Below are positions 1 through 64,000 of a stretch of 64,000 nt of DNA, in pieces. The DNA lies in assembly GCA_000697355.1 (NCBI GenBank), contig JNEN01001258.1, forward strand, positions 1-64,000, written 5' to 3'. Both the position numbers and the translations under genes were made by a program. The notes under the pieces were generated by a model, which saw only the letters and a program-made list of their open reading frames with translations, searched no databases and was not told where the DNA came from. Position 1 is the stretch's first letter. The number at the start of each line of letters is the position of its first letter. This DNA comes from Syncephalastrum monosporum B8922 (Eukaryota; Mucoromycota; Mucoromycetes; Mucorales; Syncephalastraceae).

Positions 1-1256
1 CAAAGGCCAGGATTTCAGACGCGCGCTCCTCGTCAACGACCTCAGGTTCGCCCTTGACCATCAGCTTCAAAGGAGTCGACTGGTCGGCAGGCACAAAATT
101 GACGCTGACTTTGGTCGCGTCCACCGGGATGCCGCTGTGGCCCAAACTAGCGCAGATGCGGCCCCAGTTAGCGTCCTTGCCATAAAGCGCGGTCTTGACC
201 AGCATCGAGGTTGAGATATGCGATGCTGCTTGTTTCGCGTCCTCAAAGCTCTTGGCGCCCTGTCATACCATGTAAGTATATAGAAGAATAAGAACGAATT
301 CCCCATTGCCGGTCTCTGGTTATTACCTTGATGTGCAGGGTGACAAACTTGGTGGCCCCCTCGCCGTCTCGGACGACAAGCTGGGCAAGCTCGGCGGCAA
401 AGCCGGTCAGTTTCTCACGGAAGAGCTGGTAGGCCGGGCCCTCATCGGCAATGACGAGGCCGCTGGCACCGTTGGCGAGCACGGCGATGGTATCGTTGGT
501 GCTCATGTCGCCGTCGACGCTGATCGAGTTGAAGCTGCGGTCAACCGCATATTTGACGGCCTTCTGGAGCAAGTCGGGGGAGATCTGGGCATCGGTCACC
601 ATGAAACCGAGCAGCGTGGCCATGTTGGGGTGGATCATGCCTGCACCCTTGGCAATGCCCGCAAGCGAGAAGGACTCGCTGCCGACTTGGAACTTGCCCG
701 AGCGCAGCTTGGGGAAGGTGTCGGTGGTCATGAATGCCTCGGCACAGGCCATCCAGGCGTCGTGGCTCTCGCCGATCTGCTGATACGCGTCCTTGATGCC
801 GGTCTCGATCTTTTCAATAGGCAGCTGCTGGCCAATGACACCCGTCGACATGGTGAGTGCACTCTTGGGCTGGCCCACGAGCTGGTCGACCGCGTCCCGC
901 ATACGCTTCGCGTTCGCCTCGCCTTGGGCGCCTGTGACGGCGTTGGCACAGCCCGAGTTGGTCACCACGCCAAAGAGCGCGTTCGGGTTCGCTTCAAGCG
1001 TGGCCCGGCTCACCAGGACGGGGGCTGCCTTGAATGCGTTGGTGGTGAAGACGGCCGCACCCGAGCAAGGCCGATCGGAAATGACAAGGGCGAGATCTTT
1101 GACATCTGCCTTCTTTTTGACACCACAGTGGATACCGCCCGCACGAAAACCGAGCGGATAGTCGCCCTTCGCAGGGATAAGGGCCTGCTTGGTCTTGGAC
1201 AGGTGTGTGTAGCCCGTAGACGCCCACCGTTTCTGAACGAGGGAAAATCGCAACAT
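1..1256 (-). CDS. ARG7: Arginine biosynthesis bifunctional protein ArgJ, mitochondrial (partial)
   Basis: Ornithine acetyltransferase / N-acetylglutamate synthase, which recycles the acetyl group from N-acetylornithine to glutamate in the mitochondrial arginine pathway. Exon 1 runs 1256-327 and exon 2 from 259 past the window edge; the intron at 326-260 is 67 bp, GT-AG and in phase. The N-terminus ([14 protein letters not shown]) is basic and hydroxylated, as expected for a mitochondrial presequence. The family autocleavage site is visible as NMATLLGF, with the cut expected between Ala213 and Thr214; Thr214 becomes the nucleophile of the beta chain. Glycine-rich stretches before it (AKGAGMIHP) also fit ArgJ. 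The C-terminal part lies outside the window. Identification is secure; the exact start is the first in-frame ATG. Confidence 0.95.
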
Positions 1257-1957
1257 GGCAACAAGGGTTTGAAAAAGAAGTAAGGAAGAATTGATGTGTG
1301 CGGAAAATGAAAATCAGGTACACCCACTAGCATGACTCATGTTGATAGTGACGCTCTTTTAGGGAGGTGTCGCACCTGCCTGACTTACACCTCCCGGATA
1401 TCCATGGTGTGTCTCCACGTAGCTTCGCCTCGCACGGAATAGTCCCAATGAAATCCTTATATCCATCTTTTGTCCAGCATTATGCTACAGTCATGACATT
1501 CAGCTGCGCTGCAGCGTCGTATAATAAACAATCCAAGTATTGTATAGACCATCGATTGGGAGGGCTTGTAGAATGGATTATACTGGACAGGAAGTTGAGG
1601 CAAGAGGCGTTTAAAAAGGACTCAAAGATGAAGATATTCTTCAAAGTCAGGTTACACTGTGCGCAACTGTTCCTTGCAATTGGGTCTCCTCCGTCATCAG
1701 CCACGCTGTCCTACTTTTATAGACTGCCATTGCATGATTATGACAGCTGTCTATGAAAAATTACCAGATGAACAGCGTGTATAAGGCGCGGTGCCTGTGT
1801 AGAGTGTCGAGACAGACGGGCATTATTTTTGCGTGCATGCAAAAAATATATACGCGCTCGACGCGTCTTTTTGTTGAGCGCGTCTCCAAATAAATTTCAG
1901 CCGCCTTTTTTGCTTTCCCTTGCGTTACAACTCGCAAGGCACAACACCGTTCTTCAA
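1257..1957. other. Intergenic region between ARG7 and POL3
   Basis: Divergent promoter region of about 700 bp. Short open frames here have no recognisable protein character. The POL3-proximal part is AT-rich and carries an ACGCGT box, listed separately. An unrecognised upstream exon of POL3 cannot be excluded. Confidence 0.5.
1861..1866. promoter_or_regulatory. MluI cell-cycle box (ACGCGT) upstream of POL3
   Basis: A perfect palindromic ACGCGT lies 92 bp before the proposed POL3 ATG, inside GACGCGTC, with a second CGCG cluster at 1852-1855. In yeasts this MCB element is bound by MBF and drives G1/S expression of DNA replication genes. Assignment is by motif and position only. Confidence 0.5.
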
Positions 1958-4900
1958 ATGATGGAAATCGACAGTAAGACCCACCTTTGATTGGCCTAAT
2001 GCACAGAGATAAACCCGATGTTGGTCAGGCAAAACGGTCTGGGCTCGTAAAGAGGCCCCTCCTCTCAATCCTGCGACAGACAAACTCGGTACGTTCTCGA
2101 CATGATCGGCTTCGATCCATAGCTCAAAAGTGCGCAGTCTTCCAGCAGATTGAAGCAGACGACTATATCGACCGTACACTGAATAAACCGTCGGTGCGAT
2201 TGTTTGGTGTCACAGAGGTACACCTACTGCGCTCGTTCCATGCCGCACAGGACAACACTCACTGACTGATTCTCGCTTCAGGATGGCAACACCGTACTAT
2301 GTCACGTGCACTCCTTCTTGCCTTACTTTTACTTCCCTGCTCCAGCCGGTCTGAAAGAGACCCATATGCCTATCCTCAAATCGGCCCTTTCTGTACGTCT
2401 TGATGGATGAGAAACAACGAAAATCTCACTCTACTCTAGGGTCATCTCTCTGCGAACGGTTCGGGTGGATCAAGAACAGTCGATGCTGTGCACCAAGTCG
2501 AGCTAGTGAACAAACAGAGTCTGTATGGCTACAATGGCGATGAGAAGCACCGTTTTGTCAAGGTAACCCTTTATGACCCGCGTGATATCTCAAAGGCAGC
2601 CCGTGCTGTGTGCGAAGGTGAGGTAGGCGCAGGCACCTTGCCTGTCCCGATCAAGTGCTCCACCGTGTTTGAGAGTAATCTCGCCTACCTGCTCCGATTC
2701 ATGATTGACAACAAGGTAAATGGATGAGAAAGAGAAAAGATCCTATCAGCGCTGATGATAAGTAGGTCACGGGTTGTAACTGGATCGAATTGCCCGCTGG
2801 CATGTACAAAGCCGTGCAACGGAATGTGTCCTATGCCCAATACGAAGTTGAGATCCAGTAAGACATGAAGCATCCACGCAGTGTCCCCATGGGCTGACCT
2901 CGACAAACAAACCATAGCTATGAGAACATGATCAGTCATCCGCCGGACGGCGAGTGGTCCAAGATGGCCCCACTTCGTATTCTCAGCTTTGATATTGAGT
3001 GTGCGGGCCGTAAAGGCATTTTCCCGGAAGCCAATATTGATCCTGTTATTCAAATTGCCTCGGTTGTCAAAGTACACAGTGAGTGTCGAAACTGGGAAAA
3101 TGGCATCATCACTCATGCATGGGTTCGTAGGCGAGAAGCATCCGTTCGTGAAAAATGTATTTACGCTTGGTGAGACGGCTCCCATCGCGGGTACGGACAT
3201 CCATGCCTTTGAGGAAGAAAGGGATCTGCTGCAAGCCTGGCGCGATTTCTTCATCGAGGCAGACCCGGACGTCGTGATCGGCTACAATATCTGCAACTTT
3301 GATTTCCCGTATCTACTGGACAGGGCCAAGTTTCTCAGGGTCGATAACTTCCCGTTCTTTAGCCGCATTCGAGGTAAAACATTGAACAAGGTTGGCACAT
3401 CATAGTCTGACTGACGCGGTACAAATTAGGTCTGAAAACCGAAGCCAAGGACACACGGTTCTCGTCCAAGGCATTTGGCACGCGCGAAAACAAGGCAGTT
3501 AATCTCGATGGCCGTCTCCAGCTCGATCTACTGCAAGCTATCCAACGCGATTATAAACTGCGCTCCTACTCTCTCAACTCTGTCTCGCACCACTTTTTGG
3601 GCGAGCAAAAGGAAGACGTACACTATTCTATCATTACCGAGCTTCACCAGGGTAACCCCGAAACACGTCGACGTCTGGCGTCCTACTGTTTAAAGGTGCG
3701 TCGAGCAGTAAAAAGATCAAAACATGGACTGACTTTAGCGCACAGGACGCCTACCTGCCTATTCGCTTGCTCGAGCGACTCATGATGCTTTTCAACTATA
3801 CCGAGATGGCAAGAGTCACAGGTGTACCTTTCAACTATATCCTCGTCCGCGGCCAGCAAGTCAAGGTCGTTTCTCAGCTCTACCGCAAAGCCATGGAAAA
3901 AGATATCATTGTGCCGGTTGTCAAATCAGATAGTAAGTCACAGATCTCTCTTTTCCTCTCTTTGTGTGTGTGTGGAATGGGGGGGTGGTGTGGGAGGCTT
4001 TGAGCTCTGACGGCTAATGCCATGCTAGTGACGGATGAACAATATGAAGGTGCGACCGTTATTGAACCTATCAGAGGCTACTATGATCAGCCGATCACGA
4101 CCCTTGATTTCACTTCGCTTTACCCTTCGATTATGCAAGCGCACAACTTGTGTTACACCACACTTGTCACCAAAGATACTATCCAAAGGCTGGGTCTAAA
4201 GGAGGGCCGTGATGCCGATTATATTGAAACACCCAATCGAGGTAACTCGCAGAGATCATAATACAAATTTGAGAGTCTCACATATTGTTGTTGCTGTAGA
4301 CTACTTTGTGACAAACAACCGACGGAAAGGTATCCTGCCAGAGATTCTGACAGATCTATTAGCAGCGCGTAAAGCAGCCAAGGCCGATCTAAAGAAGGAA
4401 ACCGATCCCTTCCGACGTGCCGTCTTGGATGGTCGCCAGCTGGCTCTCAAGGTACGATACCGAGGATAATGACAGGAAATCGCTGACCAGACCCAAAGAT
4501 CAGTGCGAACTCGGTCTACGGCTTTACCGGTGCAACCATCGGTAAATTACCATGCTTGCAGATTTCGTCGAGTGTCACTGCCTACGGCCGTGAAATGATT
4601 TTAAAGACACGAGAGGTATGGGCATCCAAGCACAGCTAGAAATTTATACTAAACTCTGCGACACACAGATTATCGAAAGTCATTTTACAATGAAAAACAA
4701 TTATGAACACGACGCCCAAGTCATTTATGGTGATACGGATTCCGTCATGATCAAGTTTGGCGTGGACAACCTCGAGCGCGCGATGGAGCTCGGCCGCGAA
4801 GGCGCGTCGTTGGTCACGAGCCACTTTATTCGGCCGATCAACCTTGATTTCGAAAAGGTGTACTTTCCGTATCTCCTGATCAGCAAAAAACGCTACGCCG

Positions 4901-6065
4901 GCTTGTTCTGGTCAAGGCCGGACAAGTACGATAAGCTTGATGCGAAGGGTATCGAGGTAAGGGTTGGAATATGGGAAATTTTGAGATCTGTGTTTTAACG
5001 GACCCTTTTTTATAGACGGTTCGACGTGACAACTGTCGCTTAGTATCGTCCGTGATTCAGACCTCACTCAACAAGCTGTTGATTGATCGTGATGTGGTTG
5101 GAGCCCAAGAGTAAGCGCATTTTCCCTACTATCTTTATAAGTATCTTATGTCATATCAGGTTTGTCAAGCAAACCATTGCCGATCTTTTGCAGAACAAGG
5201 TAGACATGTCAAATCTTGTGATCACCAAAGCGCTATCGAAGAGCGACTATGCCGTCAAGCAGGCCCACGTCGAGCTCGCCAAGCGTATGCAAAAGCGTGA
5301 TGCCGGTTCGGCCCCGGGTCTAGGTGATCGTGTCGCGTACATCATTACCAAAGCCAGCGGCAATACACCAGCTTACGAGCGAGCAGAAGATCCGCTCTAT
5401 GCCTTGGACAACAATATTCCCATCGACCCCCGCTACTACCTCGACAACCAACTCTCCAAACCCCTTCAACGTATTTTCGAACCCATCCTGGGCGACAAAG
5501 TGAGCGAACTGCGTAAGTAACATATATATACACACACACACAGTAGAAACCAGGACTATGTTACTGACATCCTTCTCCAGTCCAAGGTGCACACACACAG
5601 GCGGTCAAGGTCGTGACGCCCTCCGTGGGTGGTTTGATGCGTTTCACGGTCAAGACCTTGCAATGTCTGGGATGCAAAGCACCTCTTCCGAAAGGAGGTA
5701 CGTTTCCATTTGTCACTATCATTATTATTTCTTTAACCTGTACTTTGTAGATACTTCACCCTTATGTAAGCACTGCTTACCCCGTATGGCTGAACTCGCC
5801 CAGTATCAGGTAAAAGCTTGTTATCACGCGGTGTACCGACAACTTAACAGGGTATCCTATACAGGCTCAAACAGCGGATGAAGCGACGACACGATTCGCA
5901 CGTTTATGGACTCAGTGTCAGCGGTGCCAAGAATCATTGCATCAAGACGTGATTTGCAGTAATAACGACTGTGGTATCTTTTTCATGCGCAAAAAAGCCC
6001 AAAAAGATGCGGAAGAAGCCAACGCACGTCTGGAGCGGTTCGATGCGTTTGATAATGGCTGGTAA
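1958..6065 (+). CDS. POL3: DNA polymerase delta catalytic subunit
   Basis: Family B replicative polymerase that copies the lagging strand with PCNA and proofreads. Nineteen exons: 1958-1973, 2029-2088, 2138-2217, 2282-2392, 2440-2715, 2766-2857, 2918-3078, 3131-3373, 3430-3695, 3746-3932, 4029-4241, 4300-4451, 4499-4615, 4669-4956, 5016-5110, 5160-5512, 5581-5697, 5751-5809, 5865-6065; together 1028 residues in frame. Visible motifs: Exo I (SFDIEC), Exo II ([16 protein letters not shown]), Exo III region (YCLKDAYLP), Pol A (DFTSLYPSI), Pol B ([13 protein letters not shown]), Pol C (YGDTDS). Two C-terminal cysteine clusters follow: CLGC...CKHC (zinc, CysA) and CQRC...C-x4-C, which binds 4Fe-4S in the family (CysB). 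The N-terminus is about 60-70 residues shorter than yeast Pol3; either the start at 1958 is real or a small upstream exon was missed. Confidence 0.95.
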
Positions 6066-6280
6066 ATGAAACCCGAACACTCAAAACCCCTTTTTTTTGC
6101 ATAATACATCGTCCTTCTTGTTACCACTTTTTATCTGATTTACGCCAGCTTAGTACGTGGCACAATGTTATAAGCTTGTCATCTACGATAGCTGTTACAA
6201 TCAATCATACGCCGCGTATCATTTTCATCAAGATGAAAGGAAGTATGCGAGCTATCCTCTGCGCATATAGAATGAACTCG

Positions 6281-6326
<46 letters not shown>

Positions 6327-6443
6327 GGATCATGAAAAATTCCCCTCCCTTCGTTGGCTTGGCTGCGAGACCGGAGAAAGGTTTCTTGAACACCGAAGAA
6401 AGGATCGAAACGCGTATAATATTTTTCTGTCAAGTCGTTTTCC
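6066..6443. other. Intergenic region between POL3 and eIF2D
   Basis: Contains the POL3 3' end, a 45-base pure A tract and the eIF2D promoter. No coding potential seen. Confidence 0.6.
6281..6325 (+). repeat. Poly(A) homopolymer, 45 bases
   Basis: Uninterrupted run of 45 adenines, by far the longest homopolymer in the window. It ends about 120 bp before the eIF2D ATG. Long dA:dT tracts commonly exclude nucleosomes at fungal promoters; exact length may also reflect sequencing slippage. Confidence 0.9.
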
Positions 6444-8691
6444 ATGTTCAAAAAGCCCGTATCACAACTGAAGAATTTCAGTCCATTGCGGTCGTCCGAT
6501 CGACGACGATTCCAGAATGAGGCCTACGATGCTTACCCGCACATTAAAGAGAAATTGCAGGAAGGGCCCGCGCTTATGCCCGATCCACTTCTCATGGCCA
6601 AATTCAGCTCGCACATTAATACCCAAGGCTTTGTCTATGTTTCGAACAACAGACCACTCTGGCTCAAGCTGGGCGGTCTTCCACCCGTGCCGACAGGTTC
6701 AGAAAGGAGGAGCAGGCGGGAATAGGGCGAGATAACTGATGTGTTTCTGGATATGATGGTAGTCTATACAATGTGGGAGCACCCAGACATCTTACCCAAG
6801 CTGTACACGTGGGGTCCAGTCGTTCATAAATTGATGGAGGGTGCAGGTAAAAGGACGTCTAGATCTGCACCGGGTCACTGTATTCATTCAAAGTAGATCT
6901 GATGATTCCTGGCTTGGTGCCTGGGCCCGATGGCACCCTGCCCGATCTGCCTAAAGGTGCCCTGGTGGCTATCACAATCAAAGGCTATCCGTAAGTTGGC
7001 AGTCTCAGGTGGGCGGTGAGCTGATGAGCGTGATTGGTCTGTCTGGTAGATATCCGCTGGCTATAGGCACGATGGCCCTGCCTACCAAAGACATCCGGCC
7101 TCGATCGGGCATGAAAGGCAAGGCAGTTCATATCATCCATGTCTACCATGACCATCTCTGGGCGATGGGTGATAAATCTGAGCCACCTGAGCTGGAAAAT
7201 ATCAGCGACGACGAGTATGAAGAAGAGCACGGCGAAGAGGAAGAGGGCCCCCGAGACGATGCACCAAAAACGACCGGCTCGGTCGCTTCGAATCCCACCG
7301 CCCATGCAGAAGCAGACGAAGATGAAAAAGAGGAAGAAGAGAAACCTCCTCTGTCAGCAGAAGGTAATCGCTGTGCAACGCTATCTGGGCTGTGGCGCTC
7401 ATTCTCTTCCCAGATACCGATGCTATCCTCCAACAAGCCTTACTTCAAGGCCTGCTATTCAAGATGACTCCTGATGGGGCACAAACCCAGTTGCCCATGA
7501 GCGCCTCTAACTTTTTCTCTTCGATTGTGCTCCCGAGTCGGCCCCTTGGATTTGGTTCGGATGCGGATCTGAAGCGCTCGAGCTGGAAGAAGCTGAACAA
7601 ATTCATTAAAACGATGGAAAAGCAAAAAATATTAAAGACCAAGGACCAACGAGGAGATTTGATTGTGACGTCGGTGAACTGGACGTATCCAGGGTAAGTG
7701 ATCCTCATGTCCGTGTCTCTGTTGCGTTCTCACATCAATATAAGCTTTGAAGGGTTGAGTGCGTACAAGACAATCGAAACGCAAAAGTCGACTGCGAGCA
7801 AATCGGATGCGAGCAAAGCGCCTTCCGATTCTGGCGCCAGTCAAAGCTCTTCAGAGCCTGCACAGATCCAGGACCTGTACAAGCCGCTCGGGACTGGTGT
7901 AATTGCTCTGTTCGAAGCAGCCAAGCAAGACAAGGACAAAATGTACAATGCCAACGAGGTGCGACAGATGGTCACCGAATTCATCAAGACAAACAGTCTT
8001 GCTAATCCGAGAAACCAAAAGTAAGGCAACACACGCTACGCCACACAGACACACAGACGTGTGGATATACATAATCTCAATTATTTGGGCTGGTTCGGCT
8101 AGAATGGTGAAAATCGATGCGATTCTGTGCGATGCGATCTTGAGCAAGTCAGAGTACCACAGCATCAACGAGCTTGGCCGGGACCAAGTCGTACAGAGGT
8201 AAATGGCAAAGCTACGTCTGCTTGTATTGAGCAACTAGTAACACATACGCCATATTTGAGGCTCTTGGACAAGATGCAGCGATTCCACGTCCTGGTGTGG
8301 CCCGGCAAAGAGCCTGTGCTGCGCAAGGGCAGCCCCAAGCCGATCACGATCACGCAAGAGGTACGACAGGGCCGCAAAACAATTACCAAGGTGACAGGCA
8401 TGGAGCACTTTGATCTCAGTGTGGATGGGCTTTGTAAAGAGCTGACGAAGCTTTGTGCGAGTAGCGCAACGCGTAAGTAATGAGAAAGGGAGCCTCGTTG
8501 CAAAACGTGTATTCATCGATGAAATAGACAATCCAATTCATGGCACGAGCCCAAAGCAGCCGCTGCATGAAATTATGGTCCAGGGCCCGCAAATCAAATT
8601 GGTCAACCAGCTGCTTCTAAACAAGGGAATTCCGAAGAAGCTGATTGTCGCAGACGACAAGACAGGAAAGAAGAAGAAGGGAGGAAAATAA
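6444..8691 (+). CDS. TMA64: Translation initiation factor eIF2D (ligatin/Tma64)
   Basis: Ribosome-associated factor that delivers Met-tRNA in a GTP-independent way and helps recycle post-termination 40S subunits. Nine exons: 6444-6696, 6763-6846, 6897-6990, 7050-7363, 7414-7693, 7745-8020, 8103-8198, 8261-8472, 8528-8691; 590 residues. The N-terminus (MFKKPVSQLKNFSPLRSSDRR) and the following PUA-type region (GALVAITIKGYPYPLAIG) are typical of eIF2D. A long acidic linker rich in Glu follows (genomic 7180-7350), then the SWIB-like middle and a C-terminal SUI1 domain (VTGMEHFDLSVDG, then KLIVADD). The C-terminus ends in a lysine-rich tail. Domain order and length fit the family. Confidence 0.93.
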
Positions 8692-8868
8692 ACATGGGCC
8701 TTTGTAAGACGTTCAATCAATCGGTTTGGATGAGAGGATGTACAGTACTGTATGGTATGCTATCTGGGTACTGGAAGAATAGGGCCTCTCATGGTACCTG
8801 TCTTTAGCTGGCATGTTCGAAAACGGTCAGAATACAGAAAGGTAGAAGCAGGATATAAAGTATGGCTG

Positions 8869-9778
8869 TTATTTCAAAAGCTCTTCTCGTTGAAGAACCT
8901 CGGGCTCGAGCTTGATAAGGATTGTAGTGCGCTGCGGAAACCCATCGATACCAGTGGCATGGGCCGTTACCCTTGCAGGCTGCTCAGAAAAAAGGAAAAA
9001 GAAAGGTGGAAGATGAGATTGTGTACAACAGAAGAAAGGAGAAATACGCACGAATTGACAGCCGTCGAGGATGGCTTCGACGATACCGGCGATGAACGAG
9101 TTGCAGTTGAGTTGCGACAATTCACGGGTCAGGGATATATAACGGGTCAAGATAGGCTCGTTATCCGAAATCATATCTGTGTTGAGAACAGAGAGCGCGA
9201 GCGCACATAAAAACATGTCAATATGAGGAACACTCTGTCGCTTTCTCTATACTTGCATTCATCTTCGTGCTCTGTGCTCTTCTCAAGCGAGTCAGCCTGC
9301 TTGCCAAACAAGGACTTCCATACAACGCTGTGGATGAAATACAAGACGCCCAGCACTCGGTTTTCGCGCTTGGCGTTCTTTTCTCTCCACGTCAGCAGCT
9401 CCAAAGCGCGCGTGCCGACCCGGTAACCAAACTCATTCAGCCTAATCGAAGCTGCATCAGTGGACTAGGCCTCCGTATGTACTCCACGTCGACTTACTTG
9501 CGCTCGAGATCTTGGATACCATTCACGCGCTTTTGTGTGTACTGCACCATTTCAGAGAACAGGAAGGTCTGAGCACTTAGACTGACCTACAAGCCAAGCT
9601 TCTGTTTAGCATAAGTACAGAGGTCTGAGGGCCCGAGGTTTACCTCAGCCCCCCGCGTCTTGTTGAGATTTCTTTCGAGGGTGCTTTTTGCTCGAGCCAT
9701 GCGCTGCTCACTGTAAATGGAGGATGTCATCGATTGGCGTGGTGCAGCTGTTGCTTGTTGTACTGGATTGGACGACAT
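8869..9778 (-). CDS. TRS31: TRAPP complex subunit 5 (Trs31)
   Basis: Core subunit of the TRAPP tethering/GEF complexes acting on Ypt1/Rab1 in ER-Golgi traffic. Exons on the minus strand: 9778-9644, 9586-9498, 9441-9257, 9176-9052, 8979-8869; 214 residues. Family signatures are strong: [46 protein letters not shown] and a terminal ARVTAH segment. The third intron (9256-9177) has a GC donor (exon base T followed by GCAAGT); only this junction restores the conserved DEYMISDNEP reading. Convergent with eIF2D (stop codons 178 bp apart). Confidence 0.94.
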
Positions 9779-11295
9779 TGTATATGTGTATATAAAAGAT
9801 AATGATAATGGAGGGGAGAGGCCTGGAAAGACTTCGTGTGCCTTGCCATATTCAAAGTGCGATACCTATGATCGCCTATTCTGACCACCCATTCGCTTTA
9901 ATCGACGGCCCAAGCATGATGGGTACATACAAAAATTGACATGCAGGTCCTATTGCGTCTAAGTGTCTGCTTAGATATAAAGGATCAATGAGTCTTGGCT
10001 ATTGTTGACCATGTTCGCCAAGTAGTGTAGGTGTGCATATTGATATGACAATAATATTAGCAACGAGTTATTAAATAGCGGTTGATGTGAAGGGTAAACC
10101 GACATCTATCCTTGAATGTATTGCGCGCAGGACAAAAAATAGGCCTGCTTTTTTTTTTTTTAACAAAAAAAAGAAACAAAGCCGCCTGCTACGTCCACAC
10201 ACCATCGAAGAGTAGCAATAGCGCACCGTTGATAACGAAGTCGCTGTGTCCACAGAATTTTACTAATGTGTTACACAAGCGTCATAAATAGCTAGAGGTC
10301 CCTTTTTGAATGGATCAGAAAGCAAAAGACCCACCCTGTTGTACCGCAACACTAAGAACGCGCGTTTTACTACTAGTTCTCTGTCATTCAGCTTAGATAA
10401 AATCCACAGCGACAATTTTTCTGATACTTTATTGTCCTACCTTTTAATCCATTGTCTCCTGGATGTCCAATGTTTTTTTTTTTTTTTTGATCAAGAAACA
10501 CTTCACTATGTCATCGATTTATCTATCATTCAGGTCGATCACTGTAAGAAAATGCTGGGGGCCGGTTTCAAATATGATCAGCTTACACACAAGAGCTCAT
10601 GTGAAACGGGTGTTTTGGAGGGTGCCATACAACCAAAGAAGTATGCAAGCGCCATTTCCTGTACCAGTTAAAATCGACATGTCACACGCTTTGCTATATA
10701 TATGTCTCTGTATAATCATCTACTTCTACATTTTGTGCGAGCGTGCATGTATGTGTGCTGTATACGTTCATAGGTAGAGTACATCTTTCGACTGTATGCT
10801 ACTGAAGAGCACTGTATCGTCTCATATCCTCAAAGTGCTGTATTAGACCAGTCTGCGCATGGCTTTTCGTGTTCGCTGGTGTAACGGACGAAGCATAGAT
10901 CAGAACGCGTCCTGAGTAAATCTGAGCGTAAAGGAATCTGGCCAAGACTTAGGGGTGCAGTCTTTGGACGCGTGCTGGATGTGATGTATGTGAGATGGTC
11001 TACCATGCAGCATAGCAAACAGAGGCCAACGCAAATAGGGTTGGGTGGAGCGCTTGTTTAGGCGGGCCGCATGGGGGCCAAAAATCCAGGAGGTCACACG
11101 GTCGAGAAAGAAAGTAAGAGAGACGAAAAGAAAAGGGGCCTTGGCACAGTTTTTCTTTTGTTGAAAAGAAAGGGAAAGTGCAAGTAGCTGACGAGACAAC
11201 ACTCTGTAGCTGCTGCTGTTCTTGTGCTTGAGTCCTGATTTGCATGGTCCTTCCAGTGTCTTTGTCATTTCGTTGCATCACTGTCAACATCTTCG
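9779..11295. other. 1.5 kb intergenic region, no gene recognised
   Basis: AT-rich, with oligo(T) runs near 10150 and 10473. Open frames up to about 120 codons exist on both strands but show no family motifs, and no plausible exon chain was found. It contains the divergent promoters of TRS31 and the WD40 gene. Confidence 0.5.
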
Positions 11296-13164
11296 ATGAG
11301 AGGACCTCTGACGCCGCACCCTTCCTCCGCCCCAAATGCACCCGAACCACGAGGCACTAGTGCCAGTCTTACGACACCCAATACAAGGGGTCAAGAAAGC
11401 TATGCCGAGAAAGAGATTTACCAGTATGACGCGCCGTGGCCTATCTATGCACTTGATTGGAGCAATGTGCCCACTGAACGCGAAGGGTTCCGACTCGCGC
11501 TGGGCAGTTTAATAGAGGAGCACTCCAATAAGGTAAGAACAAGGCTTAATCTTATGCTTGGCATCGCTCTGATCTTACGCGCTATACTCTTCATGCTATG
11601 GATACTGTCATTCCCTTTTTATTAATTTGATGTGATAGCTCCAAATTGTCACACGGACTGATCTAGCGATCTGGGACGACGTCGACCGATATAAATACTA
11701 TGCCAACGGTGCACGTCCACCGCCTGACTTTGTTCCTCTCGCTGAAGTCGATACATGTTATCCGGTTACGAAACTTCTGTGGGAACCGCGGAAGGTCAGT
11801 CTCTCAGTCTCTGTTTCGCCTTTTCCCTTTTTCCCTATCCCACTAGTCATTGTTTCGTTATTACAACCGCTCAATTGGTGGCATTATCGTGAGCTTCTAT
11901 GTATCGACACTTGACTGATACTGCTTATACCAGCCGTCTTCACGACGTAGTGATATCTTAGTCTCCTCCTCTGATGTACTACGTGTCTGGGAGCTGAAAG
12001 ACAATCCGTCCTACACACGCTATGATAGCACAATCGGCGGCAGACGGGCTTATGGAGGCAACAGCGACTGCTCCTCTGCCGACTTGAAACAGTCGTTGGT
12101 CAAGCGGTCTGAACTAGTGAATGTAAGAAAGAGCCCAGTTGGAAGGAAGGAAGACATAGAGGACGAAATTACAGACAGGCTGGATGACTAAGATGAATTC
12201 GCTGACGTCTAGATGAAGCAGCGGGATTTCTGCGCGCCACTCACGTCTTTTGACTGGAACCAAGTCGACCCTTCGCTTATCGTTACCGCCAGTATCGACA
12301 CAACTTGTACCGTATGGAACGTCGAGACCGGACAAGCAAAGACTCAACTTATCGCTCACGACAGAGACGTCTATGACGTTGCCTTCATGCACGGTACGTC
12401 TGATATCTTTGCCAGTGTTGGTGCAGATGGTAGCGTACGATTATTTGATCTGAGGTTAGTATCCATGACGCGGCTTGCCTCTAATTAGAAATAACTCCTT
12501 TTACCAACTTCAAGGTCCTTGGAGCACTCCACTATCCTGTATGAAGCACCGCCTGCCCCGTCCGGTCCATCGGGCTCTTTTGCATCTGTTATTAGCGATG
12601 GGTCCCGTCCTCTCCTGCGTCTCCAATTCAATCCCATCCACCACGAGCTATTAGCGACGTTTCACATGGACTCTGATACTGTGCAGATCCTCGATATCCG
12701 TTTTCCCTCCGCCCCAATTGCTGAACTGACGCGAAGTCATCAAAGTAGCGTAAACTGTTTTAGTTGGTCCTCGGCTCATCCCGGCTTCATTTGTACTGGC
12801 GGTTAGTATTTCTGTATTCCCCTTATTATGCACCATGTGTCCCCGGGACAAATCCTGCAATCAGTAGACACTTGTCATTTATTTTGTACCCGTATCATTA
12901 TTGACTGATGCCATCATCCTTTTTTCTTTCTGCAACGCAGGCGACGACTCACAGGTGCTTGTGTGGGACATTAATCAGCAGCAGCAAGCCTCCCAACCTC
13001 TGCATCGCTCGTCGCGTCAGGCTCCCACACCACAGAACGTTGTACAAAGTCCCAGCCTACGCTATGTGGCGGAATCTGAAGTGAAGTCCTTATCATGGAG
13101 CCAAACTCTTCCAACGTGGATTAGCGTCGCTTACGGACGAACGGTCCAGGCTCTTCGAGTGTAG
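11296..13164 (+). CDS. DCAF7: WD40-repeat protein of the DCAF7/WDR68 family
   Basis: Beta-propeller adaptor; relatives bind DYRK/HIPK kinases and CUL4-DDB1, and the plant homologue is TTG1/AN11. Exons 11296-11532, 11639-11794, 11934-12122, 12213-12454, 12515-12801, 12941-13164; 444 residues. A Ser/Pro-rich N-terminal extension of about 40 residues precedes [17 protein letters not shown], the conserved start of this family. Recognisable blades include the [20 protein letters not shown] segment, [18 protein letters not shown] and QVLVWDI. A Gln/Ser-rich insertion (around 12970-13070) lies in the last propeller region before the terminal [16 protein letters not shown]. Confidence 0.9.
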
Positions 13165-14041
13165 TCGCCCGTTCGTCTGAGTCTTCAGAATCTATTATGT
13201 CCGTTCTTGCTTTTCCGGTCCCCCCCCCAAGGTCGCCCCTTTCACCTCCTCGAAAAAGTGCCTTATCTTCCCTTCCGTCGCTGAGCTATAATCCGCCAAT
13301 CATTGAGCCGAATTAAAAAACATGATCCACTTCTGCCCCTTGCCAAATGTCTGTGCGACACATTTAATTTGGCAAGTTGCTCGTGGAAATGAAGCACCCC
13401 AATGAAACGATGGTAGATGATCATCGTGGATCCAAAGGACGGGTACACGCTGTTTCTACCACCCCATCCCTATCTCTTTGAATGGGGTTTAATTAAAACA
13501 TGAAATTAAAAAATTACATGTGCCTCCAAGACTATGCTTGATAGGGATCACTACACAAAAACATCAATAGCTCAAATTTTTAGCATCATATTGTCTGGGA
13601 GCTTTGGATTATTTTAGCAACGTGTATTGTGTGGCGCCCCGTATGCTGCTCGAACTGTTCCTTAAACGGGCAAGTATCATTTCGAATGTGAAAAACCCAA
13701 TCTTGGTAATTTTATATCAGAACTAACGCGGTAGGCGAAAAGCTCTGTTCCTGTGACACAGAGCAGATTTACCCCATCTTTTTTTTTTTATCTTTTTCCA
13801 GCATACAGACCGCTGTGTATCAGGCACGCAAGGCGCCACAGCATGTCAGTACGACCTTCTCAGTTTAGGAATGCAATTATTACCACGCCCACGAAATTTC
13901 ATTAAACACAACCGCACACAGACGACAGAAGGATAGTTTCGGGTTTTCAAGTGCTATTATGGAATAGAAACGTATGTAGTAGTACATCATAAAACTGCTC
14001 TAGAAAGGAATATGCTACAAAGACATGTGTATCATATCCTC
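13165..14041. other. Intergenic region, convergent 3' ends
   Basis: About 880 bp between the stop codons of the WD40 gene and the repeat protein. It holds a short C run near 13220 and AT-rich sequence; no coding signal seen. Confidence 0.5.
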
Positions 14042-17000
14042 TTATTGCTTAAGATCCTTGAGGACGGCCTGGGCGGTCGACTTCAGATCGAGGCTGCTGC
14101 AGGTGGAAACAGCGGCCTTGCCCTCAGCCTTGAGATCGACCTTGGACTCGACATCCGCACCAATGGAGAGCTCGATGATACCGGGCACGTTGATCTCGAA
14201 ACCCTTGACAACGATATCGAGCTCGCCGCTCAGAGCACCGCTCAGGTTGGCAACAATCTCGGGAATCTCAGCCTTCAGCTTAGCGACGAGGGAGCCCTCA
14301 AGGTTCAAGATGATGTCGAGGAGCTGGCTCTCGGGGAGAAGGTCGGTGACAGGAGACAGGAGGTTGACGAGGGTGTCTTCGAGCGAGGCAAAGACCTTGA
14401 GCTGGAGGTCGGCTTCGATCTTGGCAGCGATCTTGGCCTCGAGCTTCTTGATAATGGCCTTCTGGGTAGCCTTCAGCTCGATGTCGCCGGTCTTGACGAC
14501 ACCACCCAAGAGCTCCAGGTTGATGTCAAGCTTAGCAGCTACTTTTTCACAGATCTATTATGCGAAAGCGAGAAAAGAGATAGTCAATATCAGATGTTCT
14601 TTATTGATACATGGGGCTAAAATAATTTAGTTTACCGAGGCAGCGATGTCGCCAACGATCTTGGTGTCAGTGTGGGCACGGAGCTTGGTGAGGATCTGGG
14701 TGGTAAGGTTCTTGTCCTTCTTGTACTGGGTGGAACGCTTAGTGACGGTGCCGGAGACGGACGAAGAGCTGGAGGAGGTAGCACCACCGAGAAGAGACTG
14801 GACCTTGGCGAGGACGTTGGCGGGCAGGTCAGCGACCTTGGTGGGGAGCTCAGAGACCTCACCCTCAACAGTGGAGAGGACGGACTTGGGCAGATCAGCG
14901 ACGTTCACAGGGAGGCCCGAGAGAAGACCAGACAGGAGGTCCTCACCGCGCTTGGCGGAAGAGTCGGCCTTGTTGACGAGGGACTGAATCTTCTTCAGGA
15001 CGCTAGCGGGCAAGTCAGCAACCAAGGTGGGGAGGGCAGGGACCTCGGCCTCGACCTTATCAAGGACGTTCTGGGGAAGGTCCTGGACGTCCTTGGGAAG
15101 ACCAGCGACGAGGTTCGAGATGAGGTCTTCGTCGCGCTTGACAGCGGAGGTGACACCACCGAGAAGGGACTGAACCTTGGCGAGGACATTGGCGGGCAGC
15201 TCGGCGACCTTGGTAGGGAGCTGAGAGACCTCACCCTCAACAGTGGAGAGGACGGACTTGGGCAGATCAGCGACGTTCACGGGGAGACCCGACAGAAGAC
15301 CCGAGAGGAGGTCCTCATCGCGCTTGACAGCAGAGGTGGCACCACCGAGAAGGGACTGGACCTTGGCGAGGACATTGGCGGGCAGGTCAGCAACCTTGGT
15401 AGGGAGCTGAGAGACCTCACCCTCAACAGTGGAGAGGACGGACTTGGGCAGATCGGCGACGTTCACAGGGAGACCCGAGAGAAGACCCGAGAGGAGGTCC
15501 TCATCACGCTTGACAGCAGAGGTGGCACCACCAAGAAGGGACTGAACCTTGGCGAGGACATTGGCGGGCAGCTCGGCAACCTTGGTAGGGAGCTGAGAGA
15601 CCTCACCCTCGACGGTGGAGAGAACGGACTTGGGCAGATCGGCGACGTTCACGGGGAGACCCGACAGAAGACCCGAGAGGAGGTCCTCATCGCGCTTGAC
15701 AGCAGAGGTGGCACCACCGAGGAGGGACTGGACCTTGGCAAGGACGCTAGCGGGCAGCTCGGCGACCTTGGTGGGGAGCTGAGAGACCTCACCCTCGACG
15801 GTGGAGAGGACAGTGGAGGGAAGATCGGAGACGTTCACAGGGAGACCCGAGAGAAGGCCAGAGAGGAGGTCCTCATCGCGCTTGACAGCGGAGGTGGCAC
15901 CACCAAGAAGGGACTGGACCTTGGCAAGGACATTGGCGGGCAGGTCAGCAACCTTGGTAGGGAGCTGAGAAACCTCACCCTCGACGGTGGAGAGGACAGT
16001 GGAGGGAAGATCGGAGACGTTCACAGGGAGACCCGAGAGAAGGCCAGAGAGGAGGTCCTCATCGCGCTTGACAGCGGAGGTGGCACCACCAAGAAGGGAC
16101 TGGACCTTGGCAAGGACATTGGCGGGCAGGTCAGCAACCTTGGTAGGGAGCTGAGAAACCTCACCCTCGACGGTGGAGAGGACAGTGGAGGGAAGATCGG
16201 AGACGTTCACAGGGAGACCCGAGAGAAGGCCAGAGAGGAGGTCCTCATCGCGCTTGACAGCGGAGGTGGCACCACCAAGAAGGGACTGGACCTTGGCAAG
16301 GACATTGGCGGGCAGGTCAGCCACCTTGGTAGGGAGCTGAGAAACCTCACCCTCGACGGTGGAGAGGACAGTGGAGGGAAGATCGGAGACGTTCACAGGG
16401 AGACCCGAGAGAAGGCCAGAGAGGAGGTCCTCATCGCGCTTGACAGCCGAGGTGGCACCACCAAGAAGGGACTGAACCTTGGCGAGGACATTGGCGGGCA
16501 GGTCGGCGACCTTATAATATGCAATTTGATCAGTTTACTGTGAGGTAAAAAGGCGACAGTATATTTTACCTTAGTAGGAAGCTGGGAAACCTCACTCTGA
16601 ACAGTGGAGAGGACGGTGGAGGGCAGATCGGAGACGTTGACGGGAAGGCCAGCGAGAAGGCCGGAGAGGAGATCAGCTTCGCGCTTGGCAGGGGCCTTGG
16701 CAGACTGGGCAAGAGACTCGAGCTTCTTGAGGATATCGGAAGGCAAATCAGCGACCTTGGCCGGCAGGTCGGAGGCCTTCAAAGAAGTCGCCTTGGCGAG
16801 GAGGTCCTTAGGGATTTGAGAAACGAGCTTGGGCAAGCCCGAGATAGAGCCCGAGATAGAGCCCGAGGCGGACGCATCAGCATTAAGACCGAGATCGATG
16901 CCACGCTTGACGGGGGTGAGGCTCAGGTTGTATTCATCGCGACGACCGAGGTTGACGTTAAGACCGAGGTCAGCGTTGGCACGCTTGACCTGGGCAGCGA

Positions 17001-17130
17001 CATCGGCGATGGCGGCGCCGTTGGCCTGAACGCCGACCACGCTAGCAGGGCCAGCGATAGGAGCGGCATAGGTAGTGAGTGCCATGGAGGCCACGGTGAA
17101 GAGCATTCCAGAAACTGCCTTGATCTGCAT
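14042..17130 (-). CDS. Secreted tandem-repeat protein with Lys-Arg (kexin) sites between modules
   Basis: No assigned function. Exons 17130-16570, 16510-14636, 14554-14042; 982 residues. Residues 1-22 form a signal peptide (hydrophobic GMLFTVASMALTTYA, then APIAGP). The N-terminal part has dibasic sites (VKR, GRR, PVKR, PAKR). Ten modules of 62 residues follow, most of the form KR-DEDLLSGLLSGLP...DLPSTVL...LPTKVADLPANVLAKVQ; the ninth is diverged and the last ends in a Ser run and TKR. Each module contains two half-units of the pattern LPxxVxDLPxxVL. A non-repeated domain of about 200 residues, rich in Leu/Ile/Lys, closes the protein and contains only two cysteines. The architecture matches kexin-processed repeat proteins such as Ustilago Rep1; cleavage here is inferred. 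A TATA box lies upstream. Confidence 0.85.
14735..16686 (-). repeat. Tandem array of ten 186-bp (62-codon) modules
   Basis: Coding minisatellite inside the secreted repeat protein. The period is exactly 186 bp: the sequence gacgttcacagggag recurs at about 15830, 16016, 16202 and 16388. Copies between 15650 and 16450 are nearly identical at DNA level, while copies nearer 15000 are diverged. The first module is interrupted by the 59-bp intron at 16511-16569. Module boundaries were set at the AAG-CGC/CGT (Lys-Arg) codons. Confidence 0.92.
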
Positions 17131-17263
17131 TATGTATGTGTATAGTATGTACTAAGTCGAATGAAGGGAAAGGGAATAAAGGACAAAGGAGGGCTTTGCG
17201 GCAAGGAACGGCGCGGGTAGTGAGAGGGATAAGAACAACAACCCATAGAAAATCCGAGACACC

Positions 17264-17273
17264 CTTTTATATG
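17264..17273 (-). promoter_or_regulatory. TATA box of the secreted repeat protein
   Basis: On the minus strand the sequence CATATAAAAGGG lies about 135-145 bp before the ATG at 17130. A strong TATA box fits a highly expressed secreted protein. Confidence 0.6.
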
Positions 17274-17876
17274 CAAGCGCACTTACTAGACGACCCAAAA
17301 TCTTGAAGGCGGGCTTTTCCTTTCAAGCACATCATCCTAATTATTGTCGGGCAATACGCACAAGCACCATTAAACGCGTGTTCGAAATTATTGCTTATCC
17401 ATGCTGGGTAGAAAGGTGGCACGAAGCTAAACAAGACTTGAGCCCCTGGCGTGTATTCAAAAAAAAAAAATTCAGAACGAGGCACACCATTTCTCATTTC
17501 CTTTTCTTGATCCGACCCAAAGTGTCGGCAGAATGGTGGGAGCTTGTGTGCTGACCAAAGACAAGGTCAGCTTTTTGGTTAGTTAGCAAAGACAGCGGAG
17601 TTTTGGGCATATCGTTCCTTTCAGCGATCTTTGAGGCAGATGACGTTACATCTGTAATTTCCCCTTTTCCCTCGTAACGAGAACCCGCACGTCCCGCCAC
17701 TAAAGTGATGATACGGCTTCGACCTCCCATTACTAGCCATTGCAGTCCATACGAAGCAAAAAGATCACATAGATGTGCAGATGAAAAAATAGCGGATCTA
17801 ACATTACCCATATCATGGCCAAGATTTGATGTCCAGCGCCGTAGGCCGATCGAATGGAGCGGAACGGCTTTTCATT

Positions 17877-17892
17877 GGGGGGGGGGGGGGGG
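17877..17892 (+). repeat. Poly(G) run, 16 bases
   Basis: Sixteen consecutive G residues followed by TGGAGGG. Length is likely unstable. Confidence 0.85.
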
Positions 17893-18369
17893 TGGAGGGA
17901 CGAACGGACAGTGACACGGACCAAAGTGGGTGAGGGGATGCACACACGCATCATTGAATGAGACACAGACGCAGGCACAAAAAGTTACGAGTATGATGGA
18001 GTTTCATTTGGCGGATTTTTGTTTGCGCAACGCGAAAAAATTATTTGACTCTGGACGGCATCAGTGAAATTGACTTGTGTCTATAAAAGGCTTACACCCA
18101 GAAGACCTTTAATATTAGAACAGGGCCAATCACATTACAGAAGATACAGTGGATTCAAGACTCGCTCTTCTGATAGTCAAAGATTAGCTTTTTTAGAAAA
18201 TGCAATGACTTGGGCCATTTGAAAGCAAGAATGACAAATTTGTTAATCGGTAGCATGATGGACCAGCCCCTTTAATGATACTGCGATATGCAGGAGAAAT
18301 TAAAAATGGTGGGCAAACGAAAAGTGTGGCCACTGTTTCCTGTCCCTTTTCTTTCTTCTTCTTCCGCTT

Positions 18370-18413
18370 CCACTTCACTTCCACTTCACTTCCACTTCAC
18401 TTCCACTTCACTT
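18370..18413 (+). repeat. 11-bp minisatellite, four copies
   Basis: Four perfect tandem copies of CCACTTCACTT followed by a partial copy (TCACTTC). The stretch is pyrimidine-rich and noncoding. Confidence 0.85.
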
Positions 18414-19543
18414 TCACTTCGATATCTCGGCTTATTTTTCTTAAACCCTTTTAACACATTTTCTTCCCCTCTTTCCAATTTTGCATTTGTCTATCTAAAA
18501 AACAATACATTGCGCCGAACGCGGAGTGTAGCACTGCCTCGCTATGTACAAGGGAAAGAGAGACGCAGAATGTAGATTATCATTCTGGCTATAATATCCT
18601 CGCTGCGGTCCGTTAAGTCATTGATGAACATGTTAACCCCATATTTGTGATGTGTCTACAATGATACGCGTGCCTTGGCGGATGATCGACCCCCTCTCTC
18701 ATATTTTTATTCCACGAAACTTTAAACGGCTTATATGTCCTCCCTGGTTTACTTTAAGAGAACTGTCACCCACCAAACTCCCCCATGGGAAAAGTGATAT
18801 GAAAAAAAGCAACGGGGCTGCACACTGTCACGCACTCACACAAAAGACACACGTACATCATGCGGATCACTCCATATACTTGTCGTCGCCGACCCCAAAA
18901 AATGATTAGCAATAAATAAACAATAAGCAAAATGATTAATGTTATGCCGGTTGAGCGAACTGTGCTCAAGATTGGCTTATAAGCAGAGCAAACGATAATT
19001 TATTGATTATCAAGCAAAACATAGCCTTTTAGATCGTTTATATTTTGAAAGTGAAACATGATATGCGTGTTTTTTTTTTCGTCGGTCCCTGAGCTCTGCC
19101 TGCAAATGTTCTCTGCAAAACAGTAGCAAGTGCACATCACCTATGCACATGTCAAAAATACTTTGACCGTGAATGGTAAAAAAAATAATAAAAGGCAATA
19201 TTTGTATCAATTCGCTGAGTAGGGGAGAGAACATTGTTAGTCGCATTGAATACTATTGCTGCTATTTAGATCGTTTGCCGCGGCGTCGTCTGCGGCTGCG
19301 CTGGGACAAAGGAAAAAGATTTTTTTTTACAAGTGACGTGACCACATATCCCATACAGCGGCCATGCCAAATTTGGAGGTTTGGCCCTTGCTTTGTCCGT
19401 TTGCTTGCCGTGTATTCTTCTTCTTTCTTCCCACAACTCTCTGACCATAGCTTTCAATTCTCCCACCCTTGGGTTCACCTGCCTCTCCTCTTCTCCTTCA
19501 CTTTACTCTCTTTCTCCCACTCTCTAGTTTGCATAACAAGGTC

Positions 19544-22246
19544 ATGGCAGACCTGGCGTATATCCCTGCCGTACCTCTTTCAGAGAGCTCTGGCAACAAT
19601 TCCCTAGCTTCCGTTGGCCAGCAACAGCAACAACAGCAACGAAGACGAACCAGCGTCGGTGCAGCCACCTCGCCTTTTCGTCGTTCGCTGACTTTGTCGC
19701 ACGGCGCTTCAGCTCTCATCGGCAGACGCTTTTCTCGTCAGCCAAACGCTGGACGTGCTCGTTCGAGTAGCAGTGGTGCTGAACTCGCTTCGACGCTTCC
19801 CAACGCAAGCGAGATACCTCCTGTGCCCACTCCTGCTCGTGCAGCTACTGGTGCTGCTACGTCTTCATCGAGAGGACCGCCCCCGCGGAGTGCGACCATG
19901 CCAAGTACGACATCCTTGACGGAGCAGGCAAAACTGCATGTGCGTATTGTTCCCAATATCGAGAACCCCAGCCGGAGCTTGATATTTGATATTGTTGACC
20001 GCGAAATGGATGCGGGTACCGTCATCAAAGTGGGGCGTTTCGCTGACCGCACCAGCTCGCCCAACCACATGTCCTTCAAGAGCAAAGTCGTGTCTCGCGC
20101 CCATTGTGAATTCTGGGTCGGTGAAGATGGAAAGGTACGTAAGAAGCTGGAAAAAATTCACATACACATACATGAATTTTATTCTGCTTGTAACTCGTGC
20201 TGTGTGCAACGTCAAATTGACCTTGTGTCCTTTCCCTTTTTTTTTTTTGGGCTCTGTAGCTCTATGTTCGGGACACCAAGTCATCCTCTGGTACTTTTTT
20301 GAATCATATTCGGCTGAGCTCTGCAAATCAGGAGAGCTCGCCTACCGAAGTCAAACATGGTGATATTATCCAACTGGGCGTTGATTATCAGGGCGGCCAG
20401 GAGGAGATATATCGATCGGTGAAAATGCGGTTCGAACTCAACCGGTCACGCAGGATGCGACCCTTGTCGTTCAGTATGTCACAATTCAATAATCTACGGA
20501 CTCTGGCACGCGTCGCAAGCAACAGTGAAGAACAGCAACAGCAACAGCTGATGCCTCTGAATGAGCAGCCGCAGCCCGACAATGACCAGACGTCAACACA
20601 GCAGGATGCAGCAACCCCTGGCGCCTGCTCCTCATCTTGCTCGAACGACAGCGACAGCGACGATGTCAACGGAAACGGTGTCCGCGAAGCAAAGTCATGC
20701 GACAAAAACCCAGCCCCACCCAGCGCAGCTATTCCCCAAACAGTATCCGAGTCTTCTGTCGTGGCAGAAGTTGATGAGTGCTGCATCTGCCTTTATGCAC
20801 TTGCTCCTTTCCAGGCCTTATTTGTCGCGCCATGCTCGCATTCTTACCACTACAAATGCATACGGACCCTGCTGCAGAGCTATCCTGGTTTCCAATGCCC
20901 CATTTGCCGGACATATTCGGATCTGGAGTCCAGCGTGGCCATCGAACCCGAAGAAGTTATGGAGAAATATGGTTTGAAATGCAAATCATTTACGCCGCTC
21001 CCCGAGACTGCTTTCGATGCGGGTCACCAGCAAGACCAACACACTCATGATGATGACGATAACGATGACCGAGCACCCTCACTCGCATCAGCTCATTCTG
21101 CTTCCTCTTCCTCTCCGTCTTCTGCCTCGTCATCGTCGGAACCGCATCCGGCAGATACTGCACCACCCGCATCAGCCTCCTCGTCTTCTGTTGCTGCAGC
21201 ACGAGATGAAAGTTCAACAAACGCCCCCGCATCAGCAGCAGGGGAACAAGAAGGGCCTGTCACTGCCACCCCAGCTGCCGACGCTGCCCAAGTCGGTTCC
21301 TCTTCTGACGGTGTCGACAGGTCTAGCGGCGCCCGTCAAGACAAAGCCCCTGTGGAATGTAAGTGTGTTCATGAACATTTTACCGTGCGTGCTCACAACT
21401 GGCATTTATTTTTACTTATACTTTACCTTCGTCTCCTTTTTAGTACGTGACCCTGCTGCACGAGATCGTCGTACGGTGTTCGTCTCCGATGACATGGATG
21501 TCATAGAAATTCCGTCACGCATGGAGGGCGCGGTTTCCGACGAAGCTGACCATCTACAAACAGAACAAGCCGTGACTCAGCCTTCGACACAAGCATCTAA
21601 TATGCAGCAGCAGCAGGATGAGGATGAGGGGACACCAAGTGTGCAGCACTCACAAGAAACACATGACAGCGTCACTCACCCAACGCCTCCAGCAACGGCG
21701 CTTCCGCAACCTCAACCTCGACAGCGGCGAAGCCGGATCGCAGCTTCGGACCCACGGAGACTGACGATCAACTTTATGGAAAAACTCAAATACACCTTTT
21801 TCGACAAGCGCAAGTCGACCGTACTTACAACTGATCTTCAGCCTCCACAGCAGGAGCCCCAGCCACACTATCCCCAACAGCAACAACAATCGCAGGAAAG
21901 AGCGCCACGACAACGCAAACGTTCTCACAAGGCACGACCCCTTTCCTACCCTAATTTTCTCATGCGTCAATTTCGCGATGACGACCCCATCCCACCTGTC
22001 CCAACGGCGTCCGCACCTACAGCGGCGTCTGCCGTCGTAGCCACAACATCCGACATTTCATCTACCTCGTCTCCTTCCATGCATAACAGTATGTCACCCA
22101 CGCAGGCGCCTACCCGGTCGTTTTCCCTCCAGTCCGCACTGACGTCGCAGACACTTTCTCGACAATCAACGACGCATCTCGCCGAGATTGACGAGGAAGA
22201 CGAGGACCACCACTTGCATCACCAACCCTTGGCGGTCGATACCTAA
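19544..22246 (+). CDS. DMA1: FHA-RING E3 ubiquitin ligase (Dma1/CHFR-like)
   Basis: Ubiquitin ligase of the mitotic-checkpoint/septation family; the FHA domain binds phosphothreonine and the RING recruits E2. Exons 19544-20134, 20260-21358, 21444-22246; 830 residues. Residues 1-130 are low complexity (Gln, Ser, Ala). The FHA domain spans about 140-270: VIKVGRFAD, the SRAHCE core after KSKVV, and SSSGTFLNH. The RING is near residue 370: CCICLYALAPFQALF, CSHSYHYKCI and CPICR. The FHA-then-RING order and the PCSHSYHYKC signature fit Dma proteins. The long C-terminal half (Ser/Ala/Gln-rich, about 430 residues) is an unusual extension. Start chosen at the ATG after a pyrimidine-rich leader; an in-frame ATG at 19469 would add 25 hydrophobic residues. 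Confidence 0.88.
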
Positions 22247-22354
22247 GCAGAGCCGCATCACTTTTTTTCTATTTTTTTCTTTCTTTTCTTTCCTTCTATC
22301 TTTTTCCTGTAAAATACATCATCCCCTTCCCGAATCCCACCATTCTCATATAGG

Positions 22355-23304
22355 CTACATCACGAGATCGTATTCCTGTTGCACATGCTCGACAAAGTCC
22401 TTCATAAAACTATCCCGTTTCTTGGCGAGCTCCTTGCCCCGTTCGGTCCGCATCATCTTGCTGAGATGCTTAAGTTTGTCTATACATACACAACGGCATA
22501 TAAATAGATAGATGTTAAACCCACACACATATATATACAGTACACGCATATCATATCAAAATAACGACTGTTACTAACGGCACCAATTCAGGCCCATTAC
22601 AGTTGACGCCTTACCATAGTAATGGCCCACCGCCGTGTCGGTCTGGTCCGGGTCATACAGCGGTCGTTGACGTGCACCACTAAAAGCCATGCAACGCATG
22701 ATACCAAACGCGCCCATCGCGTCGAGTTTGTCTGCATCCTGTACACTAAATGTAGTGTGGAAAAGAATGCACCAAGGAGTGTGCATGAACAAGACAGTGC
22801 AGATTTACGAGTTAGTTTCAGAGTGCTATCAGAACAAAACAATAAAATAACATAGAAAGGGATCACTTGCGCGTGCAGCTCGAGGCATGTGTTTCGCCAG
22901 GTTACGTTGGGCAGATCATCCGTCGCGTCGTTCCACTGTATTTCTTTGCGGTAGCCGATGTGGTGAACGATGGTAGCTACCAGCTTTGCTTTGGCATAAC
23001 CATGGTGACTCAGAAACGCCTCAATATCAATCGCACCGTCGACCATGCCGGAATACTTTGCGTCGTTGAGATCATGGCATAAGGCAGCAAGCTCAATCAC
23101 CTCCCGATCGGCCGCAGGATCTGCCACTTCAAGTGCTTGAAGATGAAAAGAGTACGTGTATGGTCAGGGTGAGGCTTGAGGCGTACAATGCATCGAAAAA
23201 ATATTACCAAGACGACGCACACGTTCCACGTGGAGCATGTCATGGCTCGGATCAAGTTGGCTCATGCGTTGGGCAACCATGGCGCGTGTTGCTTCAATCA
23301 CCAT
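22355..23304 (-). CDS. HD-domain metal-dependent phosphohydrolase (YpgQ/YedJ-like)
   Basis: Small soluble HD-superfamily hydrolase; bacterial relatives hydrolyse nucleotides. Exons 23304-23208, 23135-22867, 22738-22615, 22479-22355; 204 residues. Metal-ligand motifs are visible: His in SHDMLHVERVRRL, the His-Asp pair in LAALCHDLNDAKYSG, the His pair in IVHHIGY, and Asp in the DADKLDAMGAFGI segment, all in the family order. The C-terminal KKRDSFMKDFVEHVQQEY helix is also typical. Its ATG lies only 17 bp downstream of the MAT2B-like stop codon on the same strand, so no separate promoter is visible. Substrate unknown. Confidence 0.9.
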
Positions 23305-23306
23305 CG

Positions 23307-23312
23307 TTTATT
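23307..23312 (-). promoter_or_regulatory. AATAAA hexamer between MAT2B-like stop and HD-gene start
   Basis: On the minus strand AATAAA occupies most of the 17-bp gap between the two genes. It could serve as a polyadenylation signal of the upstream gene, in which case cleavage would fall inside the downstream coding sequence. Confidence 0.4.
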
Positions 23313-23321
23313 ATTTGTGGT

Positions 23322-24883
23322 TTAAATCTCTGCAAGCTGCGGGGTCAAATAAGAAATCCACCACTGCTCAAAAGGCACAGAGGTGATATCAATATTATTG
23401 TCGATCAGACGCCGATTCGACAAGTGAGCATCCTTGGGTCTTGAAGCTAGTTTGTTTTGAAATTAAGAAGAATATTAAGGATCCATGTAGAAAAGCTTAT
23501 TCTCAATGCATTTTCTCCTAATAACTTACCTGCAGCCGAAGCAGGCACATCTCTCTGAGGCGAGAGGTGGTCAATTGGCATGTTCATGATCTTTCCAAAT
23601 ATGGCTGCAACCGTTTTGGTTTAGTTCCAGGCCCACTTCACAGTCATCAGTAGAAACATACCGCACATGGTGTACTTTGTAAAGACTTCATGTCCGCTGA
23701 AATGAAAGATGCCTCGGACTTGGCTGTCTTTCTTGCCGAGCTCTACAATAGAGGCAAGGGAATCAATCATAAAATTAGATCACCCCAACAATTTAAACAA
23801 TTTGACAGAAAATTACCGGCAAGATCTTTGAGAACACGTGCAACGTCCTGTACTGAAATAGCGCATGGGAGATGCGCAGTCAATACGATATAAAAATTCA
23901 GCAATATAGTAATAATAAAATGATACATCTGTATGTACGTCATACCATGTGTAGGATAGCGTTGCGCAAAGTCATCCATCTGAATGGGTTTACCCTGGTT
24001 CTTTGAAGGTTCCATAGGATGTTAGGGACACGTCACACAGTCAGGTTGGATTGGAGACGCCTTACCTTGACAGCGCCCAGAAGGACATTGACGGCGGACT
24101 CACCATCGTATTCTGTCGGGCCATAGAGGATTGGCACGCGCAGCACAAGCGTATGGTCTGGGTAAGCGAGCACAGCCTGTTCGCCTCGGAGCTTGGATTC
24201 GCCATAGAAGTTGAGCGGATGGGGCGCGTCCCCGACCTCGTAAGGCGGACTTGTGCCATCAAATACATAGTCAGTACTGATATACATTAATAAAATTCCA
24301 TGCTGCTCGGCCAATCCAGCGAGATGGGATGGCACACTGGCGTTGAGCTATACATGTTATTTTGCTTCGTAAGCAGCTGAACCATATCTCGATCTATCTG
24401 AATGAACGAATTTTTACCTTGAGTGTCGCCTCGTGGTCATTCTCGGCCACATCTGGACGGCGCTCGGCAGCACAATGAATGATCACTATAGTCACGTAGT
24501 TAGTAACTCTTTAAGTGGCATATTGCTGGTACTATCTAATTTCTGCGTTATGTACCGTCCGGCTTTTCTTCCTCGACGAAGTGTTGTACCGCCAAGTTAT
24601 CGGTTAAATCCAGCTGTTTTCCAGCCGCAGGTAGCAGCACGGAAAAGGCGTTATTACTATCTTTTCTTTTTTTTCTTTTCTTTTCTGGCTCATACCTTGA
24701 CCAGTTTCGCGTGTTTGTCGGCGCGGTTGAACGCGGTGCCGATAACTTTATAACCAAGATGAGTGAATAAGCGTCGTGATTGTCCCCATTCTATTGTCAG
24801 CTACCTTGATGGCCTGCTTCAACCATCGCATGCGTCACAGCACGACCCAAGAGTCCAGAAGCTCCGGTAACTACAACCTTCAT
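23322..24883 (-). CDS. MAT2B: MAT2B/RmlD-like NAD(P)-binding reductase
   Basis: Extended short-chain dehydrogenase of the RmlD substrate-binding family, closest in appearance to the regulatory beta subunit of methionine adenosyltransferase. Ten exons: 24883-24805, 24745-24696, 24613-24556, 24485-24418, 24347-24066, 24000-23946, 23852-23817, 23742-23662, 23604-23530, 23446-23322; 302 residues. The Rossmann motif is TGASGLLG at residues 6-13; the catalytic region shows YISTDYVFDG and NFYGESKLRGE (YxxxK), then RVPILYGP. The tail (SRPKDAHLSNRRL) is the family's typical C-terminal motif. It could be a dTDP-4-dehydrorhamnose reductase-like enzyme, but no rhamnose cluster surrounds it. Confidence 0.88.
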
Positions 24884-25117
24884 TGTGATGCTTTATGGGA
24901 TCGAGTCAGAACAAAGTAAATAAAAGGTTGTATACGCGCTTTGTGCTGCAGCAGCGGACATCGTAATTGTCTTTTGATTTTTTTTTCTGCATGACGTAAA
25001 TGGGTGGATATGTCGCAAGAGAGGAGCAGTAGTAGTTGGCGAAATGAATGGAATATACATATTACATACGAGAGTATATATTTATCAATGGCTACTTAAT
25101 GTGGGATGGTATACATA

Positions 25118-26825
25118 TCAGTGGTAGTCGATGGTACCCTGGCCTCGTTCAAAGTCATAATGGGCAATCAGTAGATCCTGGTGTGACTCCATATCACGAA
25201 ATACTTGGACCACCTTCAAGTTGGCCAGGGCTGTCTCCACCCTTCGACTGTCTAGCATAACAACGTCTTTGACAAACGCATCAAAGAATTCATTGGCAAA
25301 CGTGAAAGAGTATGTATAGCGGTTTTCGTTGAGCATCAAGGCTTGTTGAATCTCTTTGGACGCGAGCACATTTTGGCCAAACGAGTAAATGCGCGTTGTC
25401 AGTTCGATCGTCCGTCGCTCGTGGGACTCTAAAAAGAGTGTGCTATGGAATCCATAGTCATTCTCATCCTCTAATGTCGTATGATCGGGCAGATCCAGGC
25501 CCACCTTGGCCTTGAGCGTCGTTGGCACATCGCCATTGGCCTGATACGTCTGGGCTAGTGCCAACACGTGGGAAGATCGCGACGCATAGCTGGAGTTTTT
25601 GTAATCGAGATGGAGGGAGCAGTAACGGGGCCAGAGCGTCGAAATGGGTGGTGTTTGCTGCTGGGAGGGCTGTATCCAATATGAATATGGTCCGGCTATC
25701 TCTGTATCGACCGGTTTTGTCGCTCCATGTGCCAAATAATAATGATCAGAGCGCATGAATGCAGACGGGTTAGAGAACGAAGGTGCTGATGCATGAAGAG
25801 GGTGATGGTGCGTATGAGAATGTGTCGTCTTTGTCAAAGAAGATAGGGCGGTGGTGGTTGGAGGTAAGGATGGCGGTGGCGATGGCGTGGATTCGAGCGA
25901 GGACTCGTCGCTTGTGGATAGCATGGTTAGATCCGGCAGTGGTTGGCTAGAGTTACTATTTTTGCCACATTGTGGTACGTCTGCGCTTAGATCATCTTCG
26001 TGTAACAGCCGCATGACTAAATGAAAAAATGGCACATGTGTACACATGTATACACAGGAGGACAAAAAGGTTAGATGACACATTTCAAGAGAAAAATGAT
26101 GCTACAGCGGCACGTACAATAGGGATCATTTTTGCGTGTGTTCTTGAGTACTTGGATATGGGATGAAACCTGCTTTCGCGACCGACGCTTGTTTGTTTTA
26201 CGTAGAATATAGTCTGCGATCAGCTCGTTGCGCCCTATCCACGAATAGCAATGGAGTCATCAAGAAAAGATAAGTCAGAGAACAATGCACACCCCTTGGC
26301 TGTTCTGTATCACACCGAAGAATTTCTTGTCTTCTATCACGAGAATAAGCAGCTACATACCACACGGCTTTCCTTTCACAAGCACCTTCCGCCGCCCGAG
26401 TTTGGGTATCATTTCTAATGCTAGAGTTGTTGACAGTATGGTCAGTATCGGTTGTTTTCTAACAAATCATGACATTTTACCTTCGAGAAAGGCGCTTTCT
26501 ACATCGGGTGGCCAGACTGACTGTGTACGTTTATACGAGTTGGTTAAATCAAAGAGGGAGCCACGATGTTTTGCGGACCGACCTCGGTATCCTTGGCGGA
26601 TAGGTCTCGTTTGACATTCTTGCGCGGATGCGTAGTTTCATACATATCCGGCATGCGTTTTTGAGAAGAAACAACGGGCGAAAATGAGAAGTTGCGCGAG
26701 CGGCGAAGCTGACGATGGTGCTGGCGGTAGTGGTCGTGGTCGTGGTCGTGGTTGTGATGAGCAATCATGAATAAGACGGAAGAAGAAACAAAAGGAAGAA
26801 AGGGGCGAAAAAATGCTGTGTGCAT
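25118..26825 (-). CDS. TEA/ATTS-domain transcription factor
   Basis: DNA-binding factor of the Tec1/AbaA/TEAD family. Exons 26825-26583, 26520-26481, 26420-26361, 26234-26118, 26016-25118; 452 residues. The N-terminus has a His/Asp repeat from CAT-type codons. The TEA domain spans about residues 82-155, starting [16 protein letters not shown] and passing through [39 protein letters not shown] and KNDPY. A Ser/Pro/His-rich linker follows. The last 110 residues ([35 protein letters not shown], then [16 protein letters not shown]) resemble in order and spacing the YAP-binding half of animal TEADs. DNA binding is secure; cofactor binding is inference. An internal Met (26768) is an alternative start. 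Confidence 0.9.
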
Positions 26826-27297
26826 CTTGTTTACAATTCAAAATGCACTGCTCTTACATGCACACATGTGAAGGAAAACAATCCATACACATACACACAT
26901 ACACATACACAAAATAAATCAAGGTTGCAATGAGCAATAGGTTATGTACATGAGCGTCCCAAAAGAGATTTAGAGAGTCGTGCATCAGCTGAGGAGTGCA
27001 CACAGAGACGCACGGAGCAAATAAGGGTTCAAAAGTCCGTGTCGTGTACTTTCATTATGAGTACACACTGTGCCCATGTGTATAGGTGACCCTGGCTTCT
27101 TGCCATGTAAACCATCCGTGCATGGTTCATGTGACGCACACATTTCCAGGAGAACGTTCACGGGATACATATGAGTAGGTACGAGCTCATTTAAATTTTA
27201 ACCAGCGGTCCAAGGGTGAGACATATCTGCTATGCTTCCTCGTTTTATTTATCATTACTACTACACTGCTCGTGTGTCTTTGTTATTGATGCTGCAA
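26826..27297. other. Intergenic region with CA-type microsatellite
   Basis: About 470 bp between the TEA gene promoter and the trehalose synthase stop. It holds an imperfect ACACAT/ACACATAC tract near 26880-26910. No coding signal. Confidence 0.5.
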
Positions 27298-29730
27298 TCA
27301 TGCTGCCTGTAGATTGTAATTGTACATCTTACGCCAGTAGTCAGACACCTTCTTGTTGTTACCAACTTGCGCGTTGCGTTTGAATGTCGCCTCAACGTCC
27401 AGGAGACCGCCCCCAGGCTCATCTGAACGCTCGTGGGTCAGCTCAACAAAGAGATGCAACCAGTTGATGGCATTCCACACTGTAAAGTATTCCTCTGTGA
27501 CACATCTGCTTGCAGCGGCGCTCATCTTGGCACGCAGATCGTCATCAGTCACCAGCTTGTAAAGACGGTCGGCCACGCCAGCTGTGTCACCAATGGGGAC
27601 CAAGAAGCCATCTTGATCGGGCACGATCTGCAGCGGAATGCCGCCAGCCTGATAGGCCACGACAGGCACACCAATGTGCAGCGCTTCGGTCACCTTGACT
27701 TCGAAACCTTCACGGTGCGACAACTGCAGTGTACAGCGTGCGTTTGAAATGATGAGGTCGAGCAGCTGGTCGGACGGGGGCAAGCGCGCCACGATGATGT
27801 CAGAAGCAATGGTCGCAAAAAGCTTGGTGCGGATGGTATTGTGGGTCTGTTCATAAATGATAGTGCCATCCGGATCGTCGACCGAGCCGTGGCCACAGAT
27901 CACGAGCTGCGGCGTAGTCATATCGTCCGCGCCTTGCTCGTCAAGCTTGATGCGTAGCAGCCGGTATGCTTCAAGTACGTCCGGAATGCCCTTCGAGGGG
28001 TCGAAGCGCGCAACTTGGACAATGTATGGACGGATCCAGTCCACTTCGTTCGCACCCTGATCGATACATACACGGTTGAACACTTGCTTGTAGTACTCCT
28101 TACTCCAGTTGTCAAGCGGCTTGTTGAGACCGTCGAGTGGATCGGTGGTGGCGGGGATCTGTGCTACATTGCGGCGTGGAACCACATCGGGCACAAAGTT
28201 GTCAATGGGGTGGGCCAAAAAGAGATCAGCGTCCTTGATAAAGCTCCACAAAAAGTTCCATGTCGTGGCCTGAGGCCCGTCTGGATATTCCCTAATCAGG
28301 TCGGCACGCATCTCAATATGAGATCGGAAAATGATGCGGGTCCGCGGCGAGTGCTTCCGAATGTGTGGGATGATACCGACCACTGATCATATTTGTTAGC
28401 TGAGGCTGGAACAGAAACCTCACTCTTTAGCTTTAGACTTACATTGTGGGTCGTCAACAACGATGACGTCCGAAGTTCGAATGGGGCCCTTTTCGGCAAG
28501 CCAGAAGCGCTCGACATTGTAATTAGACCAGTCGATGAAAATTTGCTTGTCGCGTTCCTCAAGTACAGTATCGGGCGGTGCGACTCCTTGAAGTACATTA
28601 TGGAACTTGCGCTTGGTAATGTCAAATACTTCGGGTTTGGGACGTGCCACATACCCTGGGATAAACCAGAAAAAAAGAAGGTAAGAATCGTTACCAAACT
28701 CGGCAAGTGCGCCTTTTCCCAACGACTTACAATGCGCGTCAATGTTTAGTAAACGATATAATCGCAGGAGTGCATGCCGCATCAGTGCCACTAAGTGCAT
28801 GGAAGGATTATGAGTTTCTTGACAATGAGTATTTTGGGTTAATTGTACCTCCACCGCCTTGGGGCGTCGAGTTGAAGTACGACACTTTGAGCTGTCGGGT
28901 CTTGAACTTCTGGGCGACTTCGTGCAGCACACGCCAAGTGTCTTTACATACGCTTTCCTGATAATCAATCAGGTCGACCAGGTGGATGATCCCATTGTAA
29001 TCCACTATAGCATATCGTATGCGTTACTGTAAGGAAACTGAGATTGAGGAAACGTACCTTCCACCTCGTGGCGAAAGCCAACCGAGACGCGAGGGATATT
29101 TCCGGGGTACTGGGGCGACATCCTATCAAATTTCTCTTTCAGATTTTTTTTGCGTAATGGATTTGAGACATACCACATGACGGCCTTGCGGACCGCAGCA
29201 CTGGCGCGCTCATCGGAGGTCTCACCGTTCGTGCACACGCGAAAAGGAATTGCGTCCATCTCTCTCCAAAACATACTAGCGACGGTGTGTTCAGGTCGCT
29301 CGTCCTCGCGGATCTGCTGTTTATCGACGGTACTGGAAATGGCAATTAGATGGACCTTGTAATGTTGAGCACGGCAGTAGAGCTTGATGACTTCAAGTAG
29401 GCGTTCGTAGCCGCGGTGGATAAGGTCTTTCCGGGTCACATTTTCGTCGCACTCGATTTGAAGTTCGCCTGTGTAATAATCGGTGGTGTAAGAGCCATCG
29501 TGAACCGAGATGGCGTAATGCACTTTCTTTGTATCTGTTGCGACCTCGATGTCAAAGCCAAGATAGACAGCTTGAGGTACGTAGTAGGTCGAGAAGCGCC
29601 TCTTGGTAGGGGCAATGGGAACTTCTTCGTTGGGCGGCATGTTATTGTTATTTTTGTCTTGAAGCTGAAGAGAAAACGAAGAAGAAGCGGCAGCAATTGA
29701 CAAATTTTTAAGATAGGAACATAGAGCCAT
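27298..29730 (-). CDS. Trehalose synthase, CCG-9 type (GT4 family)
   Basis: Retaining glycosyltransferase related to Neurospora clock-controlled gene 9, thought to form trehalose from a glucose donor and glucose. Exons 29730-29174, 29122-29058, 29004-28849, 28790-28731, 28655-28443, 28382-27298; 711 residues, or 681 if the second Met (29640, MPPNEE) is used. The N-terminal 220 residues are the CCG-9-specific domain. The GT-B part shows IPHIRKHSPRTRIIFRSHIE, VQVARFDPSKGIPDVLEAY, the acceptor-side LSHREGFEVKVTEAL and GVPVVAYQAGGIPLQI, with the conserved Glu pair of GT4 enzymes (E-x7-E). The 51-bp intron 29173-29123 is in phase and stop-free, so its removal is supported by splice consensus only. 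Shares a 217-bp divergent promoter with the methyltransferase. Confidence 0.9.
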
Positions 29731-29947
29731 GATAGGCTCTTATGACAGGGATTCCTTAGGGTCCGAAATCCTTGAAAACAAAAAGATAAAAAGAGAAAGG
29801 AGAGTGGAAAGATGTGAAACCGAAACCCTGGATTATAACCATTTCTGGAGCATCCAAGCAGCTGCCTTTCAATCGCCTTCCCGTTCATTTACATGTCTCT
29901 TTTTGTTAGCTGATCTTTATTTGCTTGTTGGCTGTCTCCACTTGTCG

Positions 29948-31492
29948 ATGGGGAATTCGCAGTTCAAGGATAAACTCCACCGCTCGAAGCTGAGGATGTC
30001 TCACGCCGCTAGCAAGGTGCATCACTCGCCGGAGCTCTCGTCTGCCGTGTCCGCATCCACAGATCAGTCATCACAGCTTGATGCCGATAACATCTACATC
30101 AAGGGCCGTCGATATCAGAGAAAAAATCTAAGATATCCGATGCCCAACGACGAGGAAGAACAAGATAGATTGACCAACGTGGTATATATACTGCTTTAGC
30201 TTTATTTGCGCGTGGCATGGATAGCTCACAGCTGTTAAAAGCATTATTTGTTGAAGCATTGCTTTGGAAGCAACTACTCGGCACCTGTGCGCGACTTGCT
30301 GTTGCGCTCAGCATCATGTATCTATGCTCAACGGTCCTGTCCCACCTCCCTCTTCAGCCATAGCACCATGTCGGGCTCCACAGCCTCCACACTGTCAAAC
30401 GCGACCACTACCAATATGTTAAAACATATAGTCGAGCCTCGAGTACTGGATATTGCTTGTGGCACAGGGATATGGGTTTTGGAGATGTGTTCTGATTTTC
30501 CACGCGCGCAGCTATATGGAATCGATATATCCGCCATGTACCCCGGGACGATCAAACCTCCCAATGCCCACTTTATGCAAGGTGACGTGCGTGATGGCTT
30601 ACCTTTCCCTGACGCACATTTCGACTACATTCATATGCAGCTTGTTTACAATTGCTTTTCGCGTAGCGAAAGTGATGTAAGTTTTCTGCTGTCACTTATG
30701 CTCTGATGACGCTCGTATCTAATATTATCACGTAGAAACTTCTGCGTGAGATCAAGCGTGTTCTCAAGCCGGGTGGCTATGTCGAGTTCCGTGAAGTGGA
30801 TCCAAAACTTCGAAACACAGGCCCCAAAGCAGAAAAGCAATATCAAACCTGTAAGTCGTCATTAGAGAAGGAGACCAAAATGACATCATCGTGTCAACTA
30901 AATTGACTACCATCCAGTCAGCCGGTTGATGATAGAAAAAGACGTGGATATCACATGGGCGCGACATATGTGCGAAAGCATGGAGCAAGTTGCAGAGTTG
31001 ACGGATATCCACCATCAATCACTGACGATTAGCTTCATGGCAAGCGGCATGGCGGGCGAGACGTTCTATTCTACTGCCGAAGGCGAAATGGAAGGCTATA
31101 GGCGCTTAATTACAGATTCCATGGGCATATCCGATGAAGAGTACACCGAGTCTATCAAAAATGTGCTGAACGAGTGCACGCAAAAACGCGCTTATGTCAC
31201 GTACTATATGGTTTGGGGACGGAAGCCCATTTATGATCATGCCACCACGCCCAGCCCTCCTCCACTCCAGCATATCATGATGCAAGACACGCAGCAGCAA
31301 CAACAACAACTAAGACAGCTACAACAGCCGACACATACTAGTCAAAAACACGAGAAAAGAAAATCATCAGGCACAGCCAGTACAAGCCAATCTAGGCATT
31401 CTGCGTCTGCGCCTCCGATGTCGGTGAGAGACATGTGGGACAAACAAGACAAGACTGACATTGAGCAATTCGTGCATGGCTATATCGAATGA
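29948..31492 (+). CDS. SAM-dependent methyltransferase (class I, LaeA-like fold)
   Basis: Class I methyltransferase of unknown substrate. Exons 29948-30181, 30242-30676, 30736-30850, 30918-31492; 452 residues. Motif I is VLDIACGTGIWVLEM, followed by LYGIDIS (acidic motif II), GDVRDGLPFPDAHFDYIHMQ and the LKPGGYVEFRE motif. N-terminal 60 residues are polar; the C-terminal 80 are Pro/Gln/Ser-rich. A stretch at 30318-30431 has a GT...AG frame of exactly 114 bp without stops; if spliced, the protein shortens to 414 residues and the SAM motif follows directly on the preceding helix, as in relatives. The family is common in filamentous fungi; a LaeA-like regulatory role is not shown. Confidence 0.82.
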
Positions 31493-32012
31493 AACAGGAT
31501 ACATAGATGTTTCGATTGATACCCTTTCCCCTGTATTTCTTTTAATTTCTTTTTTTTTCACTCGATCAAGCGAGAAACGAGAAGTAAAATGTTGCATGAA
31601 TTCAATCTTTGACTGAAATTAGTCGTATCGGATAATTGCGTTTTAAATCGGGTCCTGTTCGCATCCTCCCCAAGTTGAGTTTCGACGGGAGACCCGTAAT
31701 AGGTATATGGACCCATAGAGAGATGTGACCAAGGATCACGTTAAGAAAAGCAAGAGCAGTTTTGCATATCTTTCGTCTTAGACTTCATGTCAATATGTCA
31801 TCCGGAACTTCTATTATGCTTGCTACTTACAGGTTATGTACAGGTTATGTTTTCCCTACATGAGGATATTTACACAGGATTACGATAAAGAAGAAGGAAT
31901 CATATACATGACATATATTATGTCATCATTTTAACTGAATACATGGTGACTGAGAAGTTCATAAGTAGTTCATCCCAACTTCAGGTATTGCTAGATATGT
32001 GCCTGGAGCTAA
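31493..32012. other. Intergenic region upstream of the Fanzor remnant
   Basis: Noncoding sequence with an 11-bp tandem duplication (ACAGGTTATGT, around 31829-31850) and a perfect inverted repeat (8-bp arms, 3-bp spacer). No N-terminal nuclease sequence could be read in any frame. Confidence 0.45.
31908..31926. repeat. Perfect inverted repeat, 8-bp arms
   Basis: ATGACATA / TATGTCAT with a 3-bp spacer, about 85 bp upstream of the nuclease remnant. It might be a leftover of a mobile-element end, but no partner copy was found downstream. Confidence 0.4.
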
Positions 32013-32474
32013 AAGGCTCCCAACGACCCAAAGCTGCTGGTGGGTCTCGGCATGGACGGATGTACCAACCACACGGCAAAAGGACGACAGCCGTCCATGG
32101 ATGCTAGATTTCTGGATGTCTTGGCAAGGAAATCAAAAGAAGCGGGCCATCTTCTCGTCCGTTGTCGACGAGTATTTTACAAGCCAAGCATGACTGCGTA
32201 CAAAAGGGTGCATTTGCGCAGACCGAATACCTGGCAAGGGCCGGAGACGCCAAAAAAAATATTACGTCTTAAGCGCTGCACGTCGTGCCAATCCTGTTTC
32301 CACCGTGATGGAATGGCTGCTCACAATATTGCGCATATCCTGAAAAGCATCATCATATACGGGCAGCGGCCCTTCCCATTCATATCCCCAGCAAGGGCCA
32401 GCAAAGCGATGCAAACGAGGAAGCGACCAACCGTGCAAAATTATTCATCTATGCAAAAGCGCACTCGCAGATAA
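32013..32474 (+). pseudogene. Fanzor/TnpB-type RNA-guided nuclease remnant (C-terminal part)
   Basis: Degenerate C-terminal piece of a Fanzor (eukaryotic TnpB-like) nuclease, without the N-terminal half. One frame is open from 32013 to the stop at 32474. It reads PKLLVGLGMDG, a Lys/Arg-rich helix, then LKRCTSCQSCFHRDGMAAHN at 32268-32327: the CxxC zinc half-site followed by the HRD-type RuvC-III segment (Asp codon at 32307) and the Asn-rich helix of the family. The RuvC-II-like motif VVDEYFTSQ is at 32161-32187, displaced by one frame and followed by a stop at 32191. Two small frame disruptions, a stop at 32010 in the main frame and the lost first CxxC pair indicate an inactive relic. Family assignment rests on motif order, not an alignment. 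Confidence 0.62.
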
Positions 32475-32510
32475 CCCCCGAGAAAGGGTGGTTAGGGCCG
32501 AAAGGCCCTT
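32475..32510 (+). ncRNA. Candidate omega-RNA scaffold hairpins at the 3' end of the Fanzor remnant
   Basis: Immediately after the remnant's stop codon come two GC-rich stem-loops: CCC(CC)GAGAAAGGG (32475-32488) and a perfect 6-bp stem AGGGCC-GAAA-GGCCCT (32494-32509) closed by a GNRA tetraloop. In TnpB and Fanzor loci the guide RNA scaffold lies exactly at the 3' end of the ORF. Whether this relic is transcribed is unknown. Confidence 0.4.
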
Positions 32511-32666
32511 ACAGTTTTAATACTTGTCCTCAAATGCATTTGTCGTTCGGCACTGAAGTGTCTGCAACAAATACGGACAGACTTGAAACGCCGAAGGTAC
32601 GCACTCCGTCCTTTACGCCCTCCACTTCTGCGCATACACACATAATACATACTCTTCTTTATATAA

Positions 32667-33320
32667 ATGTCAGCCGGTCCAGCAAACACAAAGGACAGAA
32701 ACTTTCTAGCTGTCATTGGTGACGAGGTATGAGAACACAAACGCATTCGTTTGCGTTGGCTTGGCTCGAGCTGCCTTTATCTCAATGGGCTGACTTGAGA
32801 CGCACCTTTTCCACATTGTAGGATTCAGTCACCGGGCTTTTACTTGCAGGCATTGGCCACGTCAATCAGCAGCAGAAGCGTAACTTTTTAGTCGTCGATG
32901 CTAGTAAGAGAGTTTGCTGTCATATTGCGAGCAAGTATATACTAATGAGGCTGCCCTTGTTCTTCCTCGTTGACTAGAGACCCCTTTGGCTACGATTGAA
33001 GAAACTTTCCAGGAATTCACGCGACGAAAGGACATTGCCATCATCTTGATCAACCAGCACGTATGTGATACTTACACACTGACTGCATGATCCATATCGT
33101 TTTACATTCGGTGTGTCCGTCTAGGTTGCGGAAGACATTCGTGAGCTTGTTGATAACTATAATCAAGCATTCCCTGCTGTCCTCGAGATACCCTCCAAGG
33201 ATCATCCTTATGGTAAGGAGACTATGGAAGGTTTTGGGGCACTCACTCAATTTGCATAATTGAATAGACCCCGAGAAAGACAGCGTGCTTAAACGTGTTC
33301 GACGACTTTTTGGCGAATAA
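32667..33320 (+). CDS. VMA7: V-type proton ATPase subunit F
   Basis: Small V1 stalk subunit linking ATP hydrolysis to the rotor in vacuolar and endosomal acidification. Exons 32667-32726, 32822-32903, 32978-33060, 33125-33212, 33268-33320; 121 residues, the usual size. Diagnostic segments: [47 protein letters not shown] and [14 protein letters not shown], ending [11 protein letters not shown]. The promoter would lie within the 190 bp after the nuclease remnant. Confidence 0.96.
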
Positions 33321-33622
33321 ATACGAAGAGCTAGTGTTGCAGTAATATCTACATAAACTTCTTCCAAAAGAACTTATTGGAGGCCTTCAGACGAGAATAT
33401 GATATGATACGTGTCAAAAGGAAAGGTGACCACATTTTGTATTGTATATATAGTACGTACGTATGATGACAAGGTGCTGTATGCCCGTAACCAAATTGGG
33501 GGCACGCGAATTCCCAATCACATTCGAACTGGGCAGTACTCGCTCAGCGCTCGCCAAGCAAGTCTTGTTTCTTTCTTTCTTCTTCTCTCAGTACGATTGA
33601 CTGTACTTGACCTTATTTACCC

Positions 33623-34731
33623 ATGACGATTTACTATACTCTTACCTTTGGTATTTTGGTTACCGAGGTAGACAACTTTTAACAGCCTACCTAAGCTCGG
33701 GAAACCTGACTAACGCAATGGCCTTGGCATATTCATTTTATGTTCAATTCATAGATGATCATTTTCGGTCTCCTGGTCGTAAGTCGCTTATACGTGATTC
33801 ACATTCACTGGGTTCACACAAATGTGTAGCTTCCGTTACCCTCAAAATGGCGTCGTGCGATGCTCACCTTTGCAAGCAAGTCACCCTTGGTACGTGTCCT
33901 ACGTGTCCTTGTGTATGCGTCTGACTTCACCGCTGACACGTGCCTATGTTTCAGGTCGGAAAAGCACTTTACGTCCTCAAGATTGTCTTTGGGTAAGTGA
34001 ATGTGAATGTGATAGAGATACGGGGATGCTCACCTTCCAATTTATTTATTTGCTGTCTAAAGCTTCATCTTTGTGCTGTTCATTGGTACGTTGTCATCCT
34101 GCATTGTTATGCACTGACCGTCTCACCGTGAGAATGAAAAAAAAAAAAAAAACGAACAGATACCATCAACCGTCTGCAACGCATTGACGGATCGGACCAC
34201 GAAGGCGAACGCCAGCAGCACTATGATTACAGCTACGAGGCCAACTTGAAAGCGAAGAAGTTTTATGCCCAGCGCAATTTGTACCTGACCGGCTTCACTC
34301 TCTTCCTTTCATTGTAAGATAGCGTGGCATAAAATAGAGAATATGGCTGACAAGTTATCATGCTAGGATTCTTGAGCGTACGAGCACGCTTGTTCTTCAA
34401 GTCCTGAAGCGTGAGGAAGAGCTGGAGAACCTCAAGAAAGAGGTAAAAACTTTGACTTTGAGGTTTTATCATGTCTTTTAATTGCATTTTGATGCAGACT
34501 CAATCGACGACCGATGGCCACAAGCGCGTGATCGAGTCTGAGGATCAGTACAAGAAGGAGATCAGCAGCCTCAAAGACGAGCTCAAGGCCCTCAAGCAGC
34601 AAGAGAGAGACTATGACACTCTCAAGAAGCAGGTTGCTCAGCAGGCTGCCGAGTACGATCGCTTGGCTGACGAGCGCAATGCTTTGGAGCGTGCTGCGGC
34701 CGGTAATTCAGAAGTCAAGAAGGATCTCTAG
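33623..34731 (+). CDS. BAP31/Yet-family ER transmembrane protein
   Basis: ER membrane chaperone/sorting receptor family (mammalian BAP31, yeast Yet1-3). Eight small exons: 33623-33667, 33755-33778, 33830-33889, 33955-33992, 34063-34085, 34160-34313, 34367-34442, 34498-34731; 217 residues. Three N-terminal membrane segments are visible (MTIYYTLTFGILVTEM..., VLKIVFGFIFVLFIDTINRL, and LTGFTLFLSLILERT), with the conserved LPSKWRRAML loop. A C-terminal coiled coil rich in Lys/Glu/Gln (about residues 140-215) follows and ends KKDL, resembling a dilysine retrieval signal. Exons of 24 and 23 bp make this gene easy to mispredict. Confidence 0.9.
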
Positions 34732-34919
34732 ACCAGGGACTTTCAGCAAACAAGAGGGAAACATACCATTCAATCGCAAAAATACAGAAAATGTATCATG
34801 TTGTGTACTGCATCATCAGAAATGAAAGGGACGAGGTGTGGAGATATACAAGAGCGAAGAGGTGTAGAGTAAGATATGTAAAGCGTATGAGAAGGTGTAT
34901 GTATGAAAAAAAGTTGGGA

Positions 34920-35279
34920 TTATGCAACGACGACAGAACTGTCGACCTGGAATGAGTCACCCTCGTCGTCTGCAAACTCGTCTGGATCGTAGATCACTCG
35001 AATGATCAGGGAGCAAGACGGGCAGCGTCCAACATCCTCGCCGTCCTGAAGATCCTCCTATTGTCGAAAAAGATCAGCTTAATATCGCACGTTGACGTAT
35101 ACCGGTCAAATCCTTACAATGCTAATAATGAATTTGTCGCCACAAGGGCATGGGTATGTGTATATCTGCTCGTCCTCATCGAACTCCATGTCCTCGATTT
35201 CGATCTTCGAAATAATTTTAAGCATAAGCTAGCTATTATCCAGTGTCGATCACCTTACCTCGTCGTAGAAAGATGTCAT
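34920..35279 (-). CDS. DPH3: Diphthamide biosynthesis protein 3 (CSL zinc finger)
   Basis: Electron donor for the Dph1-Dph2 radical SAM enzyme that starts diphthamide modification of eEF2; also acts with Elongator. Exons 35279-35259, 35204-35118, 35057-34920; 81 residues. The CSL-type zinc finger is complete: CPCG at the first site and CPSCSL at the second, with the family sequence [13 protein letters not shown] before it and RVIYDPDEF after it. Convergent with the BAP31-like gene, stop codons 188 bp apart. Confidence 0.96.
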
Positions 35280-38036
35280 GGCGCAAAAGGGTATTCTGGG
35301 TGAAGGAAAGAAGAAAAAAAAAAAAGTATTACTGCACTGCGGTCCAATCACATCTTCTGATTTTCGTCCAGCTGCCTGAAACTTGTGCTTTCCCCAAATA
35401 CTAAATCTTTTACAGCTTTTGTGCTGCTGACAGTAGCTGATCATAGAGTAACGCTAGTATGATACTGGATGTAGAGAGTGTTCTGCAGTACATTTTGTGA
35501 GCAGCACTAGTGCTACTATCATTGGTAAGAGCTAAAAACAGGTGATAATGATGCCCACAGCCTTGAATCGTCCATGTCTTAGAGAGAGTCACCAAAAACA
35601 TTCAGGGAGCATACAGTACTTCATACAACGTTCTAACGACCGAAAGGCCCAGCGAAAGAGTGACCGCACCGTATTCCACCCCCCCAAGCATTCTGCCAGT
35701 TGGAATCAACTATGTTCAGGTTTTTACAGCGAAACTGGCGTGCATCCAGCAACCAAGTGATGTGAACCCAGCGTTTTATTTCGAGGATGAGCGAAAGGCA
35801 TATCCTATATTAACACGGAGTAACTAAGCGCAAGGAAACCGCTGATACATGCCAAGAATATAATACTTTCCTTGTCAGCAAAGTAGATAGACAACGTAGA
35901 CAGACGTGGACGTTACCTATACCGAAGCTCAATACAGTAGTTATTTGACCATTTGAAAGCAAGAAGACCCAGTACACCTTTAATGCGAGCTGAGTGGAGT
36001 CTGAGCCCATCAGGCAGAAAGCTCCTGGCCGCAACACAGAAAGAATGTCTTCGGATCGGTACGTGGGTACACGAAATCGCCTTCCTCTGGTACGTCCTAG
36101 CTCCCCAAGTCCACTTAGGACAGGGATCGCTTATTATATATAAAAGTGCTGAGAGAATATATCTTCCTAATTGTGACAAAAATGCTTCGATTTTACTCTC
36201 CCTAAATGTGTTTCTAGGTTGCACCAGACGAAGAAAACGGACAAAATGATTCTGGCAAATCAAGTGAAGGAACTCGGACAGGCCTAGGGCCAAAAAACAA
36301 AAGACACTTACTGTCTAACACGCGAGATAAACTTCATACATGCGGGGTCAGCATAAGTATGTGCGGGCATTCGCTCTATGGTATTCGGCTCGTTTGTGAA
36401 GTGCTAAACATCATGGTAGAAATCACCCATATCATCGTACCGTCTTTCATTGACGACCTATCTCACTCGATCTGGTGATACAGTCGCGTATCAGTGCACT
36501 TTGACATAAAACTGACAAACAGCAAGTGACCTCTTCCTGCGGTCTACAAGAGTACGTACGATCACCTTTGAAAAAGCGCAAGTTAAAGACAGCCCCCTGA
36601 ATGCTTCCGAAGACTGGAGCAGGTCTGCTCCAACTTGTCGCACCATTGTACACCGCCGTTCTCTCAATTACTCAGTCACTCTCGCTATAGCTCACTCACT
36701 CTCTCTCTGTCCCCTATTTACGCACTTGCATCACATATTGCACATACCGAATGCCTGTCACTTGCCCTATCTTTTGTATAGAATATGGAAGTTTGTTCGT
36801 AGGAAATATTAATATTAACCCCACTTTAGTACCCATCGAATCAAAAAATTAAATGCTCCCAATAATAACACGTTGCATTAAACAGCGTATGGATGACATA
36901 GTTAGATCATGTAGATTCAGCATATCGAATGTCTGCAATAGGCATATTTGGAGTACTATTTTTGGACAGCAAGCTCCTGGTTGTCGTTTTTTGCCAACAG
37001 TTGCTTACATAGTATTCGTGTCTGCACAATCTTGATGGTCGAGAACAGCGGATACCGCGGGAAAAAGAAGGAGAGAGCCATGAGTGTCATCGATGCATGC
37101 ATATCGATGTGTACTGAATCGACTATCTCTGAGACAATGAGCACCATAAAATCTCGTACAAATATCAGGCGCCCTGGAAACCCTTTTTCCGTGGCGGCGT
37201 ATAGCCTATTTCAGAGAACGCTTAGTAAGAAATTTCCCCCGCATTTTTCAGCCAAATCCCTCCATTTTATGGGGGATTGGAGAAAGTCACACGAAAAAGG
37301 TGTCAAAAAGCGGGACTTGTAGTAGGGGTCGCCTGTGGAAAGGCGATGAATAATAAGATTTGCAACATACGATTCTATAGCTCCTTCTGCCAACAATCGT
37401 TTATTGCCCAAAAATATGCATGCCACGTGCTTTCATGGATTTGACATGCAGATAAACAGGCAGAACACATGTCTTCACGTAATTTATTTCCCGGGGGGTC
37501 ATCTGGCGATATATATATTCGGAGAAGAGTAGCGAAAGTGAGTTGCAGCCAAAAAGTCTTACATAAAAAACGGAGGGTAAAGACGCGGGGCTCCGCTTCT
37601 GCAGACAGGATTATTGCGGGTGGCAGCACGCTCTATGGGTAGCACAAGCAAGGAAGAAGCGAGAGACAGACATGGCTTGAGTGTGGCAAGAAGGTATATT
37701 TTTTGGGCTGTTTGTTGGAGAGAAAAGTTGCGAATTATCCCTATTGGCTATATGCTTATGAATCGGGCCAGTGCGTCAAAGGTCGTCGAGGTTTTGGGAC
37801 CCCAAAGCCGCTGAGCGGAATTAATAATGCCGCGGGAAGGAATCCGCTTTCGCGTCATTGGGCGGTCCGGTTCGATGGACATATTTGTACACGTTCCCAA
37901 GGTAGGGTAGCTTGCTGGTCCGGACTAGGTAGGTATATAAATGGACCCGCAATGACTATAATTTTTTCTTTTCTTATAAAGCCACACACCAGCTCTTTCT
38001 CTGTCGTCTTTATTTACTTTGTATTCTTACTTCAGA
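35280..38036. other. 2.75 kb region without recognised genes
   Basis: The longest gene-free stretch in the window. Open frames up to about 125 codons lack any family motif, codon bias or splice partners. It is AT-rich with a few C/T-rich patches (36680-36720). The last 150 bp hold the malic enzyme promoter, with TATATAAA at 37934-37941. Confidence 0.5.
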
Positions 38037-40044
38037 ATGACGTACGGAAGCTCCTTTTATGACCATCAGGGTAAGACAGATAACAAAGATCGTTTTCTTT
38101 TTACCTTTATCTTTATTCATGCGTCGAGCTTTTTTCCACTCGATAGGTAATGCCTTGTCCACCGAAAAACGCCGTGCTCTTGGCTTGATGGGCCTGACAC
38201 CGTATGGCATGGATAACCTCGAGATCCAGAAGCGCCGTGCGATGAAGCAGCTGCGTTCGACAGACAACATGCTTGCCAAGTACAATTTTATGGCACAACT
38301 GCGAAGCAGAAACGTCCGTCTTTTTTACAAGCTGGTCATTGATGACCTGGAAGTAAGTTGCATCGATACACGTCTTTTCGAAAGTTAGTTGACTTGGCAC
38401 AGGAATTGGCACCTGTCATCTATACGCCCACGGTGGGCACCGCCTGCCTGGAATACTCCAATATTCTTCCGTTTTTGACAAGCCCTGGTGTGGCGGATGG
38501 CCTTTTCCTCCATGATGCGGATATGTCCACTCTGCGGGAGATGATCAAGAACTACCAGCCCGTGCCTGACTTCAAGCCTCAGATCGCGGTCATTTCGGAT
38601 GGATCTCGCATTCTTGGTTTGGGTGATCTCGGCATGAACGGTATGGGCATTCCTATTGGCAAGCTCCAGCTATACGTCGCAGGAGCTGGCATCGATCCCC
38701 GTCGCACACTGCCTATTCTACTCGACCTCGGCACCAACAACGAGAAGCTCCTCAATGACGAGTTCTATCTGGGTGTTCGCCAGAAGCGACCCAATGACGA
38801 ACAGGTGAGTCATAATAATAAGGATAGCTAGTTTTTTTCGGGGTCATTCACTCATCACACGCTATGCATGAAAATCAGTTTTATTCCGCCGTTGACCGAG
38901 TCATGACCGCCCTCCATGAAGTCTACCCCAAACTTCTGATTCAGTTTGAGGATTGGTCATCCGAGCATGCCTTTGGTCTGCTTGAACGATACCAATACAA
39001 AACCCTCTGCTTCAACGACGATATCCAGGGAACCGGTGCCGTCATCCTCGCCGGCGTCATTAATGCTGTGCGACGGGTCGAAAAAGAATCCAGCGTATCA
39101 CCCAAGGATCACCGCGTCGTCTTCTATGGCGCTGGATCGGCTGCCATCGGCGTCGCTCGTCAGATCCAGGAATACTTCCAGATCGACCAGGGTATGTCGG
39201 AAGACGAGGCACGCAAGATTTTCTGGCTTGTGGATAGCAAGGTACGGCATATTTATTATAAAAGGGAGCCATATAACTTAAACGTCTTAAATTCAGGGTC
39301 TTGTCACAAATGACCGCGGTGACAAGCTGGCACAGCATAAGGTCTACTATGCACGAAATGACAACCAGGGCAAGCAATACAAGGACCTCCTAGATATCAT
39401 CAACTATGTCCGTCCCACTGCGTACGTATTTCTATATGCAACCCGCAACCCCCCTTTTTTTTCTTTCTCTTGCTGACAGTCGTATTAGTCTGATTGGACT
39501 CTCTTCCATTTCGGGTGCATTCAACGAGACCGCCCTGAAGCGCATGGCCGAGCTGAACCAGCAGCCCATCGTATTTCCTCTGTCAAATCCTGCCACGCAG
39601 GCAGAGTGCACATTCGAGCAGGCGATGAAAGCCACAGACGAGCGTGTGATCTTTGCCTCTGGCACCGCCTTCCCCGCCTACACGTCACCCTCAGGCAAGG
39701 TCCACTACGCCGATCAAGGAAACAACATGTACTGCTTCCCCGGTATCGGTCTGGGCGGCTGCTTGAGTGAACCTAAACACATTTCGGACCGCATGATCTA
39801 CACATCCGCCAAGGCCCTCGCCGAATCTGTGAACGCCGAGGAACAAGCGCAGGGCCGTCTGTACCCGTCGCTGAAGCGCATCCGGCCCGTCTCAGTTGAG
39901 GTAGCAGCCGCCGTCATGGAGGAAGCTGCACGTGAAGGTCTGGCAACGGCAGCCGTTCCCCAAAACAGGGATGAGCTTTTTAAATACGTCAATGCACAAA
40001 TGTGGACCCCTGAGCACAGTGACGAGACGTTAAGTAGAATCTAA
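38037..40044 (+). CDS. MAE1: Malic enzyme (NAD-type, MAE1-like)
   Basis: Oxidative decarboxylation of malate to pyruvate with NAD(P)H formation. Exons 38037-38070, 38147-38352, 38403-38804, 38879-39241, 39297-39421, 39489-40044; 561 residues, normal for eukaryotic malic enzymes. Signatures: VIYTPTVGTACLEYS (active-site Tyr), SDGSRILGLGDLG, the divalent-metal site FEDW and CFNDDIQGTGAV, the Rossmann motif FYGAGSAAIG and the C-terminal PLSNPATQAE. No clear mitochondrial presequence is present (MTYGSSFYDHQG), so a cytosolic NADP enzyme is equally possible; cofactor choice was not resolved. In oleaginous Mucoromycota such enzymes supply NADPH for lipid synthesis. Confidence 0.94.
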
Positions 40045-40947
40045 GATTATAATAATGCATACCATCCATTATCTTTTGCATGTACATCAATACAACCACT
40101 ACGTGTTGTTGACTGTGTATTCATACCACATTAAATTTGCTCACTTGTTTGACTCCGAGACGTCCTTATGCGCACTGTCCTCTTATAATCTGCAGCAGCT
40201 CCGCTAAGGTTTGTGTACATGCTGCTTCGCGAGGCAGTCAATGTTGACCTTTGATTGAATGCGAAGCCCATGCCTTGAAATGGTACCTATCCTATATGTG
40301 AATTTTGAGAGCTGCAGCTGCAGAGCGGGTATACAAAGCGAAACAATACATGGTGTCTACACGACAGTGTAGGCAGTGTAGGTAGAGGATGGAGGCATAG
40401 CCAAACATTATGCAGTGTAATACAGACTTTGCTGCAGTGCTATTATAGGAGTCGTACACATTATCGAGCAGCGAGTATCAAACCCGGAAAAGATGTAAAA
40501 GAAGAAACGGGGAGCTCCTTTATATTTTTGAGAAGTCGAGCGGGAGGCATCATCTCCTGCTTTCTCGTTATATGTCTTATACACTTGACTTGAAAGGCTA
40601 TGCATGGAGTATATCACGCACTCGGTCATGAGATGGTCTGTTACAGAAGGGAGACATGCAACACTGCGCACACACAATCATTTTGTACTCCAAACGCGCA
40701 CCATAATGCCGCACCTTTGCTTAAAAGAGATTGAACAATCCCGCGGGTCCTTCGGGAGAGCAATATCGTTGCGCAGACTGACTCCTTTTTCGAAATCCGA
40801 GCACGATTAACATAAGTACATTTACCAGGAAGAGATGTAAGTGACACTTGTTTCTTCTACCCTTTATTACTCTTTACTCACATTCCCTTTCCCTTCCTTC
40901 TAAACATTTTCCTCCCCGTCCATTCCTTACAGCTTTGAAAAGAAAAG
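40045..40947. other. Intergenic region between malic enzyme and beta-glucosidase
   Basis: About 900 bp, noncoding; pyrimidine-rich leader (40850-40930) immediately before the beta-glucosidase ATG. No other feature seen. Confidence 0.5.
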
Positions 40948-43746
40948 ATGAAACCTATTGTTTTGCTCACTCCCGCCATTGCATTGCTTCAGCTGAGCGC
41001 AGCCGCCAAAGAAACCGTTCAAGAGAGATCTTGGGATGAAGCTTACGATATGGCTCAATCCCTGGTAGCAAACATGACTATTAACGACAAAGTCGCCATT
41101 GTGAGCGGCGTTGGATTCGGCCTAGGCCAGTGTATCGGCAACACACGCAAGACGTCTGGCATTTTTCCTCAGCTCTGTCTTCAGGACGGCCCCGTCGGTG
41201 TCCGCGACGCCAAGTCCACGAGTGTCTTTCCCGCCGGTATTACCACTGCGGCTACCTGGGACCGCAACCTGATTCAGACCCGGGGTGCCGATTTGGGTTA
41301 TGAGTTTAGACACAAGGGTGTTCATGTCGCGCTCGGACCTTCGGTCGATATTCTACGCGCACCACAGGCCGGTCGCAACTGGGAGGGTTTTGGTGAGGTA
41401 AATGTTCTTTACGACCCCCCTTTTTTCTATTGGCTCCACGCATGTGAATACTTAATCGGAGCAAAACATAGGATCCTTACCTGAATGGAGAGGCCACAGG
41501 CGCGACAGTGCGGGGTATTCAAAGTCAGGGTGTGGTAAGATTTGATACAAGTGCTACAAGCAAAAACACGGTTTTATCTAATATTAATTGTGCGACGGTT
41601 TTTTAATATGCTGCCTTATACACATAGATCGCCACCGCCAAGCATTTTACCGGGTACAACCAAGAAACCAACAGAAACACTGTAAGACTAAACATGCTCC
41701 TGTGTGCTCATGCTCACCCTGCACGTCTAGTACTCGACTGAAGTCGACGACCGTACTCTGCACGAGGTCTACTTGTGGCCCTACGCCCGTGCCATCGAAG
41801 CCGGCCTTGGCGCTGTGATGTGCTCCTATAACAATATCAACGGTACCCATGCCTGCCAGGATGAACATACGTTGAACACGACACTCAAGGGTGAGATGGG
41901 ATTCCGCGGCTGGGTGATGAGCGACTGGTTTGCGACCCATTCGACGGCCAATGGCATCAATGCTGGCCAGGATATGGACATGCCCGGGCGGTCGGGCCAT
42001 TTTGGCAGTAGCCTCAAACGCGCGGTAAAAAAAGGCAAGGTGACACCTGAGCGGGTACGTACATGTCTGCCCTGAGGATACTTGGATTATTCTAACAGAA
42101 AAGTATCCTACCACAGCTCACTGATATGGTGGAGCGAATTGTTGCTGCTTATTATAAGGTACAATTTTGGATGATACATTCTCCTTGTGGCGCTGGCAGC
42201 TCTAATATGTCTTCTTTTTGCTGTGCTGCGACGATTACAGCTTGGTCAAGAAAAGGTACGTCTTGAAAACAAGTGACTCGCGCTCCGTTTGTTCGCGTGT
42301 GACTAATGATTTTATGTGGTTGCACACACGCTACGATAGGACTACCCCGCTGTCTCTTTGGATGATGCGAACGTTAATGTGCAAGCGAACCACAAAAGGG
42401 ACATCCGTGCCATTGGTGCAGCCGCGACCGTGCTGCTCTCGAATAAGGACAATATTCTGCCTATTGTACCCGGCAAGGTCAAGCGGATTGCTGTTATCGG
42501 CGAGGACGCCGGCGGAGCCGTTTTGTAAGTCTCAAAGTATGATTAAATATAAGGCTAACCCCGTACATGCTGAAAGTGGGCCCAACGCCTGCATCCTTCA
42601 TAGCTGTAACTCTGGAACACTGGCTGTGGGTGGCGGTTCCGGATCAGCTGCTTTCCCTTACCTTGTCACGGTACGGAAGAAATCCATATATTGTGGAGAC
42701 ATCCCCTGATACAGACCAGCGTCTCATCTATTCACACAGCCTGCCGATGCCATTCAAGAACGCGCTAGAAACGCTTCAATTGACGTAAAAATCGCGACCT
42801 CAAACGTATTTTCCGCCCACAAGGCCGAAGGTGCGGATATTGCGTTTGTGTTTGTCAATGCCTTTGCGCAAGAGAGCTTTGACCGTTCCGATTTGGATCT
42901 GGATCACAATGGCAACAAATTAGTAAGACAGCAGTTTATCTCGCACTTCATTTTTTTCGGTATGCTTTGCTCAAGGTGAATTTTACTTCTTATAGATCGA
43001 AGACGTTGCCAAAAAGAACAACAACACAGTTGTGATTATTCACTCGGGCGGACCTGTAAACATGCCCTGGATTGAAAACCCCAACATCAAGGCTGTTCTC
43101 TGGGCGGGATACCCCGGCCAAGAATCGGGCAACTCGATTACGGATGTCTTGTTTGGAGACGTCAACCCTTCTGGACGTCTGCCTTTTACCATTGCTAAGC
43201 ATGAGGCTGATTACTGTGCAAAGACCACGAGTGACTCGACCGTATGTTTTCATCCTACTTCCACATATGCATTTCCTGCATATCGAGTCTAATGTGTATC
43301 CTCTTCCGCAGATCCCGTATACCGAGAAGCTGAATGTTGGTTACCGCTGGTTCGAGGCGTTGAACATCAAGCCTTTGTTTCCCTTTGGCTATGGTCTTTC
43401 CTACACTGACTTCAAATACTCACACCTGGAGGTGACCAGCAAGAACAAACAAGTGCAAGCGTCGGTGCAAGTAGAGAACACGGGCAAGGTCGATGGCGCA
43501 GAGGTTATACAGGCATACTTGTCTTTCCCAGACGCTGCGCATGAGCCGCCCAAAGTGCTCCGTGGTTTTGAAAAGGTGGCAATCAAGGCCGGTAAGAGCA
43601 CATCGGTCCACTTTAAGCTGGGCAAGACCGAGTTGAGTATCTGGGATCCCAAATCGCGTGACTGGAAGATCGTGTCTGGGCGGTACAAGCTGCATATTGG
43701 CGCAAGCAGCGCTGATATTCGATTGGCAGCCGAATTCAAGCTTTGA
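40948..43746 (+). CDS. Secreted beta-glucosidase, glycoside hydrolase family 3
   Basis: Extracellular enzyme releasing glucose from beta-glucosides such as cellobiose. Eleven exons: 40948-41397, 41472-41534, 41628-41681, 41731-42054, 42117-42158, 42241-42255, 42340-42524, 42577-42670, 42740-42922, 42996-43241, 43312-43746; 696 residues. A signal peptide covers residues 1-20 (IVLLTPAIALLQLSAAAK). The N-terminal (alpha/beta)8 domain shows LCLQDGPVGVRD, GPSVDILRAPQAGRNWEGFG, KHFTGYNQE and the nucleophile Asp in GWVMSDWFATH. The alpha/beta sandwich has NKDNILPI and GYPGQESGNSI. A fibronectin III-like domain closes the protein after FPFGYGLSYT. Exon 6 is only 15 bp. Shorter than the typical 800+ residue fungal enzymes but complete. 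Confidence 0.95.
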
Positions 43747-44111
43747 GTTCCAGCGTGTCTTATATCAGGAAGAAATGACACCTCACCTAGTGATTACCAT
43801 TTATATCTCCACTTATGACAACGCATATCGCTTGGACGAAAGAATCGTCCTGTCGTAAATCATATTTGAATATATAATTTTTGATATCAGTGACGATCAA
43901 CTGCTGGGTTGGATGCTACTACAGCTAAAATCTTTCTCTTCCTCTACATAATGTAAATTCTGTAATCCTTTTTATCGGTCTACGTTAGTTCTAGATATCC
44001 GATGTGCTGTAGCGCGAAACTGTAAAGCGACTGATAACACTAATTACGAATAATTCAAACAAGCGTCGTCAATATATTGGAGCTTCCTTTATTTGTACGA
44101 GTGCCGCAAAT
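43747..44111. other. Short intergenic region, convergent 3' ends
   Basis: About 365 bp of AT-rich sequence between the beta-glucosidase stop and the stop of the small minus-strand gene. Nothing else seen. Confidence 0.5.
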
Positions 44112-44436
44112 TCAGGGGTCATTGATACCATTAAGAAAATCCTTGCGCTCTACAACTGGATACTGCAGTAGAAGAATGCGGGCCAAGAACAGACGTGATG
44201 ATGGCTCGCCTATTCGATCTGGGTACACAAGCTGCCTGTTAGCATTGATCAGTGGACTGATGACGAGAACTATATATTAAACTTAAATTTTTGTCTCCAT
44301 ACTGATCAACATCCATGGTCTTAATGTGCAACACGGGCAGCGCGGCGTGAAAGTTTGGAATTTTTTCTGGATGGATGATCGGGGTCACAAATCGATTGAA
44401 ATGGACCAATCCCGACTTCAGACGGCGGTGATACAT
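44112..44436 (-). CDS. Small protein of unknown function (85 residues)
   Basis: Not recognised. Two exons, 44436-44303 and 44235-44112, joined by a 67-bp GT-AG intron (GTATGG...TAACAG) that keeps frame and removes two stops. The predicted protein begins MYHRRLKSGLVHFNRFVTP, is rich in hydrophobic and basic residues, and contains the charged helix LFLARILLLQYPVVERKDF near the end. The first exon could extend eight codons further to a TAG acceptor near 44460, which would make it an internal exon of a longer gene. Divergent from the mitochondrial carrier. Size and basic character would suit an organellar protein, but that is speculation. Confidence 0.5.
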
Positions 44437-44657
44437 CTTGGATACATTGGCATTGATTGGCTAGATCTGCCATTGATAGCTTCTTCCGCTGGATTATCGA
44501 AAGCTTTTTAAGCGGGGCCCTGTTTTTCATCCCCGTATATTTTTTCCATCGTCTTCCGATAGTCTCTCTCTTCCTCTTCCTCTTCCTCTTTGCGTCTGTT
44601 GACCCCGTACATGGCACCTCACGTAGTATCTCACCATTCAGTCGGCGAACTGTATAA

Positions 44658-45695
44658 ATGTACGCATCACTGCAAAACATTTTGACATATTTGCGAAATA
44701 TTCCTGCTCACACCATACGACCCGCAGATCACTTTGCAGCAGGAGCCATGGGCCTGTCTCTGTCGTACTCGGCAATGCATCCATTGGATACGCTAAAGAC
44801 ACGCATCCAGGCCGCGGCAGCACGGGGCCAAAACTGGCACACGGTCTTCACTCGAGAGACAGCGCGTAGCCTTGGTAAAGGCTTCTTCGTATCGGCGCTG
44901 GGTGCAGCCGGCCAAGGTGGTGCCCGATTCAGCACGTACGAATTCTGCAAAAGCCAGTTGCTCCCCACTACATCCTGGACGATACCCATGACCGCTCTTT
45001 CCGCCGTACTGGGCGATCTAGCATCGAGCGTGATCAAGGTACCTCGTGAAGTAATCACTGCAAAGTACGTATCTGTTTCTACCCAGGAAAAAAAAAAAAA
45101 AAGAAAAAATTTTATCACCCCTGATTTGCTCAACGAGAAACGTACCTTGTATAGGCTCCAGACAGATCATTATGGTGGACGAGCAACGGCGGCGACAGTA
45201 GTTCGACAGACCTTGATTGAGGAGGGCCCTGTAGGCATGTTCCGGGGCTTTTGGGCGATCGCTGCACGCGACTCTCCGTTCATGGTGATCTTGTTGGTGT
45301 CGTACGAAAACTTCAAAAAGTTCCATCGTCAGTCCGTCTTCCGCGAACGGCAGCACACCCTTCCAGCCGTAGTGGCCAACGCGTCCTTCGAAGACATTGA
45401 GATTCCGACCTTCAAGAGTATGGCGTATGGTGGTGTGAGTGGTTTCCTGGCTGGGTACCTGACGACGCCGATGGACGTGCTCCGGACTCGCATGATCACG
45501 TCGCAGAAGCACTCGAACGGTGTATCCTTGTCCGCATGGCAAACCGCACGGTACTTGGCTCGGGCGAGTGGATCGGTTGCAATGACGTACAAGACCTTCT
45601 TTAGCGGATCGCTTTCTCGTAGCGTATGGTGGTTTGGTATCTGCAGCATCTTCTTCCCTACCTATGAGACTCTGAAGGCAATCATGATTGATTAA
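44658..45695 (+). CDS. Mitochondrial carrier family protein (SLC25)
   Basis: Inner-membrane solute carrier with three repeats of two helices. Exons 44658-45064 and 45155-45695; 315 residues. The Px[DE]xx[KR] signatures are present: HPLDTLKTRIQ in repeat 1, VPREVITAKLQT in repeat 2 (split by the intron) and TPMDVLRTRMI in repeat 3. GALAxG-type helix motifs are partly kept (FAAGAMGLSLS, YGGVSGFLAGYL). Short hydrophilic N-terminus, no cleavable presequence, as usual. Substrate cannot be told; the pattern is closest to S-adenosylmethionine/iron-type fungal carriers of this length. Confidence 0.88.
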   Translation: MYASLQNILTYLRNIPAHTIRPADHFAAGAMGLSLSYSAMHPLDTLKTRIQAAAARGQNWHTVFTRETARSLGKGFFVSALGAAGQGGARFSTYEFCKSQLLPTTSWTIPMTALSAVLGDLASSVIKVPREVITAKYVSVSTQEKKKKRKNFITPDLLNEKRTLYRLQTDHYGGRATAATVVRQTLIEEGPVGMFRGFWAIAARDSPFMVILLVSYENFKKFHRQSVFRERQHTLPAVVANASFEDIEIPTFKSMAYGGVSGFLAGYLTTPMDVLRTRMITSQKHSNGVSLSAWQTARYLARASGSVAMTYKTFFSGSLSRSVWWFGICSIFFPTYETLKAIMID

Positions 45696-46160
45696 TTTCC
45701 TTGTTTCCTTCTTCCTCCCCCGCTCCCTCCTCCTCCTCCTCTTCCTCCTCTTTCTCCTCCTCGTCTTCACGTGCATCTACACATATATATTCTCCTACTA
45801 CTTCCAGCCGAAGCGCAGACCCGCAGACATTTCGCTTCCCAAAAGTTTTCCTCTGATTTCCCACGCAAACCCCTTCTTCCTTACATCTTGCATTTTGCAT
45901 ACATCAAAAGAGATACCAGCACATTCACAGCACTAGTTATAATAATAACAATAAAAAGTAGACATTTGACAGATTTACAGTCCACTATTTTTCCGCGAAG
46001 GGACGTTCATTGTCGTACAAAACAGCCATTACCATTTTGGTACATGTTGAATCGGCATGATCCACTCACGGGCGAGGAGAGGCGAGAGCCAGAAAGAGGG
46101 CGAGAGAGCACACCCTTCGTTACAGATAAACTTGGCATTTTATTTATAATCTCTGTTGTC
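45696..46160. other. Intergenic/leader region of ATG15
   Basis: About 465 bp, beginning with a CT-rich stretch of TCC and CTT triplets (45700-45770). The frame of ATG15 stays open upstream to 45771, but composition there is noncoding and the signal anchor begins at 46161. Confidence 0.5.
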
Positions 46161-47917
46161 ATGAGATTTGCCCATTGGGAGTCCCTCTTTTTGCTATTAG
46201 TACCACTTGCCTCGGCTATCGTCCATGAGCAGCAACGGCCGTTTTTCACAGTGAGCGAGCCGTCATTGCCTGGGGCTGCGGACGAAAGACTGAAGCTGAG
46301 GTCCATCTACCATCGTGCATCGTACACAGGTCCAACCCCAGGTCTTTTTCGCAAACGCGACTTTATTCAGACACAACAAGAGGATGCATCGCTTCCAGTA
46401 CGCTTACGGAAAGAGACAACGCTCCGTCCTGCGCTAAGCAAGGCTGCTTTATTTGACCGATACTATCGGAAATCCGAGACTTTCCTGCAGGCCCAAGCGC
46501 TTCAGGAGCAGTTTGGCATTGAGGAAACGCTCGCTTTTGAGACAGCAGACGACGTCGTTCCGGATGTCACCCACCGTCCAACCGTGCTGAGCTTGGCCAT
46601 GATGGCTAACAATGCCTACGCAGATAAGGCGGAGAACAGCACAGATTGGTATGATATAGGAACCCCATGGAAAAAGGTCCGTTTCCCTCTCCCTCTCTCT
46701 CCCACTATCTCTCTTTCTCTCTCTTTCTCTCTCTCTCTACTTGGCTCTATGCTTACATCTTCCGATACAGAACGCATCTTTTGGCTGGGACTCGGACGGT
46801 CTGCGTGGCTACGTTTTTGCAAACAGTGACAATTCGCTTCTCGTTGTGAGTATCAAAGGCACGAGTGCAGGTCTGTGGGGCGGAGGTCCCACCGGCGAGA
46901 AAGACAAGCTTAATGTAAGTAGAAAAGGAGGGAAGACAAGACAAGGCAATACAAGAGAAGAGAAGAGAGGCCATAGGATCTTACTGATCGGTTGGGGCAG
47001 GACAATACCCTCTTTTCTTGCTGCTGCGGGCGTATCAGCCGAGCCTGGACCCCCGTTTGCGATTGTTTCCACGAAAACGACTACATGTGCAATCTACAGT
47101 GCTTGTACGATAACATCAGTCACAATGAGCTTTATTATACCCTGGCCATGGTAAAGGCATTCCTTGCATCCGGCCTACGCATGATATGGCTGACGAATAC
47201 AACTTGTAGGAAATTTATCAAGCCGTTCAAGACGAGTATGAAAATGCAACGATTTGGCTGACCGGTCATTCTCTGGGCGGTGCCCTGGCCAGCCTCGTAT
47301 CACAGACACTGTATGTGCCCACTGTCACTTTTGAGATTCCCGGAGATCAACTGGCCTCCAGACGCTTGCATCTGCCCTATGCATACACGGATCATAGCAA
47401 AACGCCTCTGTGGCACTTTGGTCATACAGCTGATCCCATCTTTGTAGGTGCTTGCACTGTAAGTATAGGTCGGCTTGGAATCCCAGAAAGAAGGTCAGAG
47501 GCTAACTGCACGATAATAGGGACCATCCAGTTCTTGTTGGTATGGCGGTTTCGCCATGGAGACACGGTGCCATACGGGCAAGGTATTGTTATATAAGCCG
47601 ATCTCTATAAAAGCAAACAGCCTACTTACCCACCTTCCATGCATGTCTAGGTGTGTACGTGGGATACAGTGAACGAAAAGAACTGGAGCCTGGATATCCG
47701 AGCCCATCGTGTCCAGGATGTCATCGAGAAGATTTTGAAGGACGAAAAGGAGTTCCCATCGTTGCCCGAGTGTGTCCCGGAAATGAAAGAGTGCGTGGAC
47801 TGTGGCCTATGGAATTTTGTGGATCCTCGCGACAACAAGACAACCGGACCCAGCACAACTCCCTCTGCCACTAAATCCGTCCCTGATCCGCCTGAAGACC
47901 CATGGATGACGTTATAG
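46161..47917 (+). CDS. ATG15: Autophagic lipase Atg15
   Basis: Class 3 lipase that breaks down autophagic-body membranes in the vacuole. Exons 46161-46676, 46771-46914, 47001-47150, 47210-47458, 47520-47582, 47651-47917; 462 residues. An N-terminal signal anchor (SLFLLLVPLASAIV) targets it to the ER/MVB route. Catalytic Ser lies in GHSLGGALASL; the family block FEIPGDQLASRRLHLP follows and the Asp/His region includes HFGHTADPIF. Cysteine-rich segments (CCCGRISRAWTPVCDC, CWYGGFAMETRCHTGKVC) are characteristic of Atg15. Start chosen at the Met directly before the hydrophobic anchor. Confidence 0.95.
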
Positions 47918-48613
47918 AAATCATATATGTAGATATGCAGATGCACATATCTACTTTGTAAACATACACGCATAAACTGAGCGGAGGTGTACTCGGCAAT
48001 ATCTATAAGGCGGTCTGTAGCGGGCAATGGTAACATCCGTTCTTTTGTCCCCATCTCATGCAAAAAGCCTCCTCGTGGGTCGGTGTACCGGGAGATTGTC
48101 TTTGAAAATATCGCATGATTCGGTCTGGGTCACCCAGGATGATTTCTGTACCCCTATCTGGTTACATATGGACCTCTTGCCAAGTGCTTGTTGCAATCCA
48201 ACTTGTATGTGTGTCGCATAGACAAGCTATTGGCTGCGTTAGATTGCTTTTGCTTGAACTTGACATGTCAGGCGTCTTCGCCTGTAGCTTGCTTACCTTT
48301 CCCGAGAACGGGACACGCTCGGCACAGACAGTAGTGTCTTATCTTTTTTTTTAAGAAACATTAAAGCATACATACGTAGCAGCATTCGGAAGCAAGGGAA
48401 GCAAGGAAAAGTTTTGGATGGCATAGAAGGATCACCTCGGCAGAGGGTCTGTGTGTATCCCGCAGGAGAAGGTCGGTCCGTTGTTTGTATAATGTACAGA
48501 AAGAAAGTAGATAGAGGAAGAGAGAGGGAGAGAGATAATGGCAGAGAGAAAGACAGAAGGGAAGAGGAGCAGCAATTGATTACAAGGGAATGGGTATACA
48601 GTATGAAGAGTTA
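47918..48613. other. Intergenic region, convergent 3' ends
   Basis: About 700 bp between the stop codons of ATG15 and the kinase gene, with a GA-rich tract (48505-48570). No gene recognised. Confidence 0.5.
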
Positions 48614-49828
48614 TCATACAATGATGCGCGAGTGAGTTGTGGTTGGGCTATCCACGTCGATGTTTTCGTTTTGGGTACCCAAGAGAGGAATACGGAAGTA
48701 TGCATCCGTCCCATAGCCGTCCATGGTCATCAGAGACAAGTTGCCGCCGAGATATTCGGCATAGACACGGCTCATGGGTAGACCGATCCCAAGTTGTATC
48801 TGGAGGTGATCGTGTTCGGTTGCCCTGGCTGCGAGTTGCGAGACACTCGAGAGATTGTGGGGCCGCTGACCATACGACCAGATGCGTGAGAAGACCGGGG
48901 CCGCCATGCCGCCCCCACGGTCCGACACTCGGAAATAGACATCGGTTGTGTTGGAAGCGATCGTGACGTGGACGGGTGCTTTGGCCTCGGTGGACAGAGT
49001 ATGGCGCATGGCGTTCGAAAGGAGCTGGTAGAGGATGTACTGGATATGATCGTGGATGTACGTAAACGAGATATCGTCCCCGTGGATCGCTATCTCGGGT
49101 GTCTCGTGATGCGCTCGGACCAGCGTCGCGCACTGCTGTACGAGCGCGCGTGCCGAGCATCGCCTGAATACGGAGGAGACCACATCCTCGTGATGCTGTC
49201 GTGTCAGCGCCAAATGCTGCTCGGCCAGGGTCCGTCTGGAAATCCTGGACCGCAGCGAAGCGTTCATGAAGCGGTCCATGGCGTCCGAGTTCATGTGCTG
49301 CCCGCACTCGCTCATACCGAGGGCCAGCCGGGGAATCACCACTAGGTGCGCCTCGAGATTCTCGGCCAGGGTCTGGCAGAAGCGCTGGTTGTCCTCCAAG
49401 GTCTGGATCGGGGGTACCCGCCGGAGATGCTCGAATGCATGCCAGTACAGGTCGTACACATTTTGGACGTGCGGGTTCGTGCCGACAATAAAGGGCAGCT
49501 TCTGGAATTCGCGTATGCGGTGCGAGATGCGTATGGGCAGCTCTTGGCGCACATAGTTGGCTGATTTCAGGAGTCTGTCTGGCTGGAGATGGCGCTCATA
49601 GAACATGAGTTGCCGCAGAGTAATAGGCGTCGGCTTGCGATTGACATAGTCGTCGAGGGTCTTGTTATGGTAGAAATGCTGGTTCGACTGTGCGTTGAGT
49701 GCAGGTGACGAGTTGCCGGGCGGGGCGGTGGTTGTGCTGGCAACGGCTTCTGTGCTGAAGTGCGCTTTTCGCTTTGCTATAGTGAAAGGGGCCGCCGTCA
49801 CCCCGAGAGTCTTGATGCGAGAGGCCAT
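48614..49828 (-). CDS. Mitochondrial 2-oxoacid dehydrogenase kinase (BCKDK/PDK family)
   Basis: Inactivating kinase of the branched-chain 2-oxoacid or pyruvate dehydrogenase complex, mitochondrial matrix. Single exon, 404 residues; the ATG at 49828 opens a basic presequence (MASRIKTLGV...KRKAHFSTE). The N-terminal four-helix domain has LPFIVGTNPHVQNVYDLY, which looks more like BCKDK than PDK. The GHKL ATP-binding domain has the N box QLLSNAMRHT (270s), G1 box VSDRGGGM and G2 box GIGLPMSRVYAEYLGGNL. At position 268 a Gln occupies the place where the family normally has the catalytic Glu of the N box. It is one of the few intronless genes here. Confidence 0.92.
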   Translation of the reverse strand: MASRIKTLGVTAAPFTIAKRKAHFSTEAVASTTTAPPGNSSPALNAQSNQHFYHNKTLDDYVNRKPTPITLRQLMFYERHLQPDRLLKSANYVRQELPIRISHRIREFQKLPFIVGTNPHVQNVYDLYWHAFEHLRRVPPIQTLEDNQRFCQTLAENLEAHLVVIPRLALGMSECGQHMNSDAMDRFMNASLRSRISRRTLAEQHLALTRQHHEDVVSSVFRRCSARALVQQCATLVRAHHETPEIAIHGDDISFTYIHDHIQYILYQLLSNAMRHTLSTEAKAPVHVTIASNTTDVYFRVSDRGGGMAAPVFSRIWSYGQRPHNLSSVSQLAARATEHDHLQIQLGIGLPMSRVYAEYLGGNLSLMTMDGYGTDAYFRIPLLGTQNENIDVDSPTTTHSRIIV

Positions 49829-50261
49829 TGAGCGATACCAACAGGAGATAGATATGAAAGAGAAGAGGACGTGAAAAGTAAGAGGGAAAAGAGAAATAAA
49901 AAAAAAAAAGGGTAGAACAGGTGAGCTCAGGGCAACACTTGCCGTAGAGTAGAGTGAGTCATGCGCCAATCGTAAAGCCTCACTGGTCGAATGCATCCCG
50001 ATTTGGTGATGGTCGCTTTCTCAACGCATGACTGAAGCTAAATCCATAGATCCAGTATTACAGGCTTCCCATCTAATATACTAATTCACATCAGATTCCC
50101 TGTTTGCGTTCTGTCACCGAGTATGCAAGTATCTCCCTCTTTTTCTTTTTGTTTTTTTTTTTTCCTCTGCAGCAACCCCCCTTATGCTACTATTCACGCA
50201 CGAGCACTCAAAACTGTATGTTATGTTATATAGAGGGAATATATCAAACTTTCACATGCTT
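49829..50261. other. Intergenic region between VPS39 3' end and kinase promoter
   Basis: About 430 bp with oligo(T) (50152-50163) and oligo(A) runs. No coding signal beyond a noncoding-like extension of the kinase frame to 49996. Confidence 0.5.
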
Positions 50262-53200
50262 CTACATAAGTTTCCACTGAGCTTGTTCAATGCGCTCCTT
50301 GCAAGAATAATGCACAACGGTGCCATTCGGAAACACCGCAAACACGCTATATAATTTGGGATTTTGTCTTTTGTCAGTCGACTTATTCTTCTTGTGTTCC
50401 GGTTATTGACTTGTTTCCTTTTTTACCTTGTGCCGATGCGTTTATTGCATTGAGGACACATGCGGTCTTCCGTAATTTTGACGGCACGTGATCGGTACCG
50501 CATCAACTGCTCCTCCACCTACACGTCAAAAAGCACGTCAGTGATGGTGTCATGTCGCATGTATCGACGGTGTACCTGGAGTTGCTCGGCCTTGAGCAGG
50601 TTCTTGACCACGAGATCCATATTCCGCTCCTTGTTGGCTTCCCGGATATACTTTTCGAAAAAGGGAAACAGGCCATGCAGACGGGTACCGAGAGGCAAAA
50701 TAGACAAGACTTGGGACGCATCAATGTGCGAGCCATGATGCGCGAGAAGGTCCAGTGCCGGTTCGAGAAGGGGTTTATCGTTGTTGCTCGGCTGCAGATA
50801 CACGCGCAGTAGCGTCAGATAGATTCTCTCGCCCTTGACTGGATCTTCGTTATAGAGTTTGGTACAATACCTACACGCGCAGAGACACACGCACACACGC
50901 ATGAGATACAGTGGAAAGCGAACTTTTCTTTGTGACTTACTCCTCAGCCATGCTGTAGTTTTTGAGTTTATAGACGTAAATGTCAAGGGCTTGGTCGTGC
51001 TGCCCAATCCTGCTCAGCAAAACGGCGCGCTCTTCGAAGAGATCTATAATATATGTGAGTCCCATCCTATTCTGTCCTGGTCAAACCTTTATAAAGCTTA
51101 TACCATTCATGGGAAGCCGCGGCAAGACCTTCTCGGCTCGATAATGGGTCGATTGAGTCAAGAAGGCCAAAAACTTTTGTCGCAGCTCTTGCTTCTGGTC
51201 CGAATCTAGAAAAAAAATGCCACCAATTTCCGAATGAGTACCGTCCTCCCATCTATTCATATGTCATAAAGCAGACCTTCTTCGGCCAGAGTCTTGTCGA
51301 GGTATGCGATGGCGAGTCGGTTGTGGAAGTCGGGCAGGGTATCATGTAACTCGTCGATAATGTATTCGAGGTATTGAATAGCAAGATCGTCCGAGATGGA
51401 TTGTAGATGGGTCAGAACCTGGTTGCGCGGGTATGTCTCCACTTCGGCCAAGTCATCAATGAATATCTACGAAATACGATAAATCCCTCTGCTACTCACT
51501 GAGATATACATGCCCACAACTTACATCCATGCCATGGTTAGGGTCTTTTTCGAGCACCCATCGTGAATACTTTAGGACGAGATCAAAATGCTCTGGTCCG
51601 AGTCTCTGGAGATACCGTATGGTGGGTACCACACCACGAAGTGTGCCTTCATTTTGCTGTCCTAGCCTATAGACGACAATGAGTGTTCATTCTCTCGATG
51701 GGCGCTCCGGCTACGTACTTGGCCAACAGATCAAGAGCACTCCCGTGCAGGCCTTTGCAGTTATACAGGTCGACGAGCTCCTTGTATTTCTATTGGCGCA
51801 TGAGCAAAACACACAAGTGACAGCATGCGCCTGTCAGTTACCTTTCTGTTGGACAGGATGGTCTCGCATTCCTGTACGTCACAGTGGTTCTGCACGCGCA
51901 GCAGTGGGCCCACAAGCGCATCGTTGGTCATCATGTACGATTTGAGCAAGGTAGTGTCCACCAGCGTAGCCTCTTGGAGAAGGTCTTCGTCTTCTTGAGC
52001 GGCCAGTTTTTTCGACAGTCGTTGGCGCTTATCGGTTAAGAAGCGGATCAAGTAGGACACGGCGTCATGCAGGTTCAGACCTTGCAAGGGAACATGGGCG
52101 GGCTTGTTTTGCTGCGTATTGGACGTCTTGGAGGTTTGTCCGCTCCTCGCGGAAAGGATGCTAGCCGGTCGGCTTGGCGTGTCCTTCTCCTTTTCTTTTT
52201 CCTCCTCTTCCTTTTTCTTGCGCACAGGCGAGAGCAGGCTCTCGTTTTCCTCGTCTGCCAAAGTCTCATCCGGGGTGGAGGCCAAGGGACCCGAAATGAG
52301 TTCGGGGTACAGACGGATGACCTCGGCTGGGTATGTGTCGAGTTCCTGGAACAAGCTGAGCGCCTTGTCGTATTCGCCCCGCTTGAACAGCAAATGAGCA
52401 TACAATGTGCGGATGGAGCGCAGCTTTTCCTCCTTGTTTTCGACCAGCACCGCGTCGATCTGCTCGAGCAGACTCACGGCTTCTTGGTATTCTTCGTTTT
52501 CAACGAGTTGGTCGATCTAGCAGGCCATGTTGGAACAATCAGACTGGTCCTCTCTCTCCCTCTCTCCTTTTGGTTACCTGGGTGGTAAAACTGTAGGGTG
52601 TAAAGCGCCAAATTTGGGTGGTACTTGCGACATAGACGAGTTTGCCTTGGTTAAGGAACCGGGCATTGGCCAGTTCTATTTGCTGAACGAGTGCGAGCGT
52701 CTGAATGTTGCGCACCTCGATGTGTCGTGGAAGAATTGCAATGACGTATGGATAGGAGTAGCCTAGGTGACTCGGATGAATATGCCAGGCGAAGACAATC
52801 ATGTATCTTTATGTCTTTACCCATCTGCTCGGGCGCACCGGACCATTCGATGCCAACCTTGCGGGTCGGTGTGCCATCCAACCCCAGGAAAATACTGACG
52901 TCTGCAGACATGCACAGAGAGAGAGAGAGAGCGCGTGAGAAAGGTCAATTCCCTACGCTTCATCATTGCGTGTGGTGTGACTTACGGTCCCTTGCAAGCA
53001 GCATTTCGTTGTTGGGTATCTTGGTCACCATGGGCTTGCCACCCCGAGAGCCGATCGACATATTGTACAAGCTATTGAGGGTGCTCATGGGGCCGGCCTC
53101 GGCTGCGGCGGTTGTACCGGTCGGCGCAAAGAGCTCTGTGAGCTGGTCGGCTTCGACATCCATCAGGGCATATTCGGCGGCAAAGCCAAGACAAATCTTG

Positions 53201-53925
53201 GTATTGCCTACCCAGGCCATGGCCTTGATACGGTCGGGTATATTGAGCTCCTTTGTCTCGTGGAATTCGGTATCTTTCCAGACAAAGACAAGCAGCTTTT
53301 TGCGGGCGGCGACGGCAAGGCGCGTGGTCAGAACCGGGATATGCTCGTCAGTCATTTCCACCATGGTTTGGACAGCAAACAGGTTGGCACCCTTCGTACG
53401 GCCGAGTGCCATGCGCAGCTCAAATGTGCGTAAATCATGCAGACTGACCAGCCCATCTATTATTTTTCATGTCATGTTTTGTTTTGTCTCCTTTCAGCTT
53501 CATATCGGATACTCGCAGCAAAGAAGAGGGCATTACCTGACAGAGAGACAAGGACGTCAATCTCTTTGATGATATCGAGCTGCTCGATCGGTTTCTTTGA
53601 GAAAGTCTTGTGGGTCTGCACCAGCGTCACCTCAGGCACTTCGTTGTCGTCTGCGACTGTGTGGTTGGAGAGGTAAGTCACCGAACGTACCCGGGTCATT
53701 CCAGTCATAGTTCTATTTACCCAAGGGTTCTTTGATATCGTATTCGAGAAGATGCCCGACGCTTGTGCCGATCAGCAGGCGATCACCTATTAGAGCAGAG
53801 AGAGGTGAGAGGTGAGAGGTGAGAGGATGCAAAGGCAGACGGGAGAGCAAGTTACCGTGTGCGAAAATGGACTCGATGCGATTGACTTTCTCAACGACGG
53901 TGGTGACCTGGAAAGCATTGTGCAT
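50262..53925 (-). CDS. VPS39: HOPS complex subunit Vps39/Vam6
   Basis: HOPS tethering subunit that binds Ypt7/Rab7 for vacuole fusion. Fifteen exons (3' end of each listed second): 53925-53856, 53785-53721, 53656-53538, 53456-52986, 52901-52821, 52762-52578, 52516-51842, 51789-51719, 51666-51526, 51466-51277, 51205-51104, 51043-50941, 50870-50576, 50518-50427, 50346-50262; 914 residues. N-terminal CNH propeller (LIGTSVGHLLEYDI, GLVSLHDLRTFEL, PYVIAILPRHIEVR), then alpha-solenoid repeats (LVDLYNCKGLHGSALDLL, ALDIYVYKLKNYSMAEEYC). The C-terminus has the Vps39 zinc-ribbon motif MCPQCNKRIG...VVHYSC. A highly charged insert of KE repeats (about 52180-52240) sits in the solenoid. The intron 50575-50519 was chosen because it restores EQLQVEEQLMRYRSRAVK. 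Confidence 0.92.
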
Positions 53926-54510
53926 GTTGATAGCTGAATAAGCACCCGAGGCAGAAGAGGTGGGTTAGAGAGGGCGGCACTGGGTTCGTGTTTCAAGGAG
54001 AGCGGCGTGCGAGAGAGAAAGACGCGGCCTGTTCGCACTGCGAAATCATACGGCGTACCAGTATCAGGAAAAATCCGGTTGCCAGATGAGCGCTTCCTTG
54101 AGCCTAGTGGTGAATGCTTGTATCCAGACCTGCTTGGCTGATGAATACTATGATATGAATGCACCCCTGCATGCCTTGCCTATCGATTCTTTGCATTGAT
54201 AATGTTCAGAGGCTCTCGTTCAGGTTTTACATGCACTTCTTGAGAGCCAGCAACATGACCCATGCCATGAATACTCGAATATCGCAGTTCGAACAGAGAT
54301 ACTTCACCTAGATTAGGGCTGCCACAACCGAGAGCACACTAGGCATTACAAATATCAAGAAAAAACCCGGTCTATAGTGTCATTGTACGCTTGAATGTAT
54401 ATTCATACACATATTATACACATATTGACATGTCTGTAGATACTACTTTTTTTTTCTATCTCGCGATCTACTTATCTAAAATATATATACACAGCTGGAA
54501 AGGATCTGTT
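53926..54510. other. Intergenic region between DUF1992 gene and VPS39
   Basis: About 585 bp, noncoding; a short GAGAGGT repeat lies just inside the first VPS39 intron (53800-53825). Nothing further seen. Confidence 0.5.
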
Positions 54511-55467
54511 TTAGGAGGACCGATCACGAAGATCGCGCCATTCGCTCTCAAGATCTAACAACGGTTTCCGTACCGAAGAGGGGCACATGACGTTGTAGCT
54601 TCGAATAGCTGAATTGACGCGATCGACATATTTGACAAAGAAGGCCCCATCTCTTTGGCGCCACAGCTCGTATGCATGCACGTGGCGCAACGAGTGTTGA
54701 AGTTGGGTACGAAACTGACTGACCTCGGTGTCGACCTGTTGTTGCATCATGATCCAGGGCGGGGCCGCGCCCTGGCGCTGGACGATCCGATTCAAAAGAA
54801 ACTCGGTGCGATCTGCCACCGGACTACTTCCAAACCCATCCTCGGCGAGGGGCTTGCCGCGCCCTGGCAAGTCATCAAACTCACCTCGCATCCGCGCAGC
54901 ACGGATTCGTTCTTCGGCCAGCGACATGATGTCGCCTATGCTTCTTGGCGTCTCTTCTGAAGCATCCTCTTGCTCGTCCGCATGGACGGGGTACTTTTGG
55001 TTCATCGAGTAGTCGATAGCAGCGTCCCGGGCGTTCATCAGACGCTTCTGGTGCGTGGCCCGTCGCTTCTTGGTGCGCAAGCGATTCTTCTCTTGGCTCG
55101 AGACGTCGTCGTTCTCGTGGATGCCCTGCACTTGGGCGGGATGCAGCTGCGGGTTGGGAAGTTGGCGTCGTGCTGCCCCTTCGATGCGGATCGGCGGCGT
55201 ACGGTGCTTGTCGAGAATCATCCGCAGCACAGAATCAGCAACGGATTCTTCGCCCGTCCAAGGCTGCTCCTTGACTTTGTGGATCTCTCTTGCCCGCCTC
55301 TGACGCTCTTCTTCTGCCTCCTCATTCTCAGAGCGACCAAAAATGCTGATATAGCGTGCGCGTTGTGGAGTACAAGAGAGACATTGGACTAAAGATGGGA
55401 TGGGTCGTTTCGGCTGCCTCAAGAACATACACGGAAAAGAGAGCAAATGTGGGACATATGCATCCAA
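54511..55467 (-). CDS. DUF1992 protein (DnaJ homolog subfamily C member 28-like)
   Basis: Conserved protein of unclear function; animal DNAJC28 carries the same domain and acts in Golgi/mitochondrial contexts. Single exon, 318 residues. The DUF1992 core lies around residues 175-245: IGDIMSLAEERIRAARMRGE, the hallmark FDDLPGRGKPL, then TEFLLNRIVQRQGAAPPWI. The J-domain is absent. The N-terminus (PCMFLRQPKRPIPSLVQ...RARYIS) is basic and free of acid residues, compatible with mitochondrial import; an internal Met (55425) is an alternative start. Head-to-head with RPN3, 150 bp apart. Confidence 0.88.
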   Translation of the reverse strand: MDAYVPHLLSFPCMFLRQPKRPIPSLVQCLSCTPQRARYISIFGRSENEEAEEERQRRAREIHKVKEQPWTGEESVADSVLRMILDKHRTPPIRIEGAARRQLPNPQLHPAQVQGIHENDDVSSQEKNRLRTKKRRATHQKRLMNARDAAIDYSMNQKYPVHADEQEDASEETPRSIGDIMSLAEERIRAARMRGEFDDLPGRGKPLAEDGFGSSPVADRTEFLLNRIVQRQGAAPPWIMMQQQVDTEVSQFRTQLQHSLRHVHAYELWRQRDGAFFVKYVDRVNSAIRSYNVMCPSSVRKPLLDLESEWRDLRDRSS

Positions 55468-55511
55468 GCACCAGACAAATTCGAAGGCTGACTTTAAATT
55501 TCACGAGTGAG

Positions 55512-55518
55512 TACGTCA
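55512..55518. promoter_or_regulatory. CRE-like element (TACGTCA) in the DUF1992/RPN3 bidirectional promoter
   Basis: TACGTCA lies in the 150-bp gap between the two divergent start codons, the core bound by fungal ATF/CREB-type bZIP factors. No proteasome-associated GGTGGCAAA element was seen. Motif match only. Confidence 0.35.
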
Positions 55519-55617
55519 GCTTTCATCGTCGTTGTCGTCGTCGCGCGACGCGCCAGCGCAGTTCAGCAGCTGGTTTCTTTCCTACTTTTTATCTTTTTTT
55601 AAATACTCAGAGTCGAC

Positions 55618-57497
55618 ATGGCAGACAACAAAGAACACAAAGACAACATGGAGATTGAGGAGGACGAAGCTACAAAGCAGCAGCGTATTGAAAAGGAGAA
55701 CACCGCTGCCTTGATTGCAGGTACAGAAAGGCCATCGTCAGCTGCTCAATCTACTCACATTATGTATAATCCAGACCTGAAGCGCAACTTTTCGCTGCTG
55801 GAGCGTGCAGTCGACACCGCCGAGTCTCGGTTTACGACGCGTGTTTTGAGAACACTTCCTTCCGTTCGTCGTCGTTTGACCGCCCCCATCCTCGCTCAAG
55901 TCATCACAGAAACCTACGGTCCTTGTAAGTTCATCCTCATCGTGTCTACCAAAAGGCGAGAAGCTCACGTCGTCTCTAGCCGATGGACAAAAGACAGAGA
56001 TCCTGAAATACCTGGGCCAGGTACGTTGAAACAAGTGCGTAAGGGATGAATCCGGGTTGGCTGATGCACTCTGTGTTCTGTAGGAGCCTACCTCGATGGA
56101 CGTGGATAACGACAAGAAGACCAGCATCCTGCCTGAAGTGGACATGTACCTGCATCTTCTGACCGTCATCTATCTTTTGGATCAAAACGAGCTGGACAAG
56201 GTATGGAAAAGGATGGGTTGCAATCCACTCACTCTTGTCCAATACTTACGCTTCTTCCAATTCTGCTAGGGTCTCCACCTCGTCAACAGCACGATCGAAT
56301 CGCTTCATCGCCTCAACCGACGCACACTCGATCAGCTCGCCGCACGTCTCTATTTCTATCACGCACGTTTCTACGAGCTCCTGGGTCGTTTGGCTGAGAT
56401 CCGACCGCAACAACTGGCTGCGCTGCGGACTGCTTCTCTGCGACGCGACGATGAGACACAAGTAAGCAAGGGACCATCAGAGAGACAGAGAGAGAGAGAG
56501 AGAGAAAAAGAGAGAGAAGGGCACAGAACTCAACCCACGAATATAGGCAACCCTCCTCAACCTGTTACTGCGAAACTACTTTGTCCACAACCTCTACGAT
56601 CAAGCCGATAAGCTGGTGTCCAAGAGCTCGTTCCCCGAGGGTGCTGGTAACAACCAGGCCGCACGTTACGCTTACTACCTCGGCCGTATTAAGGCCCTCC
56701 AGCTCGATTACACCTCGGCCCATACCTATCTGACCCAAGCTATCCGCAAGGCACCCCAGAACAACGTCACTGCCGGTTTTCAACAGACCGTGTACAAATT
56801 CTTTATCGTCGTGCAGCTTTTGATGGGCGAGATCCCAGAGCGGTCCGTGTTCCGACAGGCTGTCTTAAAAAAGGCCCTCGTGCCTTACCTCCATATTACC
56901 CAAGGTACGAAGTGAAACAAGCAGGATGTAGCTTTTTTTTTTGCTGACACAAACGAACTTTGCAACAAACTTCAATGGGTAGCTGTCCGCATTGGTGATC
57001 TGAACAAGTTCCAGGAAGCCCTTGCCCAATTCGATGCGGTATTCAAAAAGGACAAGACGTACACACTCATCCTGCGTTTGCGCCACAACGTCATCAAGAC
57101 GGGTATCCGCATGATCAGCTTGTCGTACTCCAAGATCTCCTTGCGTGACATTTGCATCCGACTCTGTCTCGACAGCGAGGAGGACGCCGAGTTCATCGTG
57201 TCCAAGGCGATCCGCGACGGTGTTATTGATGCGACCCTCGACCACAACGGCGGCTTCATGAAGAGCAAGGAGATCGTCGATATCTACTCGACAAACGAGC
57301 CCCAGGTTGCATTCAACCAGCGCATCAGCTTCTGCCTTAACCTGCACAACGAGGCCGTTAAGGCCATGCGTTTCCCGTTGGACGCGCACCGCAAGGAGCT
57401 CGCGAATGCCGAAGCGGCCCGTGAGCGGGAGCGCGAGCTCGCGCAGGAAATTGCAGAGGGTGACCTGGACGACGAAGGTGATCTCGGTGACTTTTAA
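55618..57497 (+). CDS. RPN3: 26S proteasome regulatory subunit Rpn3
   Basis: PCI-domain non-ATPase subunit of the 19S lid. Exons 55618-55720, 55775-55924, 55980-56020, 56084-56200, 56270-56461, 56547-56904, 56983-57497; 491 residues. TPR-like helical repeats ([34 protein letters not shown]) precede the PCI domain, with LIGxx-type helix [10 protein letters not shown], then [20 protein letters not shown] and [19 protein letters not shown]. The acidic tail ([12 protein letters not shown]) is typical. The N-terminal 35 residues are highly charged. Confidence 0.96.
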
Positions 57498-57638
57498 AGA
57501 AGCAGAATGCCGAAACAAGCAGAATGCGATCAAGAAAGAAAGAAAGAAAAAGTCTATCGTGATTAAAAACATGAGGAATAAAGAAAGAAAAAAAAACATC
57601 TACAATAACAAAGAGAGTAACACGATGAGGCACGAATT

Positions 57639-58230
57639 TTACAAGTTCTTTCTCTCCGGGGGTTTGACGACGAGACAGCGCATCATCATGTAGTCACAGA
57701 TTTCGTTGATGACACTGTACACGATGTGGGCATAATGCAAGGCAGCCACGCCCAGCAAGGAGACGATCACGCCCTTTTGACTGACGGGCAGCGGGCTAAA
57801 AGAAAAAATCACAAACACACGAGATCAGTTTCGACAAATGAACGGACACAGAAAACGGCATGTCTTACCTGGTGGTCTGGATATCAAGGTAGGCGAGAGC
57901 AAAACCGGTGGTGAGAATAAGGCTGGAAGAAGAGTTCCAGTAAGGAAACTCCATTTTGGCCACGTGGGCGGTGATCATCCGGCCGACCTGGTGGCCAAAG
58001 AGCAAGCCGATGAAAAGAATAAAGTAGACAAGGTAGTCGGTGACGAGAGCGGGCCACAGACAGAGCCACCAATACGAGATCGTGACCATGTAAATGAACG
58101 GAAACAGACCTAACAAGGCCCGGAAGGTCGAGCGATCGGGGTGGGACATGTCGGTCGGGTTCCGCTTCACCTGGATGACGTTGTACACGCTGCAGAACAG
58201 CTGTTGAGCAAACGACAGGACACATGCATA

Positions 58231-58261
<31 letters not shown>

Positions 58262-59228
58262 GACGAGTACTTACGCAGTGAAAATGTTGAGGAAGAGAAC
58301 AGCGAAGCCAATGAGGATGAGGATATGGTTGAGCTGGAGATTGCCAAGGAGACGCGTCACAGGATAGGTGTTCCAGGGCAGGATGTCACCGAGGACCTCG
58401 TGCACGCGTAACGTCCAAAGAGCAGGGCCAAAGATGCCCGAGATCAGGTGCACGCCCACGAGCATGAGCACGCCTTCGACGGGTCCGCTGAAATAACCCA
58501 GGAAGAGGATGCCGGTGTGATACTCCTCCCAGGTCGACAGGTAAAAGTTGCCGAGGCTGGCAGCGAGCGACATGACGGTCCACCAGCTCTGGCCTAGCGA
58601 GGTCGAAGATGCCCAGGTCAAGACGCCGAGAGAGGTGTTGAGCGCATCGCAACCTACAAATCCAGGCACACAGCGCATATGAATATGGTATGGGGGACCA
58701 CGCATCGTTATAATCTCAATATACCGTGATCAAACAGTTCACCGAGGGGACCTGACATGCCGGTGCGTCTCGCTTGCTTGCCATCAATGGCGTCCAAGGA
58801 CTGATAAACAAAGAGACCGATACCAAATCTAACAATGCAGCAGAATGCAATGGAAATGAAAATGGAATATAATATGAATTGTCCATTATTATCACAAGAA
58901 CCCCACACAAAAAAAAAAAAATGACGTACGAAGTGTAGACCCAGTTGGGGCAAGGACCCAGGTCGGGTGCATAGTAGAACAGCGTAAGGACGTTGGCGAC
59001 GACGCAGAGGAGACCCAGCAGGGTAATGAGGTTGGGCCTGTCGACACTACTTTAGTACGGTGGCAAGGCGACTCTTTGGCATTGCACCTACGCGACCCAC
59101 AGCGGGAAGATCTTGACAAGGTTGTTCCAGTACGCGGACAGAATGTACCGCGACACGAGCGACTTGTCGACACCGCCGTAGCGGTATTTGAGCAGGTTAG
59201 GCAGCGATTCCTCGGGAATGTAACTCAT
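57639..59228 (-). CDS. EPT1: Ethanolamine/choline phosphotransferase (EPT1/CPT1)
   Basis: Last step of the Kennedy pathway: CDP-ethanolamine or CDP-choline plus diacylglycerol gives PE or PC, in the ER/Golgi membrane. Exons 59228-59092, 59037-58930, 58828-58725, 58653-58275, 58189-57869, 57795-57639; 401 residues. The CDP-alcohol phosphotransferase motif DGx2ARx8Gx3Dx3D is complete and split by the third intron: [19 protein letters not shown], then HGCD. Seven or more hydrophobic segments are visible (for example [33 protein letters not shown]). The start [19 protein letters not shown] is typical. Substrate preference cannot be told. Confidence 0.95.
58236..58261. repeat. (AT)13 microsatellite in an EPT1 intron
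   Basis: Thirteen AT dinucleotides inside the intron 58190-58274 of EPT1. It makes up nearly a third of that intron. Confidence 0.9.
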
Positions 59229-59546
59229 TCTACGGTGAGAAAGAGAAGAAGAGGGCGAAGAAGAGGAAGCGGAATTGAATAGAGAAGTGGCCAAAGAAGA
59301 AGAACGAAAAAAAAGAAAAGGGAAATTGATGGATTGCCCGACGAGCCGATCGGGAACGGATCCCATATTGTATTTTGGAATCGAAAATAGGTGCGCTGTG
59401 AGCGTGTGTGTGTGTGTGTGACATAAATTCGATGTCTTTTTCTCTTTCTTACGTGCGTTGTCGTCCACCCTTTTTCTATTTTATTTTTCTGTACACACAC
59501 GCACACACACAATCCTAACCCCAATCCAGTGTCCAATCCAATCATA

Positions 59547-60952
59547 ATGATGCGCTCTACTTTCTATAAATATGCTCGTCTATCAAGGCCCCATCATCGT
59601 TTCTCCCCTTCTTCTTTTCGCCCTTTCTCCTTCTGTTACTCTACCATGGTCAAAGAACGCGTCTGCATTGTTGGCTCCGGCAACTGGTATTTAAACTAGC
59701 TCTCGACAAGCCAATGCGCCTATCTCTTGTCGCTTATTGACTCTATCTTATCCTGATGTTGCACGCGCCAGGGGCTCTGCGGTGGGCAAGATCGTGGGCA
59801 ACAACGTATTACGGCACAAGGACCGGTTTGAGCCCGAGGTGCGGCAGTGGGTGTTCCAAGAGACGTACAAGAACGAGCGGCTGACGGACATCATCAACCG
59901 GACCCACGAGAACCCGAAATACCTGCCTGGCATTGCTTTACCCTCCAACCTCGTGGCCGTGCCTGATCTGGCAGAGGCCACCCGCGACGCAACCGTCCTT
60001 GTCTTTGTGCTGCCCCATCAATTCGTCAAGCAGGTCTGCAACGACCTCAGCCAGATCTCCCTCAGCCAGACCGTCAAGGCCATCTCGCTCATCAAAGGCC
60101 TCGAGATCAACTCGAATGGCGTCACTCTCTTTTCCGAAGAGATTGCCCGCCATCTCGGCCTGCAGCACGTCGCTGCTCTGAGTGGTGCCAACATTGCCAA
60201 CGAAGTCGCCGAGGAAAAGTTCTGTGAATCGACCATCGGATGCCATGTCGACGATGAACCCATGTACTTCCAGCTGTTTGATACCCCGTACTTTCGCGTC
60301 CAGGTCATTCGCGACCACGCCGGCGTGCAGCTCTGCGGTGCGCTCAAAAACATTGTTGCCGTTGGTGCCGGCCTTTCGGATGGCTTGGGGTAAGAACGCA
60401 TGCCAGATACGTTGTTGGGTTTTACCAGTTGTTGGGGCAACAAAGGGAGAGAAAAAAAAAGACGCACGATGTACTTATTTCGTTTTCCTGTGATGCTAGC
60501 TACGGAAGTAACACAAAGGCGGCCATTGTTCGCCGGGGTCTGATGGAGATGCGTCAATTTGGCCATACCTTCTTTGGTTCTGTTGTCCAGGACAACACCT
60601 TTTTTGAATCATGCGGTATCGCAGGTAAATACTTGACACAGACACAAGAAAAGATTTCTGTTTGGATTTTCTTGATCTGATCCTGTTTGCTATTTATTTA
60701 GATCTTATTACGACTTGTTCAGGCGGTCGGAATCGCATGGTAGCGGAGGCCTTTGCTCAGACGGGAAAATCCATTGAAGAGCTTGAAAAGACGATGCTCA
60801 ATGGCCAGAAACTCCAGGGCACATTGACAGCCAAGGAAGTGCATGAATTTCTGTCCGCCCGAAACATGGTCGATCAATTCCCGCTCTTCAAAACCGTGTA
60901 TCGCATAATTTACGAAGGAGCTCCCCCCACATGCATTGTACGCGATATTTAA
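59547..60952 (+). CDS. GPD1: NAD-dependent glycerol-3-phosphate dehydrogenase
   Basis: Reduces dihydroxyacetone phosphate to glycerol-3-phosphate for glycerol and lipid synthesis and NADH disposal. Exons 59547-59686, 59772-60389, 60500-60624, 60702-60952; 377 residues from the first ATG, 344 from the ATG at 59646 ([20 protein letters not shown]), which is where cytosolic homologues begin. The Rossmann motif is GSGNWGSA; the catalytic Lys lies in GCHVD...[19 protein letters not shown], followed by [16 protein letters not shown] and [12 protein letters not shown]. The extra 33 codons encode [18 protein letters not shown] and a Ser/Phe/Arg-rich stretch ending SFCYST, without acidic residues, like a mitochondrial presequence. 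Confidence 0.95.
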
Positions 60953-61149
60953 CAATTCAAAAAAAGGAAAAGCGGTTATAAAGGCATCTTATATTACAAG
61001 CAAAAAACAAAGAAGAGGAGGAAAAAGAGGGCGAAGCGCAAAAAAAAAAAAAAACATGCATAAGGAATGGAATGGAAACAAAACAACGTGGGAGGAGAGA
61101 GGTTAGTAAGAAAAAAAAAAAAAGAAGTCAGCAAAACGCAAAACGATTA

Positions 61150-63126
61150 CTACGGGGGGATATCATCGCCATTCCACATAAAACGCGCAATCTCGCCTGA
61201 ATTCTCATATATGCAGCGAACAACGCCCATCCACGATTGGGGGGCGTGCGTGGGTTGACTCTCGTGCGTTGAGGGAGATGAACAGGGCGGGACGCGGATC
61301 ATGGCAGGCTTCGTTCTCAAGACCGCCCGTGCGTCAGACGAGCGTAGATCCACCTTCATAAAAGACGGGGGATCCGCTCCAGAGGGCGAGCAGGCCGGTG
61401 CGGGCAACGTGAATTGGTATGTGCCCAGCGCATCCAACGGCACAATGGTGATATTACGCGGTGCATCGTCCACGAGCACCACAAACGGACCGTGTGGATA
61501 CCACTGCGGATGGCCGCGATCGTCCTGGAGCTCCACTGTGAATGAGACGTTCTTTGTATTGGTGGTTGTGACGGGCGTCAGCGAGGCATCGTAGATCGAC
61601 AAGCTGTAGTATTGATAGACTGGAAGCAGGAGGGTCAGTAGCACGAGGAGCAGCATGGACCGGGGCGGAGACATCCAAACCGGGAGCGGGTTGTATGCCT
61701 TTCTGGGTGATGCGCCGCAGGACGAGGAGGCACTGGCGGAGGCGGATGACGTGGTGATCGTTGCGGCGGCGTCCGAGTTCTTTTCCATTTCTTTCCGGAT
61801 TTGATCACGGAGCGCCTCGCGCTGGATGGCCCGTTGACGTGAGCGCTCCAAGATGCTGAAAATAGCGTGTCGGTCCATGGCCACAAACTGGTCGATGGTC
61901 AAGATCTGGTAGGGTGCGGGAGTCGTCATGCCTGCCGCTTCCCACTCACCACGCGCACGCCTGGAAGACGTGCTGAGCGAAGCGACGGATGCTAAAGGGA
62001 ACGGCGTTTTTTGGAGGCCAAAGGAGGGACGCTGGCCAAACTCCAGAAACGAGAGGAGCGAGATGTCAAGGCACCGAATGCGATAGCGTGCCAGCCAGTC
62101 TGCGAGTTGGTTGCGCCGGTCAGCGATCACCCCTAATGTGGGTGGTGCAGGGCGGGTATACATGGACAAGATGGGGAGAATGGGCACGCCAAGCTTCTTG
62201 AAGCATTGGAGGACGGCCAAGTCCTGGTCGTGGTCGCCGTCGTAGAAATAGACGCAGAGGTCGATACCATTCGGCGTCTTCTCGGGGTAGCAAAAGTAGT
62301 CGCTGTGGCGCGATGTCAGGTCCTTCCATAGGCCGGGGTGGTCTTCCCGCGCACTTTCGCATTGTTGCCAAATGTACCGCATGAATAGGGGATGGTCCGT
62401 GAGTTCCCCTCGGCGGCGGCTGAAATCGGCCTCGATAATGGAGACACCATAGTCTTGACACGTCACATGCTGTTGCTCATCCGCTTCACGCTTGAGGTAC
62501 AGTAGATGGTGTTTGCGCTCACGAAACATGCCCGAGGCCCTTTCGGCGAGCGGGTCCTTGTCGAGGATGCGTGACAGGCCTTCAGAGAGCTTCTGAAAGA
62601 ACAGCCGGCGGTCAGTGTCGGAGGCAGTGCCCATGTAGACCACGCGTATGAGCGCAGGCGGTGTCAGCGGTTCGTCCAACGTGGTCGATTCTTGCTCTTC
62701 GATGGCTTTCATTTGTTGTTCCAAGTCGCGTTCACCGCCCAGCATTTCCATTAGGGTCTCTGATCCGACTTGGTGTGTGAGTTCAATTGATTCTGGCATC
62801 TCGTCGTCGAATTCGCTGCTGCTACTGACGTCGCCGAGGTGGGGATCATAGTCGAGGTCATTCGAGCTCGAGCTATTGCTTTGGGTGAGGGCTTCAGCGA
62901 GCGACTGATAGTCGATTTTCTGGTCATGCGAGCTGTCACCTTCGCTTCGGCACGAGCGAATGGCGCCGTTGTCATGCTTCGCAACGGGCAAAGTTGGAGC
63001 CGACTGGCTATCTGTCAAGTTGTCGCTGTCGTCATCAGCCGCAGCCGGTGGTCGCACCCCGTGATGCGTACCTTGTTTAATACCGCTTCCTGGGTTATCA
63101 CTTTTGGCTCCTTTGGTACGTGGCAT
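61150..63126 (-). CDS. Unrecognised single-pass membrane protein (658 residues)
   Basis: Single exon with no family I can name. Residues 1-150 are acidic, Ser-rich and disordered. Residues 155-375 look globular: IRVVYMGTASDTDRRLFFQKL, LFMRYIWQQCESAREDHPGLW, LCVYFYDGDHDQDLAVLQ and KKLGVPILPILSMYT. Alternating beta strands and helices and the VPILPILS strand recall a P-loop NTPase fold, but no Walker A lysine is present, so a degenerate GTPase-like domain is only a guess. A Ser/Ala linker precedes one strongly hydrophobic segment (MLLLVLLTLLLPVYQYYSL, about 490-508). The last 150 residues contain four Cys and NxT/NxS sequons and could be lumenal or extracellular. Confidence 0.75.
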   Translation of the reverse strand: MPRTKGAKSDNPGSGIKQGTHHGVRPPAAADDDSDNLTDSQSAPTLPVAKHDNGAIRSCRSEGDSSHDQKIDYQSLAEALTQSNSSSSNDLDYDPHLGDVSSSSEFDDEMPESIELTHQVGSETLMEMLGGERDLEQQMKAIEEQESTTLDEPLTPPALIRVVYMGTASDTDRRLFFQKLSEGLSRILDKDPLAERASGMFRERKHHLLYLKREADEQQHVTCQDYGVSIIEADFSRRRGELTDHPLFMRYIWQQCESAREDHPGLWKDLTSRHSDYFCYPEKTPNGIDLCVYFYDGDHDQDLAVLQCFKKLGVPILPILSMYTRPAPPTLGVIADRRNQLADWLARYRIRCLDISLLSFLEFGQRPSFGLQKTPFPLASVASLSTSSRRARGEWEAAGMTTPAPYQILTIDQFVAMDRHAIFSILERSRQRAIQREALRDQIRKEMEKNSDAAATITTSSASASASSSCGASPRKAYNPLPVWMSPPRSMLLLVLLTLLLPVYQYYSLSIYDASLTPVTTTNTKNVSFTVELQDDRGHPQWYPHGPFVVLVDDAPRNITIVPLDALGTYQFTLPAPACSPSGADPPSFMKVDLRSSDARAVLRTKPAMIRVPPCSSPSTHESQPTHAPQSWMGVVRCIYENSGEIARFMWNGDDIPP

Positions 63127-64000
63127 TCAGTGATAACAGTAGTAGTAGTAGGAGTAGTAGTAGATGGAGGAGTTGTTAATACAGGTCCTTTCTTCTTCTC
63201 GTTTGTAATGTGGGTTGTTTGGGAGAGGTGGCAAGTGGTAGAAAATGATAAAAATAAAAGAGGAAGAGGAATAATGCCAGATAAGCAAAAGAAGCGAAAA
63301 TAAAAAAGGGTCGCACACCGCAGGAAAATAAGCACAGCAGCACACTTTACACTTTTTTTCACACACGACACTCTCTTTTCTTAGTTTGACCCTCTCCTTC
63401 GTTTGGTATTTTACCTGTCAGTGGTGGAAAAGGAAGCAAGAAAGGCAGGATCGTGCGAGGAAATAACGCAATGGAAAAGAAAAAAAGTTGTGGAGAGGGA
63501 AAGAGAGAGAAAGAGAGAAGCGGGAATTGCTTACCCCTCCGGGGATCACCCACTTTTTTTTATACGTAGGTCATGGCAAAAAAAAAAAAAAGGGGTCATG
63601 TGGACATTCCACATACAGTACGCACACACAGAGGAGAGAAGCATACTCTGTCTCTCTGCCGTACTCCTTTGCTTTTTCGTCTATGCTAGTACGCCACTCC
63701 GATCTGTTTTTCTCTTCCTTCCTCCCCTTTTTTTCTGAGTAGTGGTTTCTCGACAATGAAGCATGCAAAAATTGACAAGTTAAAATACAAGCAGACAGAG
63801 TAATTTTTGCGCCAATTTTGCATAGGATGATGTATATATGAAAAGGAAGGGTTATGCTGTGTGATTGGAAATTAAAACGAGCAGAAATGCAACAGCAACA
63901 CAGCGATTCAAGCCCAGGAACTGGACAACACACAGAGCACAGAGATCATGGCAGTTGCCTAGTTGAGGCTCAGGTTGCTATGCAGCGCACATCTCAGCTC
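63127..64000. other. Right-end noncoding region
   Basis: Promoter side of the membrane-protein gene, with TAG/TAC triplet repeats (63139-63165), GA-rich tracts (63495-63520) and oligo(A)/(T) runs. No gene recognised before the window edge. Confidence 0.5.

Follow-up and report, generated by a model that had tools for sequence, protein, structure and literature searches.

A candidate kexin-processed precursor of about ten near-identical peptides in the mucoralean fungus Syncephalastrum monosporum

Introduction

Kexin-processed repeat proteins (KEPs) have been defined by at least three tandem repeats of at least 8 aa lying between KR, KK, RK or RR, with no repeated sequence longer than 100 aa (PMC7329392), and by repeats that make up at least 15% of the protein, the C-terminal fragment being set aside in that account (PMC6339444). 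The wording of PMC7329392 also excludes proteins with separated sequences of more than 100 aa. The same survey reports 357 KEPs in the Mucoromycota, present in 38 of 39 strains, and gives 2560 of its 7878 KEPs as having no homologue (PMC7329392); larger peptide sizes are described for the Mucoromycota and Chytridiomycota (PMC6339444).

Two proteins of Ustilago maydis offer the closest comparison. Rep1 contains 12 amphipathic repeats, and its cleavage by Kex2 releases ten peptides 35-53 residues long together with a 228-residue piece (PMC4617103). The peptides form surface-active amyloid-like fibrils that contribute to aerial hyphae and to attachment (PMC4617103, PMC8528282, PMC3032640), and the precursor is described as lacking the Ste13 signature (PMC6339444). 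Hum3 combines tandem amphipathic repeats, 31-36 aa in length, with Kex2 motifs and a distinct C-terminal domain (PMC4617103).

Here we analyse a gene of S. monosporum B8922 that an original prediction had read as coding for a secreted, kexin-processed repeat protein. To our knowledge, the water-repellent aerial structures of early-diverging fungi are poorly known at the protein level, and we know of no hydrophobins in the Mucorales. A single-copy, strongly codon-biased gene for ten predicted amphipathic peptides is a directly testable candidate for aerial water repellence. A Cys-free peptide of 60 residues, encoded ten times per transcript, would also be of interest as a biosurfactant, and the gene is a well-anatomised addition to the large set of KEPs without a homologue.

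Gene model and layout of the precursor

The gene runs on the minus strand from position 17130 to position 14042 of the window, the 64,000-nt stretch of contig JNEN01001258.1 that was analysed. The start ATG at 17130 and the stop codon at 14042-14044 agree with the limits first proposed. Three exons of 561, 1875 and 513 nt are predicted, coding for 982 residues. The first predicted intron (59 nt, GT..AG, 16511..16569) lies within the first repeat, and its excision gives back exactly 62 residues, which supports this splice; the second (81 nt, GT..AG, 14555..14635) is placed in the last part of the gene. A TATA-box-like site, CATATAAAAGGG, a match to the consensus only, is found about 140 bases upstream of the ATG (17261..17276, minus strand).

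Thirteen KR and one RR cut the protein into 15 segments of 50, 14, 12, 74, nine times 62, 71 and 203 residues, the sites ending at residues 50, 64, 76, 150, 212, every 62 residues up to 708, and then 779. The N-terminal segment (residues 1-50, 16981..17130, minus strand as for all parts of the gene) ends in KR and looks by eye like a signal peptide, with a hydrophobic stretch, TYA/AP and a short propeptide; in a hydropathy scan its maximum over 11 residues is 1.83, and after residue 30 no window of 19 residues exceeds 1.25. Next come two short stretches between dibasic sites, 12 and 10 residues long (residues 51-76, 16903..16980), which end in RR and KR respectively. The additional dibasic sites announced for the N-terminal part are thus indeed there, at residues 50, 64, 76 and 150.

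The original prediction counted ten modules of 62 residues. Nine have this length (60 plus KR), and the tenth has 71, because a Ser-rich insertion ahead of the KR shifts this site (residues 709-779, 14735..14947). Module 1 (residues 151-212, 16436..16680) carries the first intron, and modules 2 to 9 (residues 213-708, 14948..16435) form eight tandem units of 62 residues, each terminated by KR, of which module 9 is diverged. Upstream of module 1, residues 77-150 (16681..16902) make up a degenerate eleventh unit, here called module 0, which has 45% identity to module 2 and also ends in KR. At the DNA level, TRF describes the array as a 186-bp unit in 9.3 copies with 87% matches; the copy number may be off, as it comes from a single assembly of a near-identical repeat. 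The EA that directly follows the KR at the head of module 1, a Ste13-type dipeptide, is found at the start of no other module; the rest begin with DE or GE, and most of the modules with DEDLL.

The unique C-terminal part comprises 203 residues in a single copy (residues 780-982, 14045..14734). It matches no Pfam family above the cut-off, in keeping with the unique domain first described, and it holds, at positions 814 and 964, the only two Cys of the whole protein.

Set against the KEPs, the locus has the signal-peptide-like start and ten tandem units separated by KR, each below 100 residues: the units measure 62-71 aa including KR, and the repeats amount to 63% of the protein length. The 203-residue C-terminal piece exceeds 100 aa, if it is to be counted as a separated sequence. 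The locus differs from other KEPs in that its unit is long, at 60 residues, and matches no sequence found.

Dibasic sites and the kexin machinery

The number of KR and RR in the protein is beyond chance. The protein has 16 Arg as against 73 Lys; the 14 KR/RR sites account for 15 of the Arg, and the C-terminal part holds the remaining one. No KR or RR lies inside a module. With modules 3-8 omitted, so that 610 aa remain, 8 KR/RR are observed for an expectation of 1.0; in 20,000 shuffles the count never exceeds 6. In an alignment of nine of the 11 units, two of its rows being alike, K61 and R62 are among the 21 invariant columns out of 62, and columns 53-60 just before them include no invariant position. 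The two units left aside, module 1 (which crosses an intron) and module 3 (which equals module 4), also carry the KR in a module-by-module comparison. In module 10 the KR has been relocated, not lost, since it still closes the module before the C-terminal part in spite of the insertion. The original prediction asked that homologues conserving the modules should conserve the KR too; as no homologue was found, conservation was followed between the modules of this one protein, where the KR is kept in all nine aligned units, the most diverged included.

A search of the genome (27.5 Mb, 198 contigs) with the P-domain profile gave matches at two loci. Subtilisin-type motifs (HGTRCAG and GGTSAAAP) are found in ORFs there, whose top-scoring PDB entries bear the name Kexin (E 5.7e-51 and 1.1e-46), so that two kexin-like loci are present in the same genome. 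Together with the repeat architecture, the invariance of KR in the nine aligned units and the selection on the peptide described below, this lends good support to the kexin-processed design, and peptide release by kexin is very likely judging from the sequence. Four KK pairs also occur, one in module 0, one in module 9 and two in the C-terminal part. KK is a weaker kexin site, and its cleavage, if any, would break the pieces that contain it.

Divergence between modules and codon bias

Among nine modules, module 9 being set aside, pS is 0.26 against a pN of 0.05 (36 pairs), the latter slightly raised because module 10 was compared without a gap over its four final positions. Between the neighbouring modules 1 and 2, 37% of silent sites and 4% of replacement sites are changed; modules 3 and 4 share one DNA sequence. 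Compared with each of the other nine, module 9 has 24-26 substitutions in 62 residues, with a dN/dS of 0.33-0.52. The excess of silent differences between modules indicates that the array is not merely a fresh duplication and that the peptide is held by selection. Within the array (14735-16680, minus strand) the sequon NVS is limited to modules 1-5, being replaced by NVA in modules 6-8 and 10 and by DVQ in module 9, and potential N-glycosylation thus divides the array in two.

With EF-1alpha as the reference (three of the four intended loci, the fourth having no ORF with the search motif), the CAI of the gene is 0.571. Taken separately, the C-terminal part, which has no repeats, scores 0.579 and the first 150 codons 0.435. 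The reference itself has 0.78, and 14 ORFs of the window have 0.119-0.263, these being likely sense frames picked from 26 and taken from stop to stop, so that they may include untranslated codons. The same protein recoded with the codon usage of the window ORFs would have a CAI of 0.185 +/- 0.010 (500 draws). ORFs with the GAPDH motif at four loci have 0.483, 0.331, 0.322 and 0.137 (the last is a 67-residue fragment), and the two kexin-like ORFs have 0.178 and 0.198. Strong expression of the gene is predicted from this codon bias, which is far above that of the window ORFs.

Two observations accompany this analysis. EF-1alpha-like loci number four in this genome, each on a contig of its own and all with the same profile score. 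On the plus strand, a stop-free frame of 640 codons (14621-16543) runs antisense to most of the repeat array, and is most likely a by-product of the strong codon bias in the repeat.

Properties of the predicted peptides

A trimmed module would have 60 residues (69 for the tenth) and about 6.0 kDa; the masses calculated for the unmodified peptides are near 5956-6306 and 6751 Da. All ten modules are acidic, with a net charge of -3 to -5 and a pI of 4.05-4.20, and Phe, Trp, Tyr and Cys are absent from them. The mean helical hydrophobic moment is above that of shuffled modules (p 0.001-0.0025 for windows of 11, 14 and 18 residues), whereas the maximum moment is only weakly so (p 0.05-0.10), which makes the peptides moderately, not strikingly, amphipathic. 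The best hydrophobic period in a single module is 3.7 residues, a value preferred to the 3.65 residues of the whole array, which is partly imposed by the 62-residue repeat. The module also contains an internal duplication of 22 residues (found in 0 of 2000 shuffles) punctuated by LP, with LP at the helix starts.

The AlphaFold model of one module, computed from the nine-row alignment, is helical throughout (helices at residues 2-10, 21-32, 34-39 and 43-60), with a pLDDT of 68.5 and a pTM of 0.29; residues 59-62, at the KR end, fall below 50. With modest confidence, the module may be described as helical without a defined tertiary fold. The amphipathic helix first suggested receives moderate support, from the mean moment, the period and the model. 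Foldseek returned no match to the module model at E<=10, and the model of the C-terminal exon (pLDDT 45) is unusable.

Searches for related sequences

The gene is single copy, its locus being the sole one in its own genome, also at E<=10. The full-length protein found no homologue at E<=1e-3 among 7998 scored candidates, nor did a shortened query at E<=10 among 7997. The scored candidates are those sharing most short words with the query, and low-complexity words may crowd out distant relatives, so that close relatives are excluded better than distant ones. As a control, the neighbouring ArgJ was run against the same protein database and at least 30 rows named as Mucorales genera were present among the 120 matches listed; we take these genera to belong to the order Mucorales. 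The gene's own protein was likewise not returned from that database. Pattern matches in bacterial/archaeal genome contigs and viral contigs numbered 25, 4 and 23, none of them confirmed, as expected for fungal DNA. PDB sequence searches gave nothing better than E 0.16.

Pfam matches below the cut-off (DUF6627, 22.7 bits against 27; Baculo_PEP_C, 20.3 against 38; and others) were set aside as low-complexity resemblance. The protein was likewise rejected as a hydrophobin, which would require eight conserved Cys, against two here in the whole protein and none in the modules; the PF01185 (hydrophobin) profile had no match in the genome, and the control genomes gave none either. In open-licence literature, neither the unit nor Mucorales repellents are described among the matches listed. 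As far as these searches reach, the sequence of the unit is new; the kind of precursor is already known, since Mucoromycota KEPs and their larger peptides have been surveyed.

Possible functions

The plan of the precursor is strikingly shared with Rep1, when the two are compared by description: both would give ten amphipathic peptides and, beside them, a single larger piece (203 residues here, 228 in Rep1). A Ste13 signature is lacking in Rep1, and here an XA start is present in one of ten modules only. The phylum is different, the modules here are near-identical, and the module is modelled as helical, as opposed to the amyloid-like fibrils of Rep1, so that the chemistry of the film may differ. 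Hum3 likewise shares the amphipathic tandem repeats, the Kex2 motifs and a separate C-terminal part; it ends in a hydrophobin domain, whereas the C-terminal part here has two Cys and no Pfam family above the cut-off.

The precursor is predicted to enter the secretory pathway, where kexin would likely cut it in the Golgi to yield about ten peptides of 60-69 residues plus a piece of about 203, and the KR tails would be trimmed by a carboxypeptidase. The predicted amphipathic helices would collect at air-water or wall surfaces, coating the fungus; ten copies per transcript would suit the making of a structural surfactant in bulk. We are, on balance, inclined to think that kexin releases ten amphipathic, surface-active peptides that would coat the fungus in the manner of Rep1, a surface coat being, by analogy with Rep1, a plausible leading function in our analysis. 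Against a coat stand the helical model as compared with the amyloid-like fibrils of Rep1, the KK pairs in some of the pieces and the moderate amphipathicity. Furthermore, knockouts of six Coprinopsis KEP genes gave no phenotype as reported in PMC9769878, whose authors favour a biotic interaction.

Exchangeable apolipoproteins are built of Pro-punctuated helices of 22 residues. The 22-residue duplication with LP at the helix starts recalls them, as a likeness of pattern, not of sequence, and here within a fungal kexin-type precursor. One may tentatively speculate that the Mucorales have a surfactant class of their own, strongly expressed, released by kexin, free of Cys and made of such 22-residue helices, which would form an apolipoprotein-like film instead of hydrophobin rodlets or Rep1 amyloid and would take the job of a coat in a lineage without hydrophobins.

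Action on the membranes of other organisms, deterring competitors or predators, would employ the same precursor design and the same helical pattern, and would agree with the biotic interaction preferred by the Coprinopsis authors (PMC9769878). Ece1p, moreover, is described as a precursor with Kex2 sites that gives rise to a peptide damaging membranes (PMC7329392). We nevertheless judge such a role unlikely, as the ten modules are acidic, with the net charge of -3 to -5 given above, and as ten copies with strong codon bias better fit a bulk product. Typical membrane-active peptides are cationic.

It is also rather unlikely that the array stays uncut, as one long secreted protein of the wall or matrix in which the KR are exposed linkers. 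Pro-punctuated helices could, on the model, form a beaded rod, and cleavage is here deduced from sequence. Against this, each of the ten modules, like the degenerate unit, ends in KR while the residues preceding it vary, Arg is almost confined to KR and RR, and KR has been relocated, not lost, in module 10; the two kexin-like loci speak against an uncut array as well.

The active product could instead be the C-terminal 203 residues, with the repeats as a pro-region that keeps them soluble until kexin frees them. This part is unique, has two potentially paired Cys and a KR just before it, and shares the codon bias of the gene equally. A tenfold pro-region under purifying selection would in our judgement be unusual, and Rep1 too gives a piece of 228 residues beside its small peptides (PMC4617103), so that we give this possibility little weight.

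Alpha-type pheromones belong to the KEPs (PMC6339444), and the released modules could by that token be pheromone- or hormone-like signals, which we hold to be still more improbable. Their 60 residues are far above the 9-24 aa of the pheromone class (PMC6339444) and the Ste13-type XA start occurs in one of ten modules. An alpha-type pheromone precursor, with repeats of 9-24 aa that often begin with a Ste13 XA/XP dipeptide, against 60-69 aa here, was rejected as a candidate on both counts. Mating peptides were among the products named in the original prediction for proteins of this design; a mating role is unlikely because the sexual pheromones of the Mucoromycotina are described as apocarotenoids (PMC6339444).

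Finally, a cyclised ribosomal peptide of the ustiloxin (dikaritin) kind shares the logic of the Kex2-repeat precursor (PMC7329392) but has a negligible probability here, the modules being without Tyr, Phe, Trp and Cys. No UstYa (DUF3328) was recognised in the part of the window scanned, and in the genome the profile gave 0 matches, its control being silent too.

Genomic neighbourhood

Fifteen different ORFs from part of the window were scanned with Pfam. They include RING/FHA, a TEAD-type YBD, glycosyltransferase, malic enzyme and Fn3-like domains, as well as a mitochondrial carrier, BCKDH kinase, Vps39, DJC28 and glycerol-3-phosphate dehydrogenase, some ORFs being without a domain; no peptide-modifying enzyme, UstYa included, was recognised among these 15. 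The neighbouring ArgJ has 77% identity to that of Fennellomyces sp. and 72-73% to those of Zychaea, Phascolomyces, Dichotomocladium and Lichtheimia, and one further match reaches 99%; these matches put the fungus in the Mucorales.

A run of 45 A (100% match, TRF) is located at 6281-6325 on the plus strand. On the minus strand, the ORF at 25118-26101 matches PF17725, the YAP-binding domain of TEAD factors, scoring 26.6 bits where the cut-off is 23; a domain of this type in fungi would bear on the origin of TEAD-coactivator signalling.
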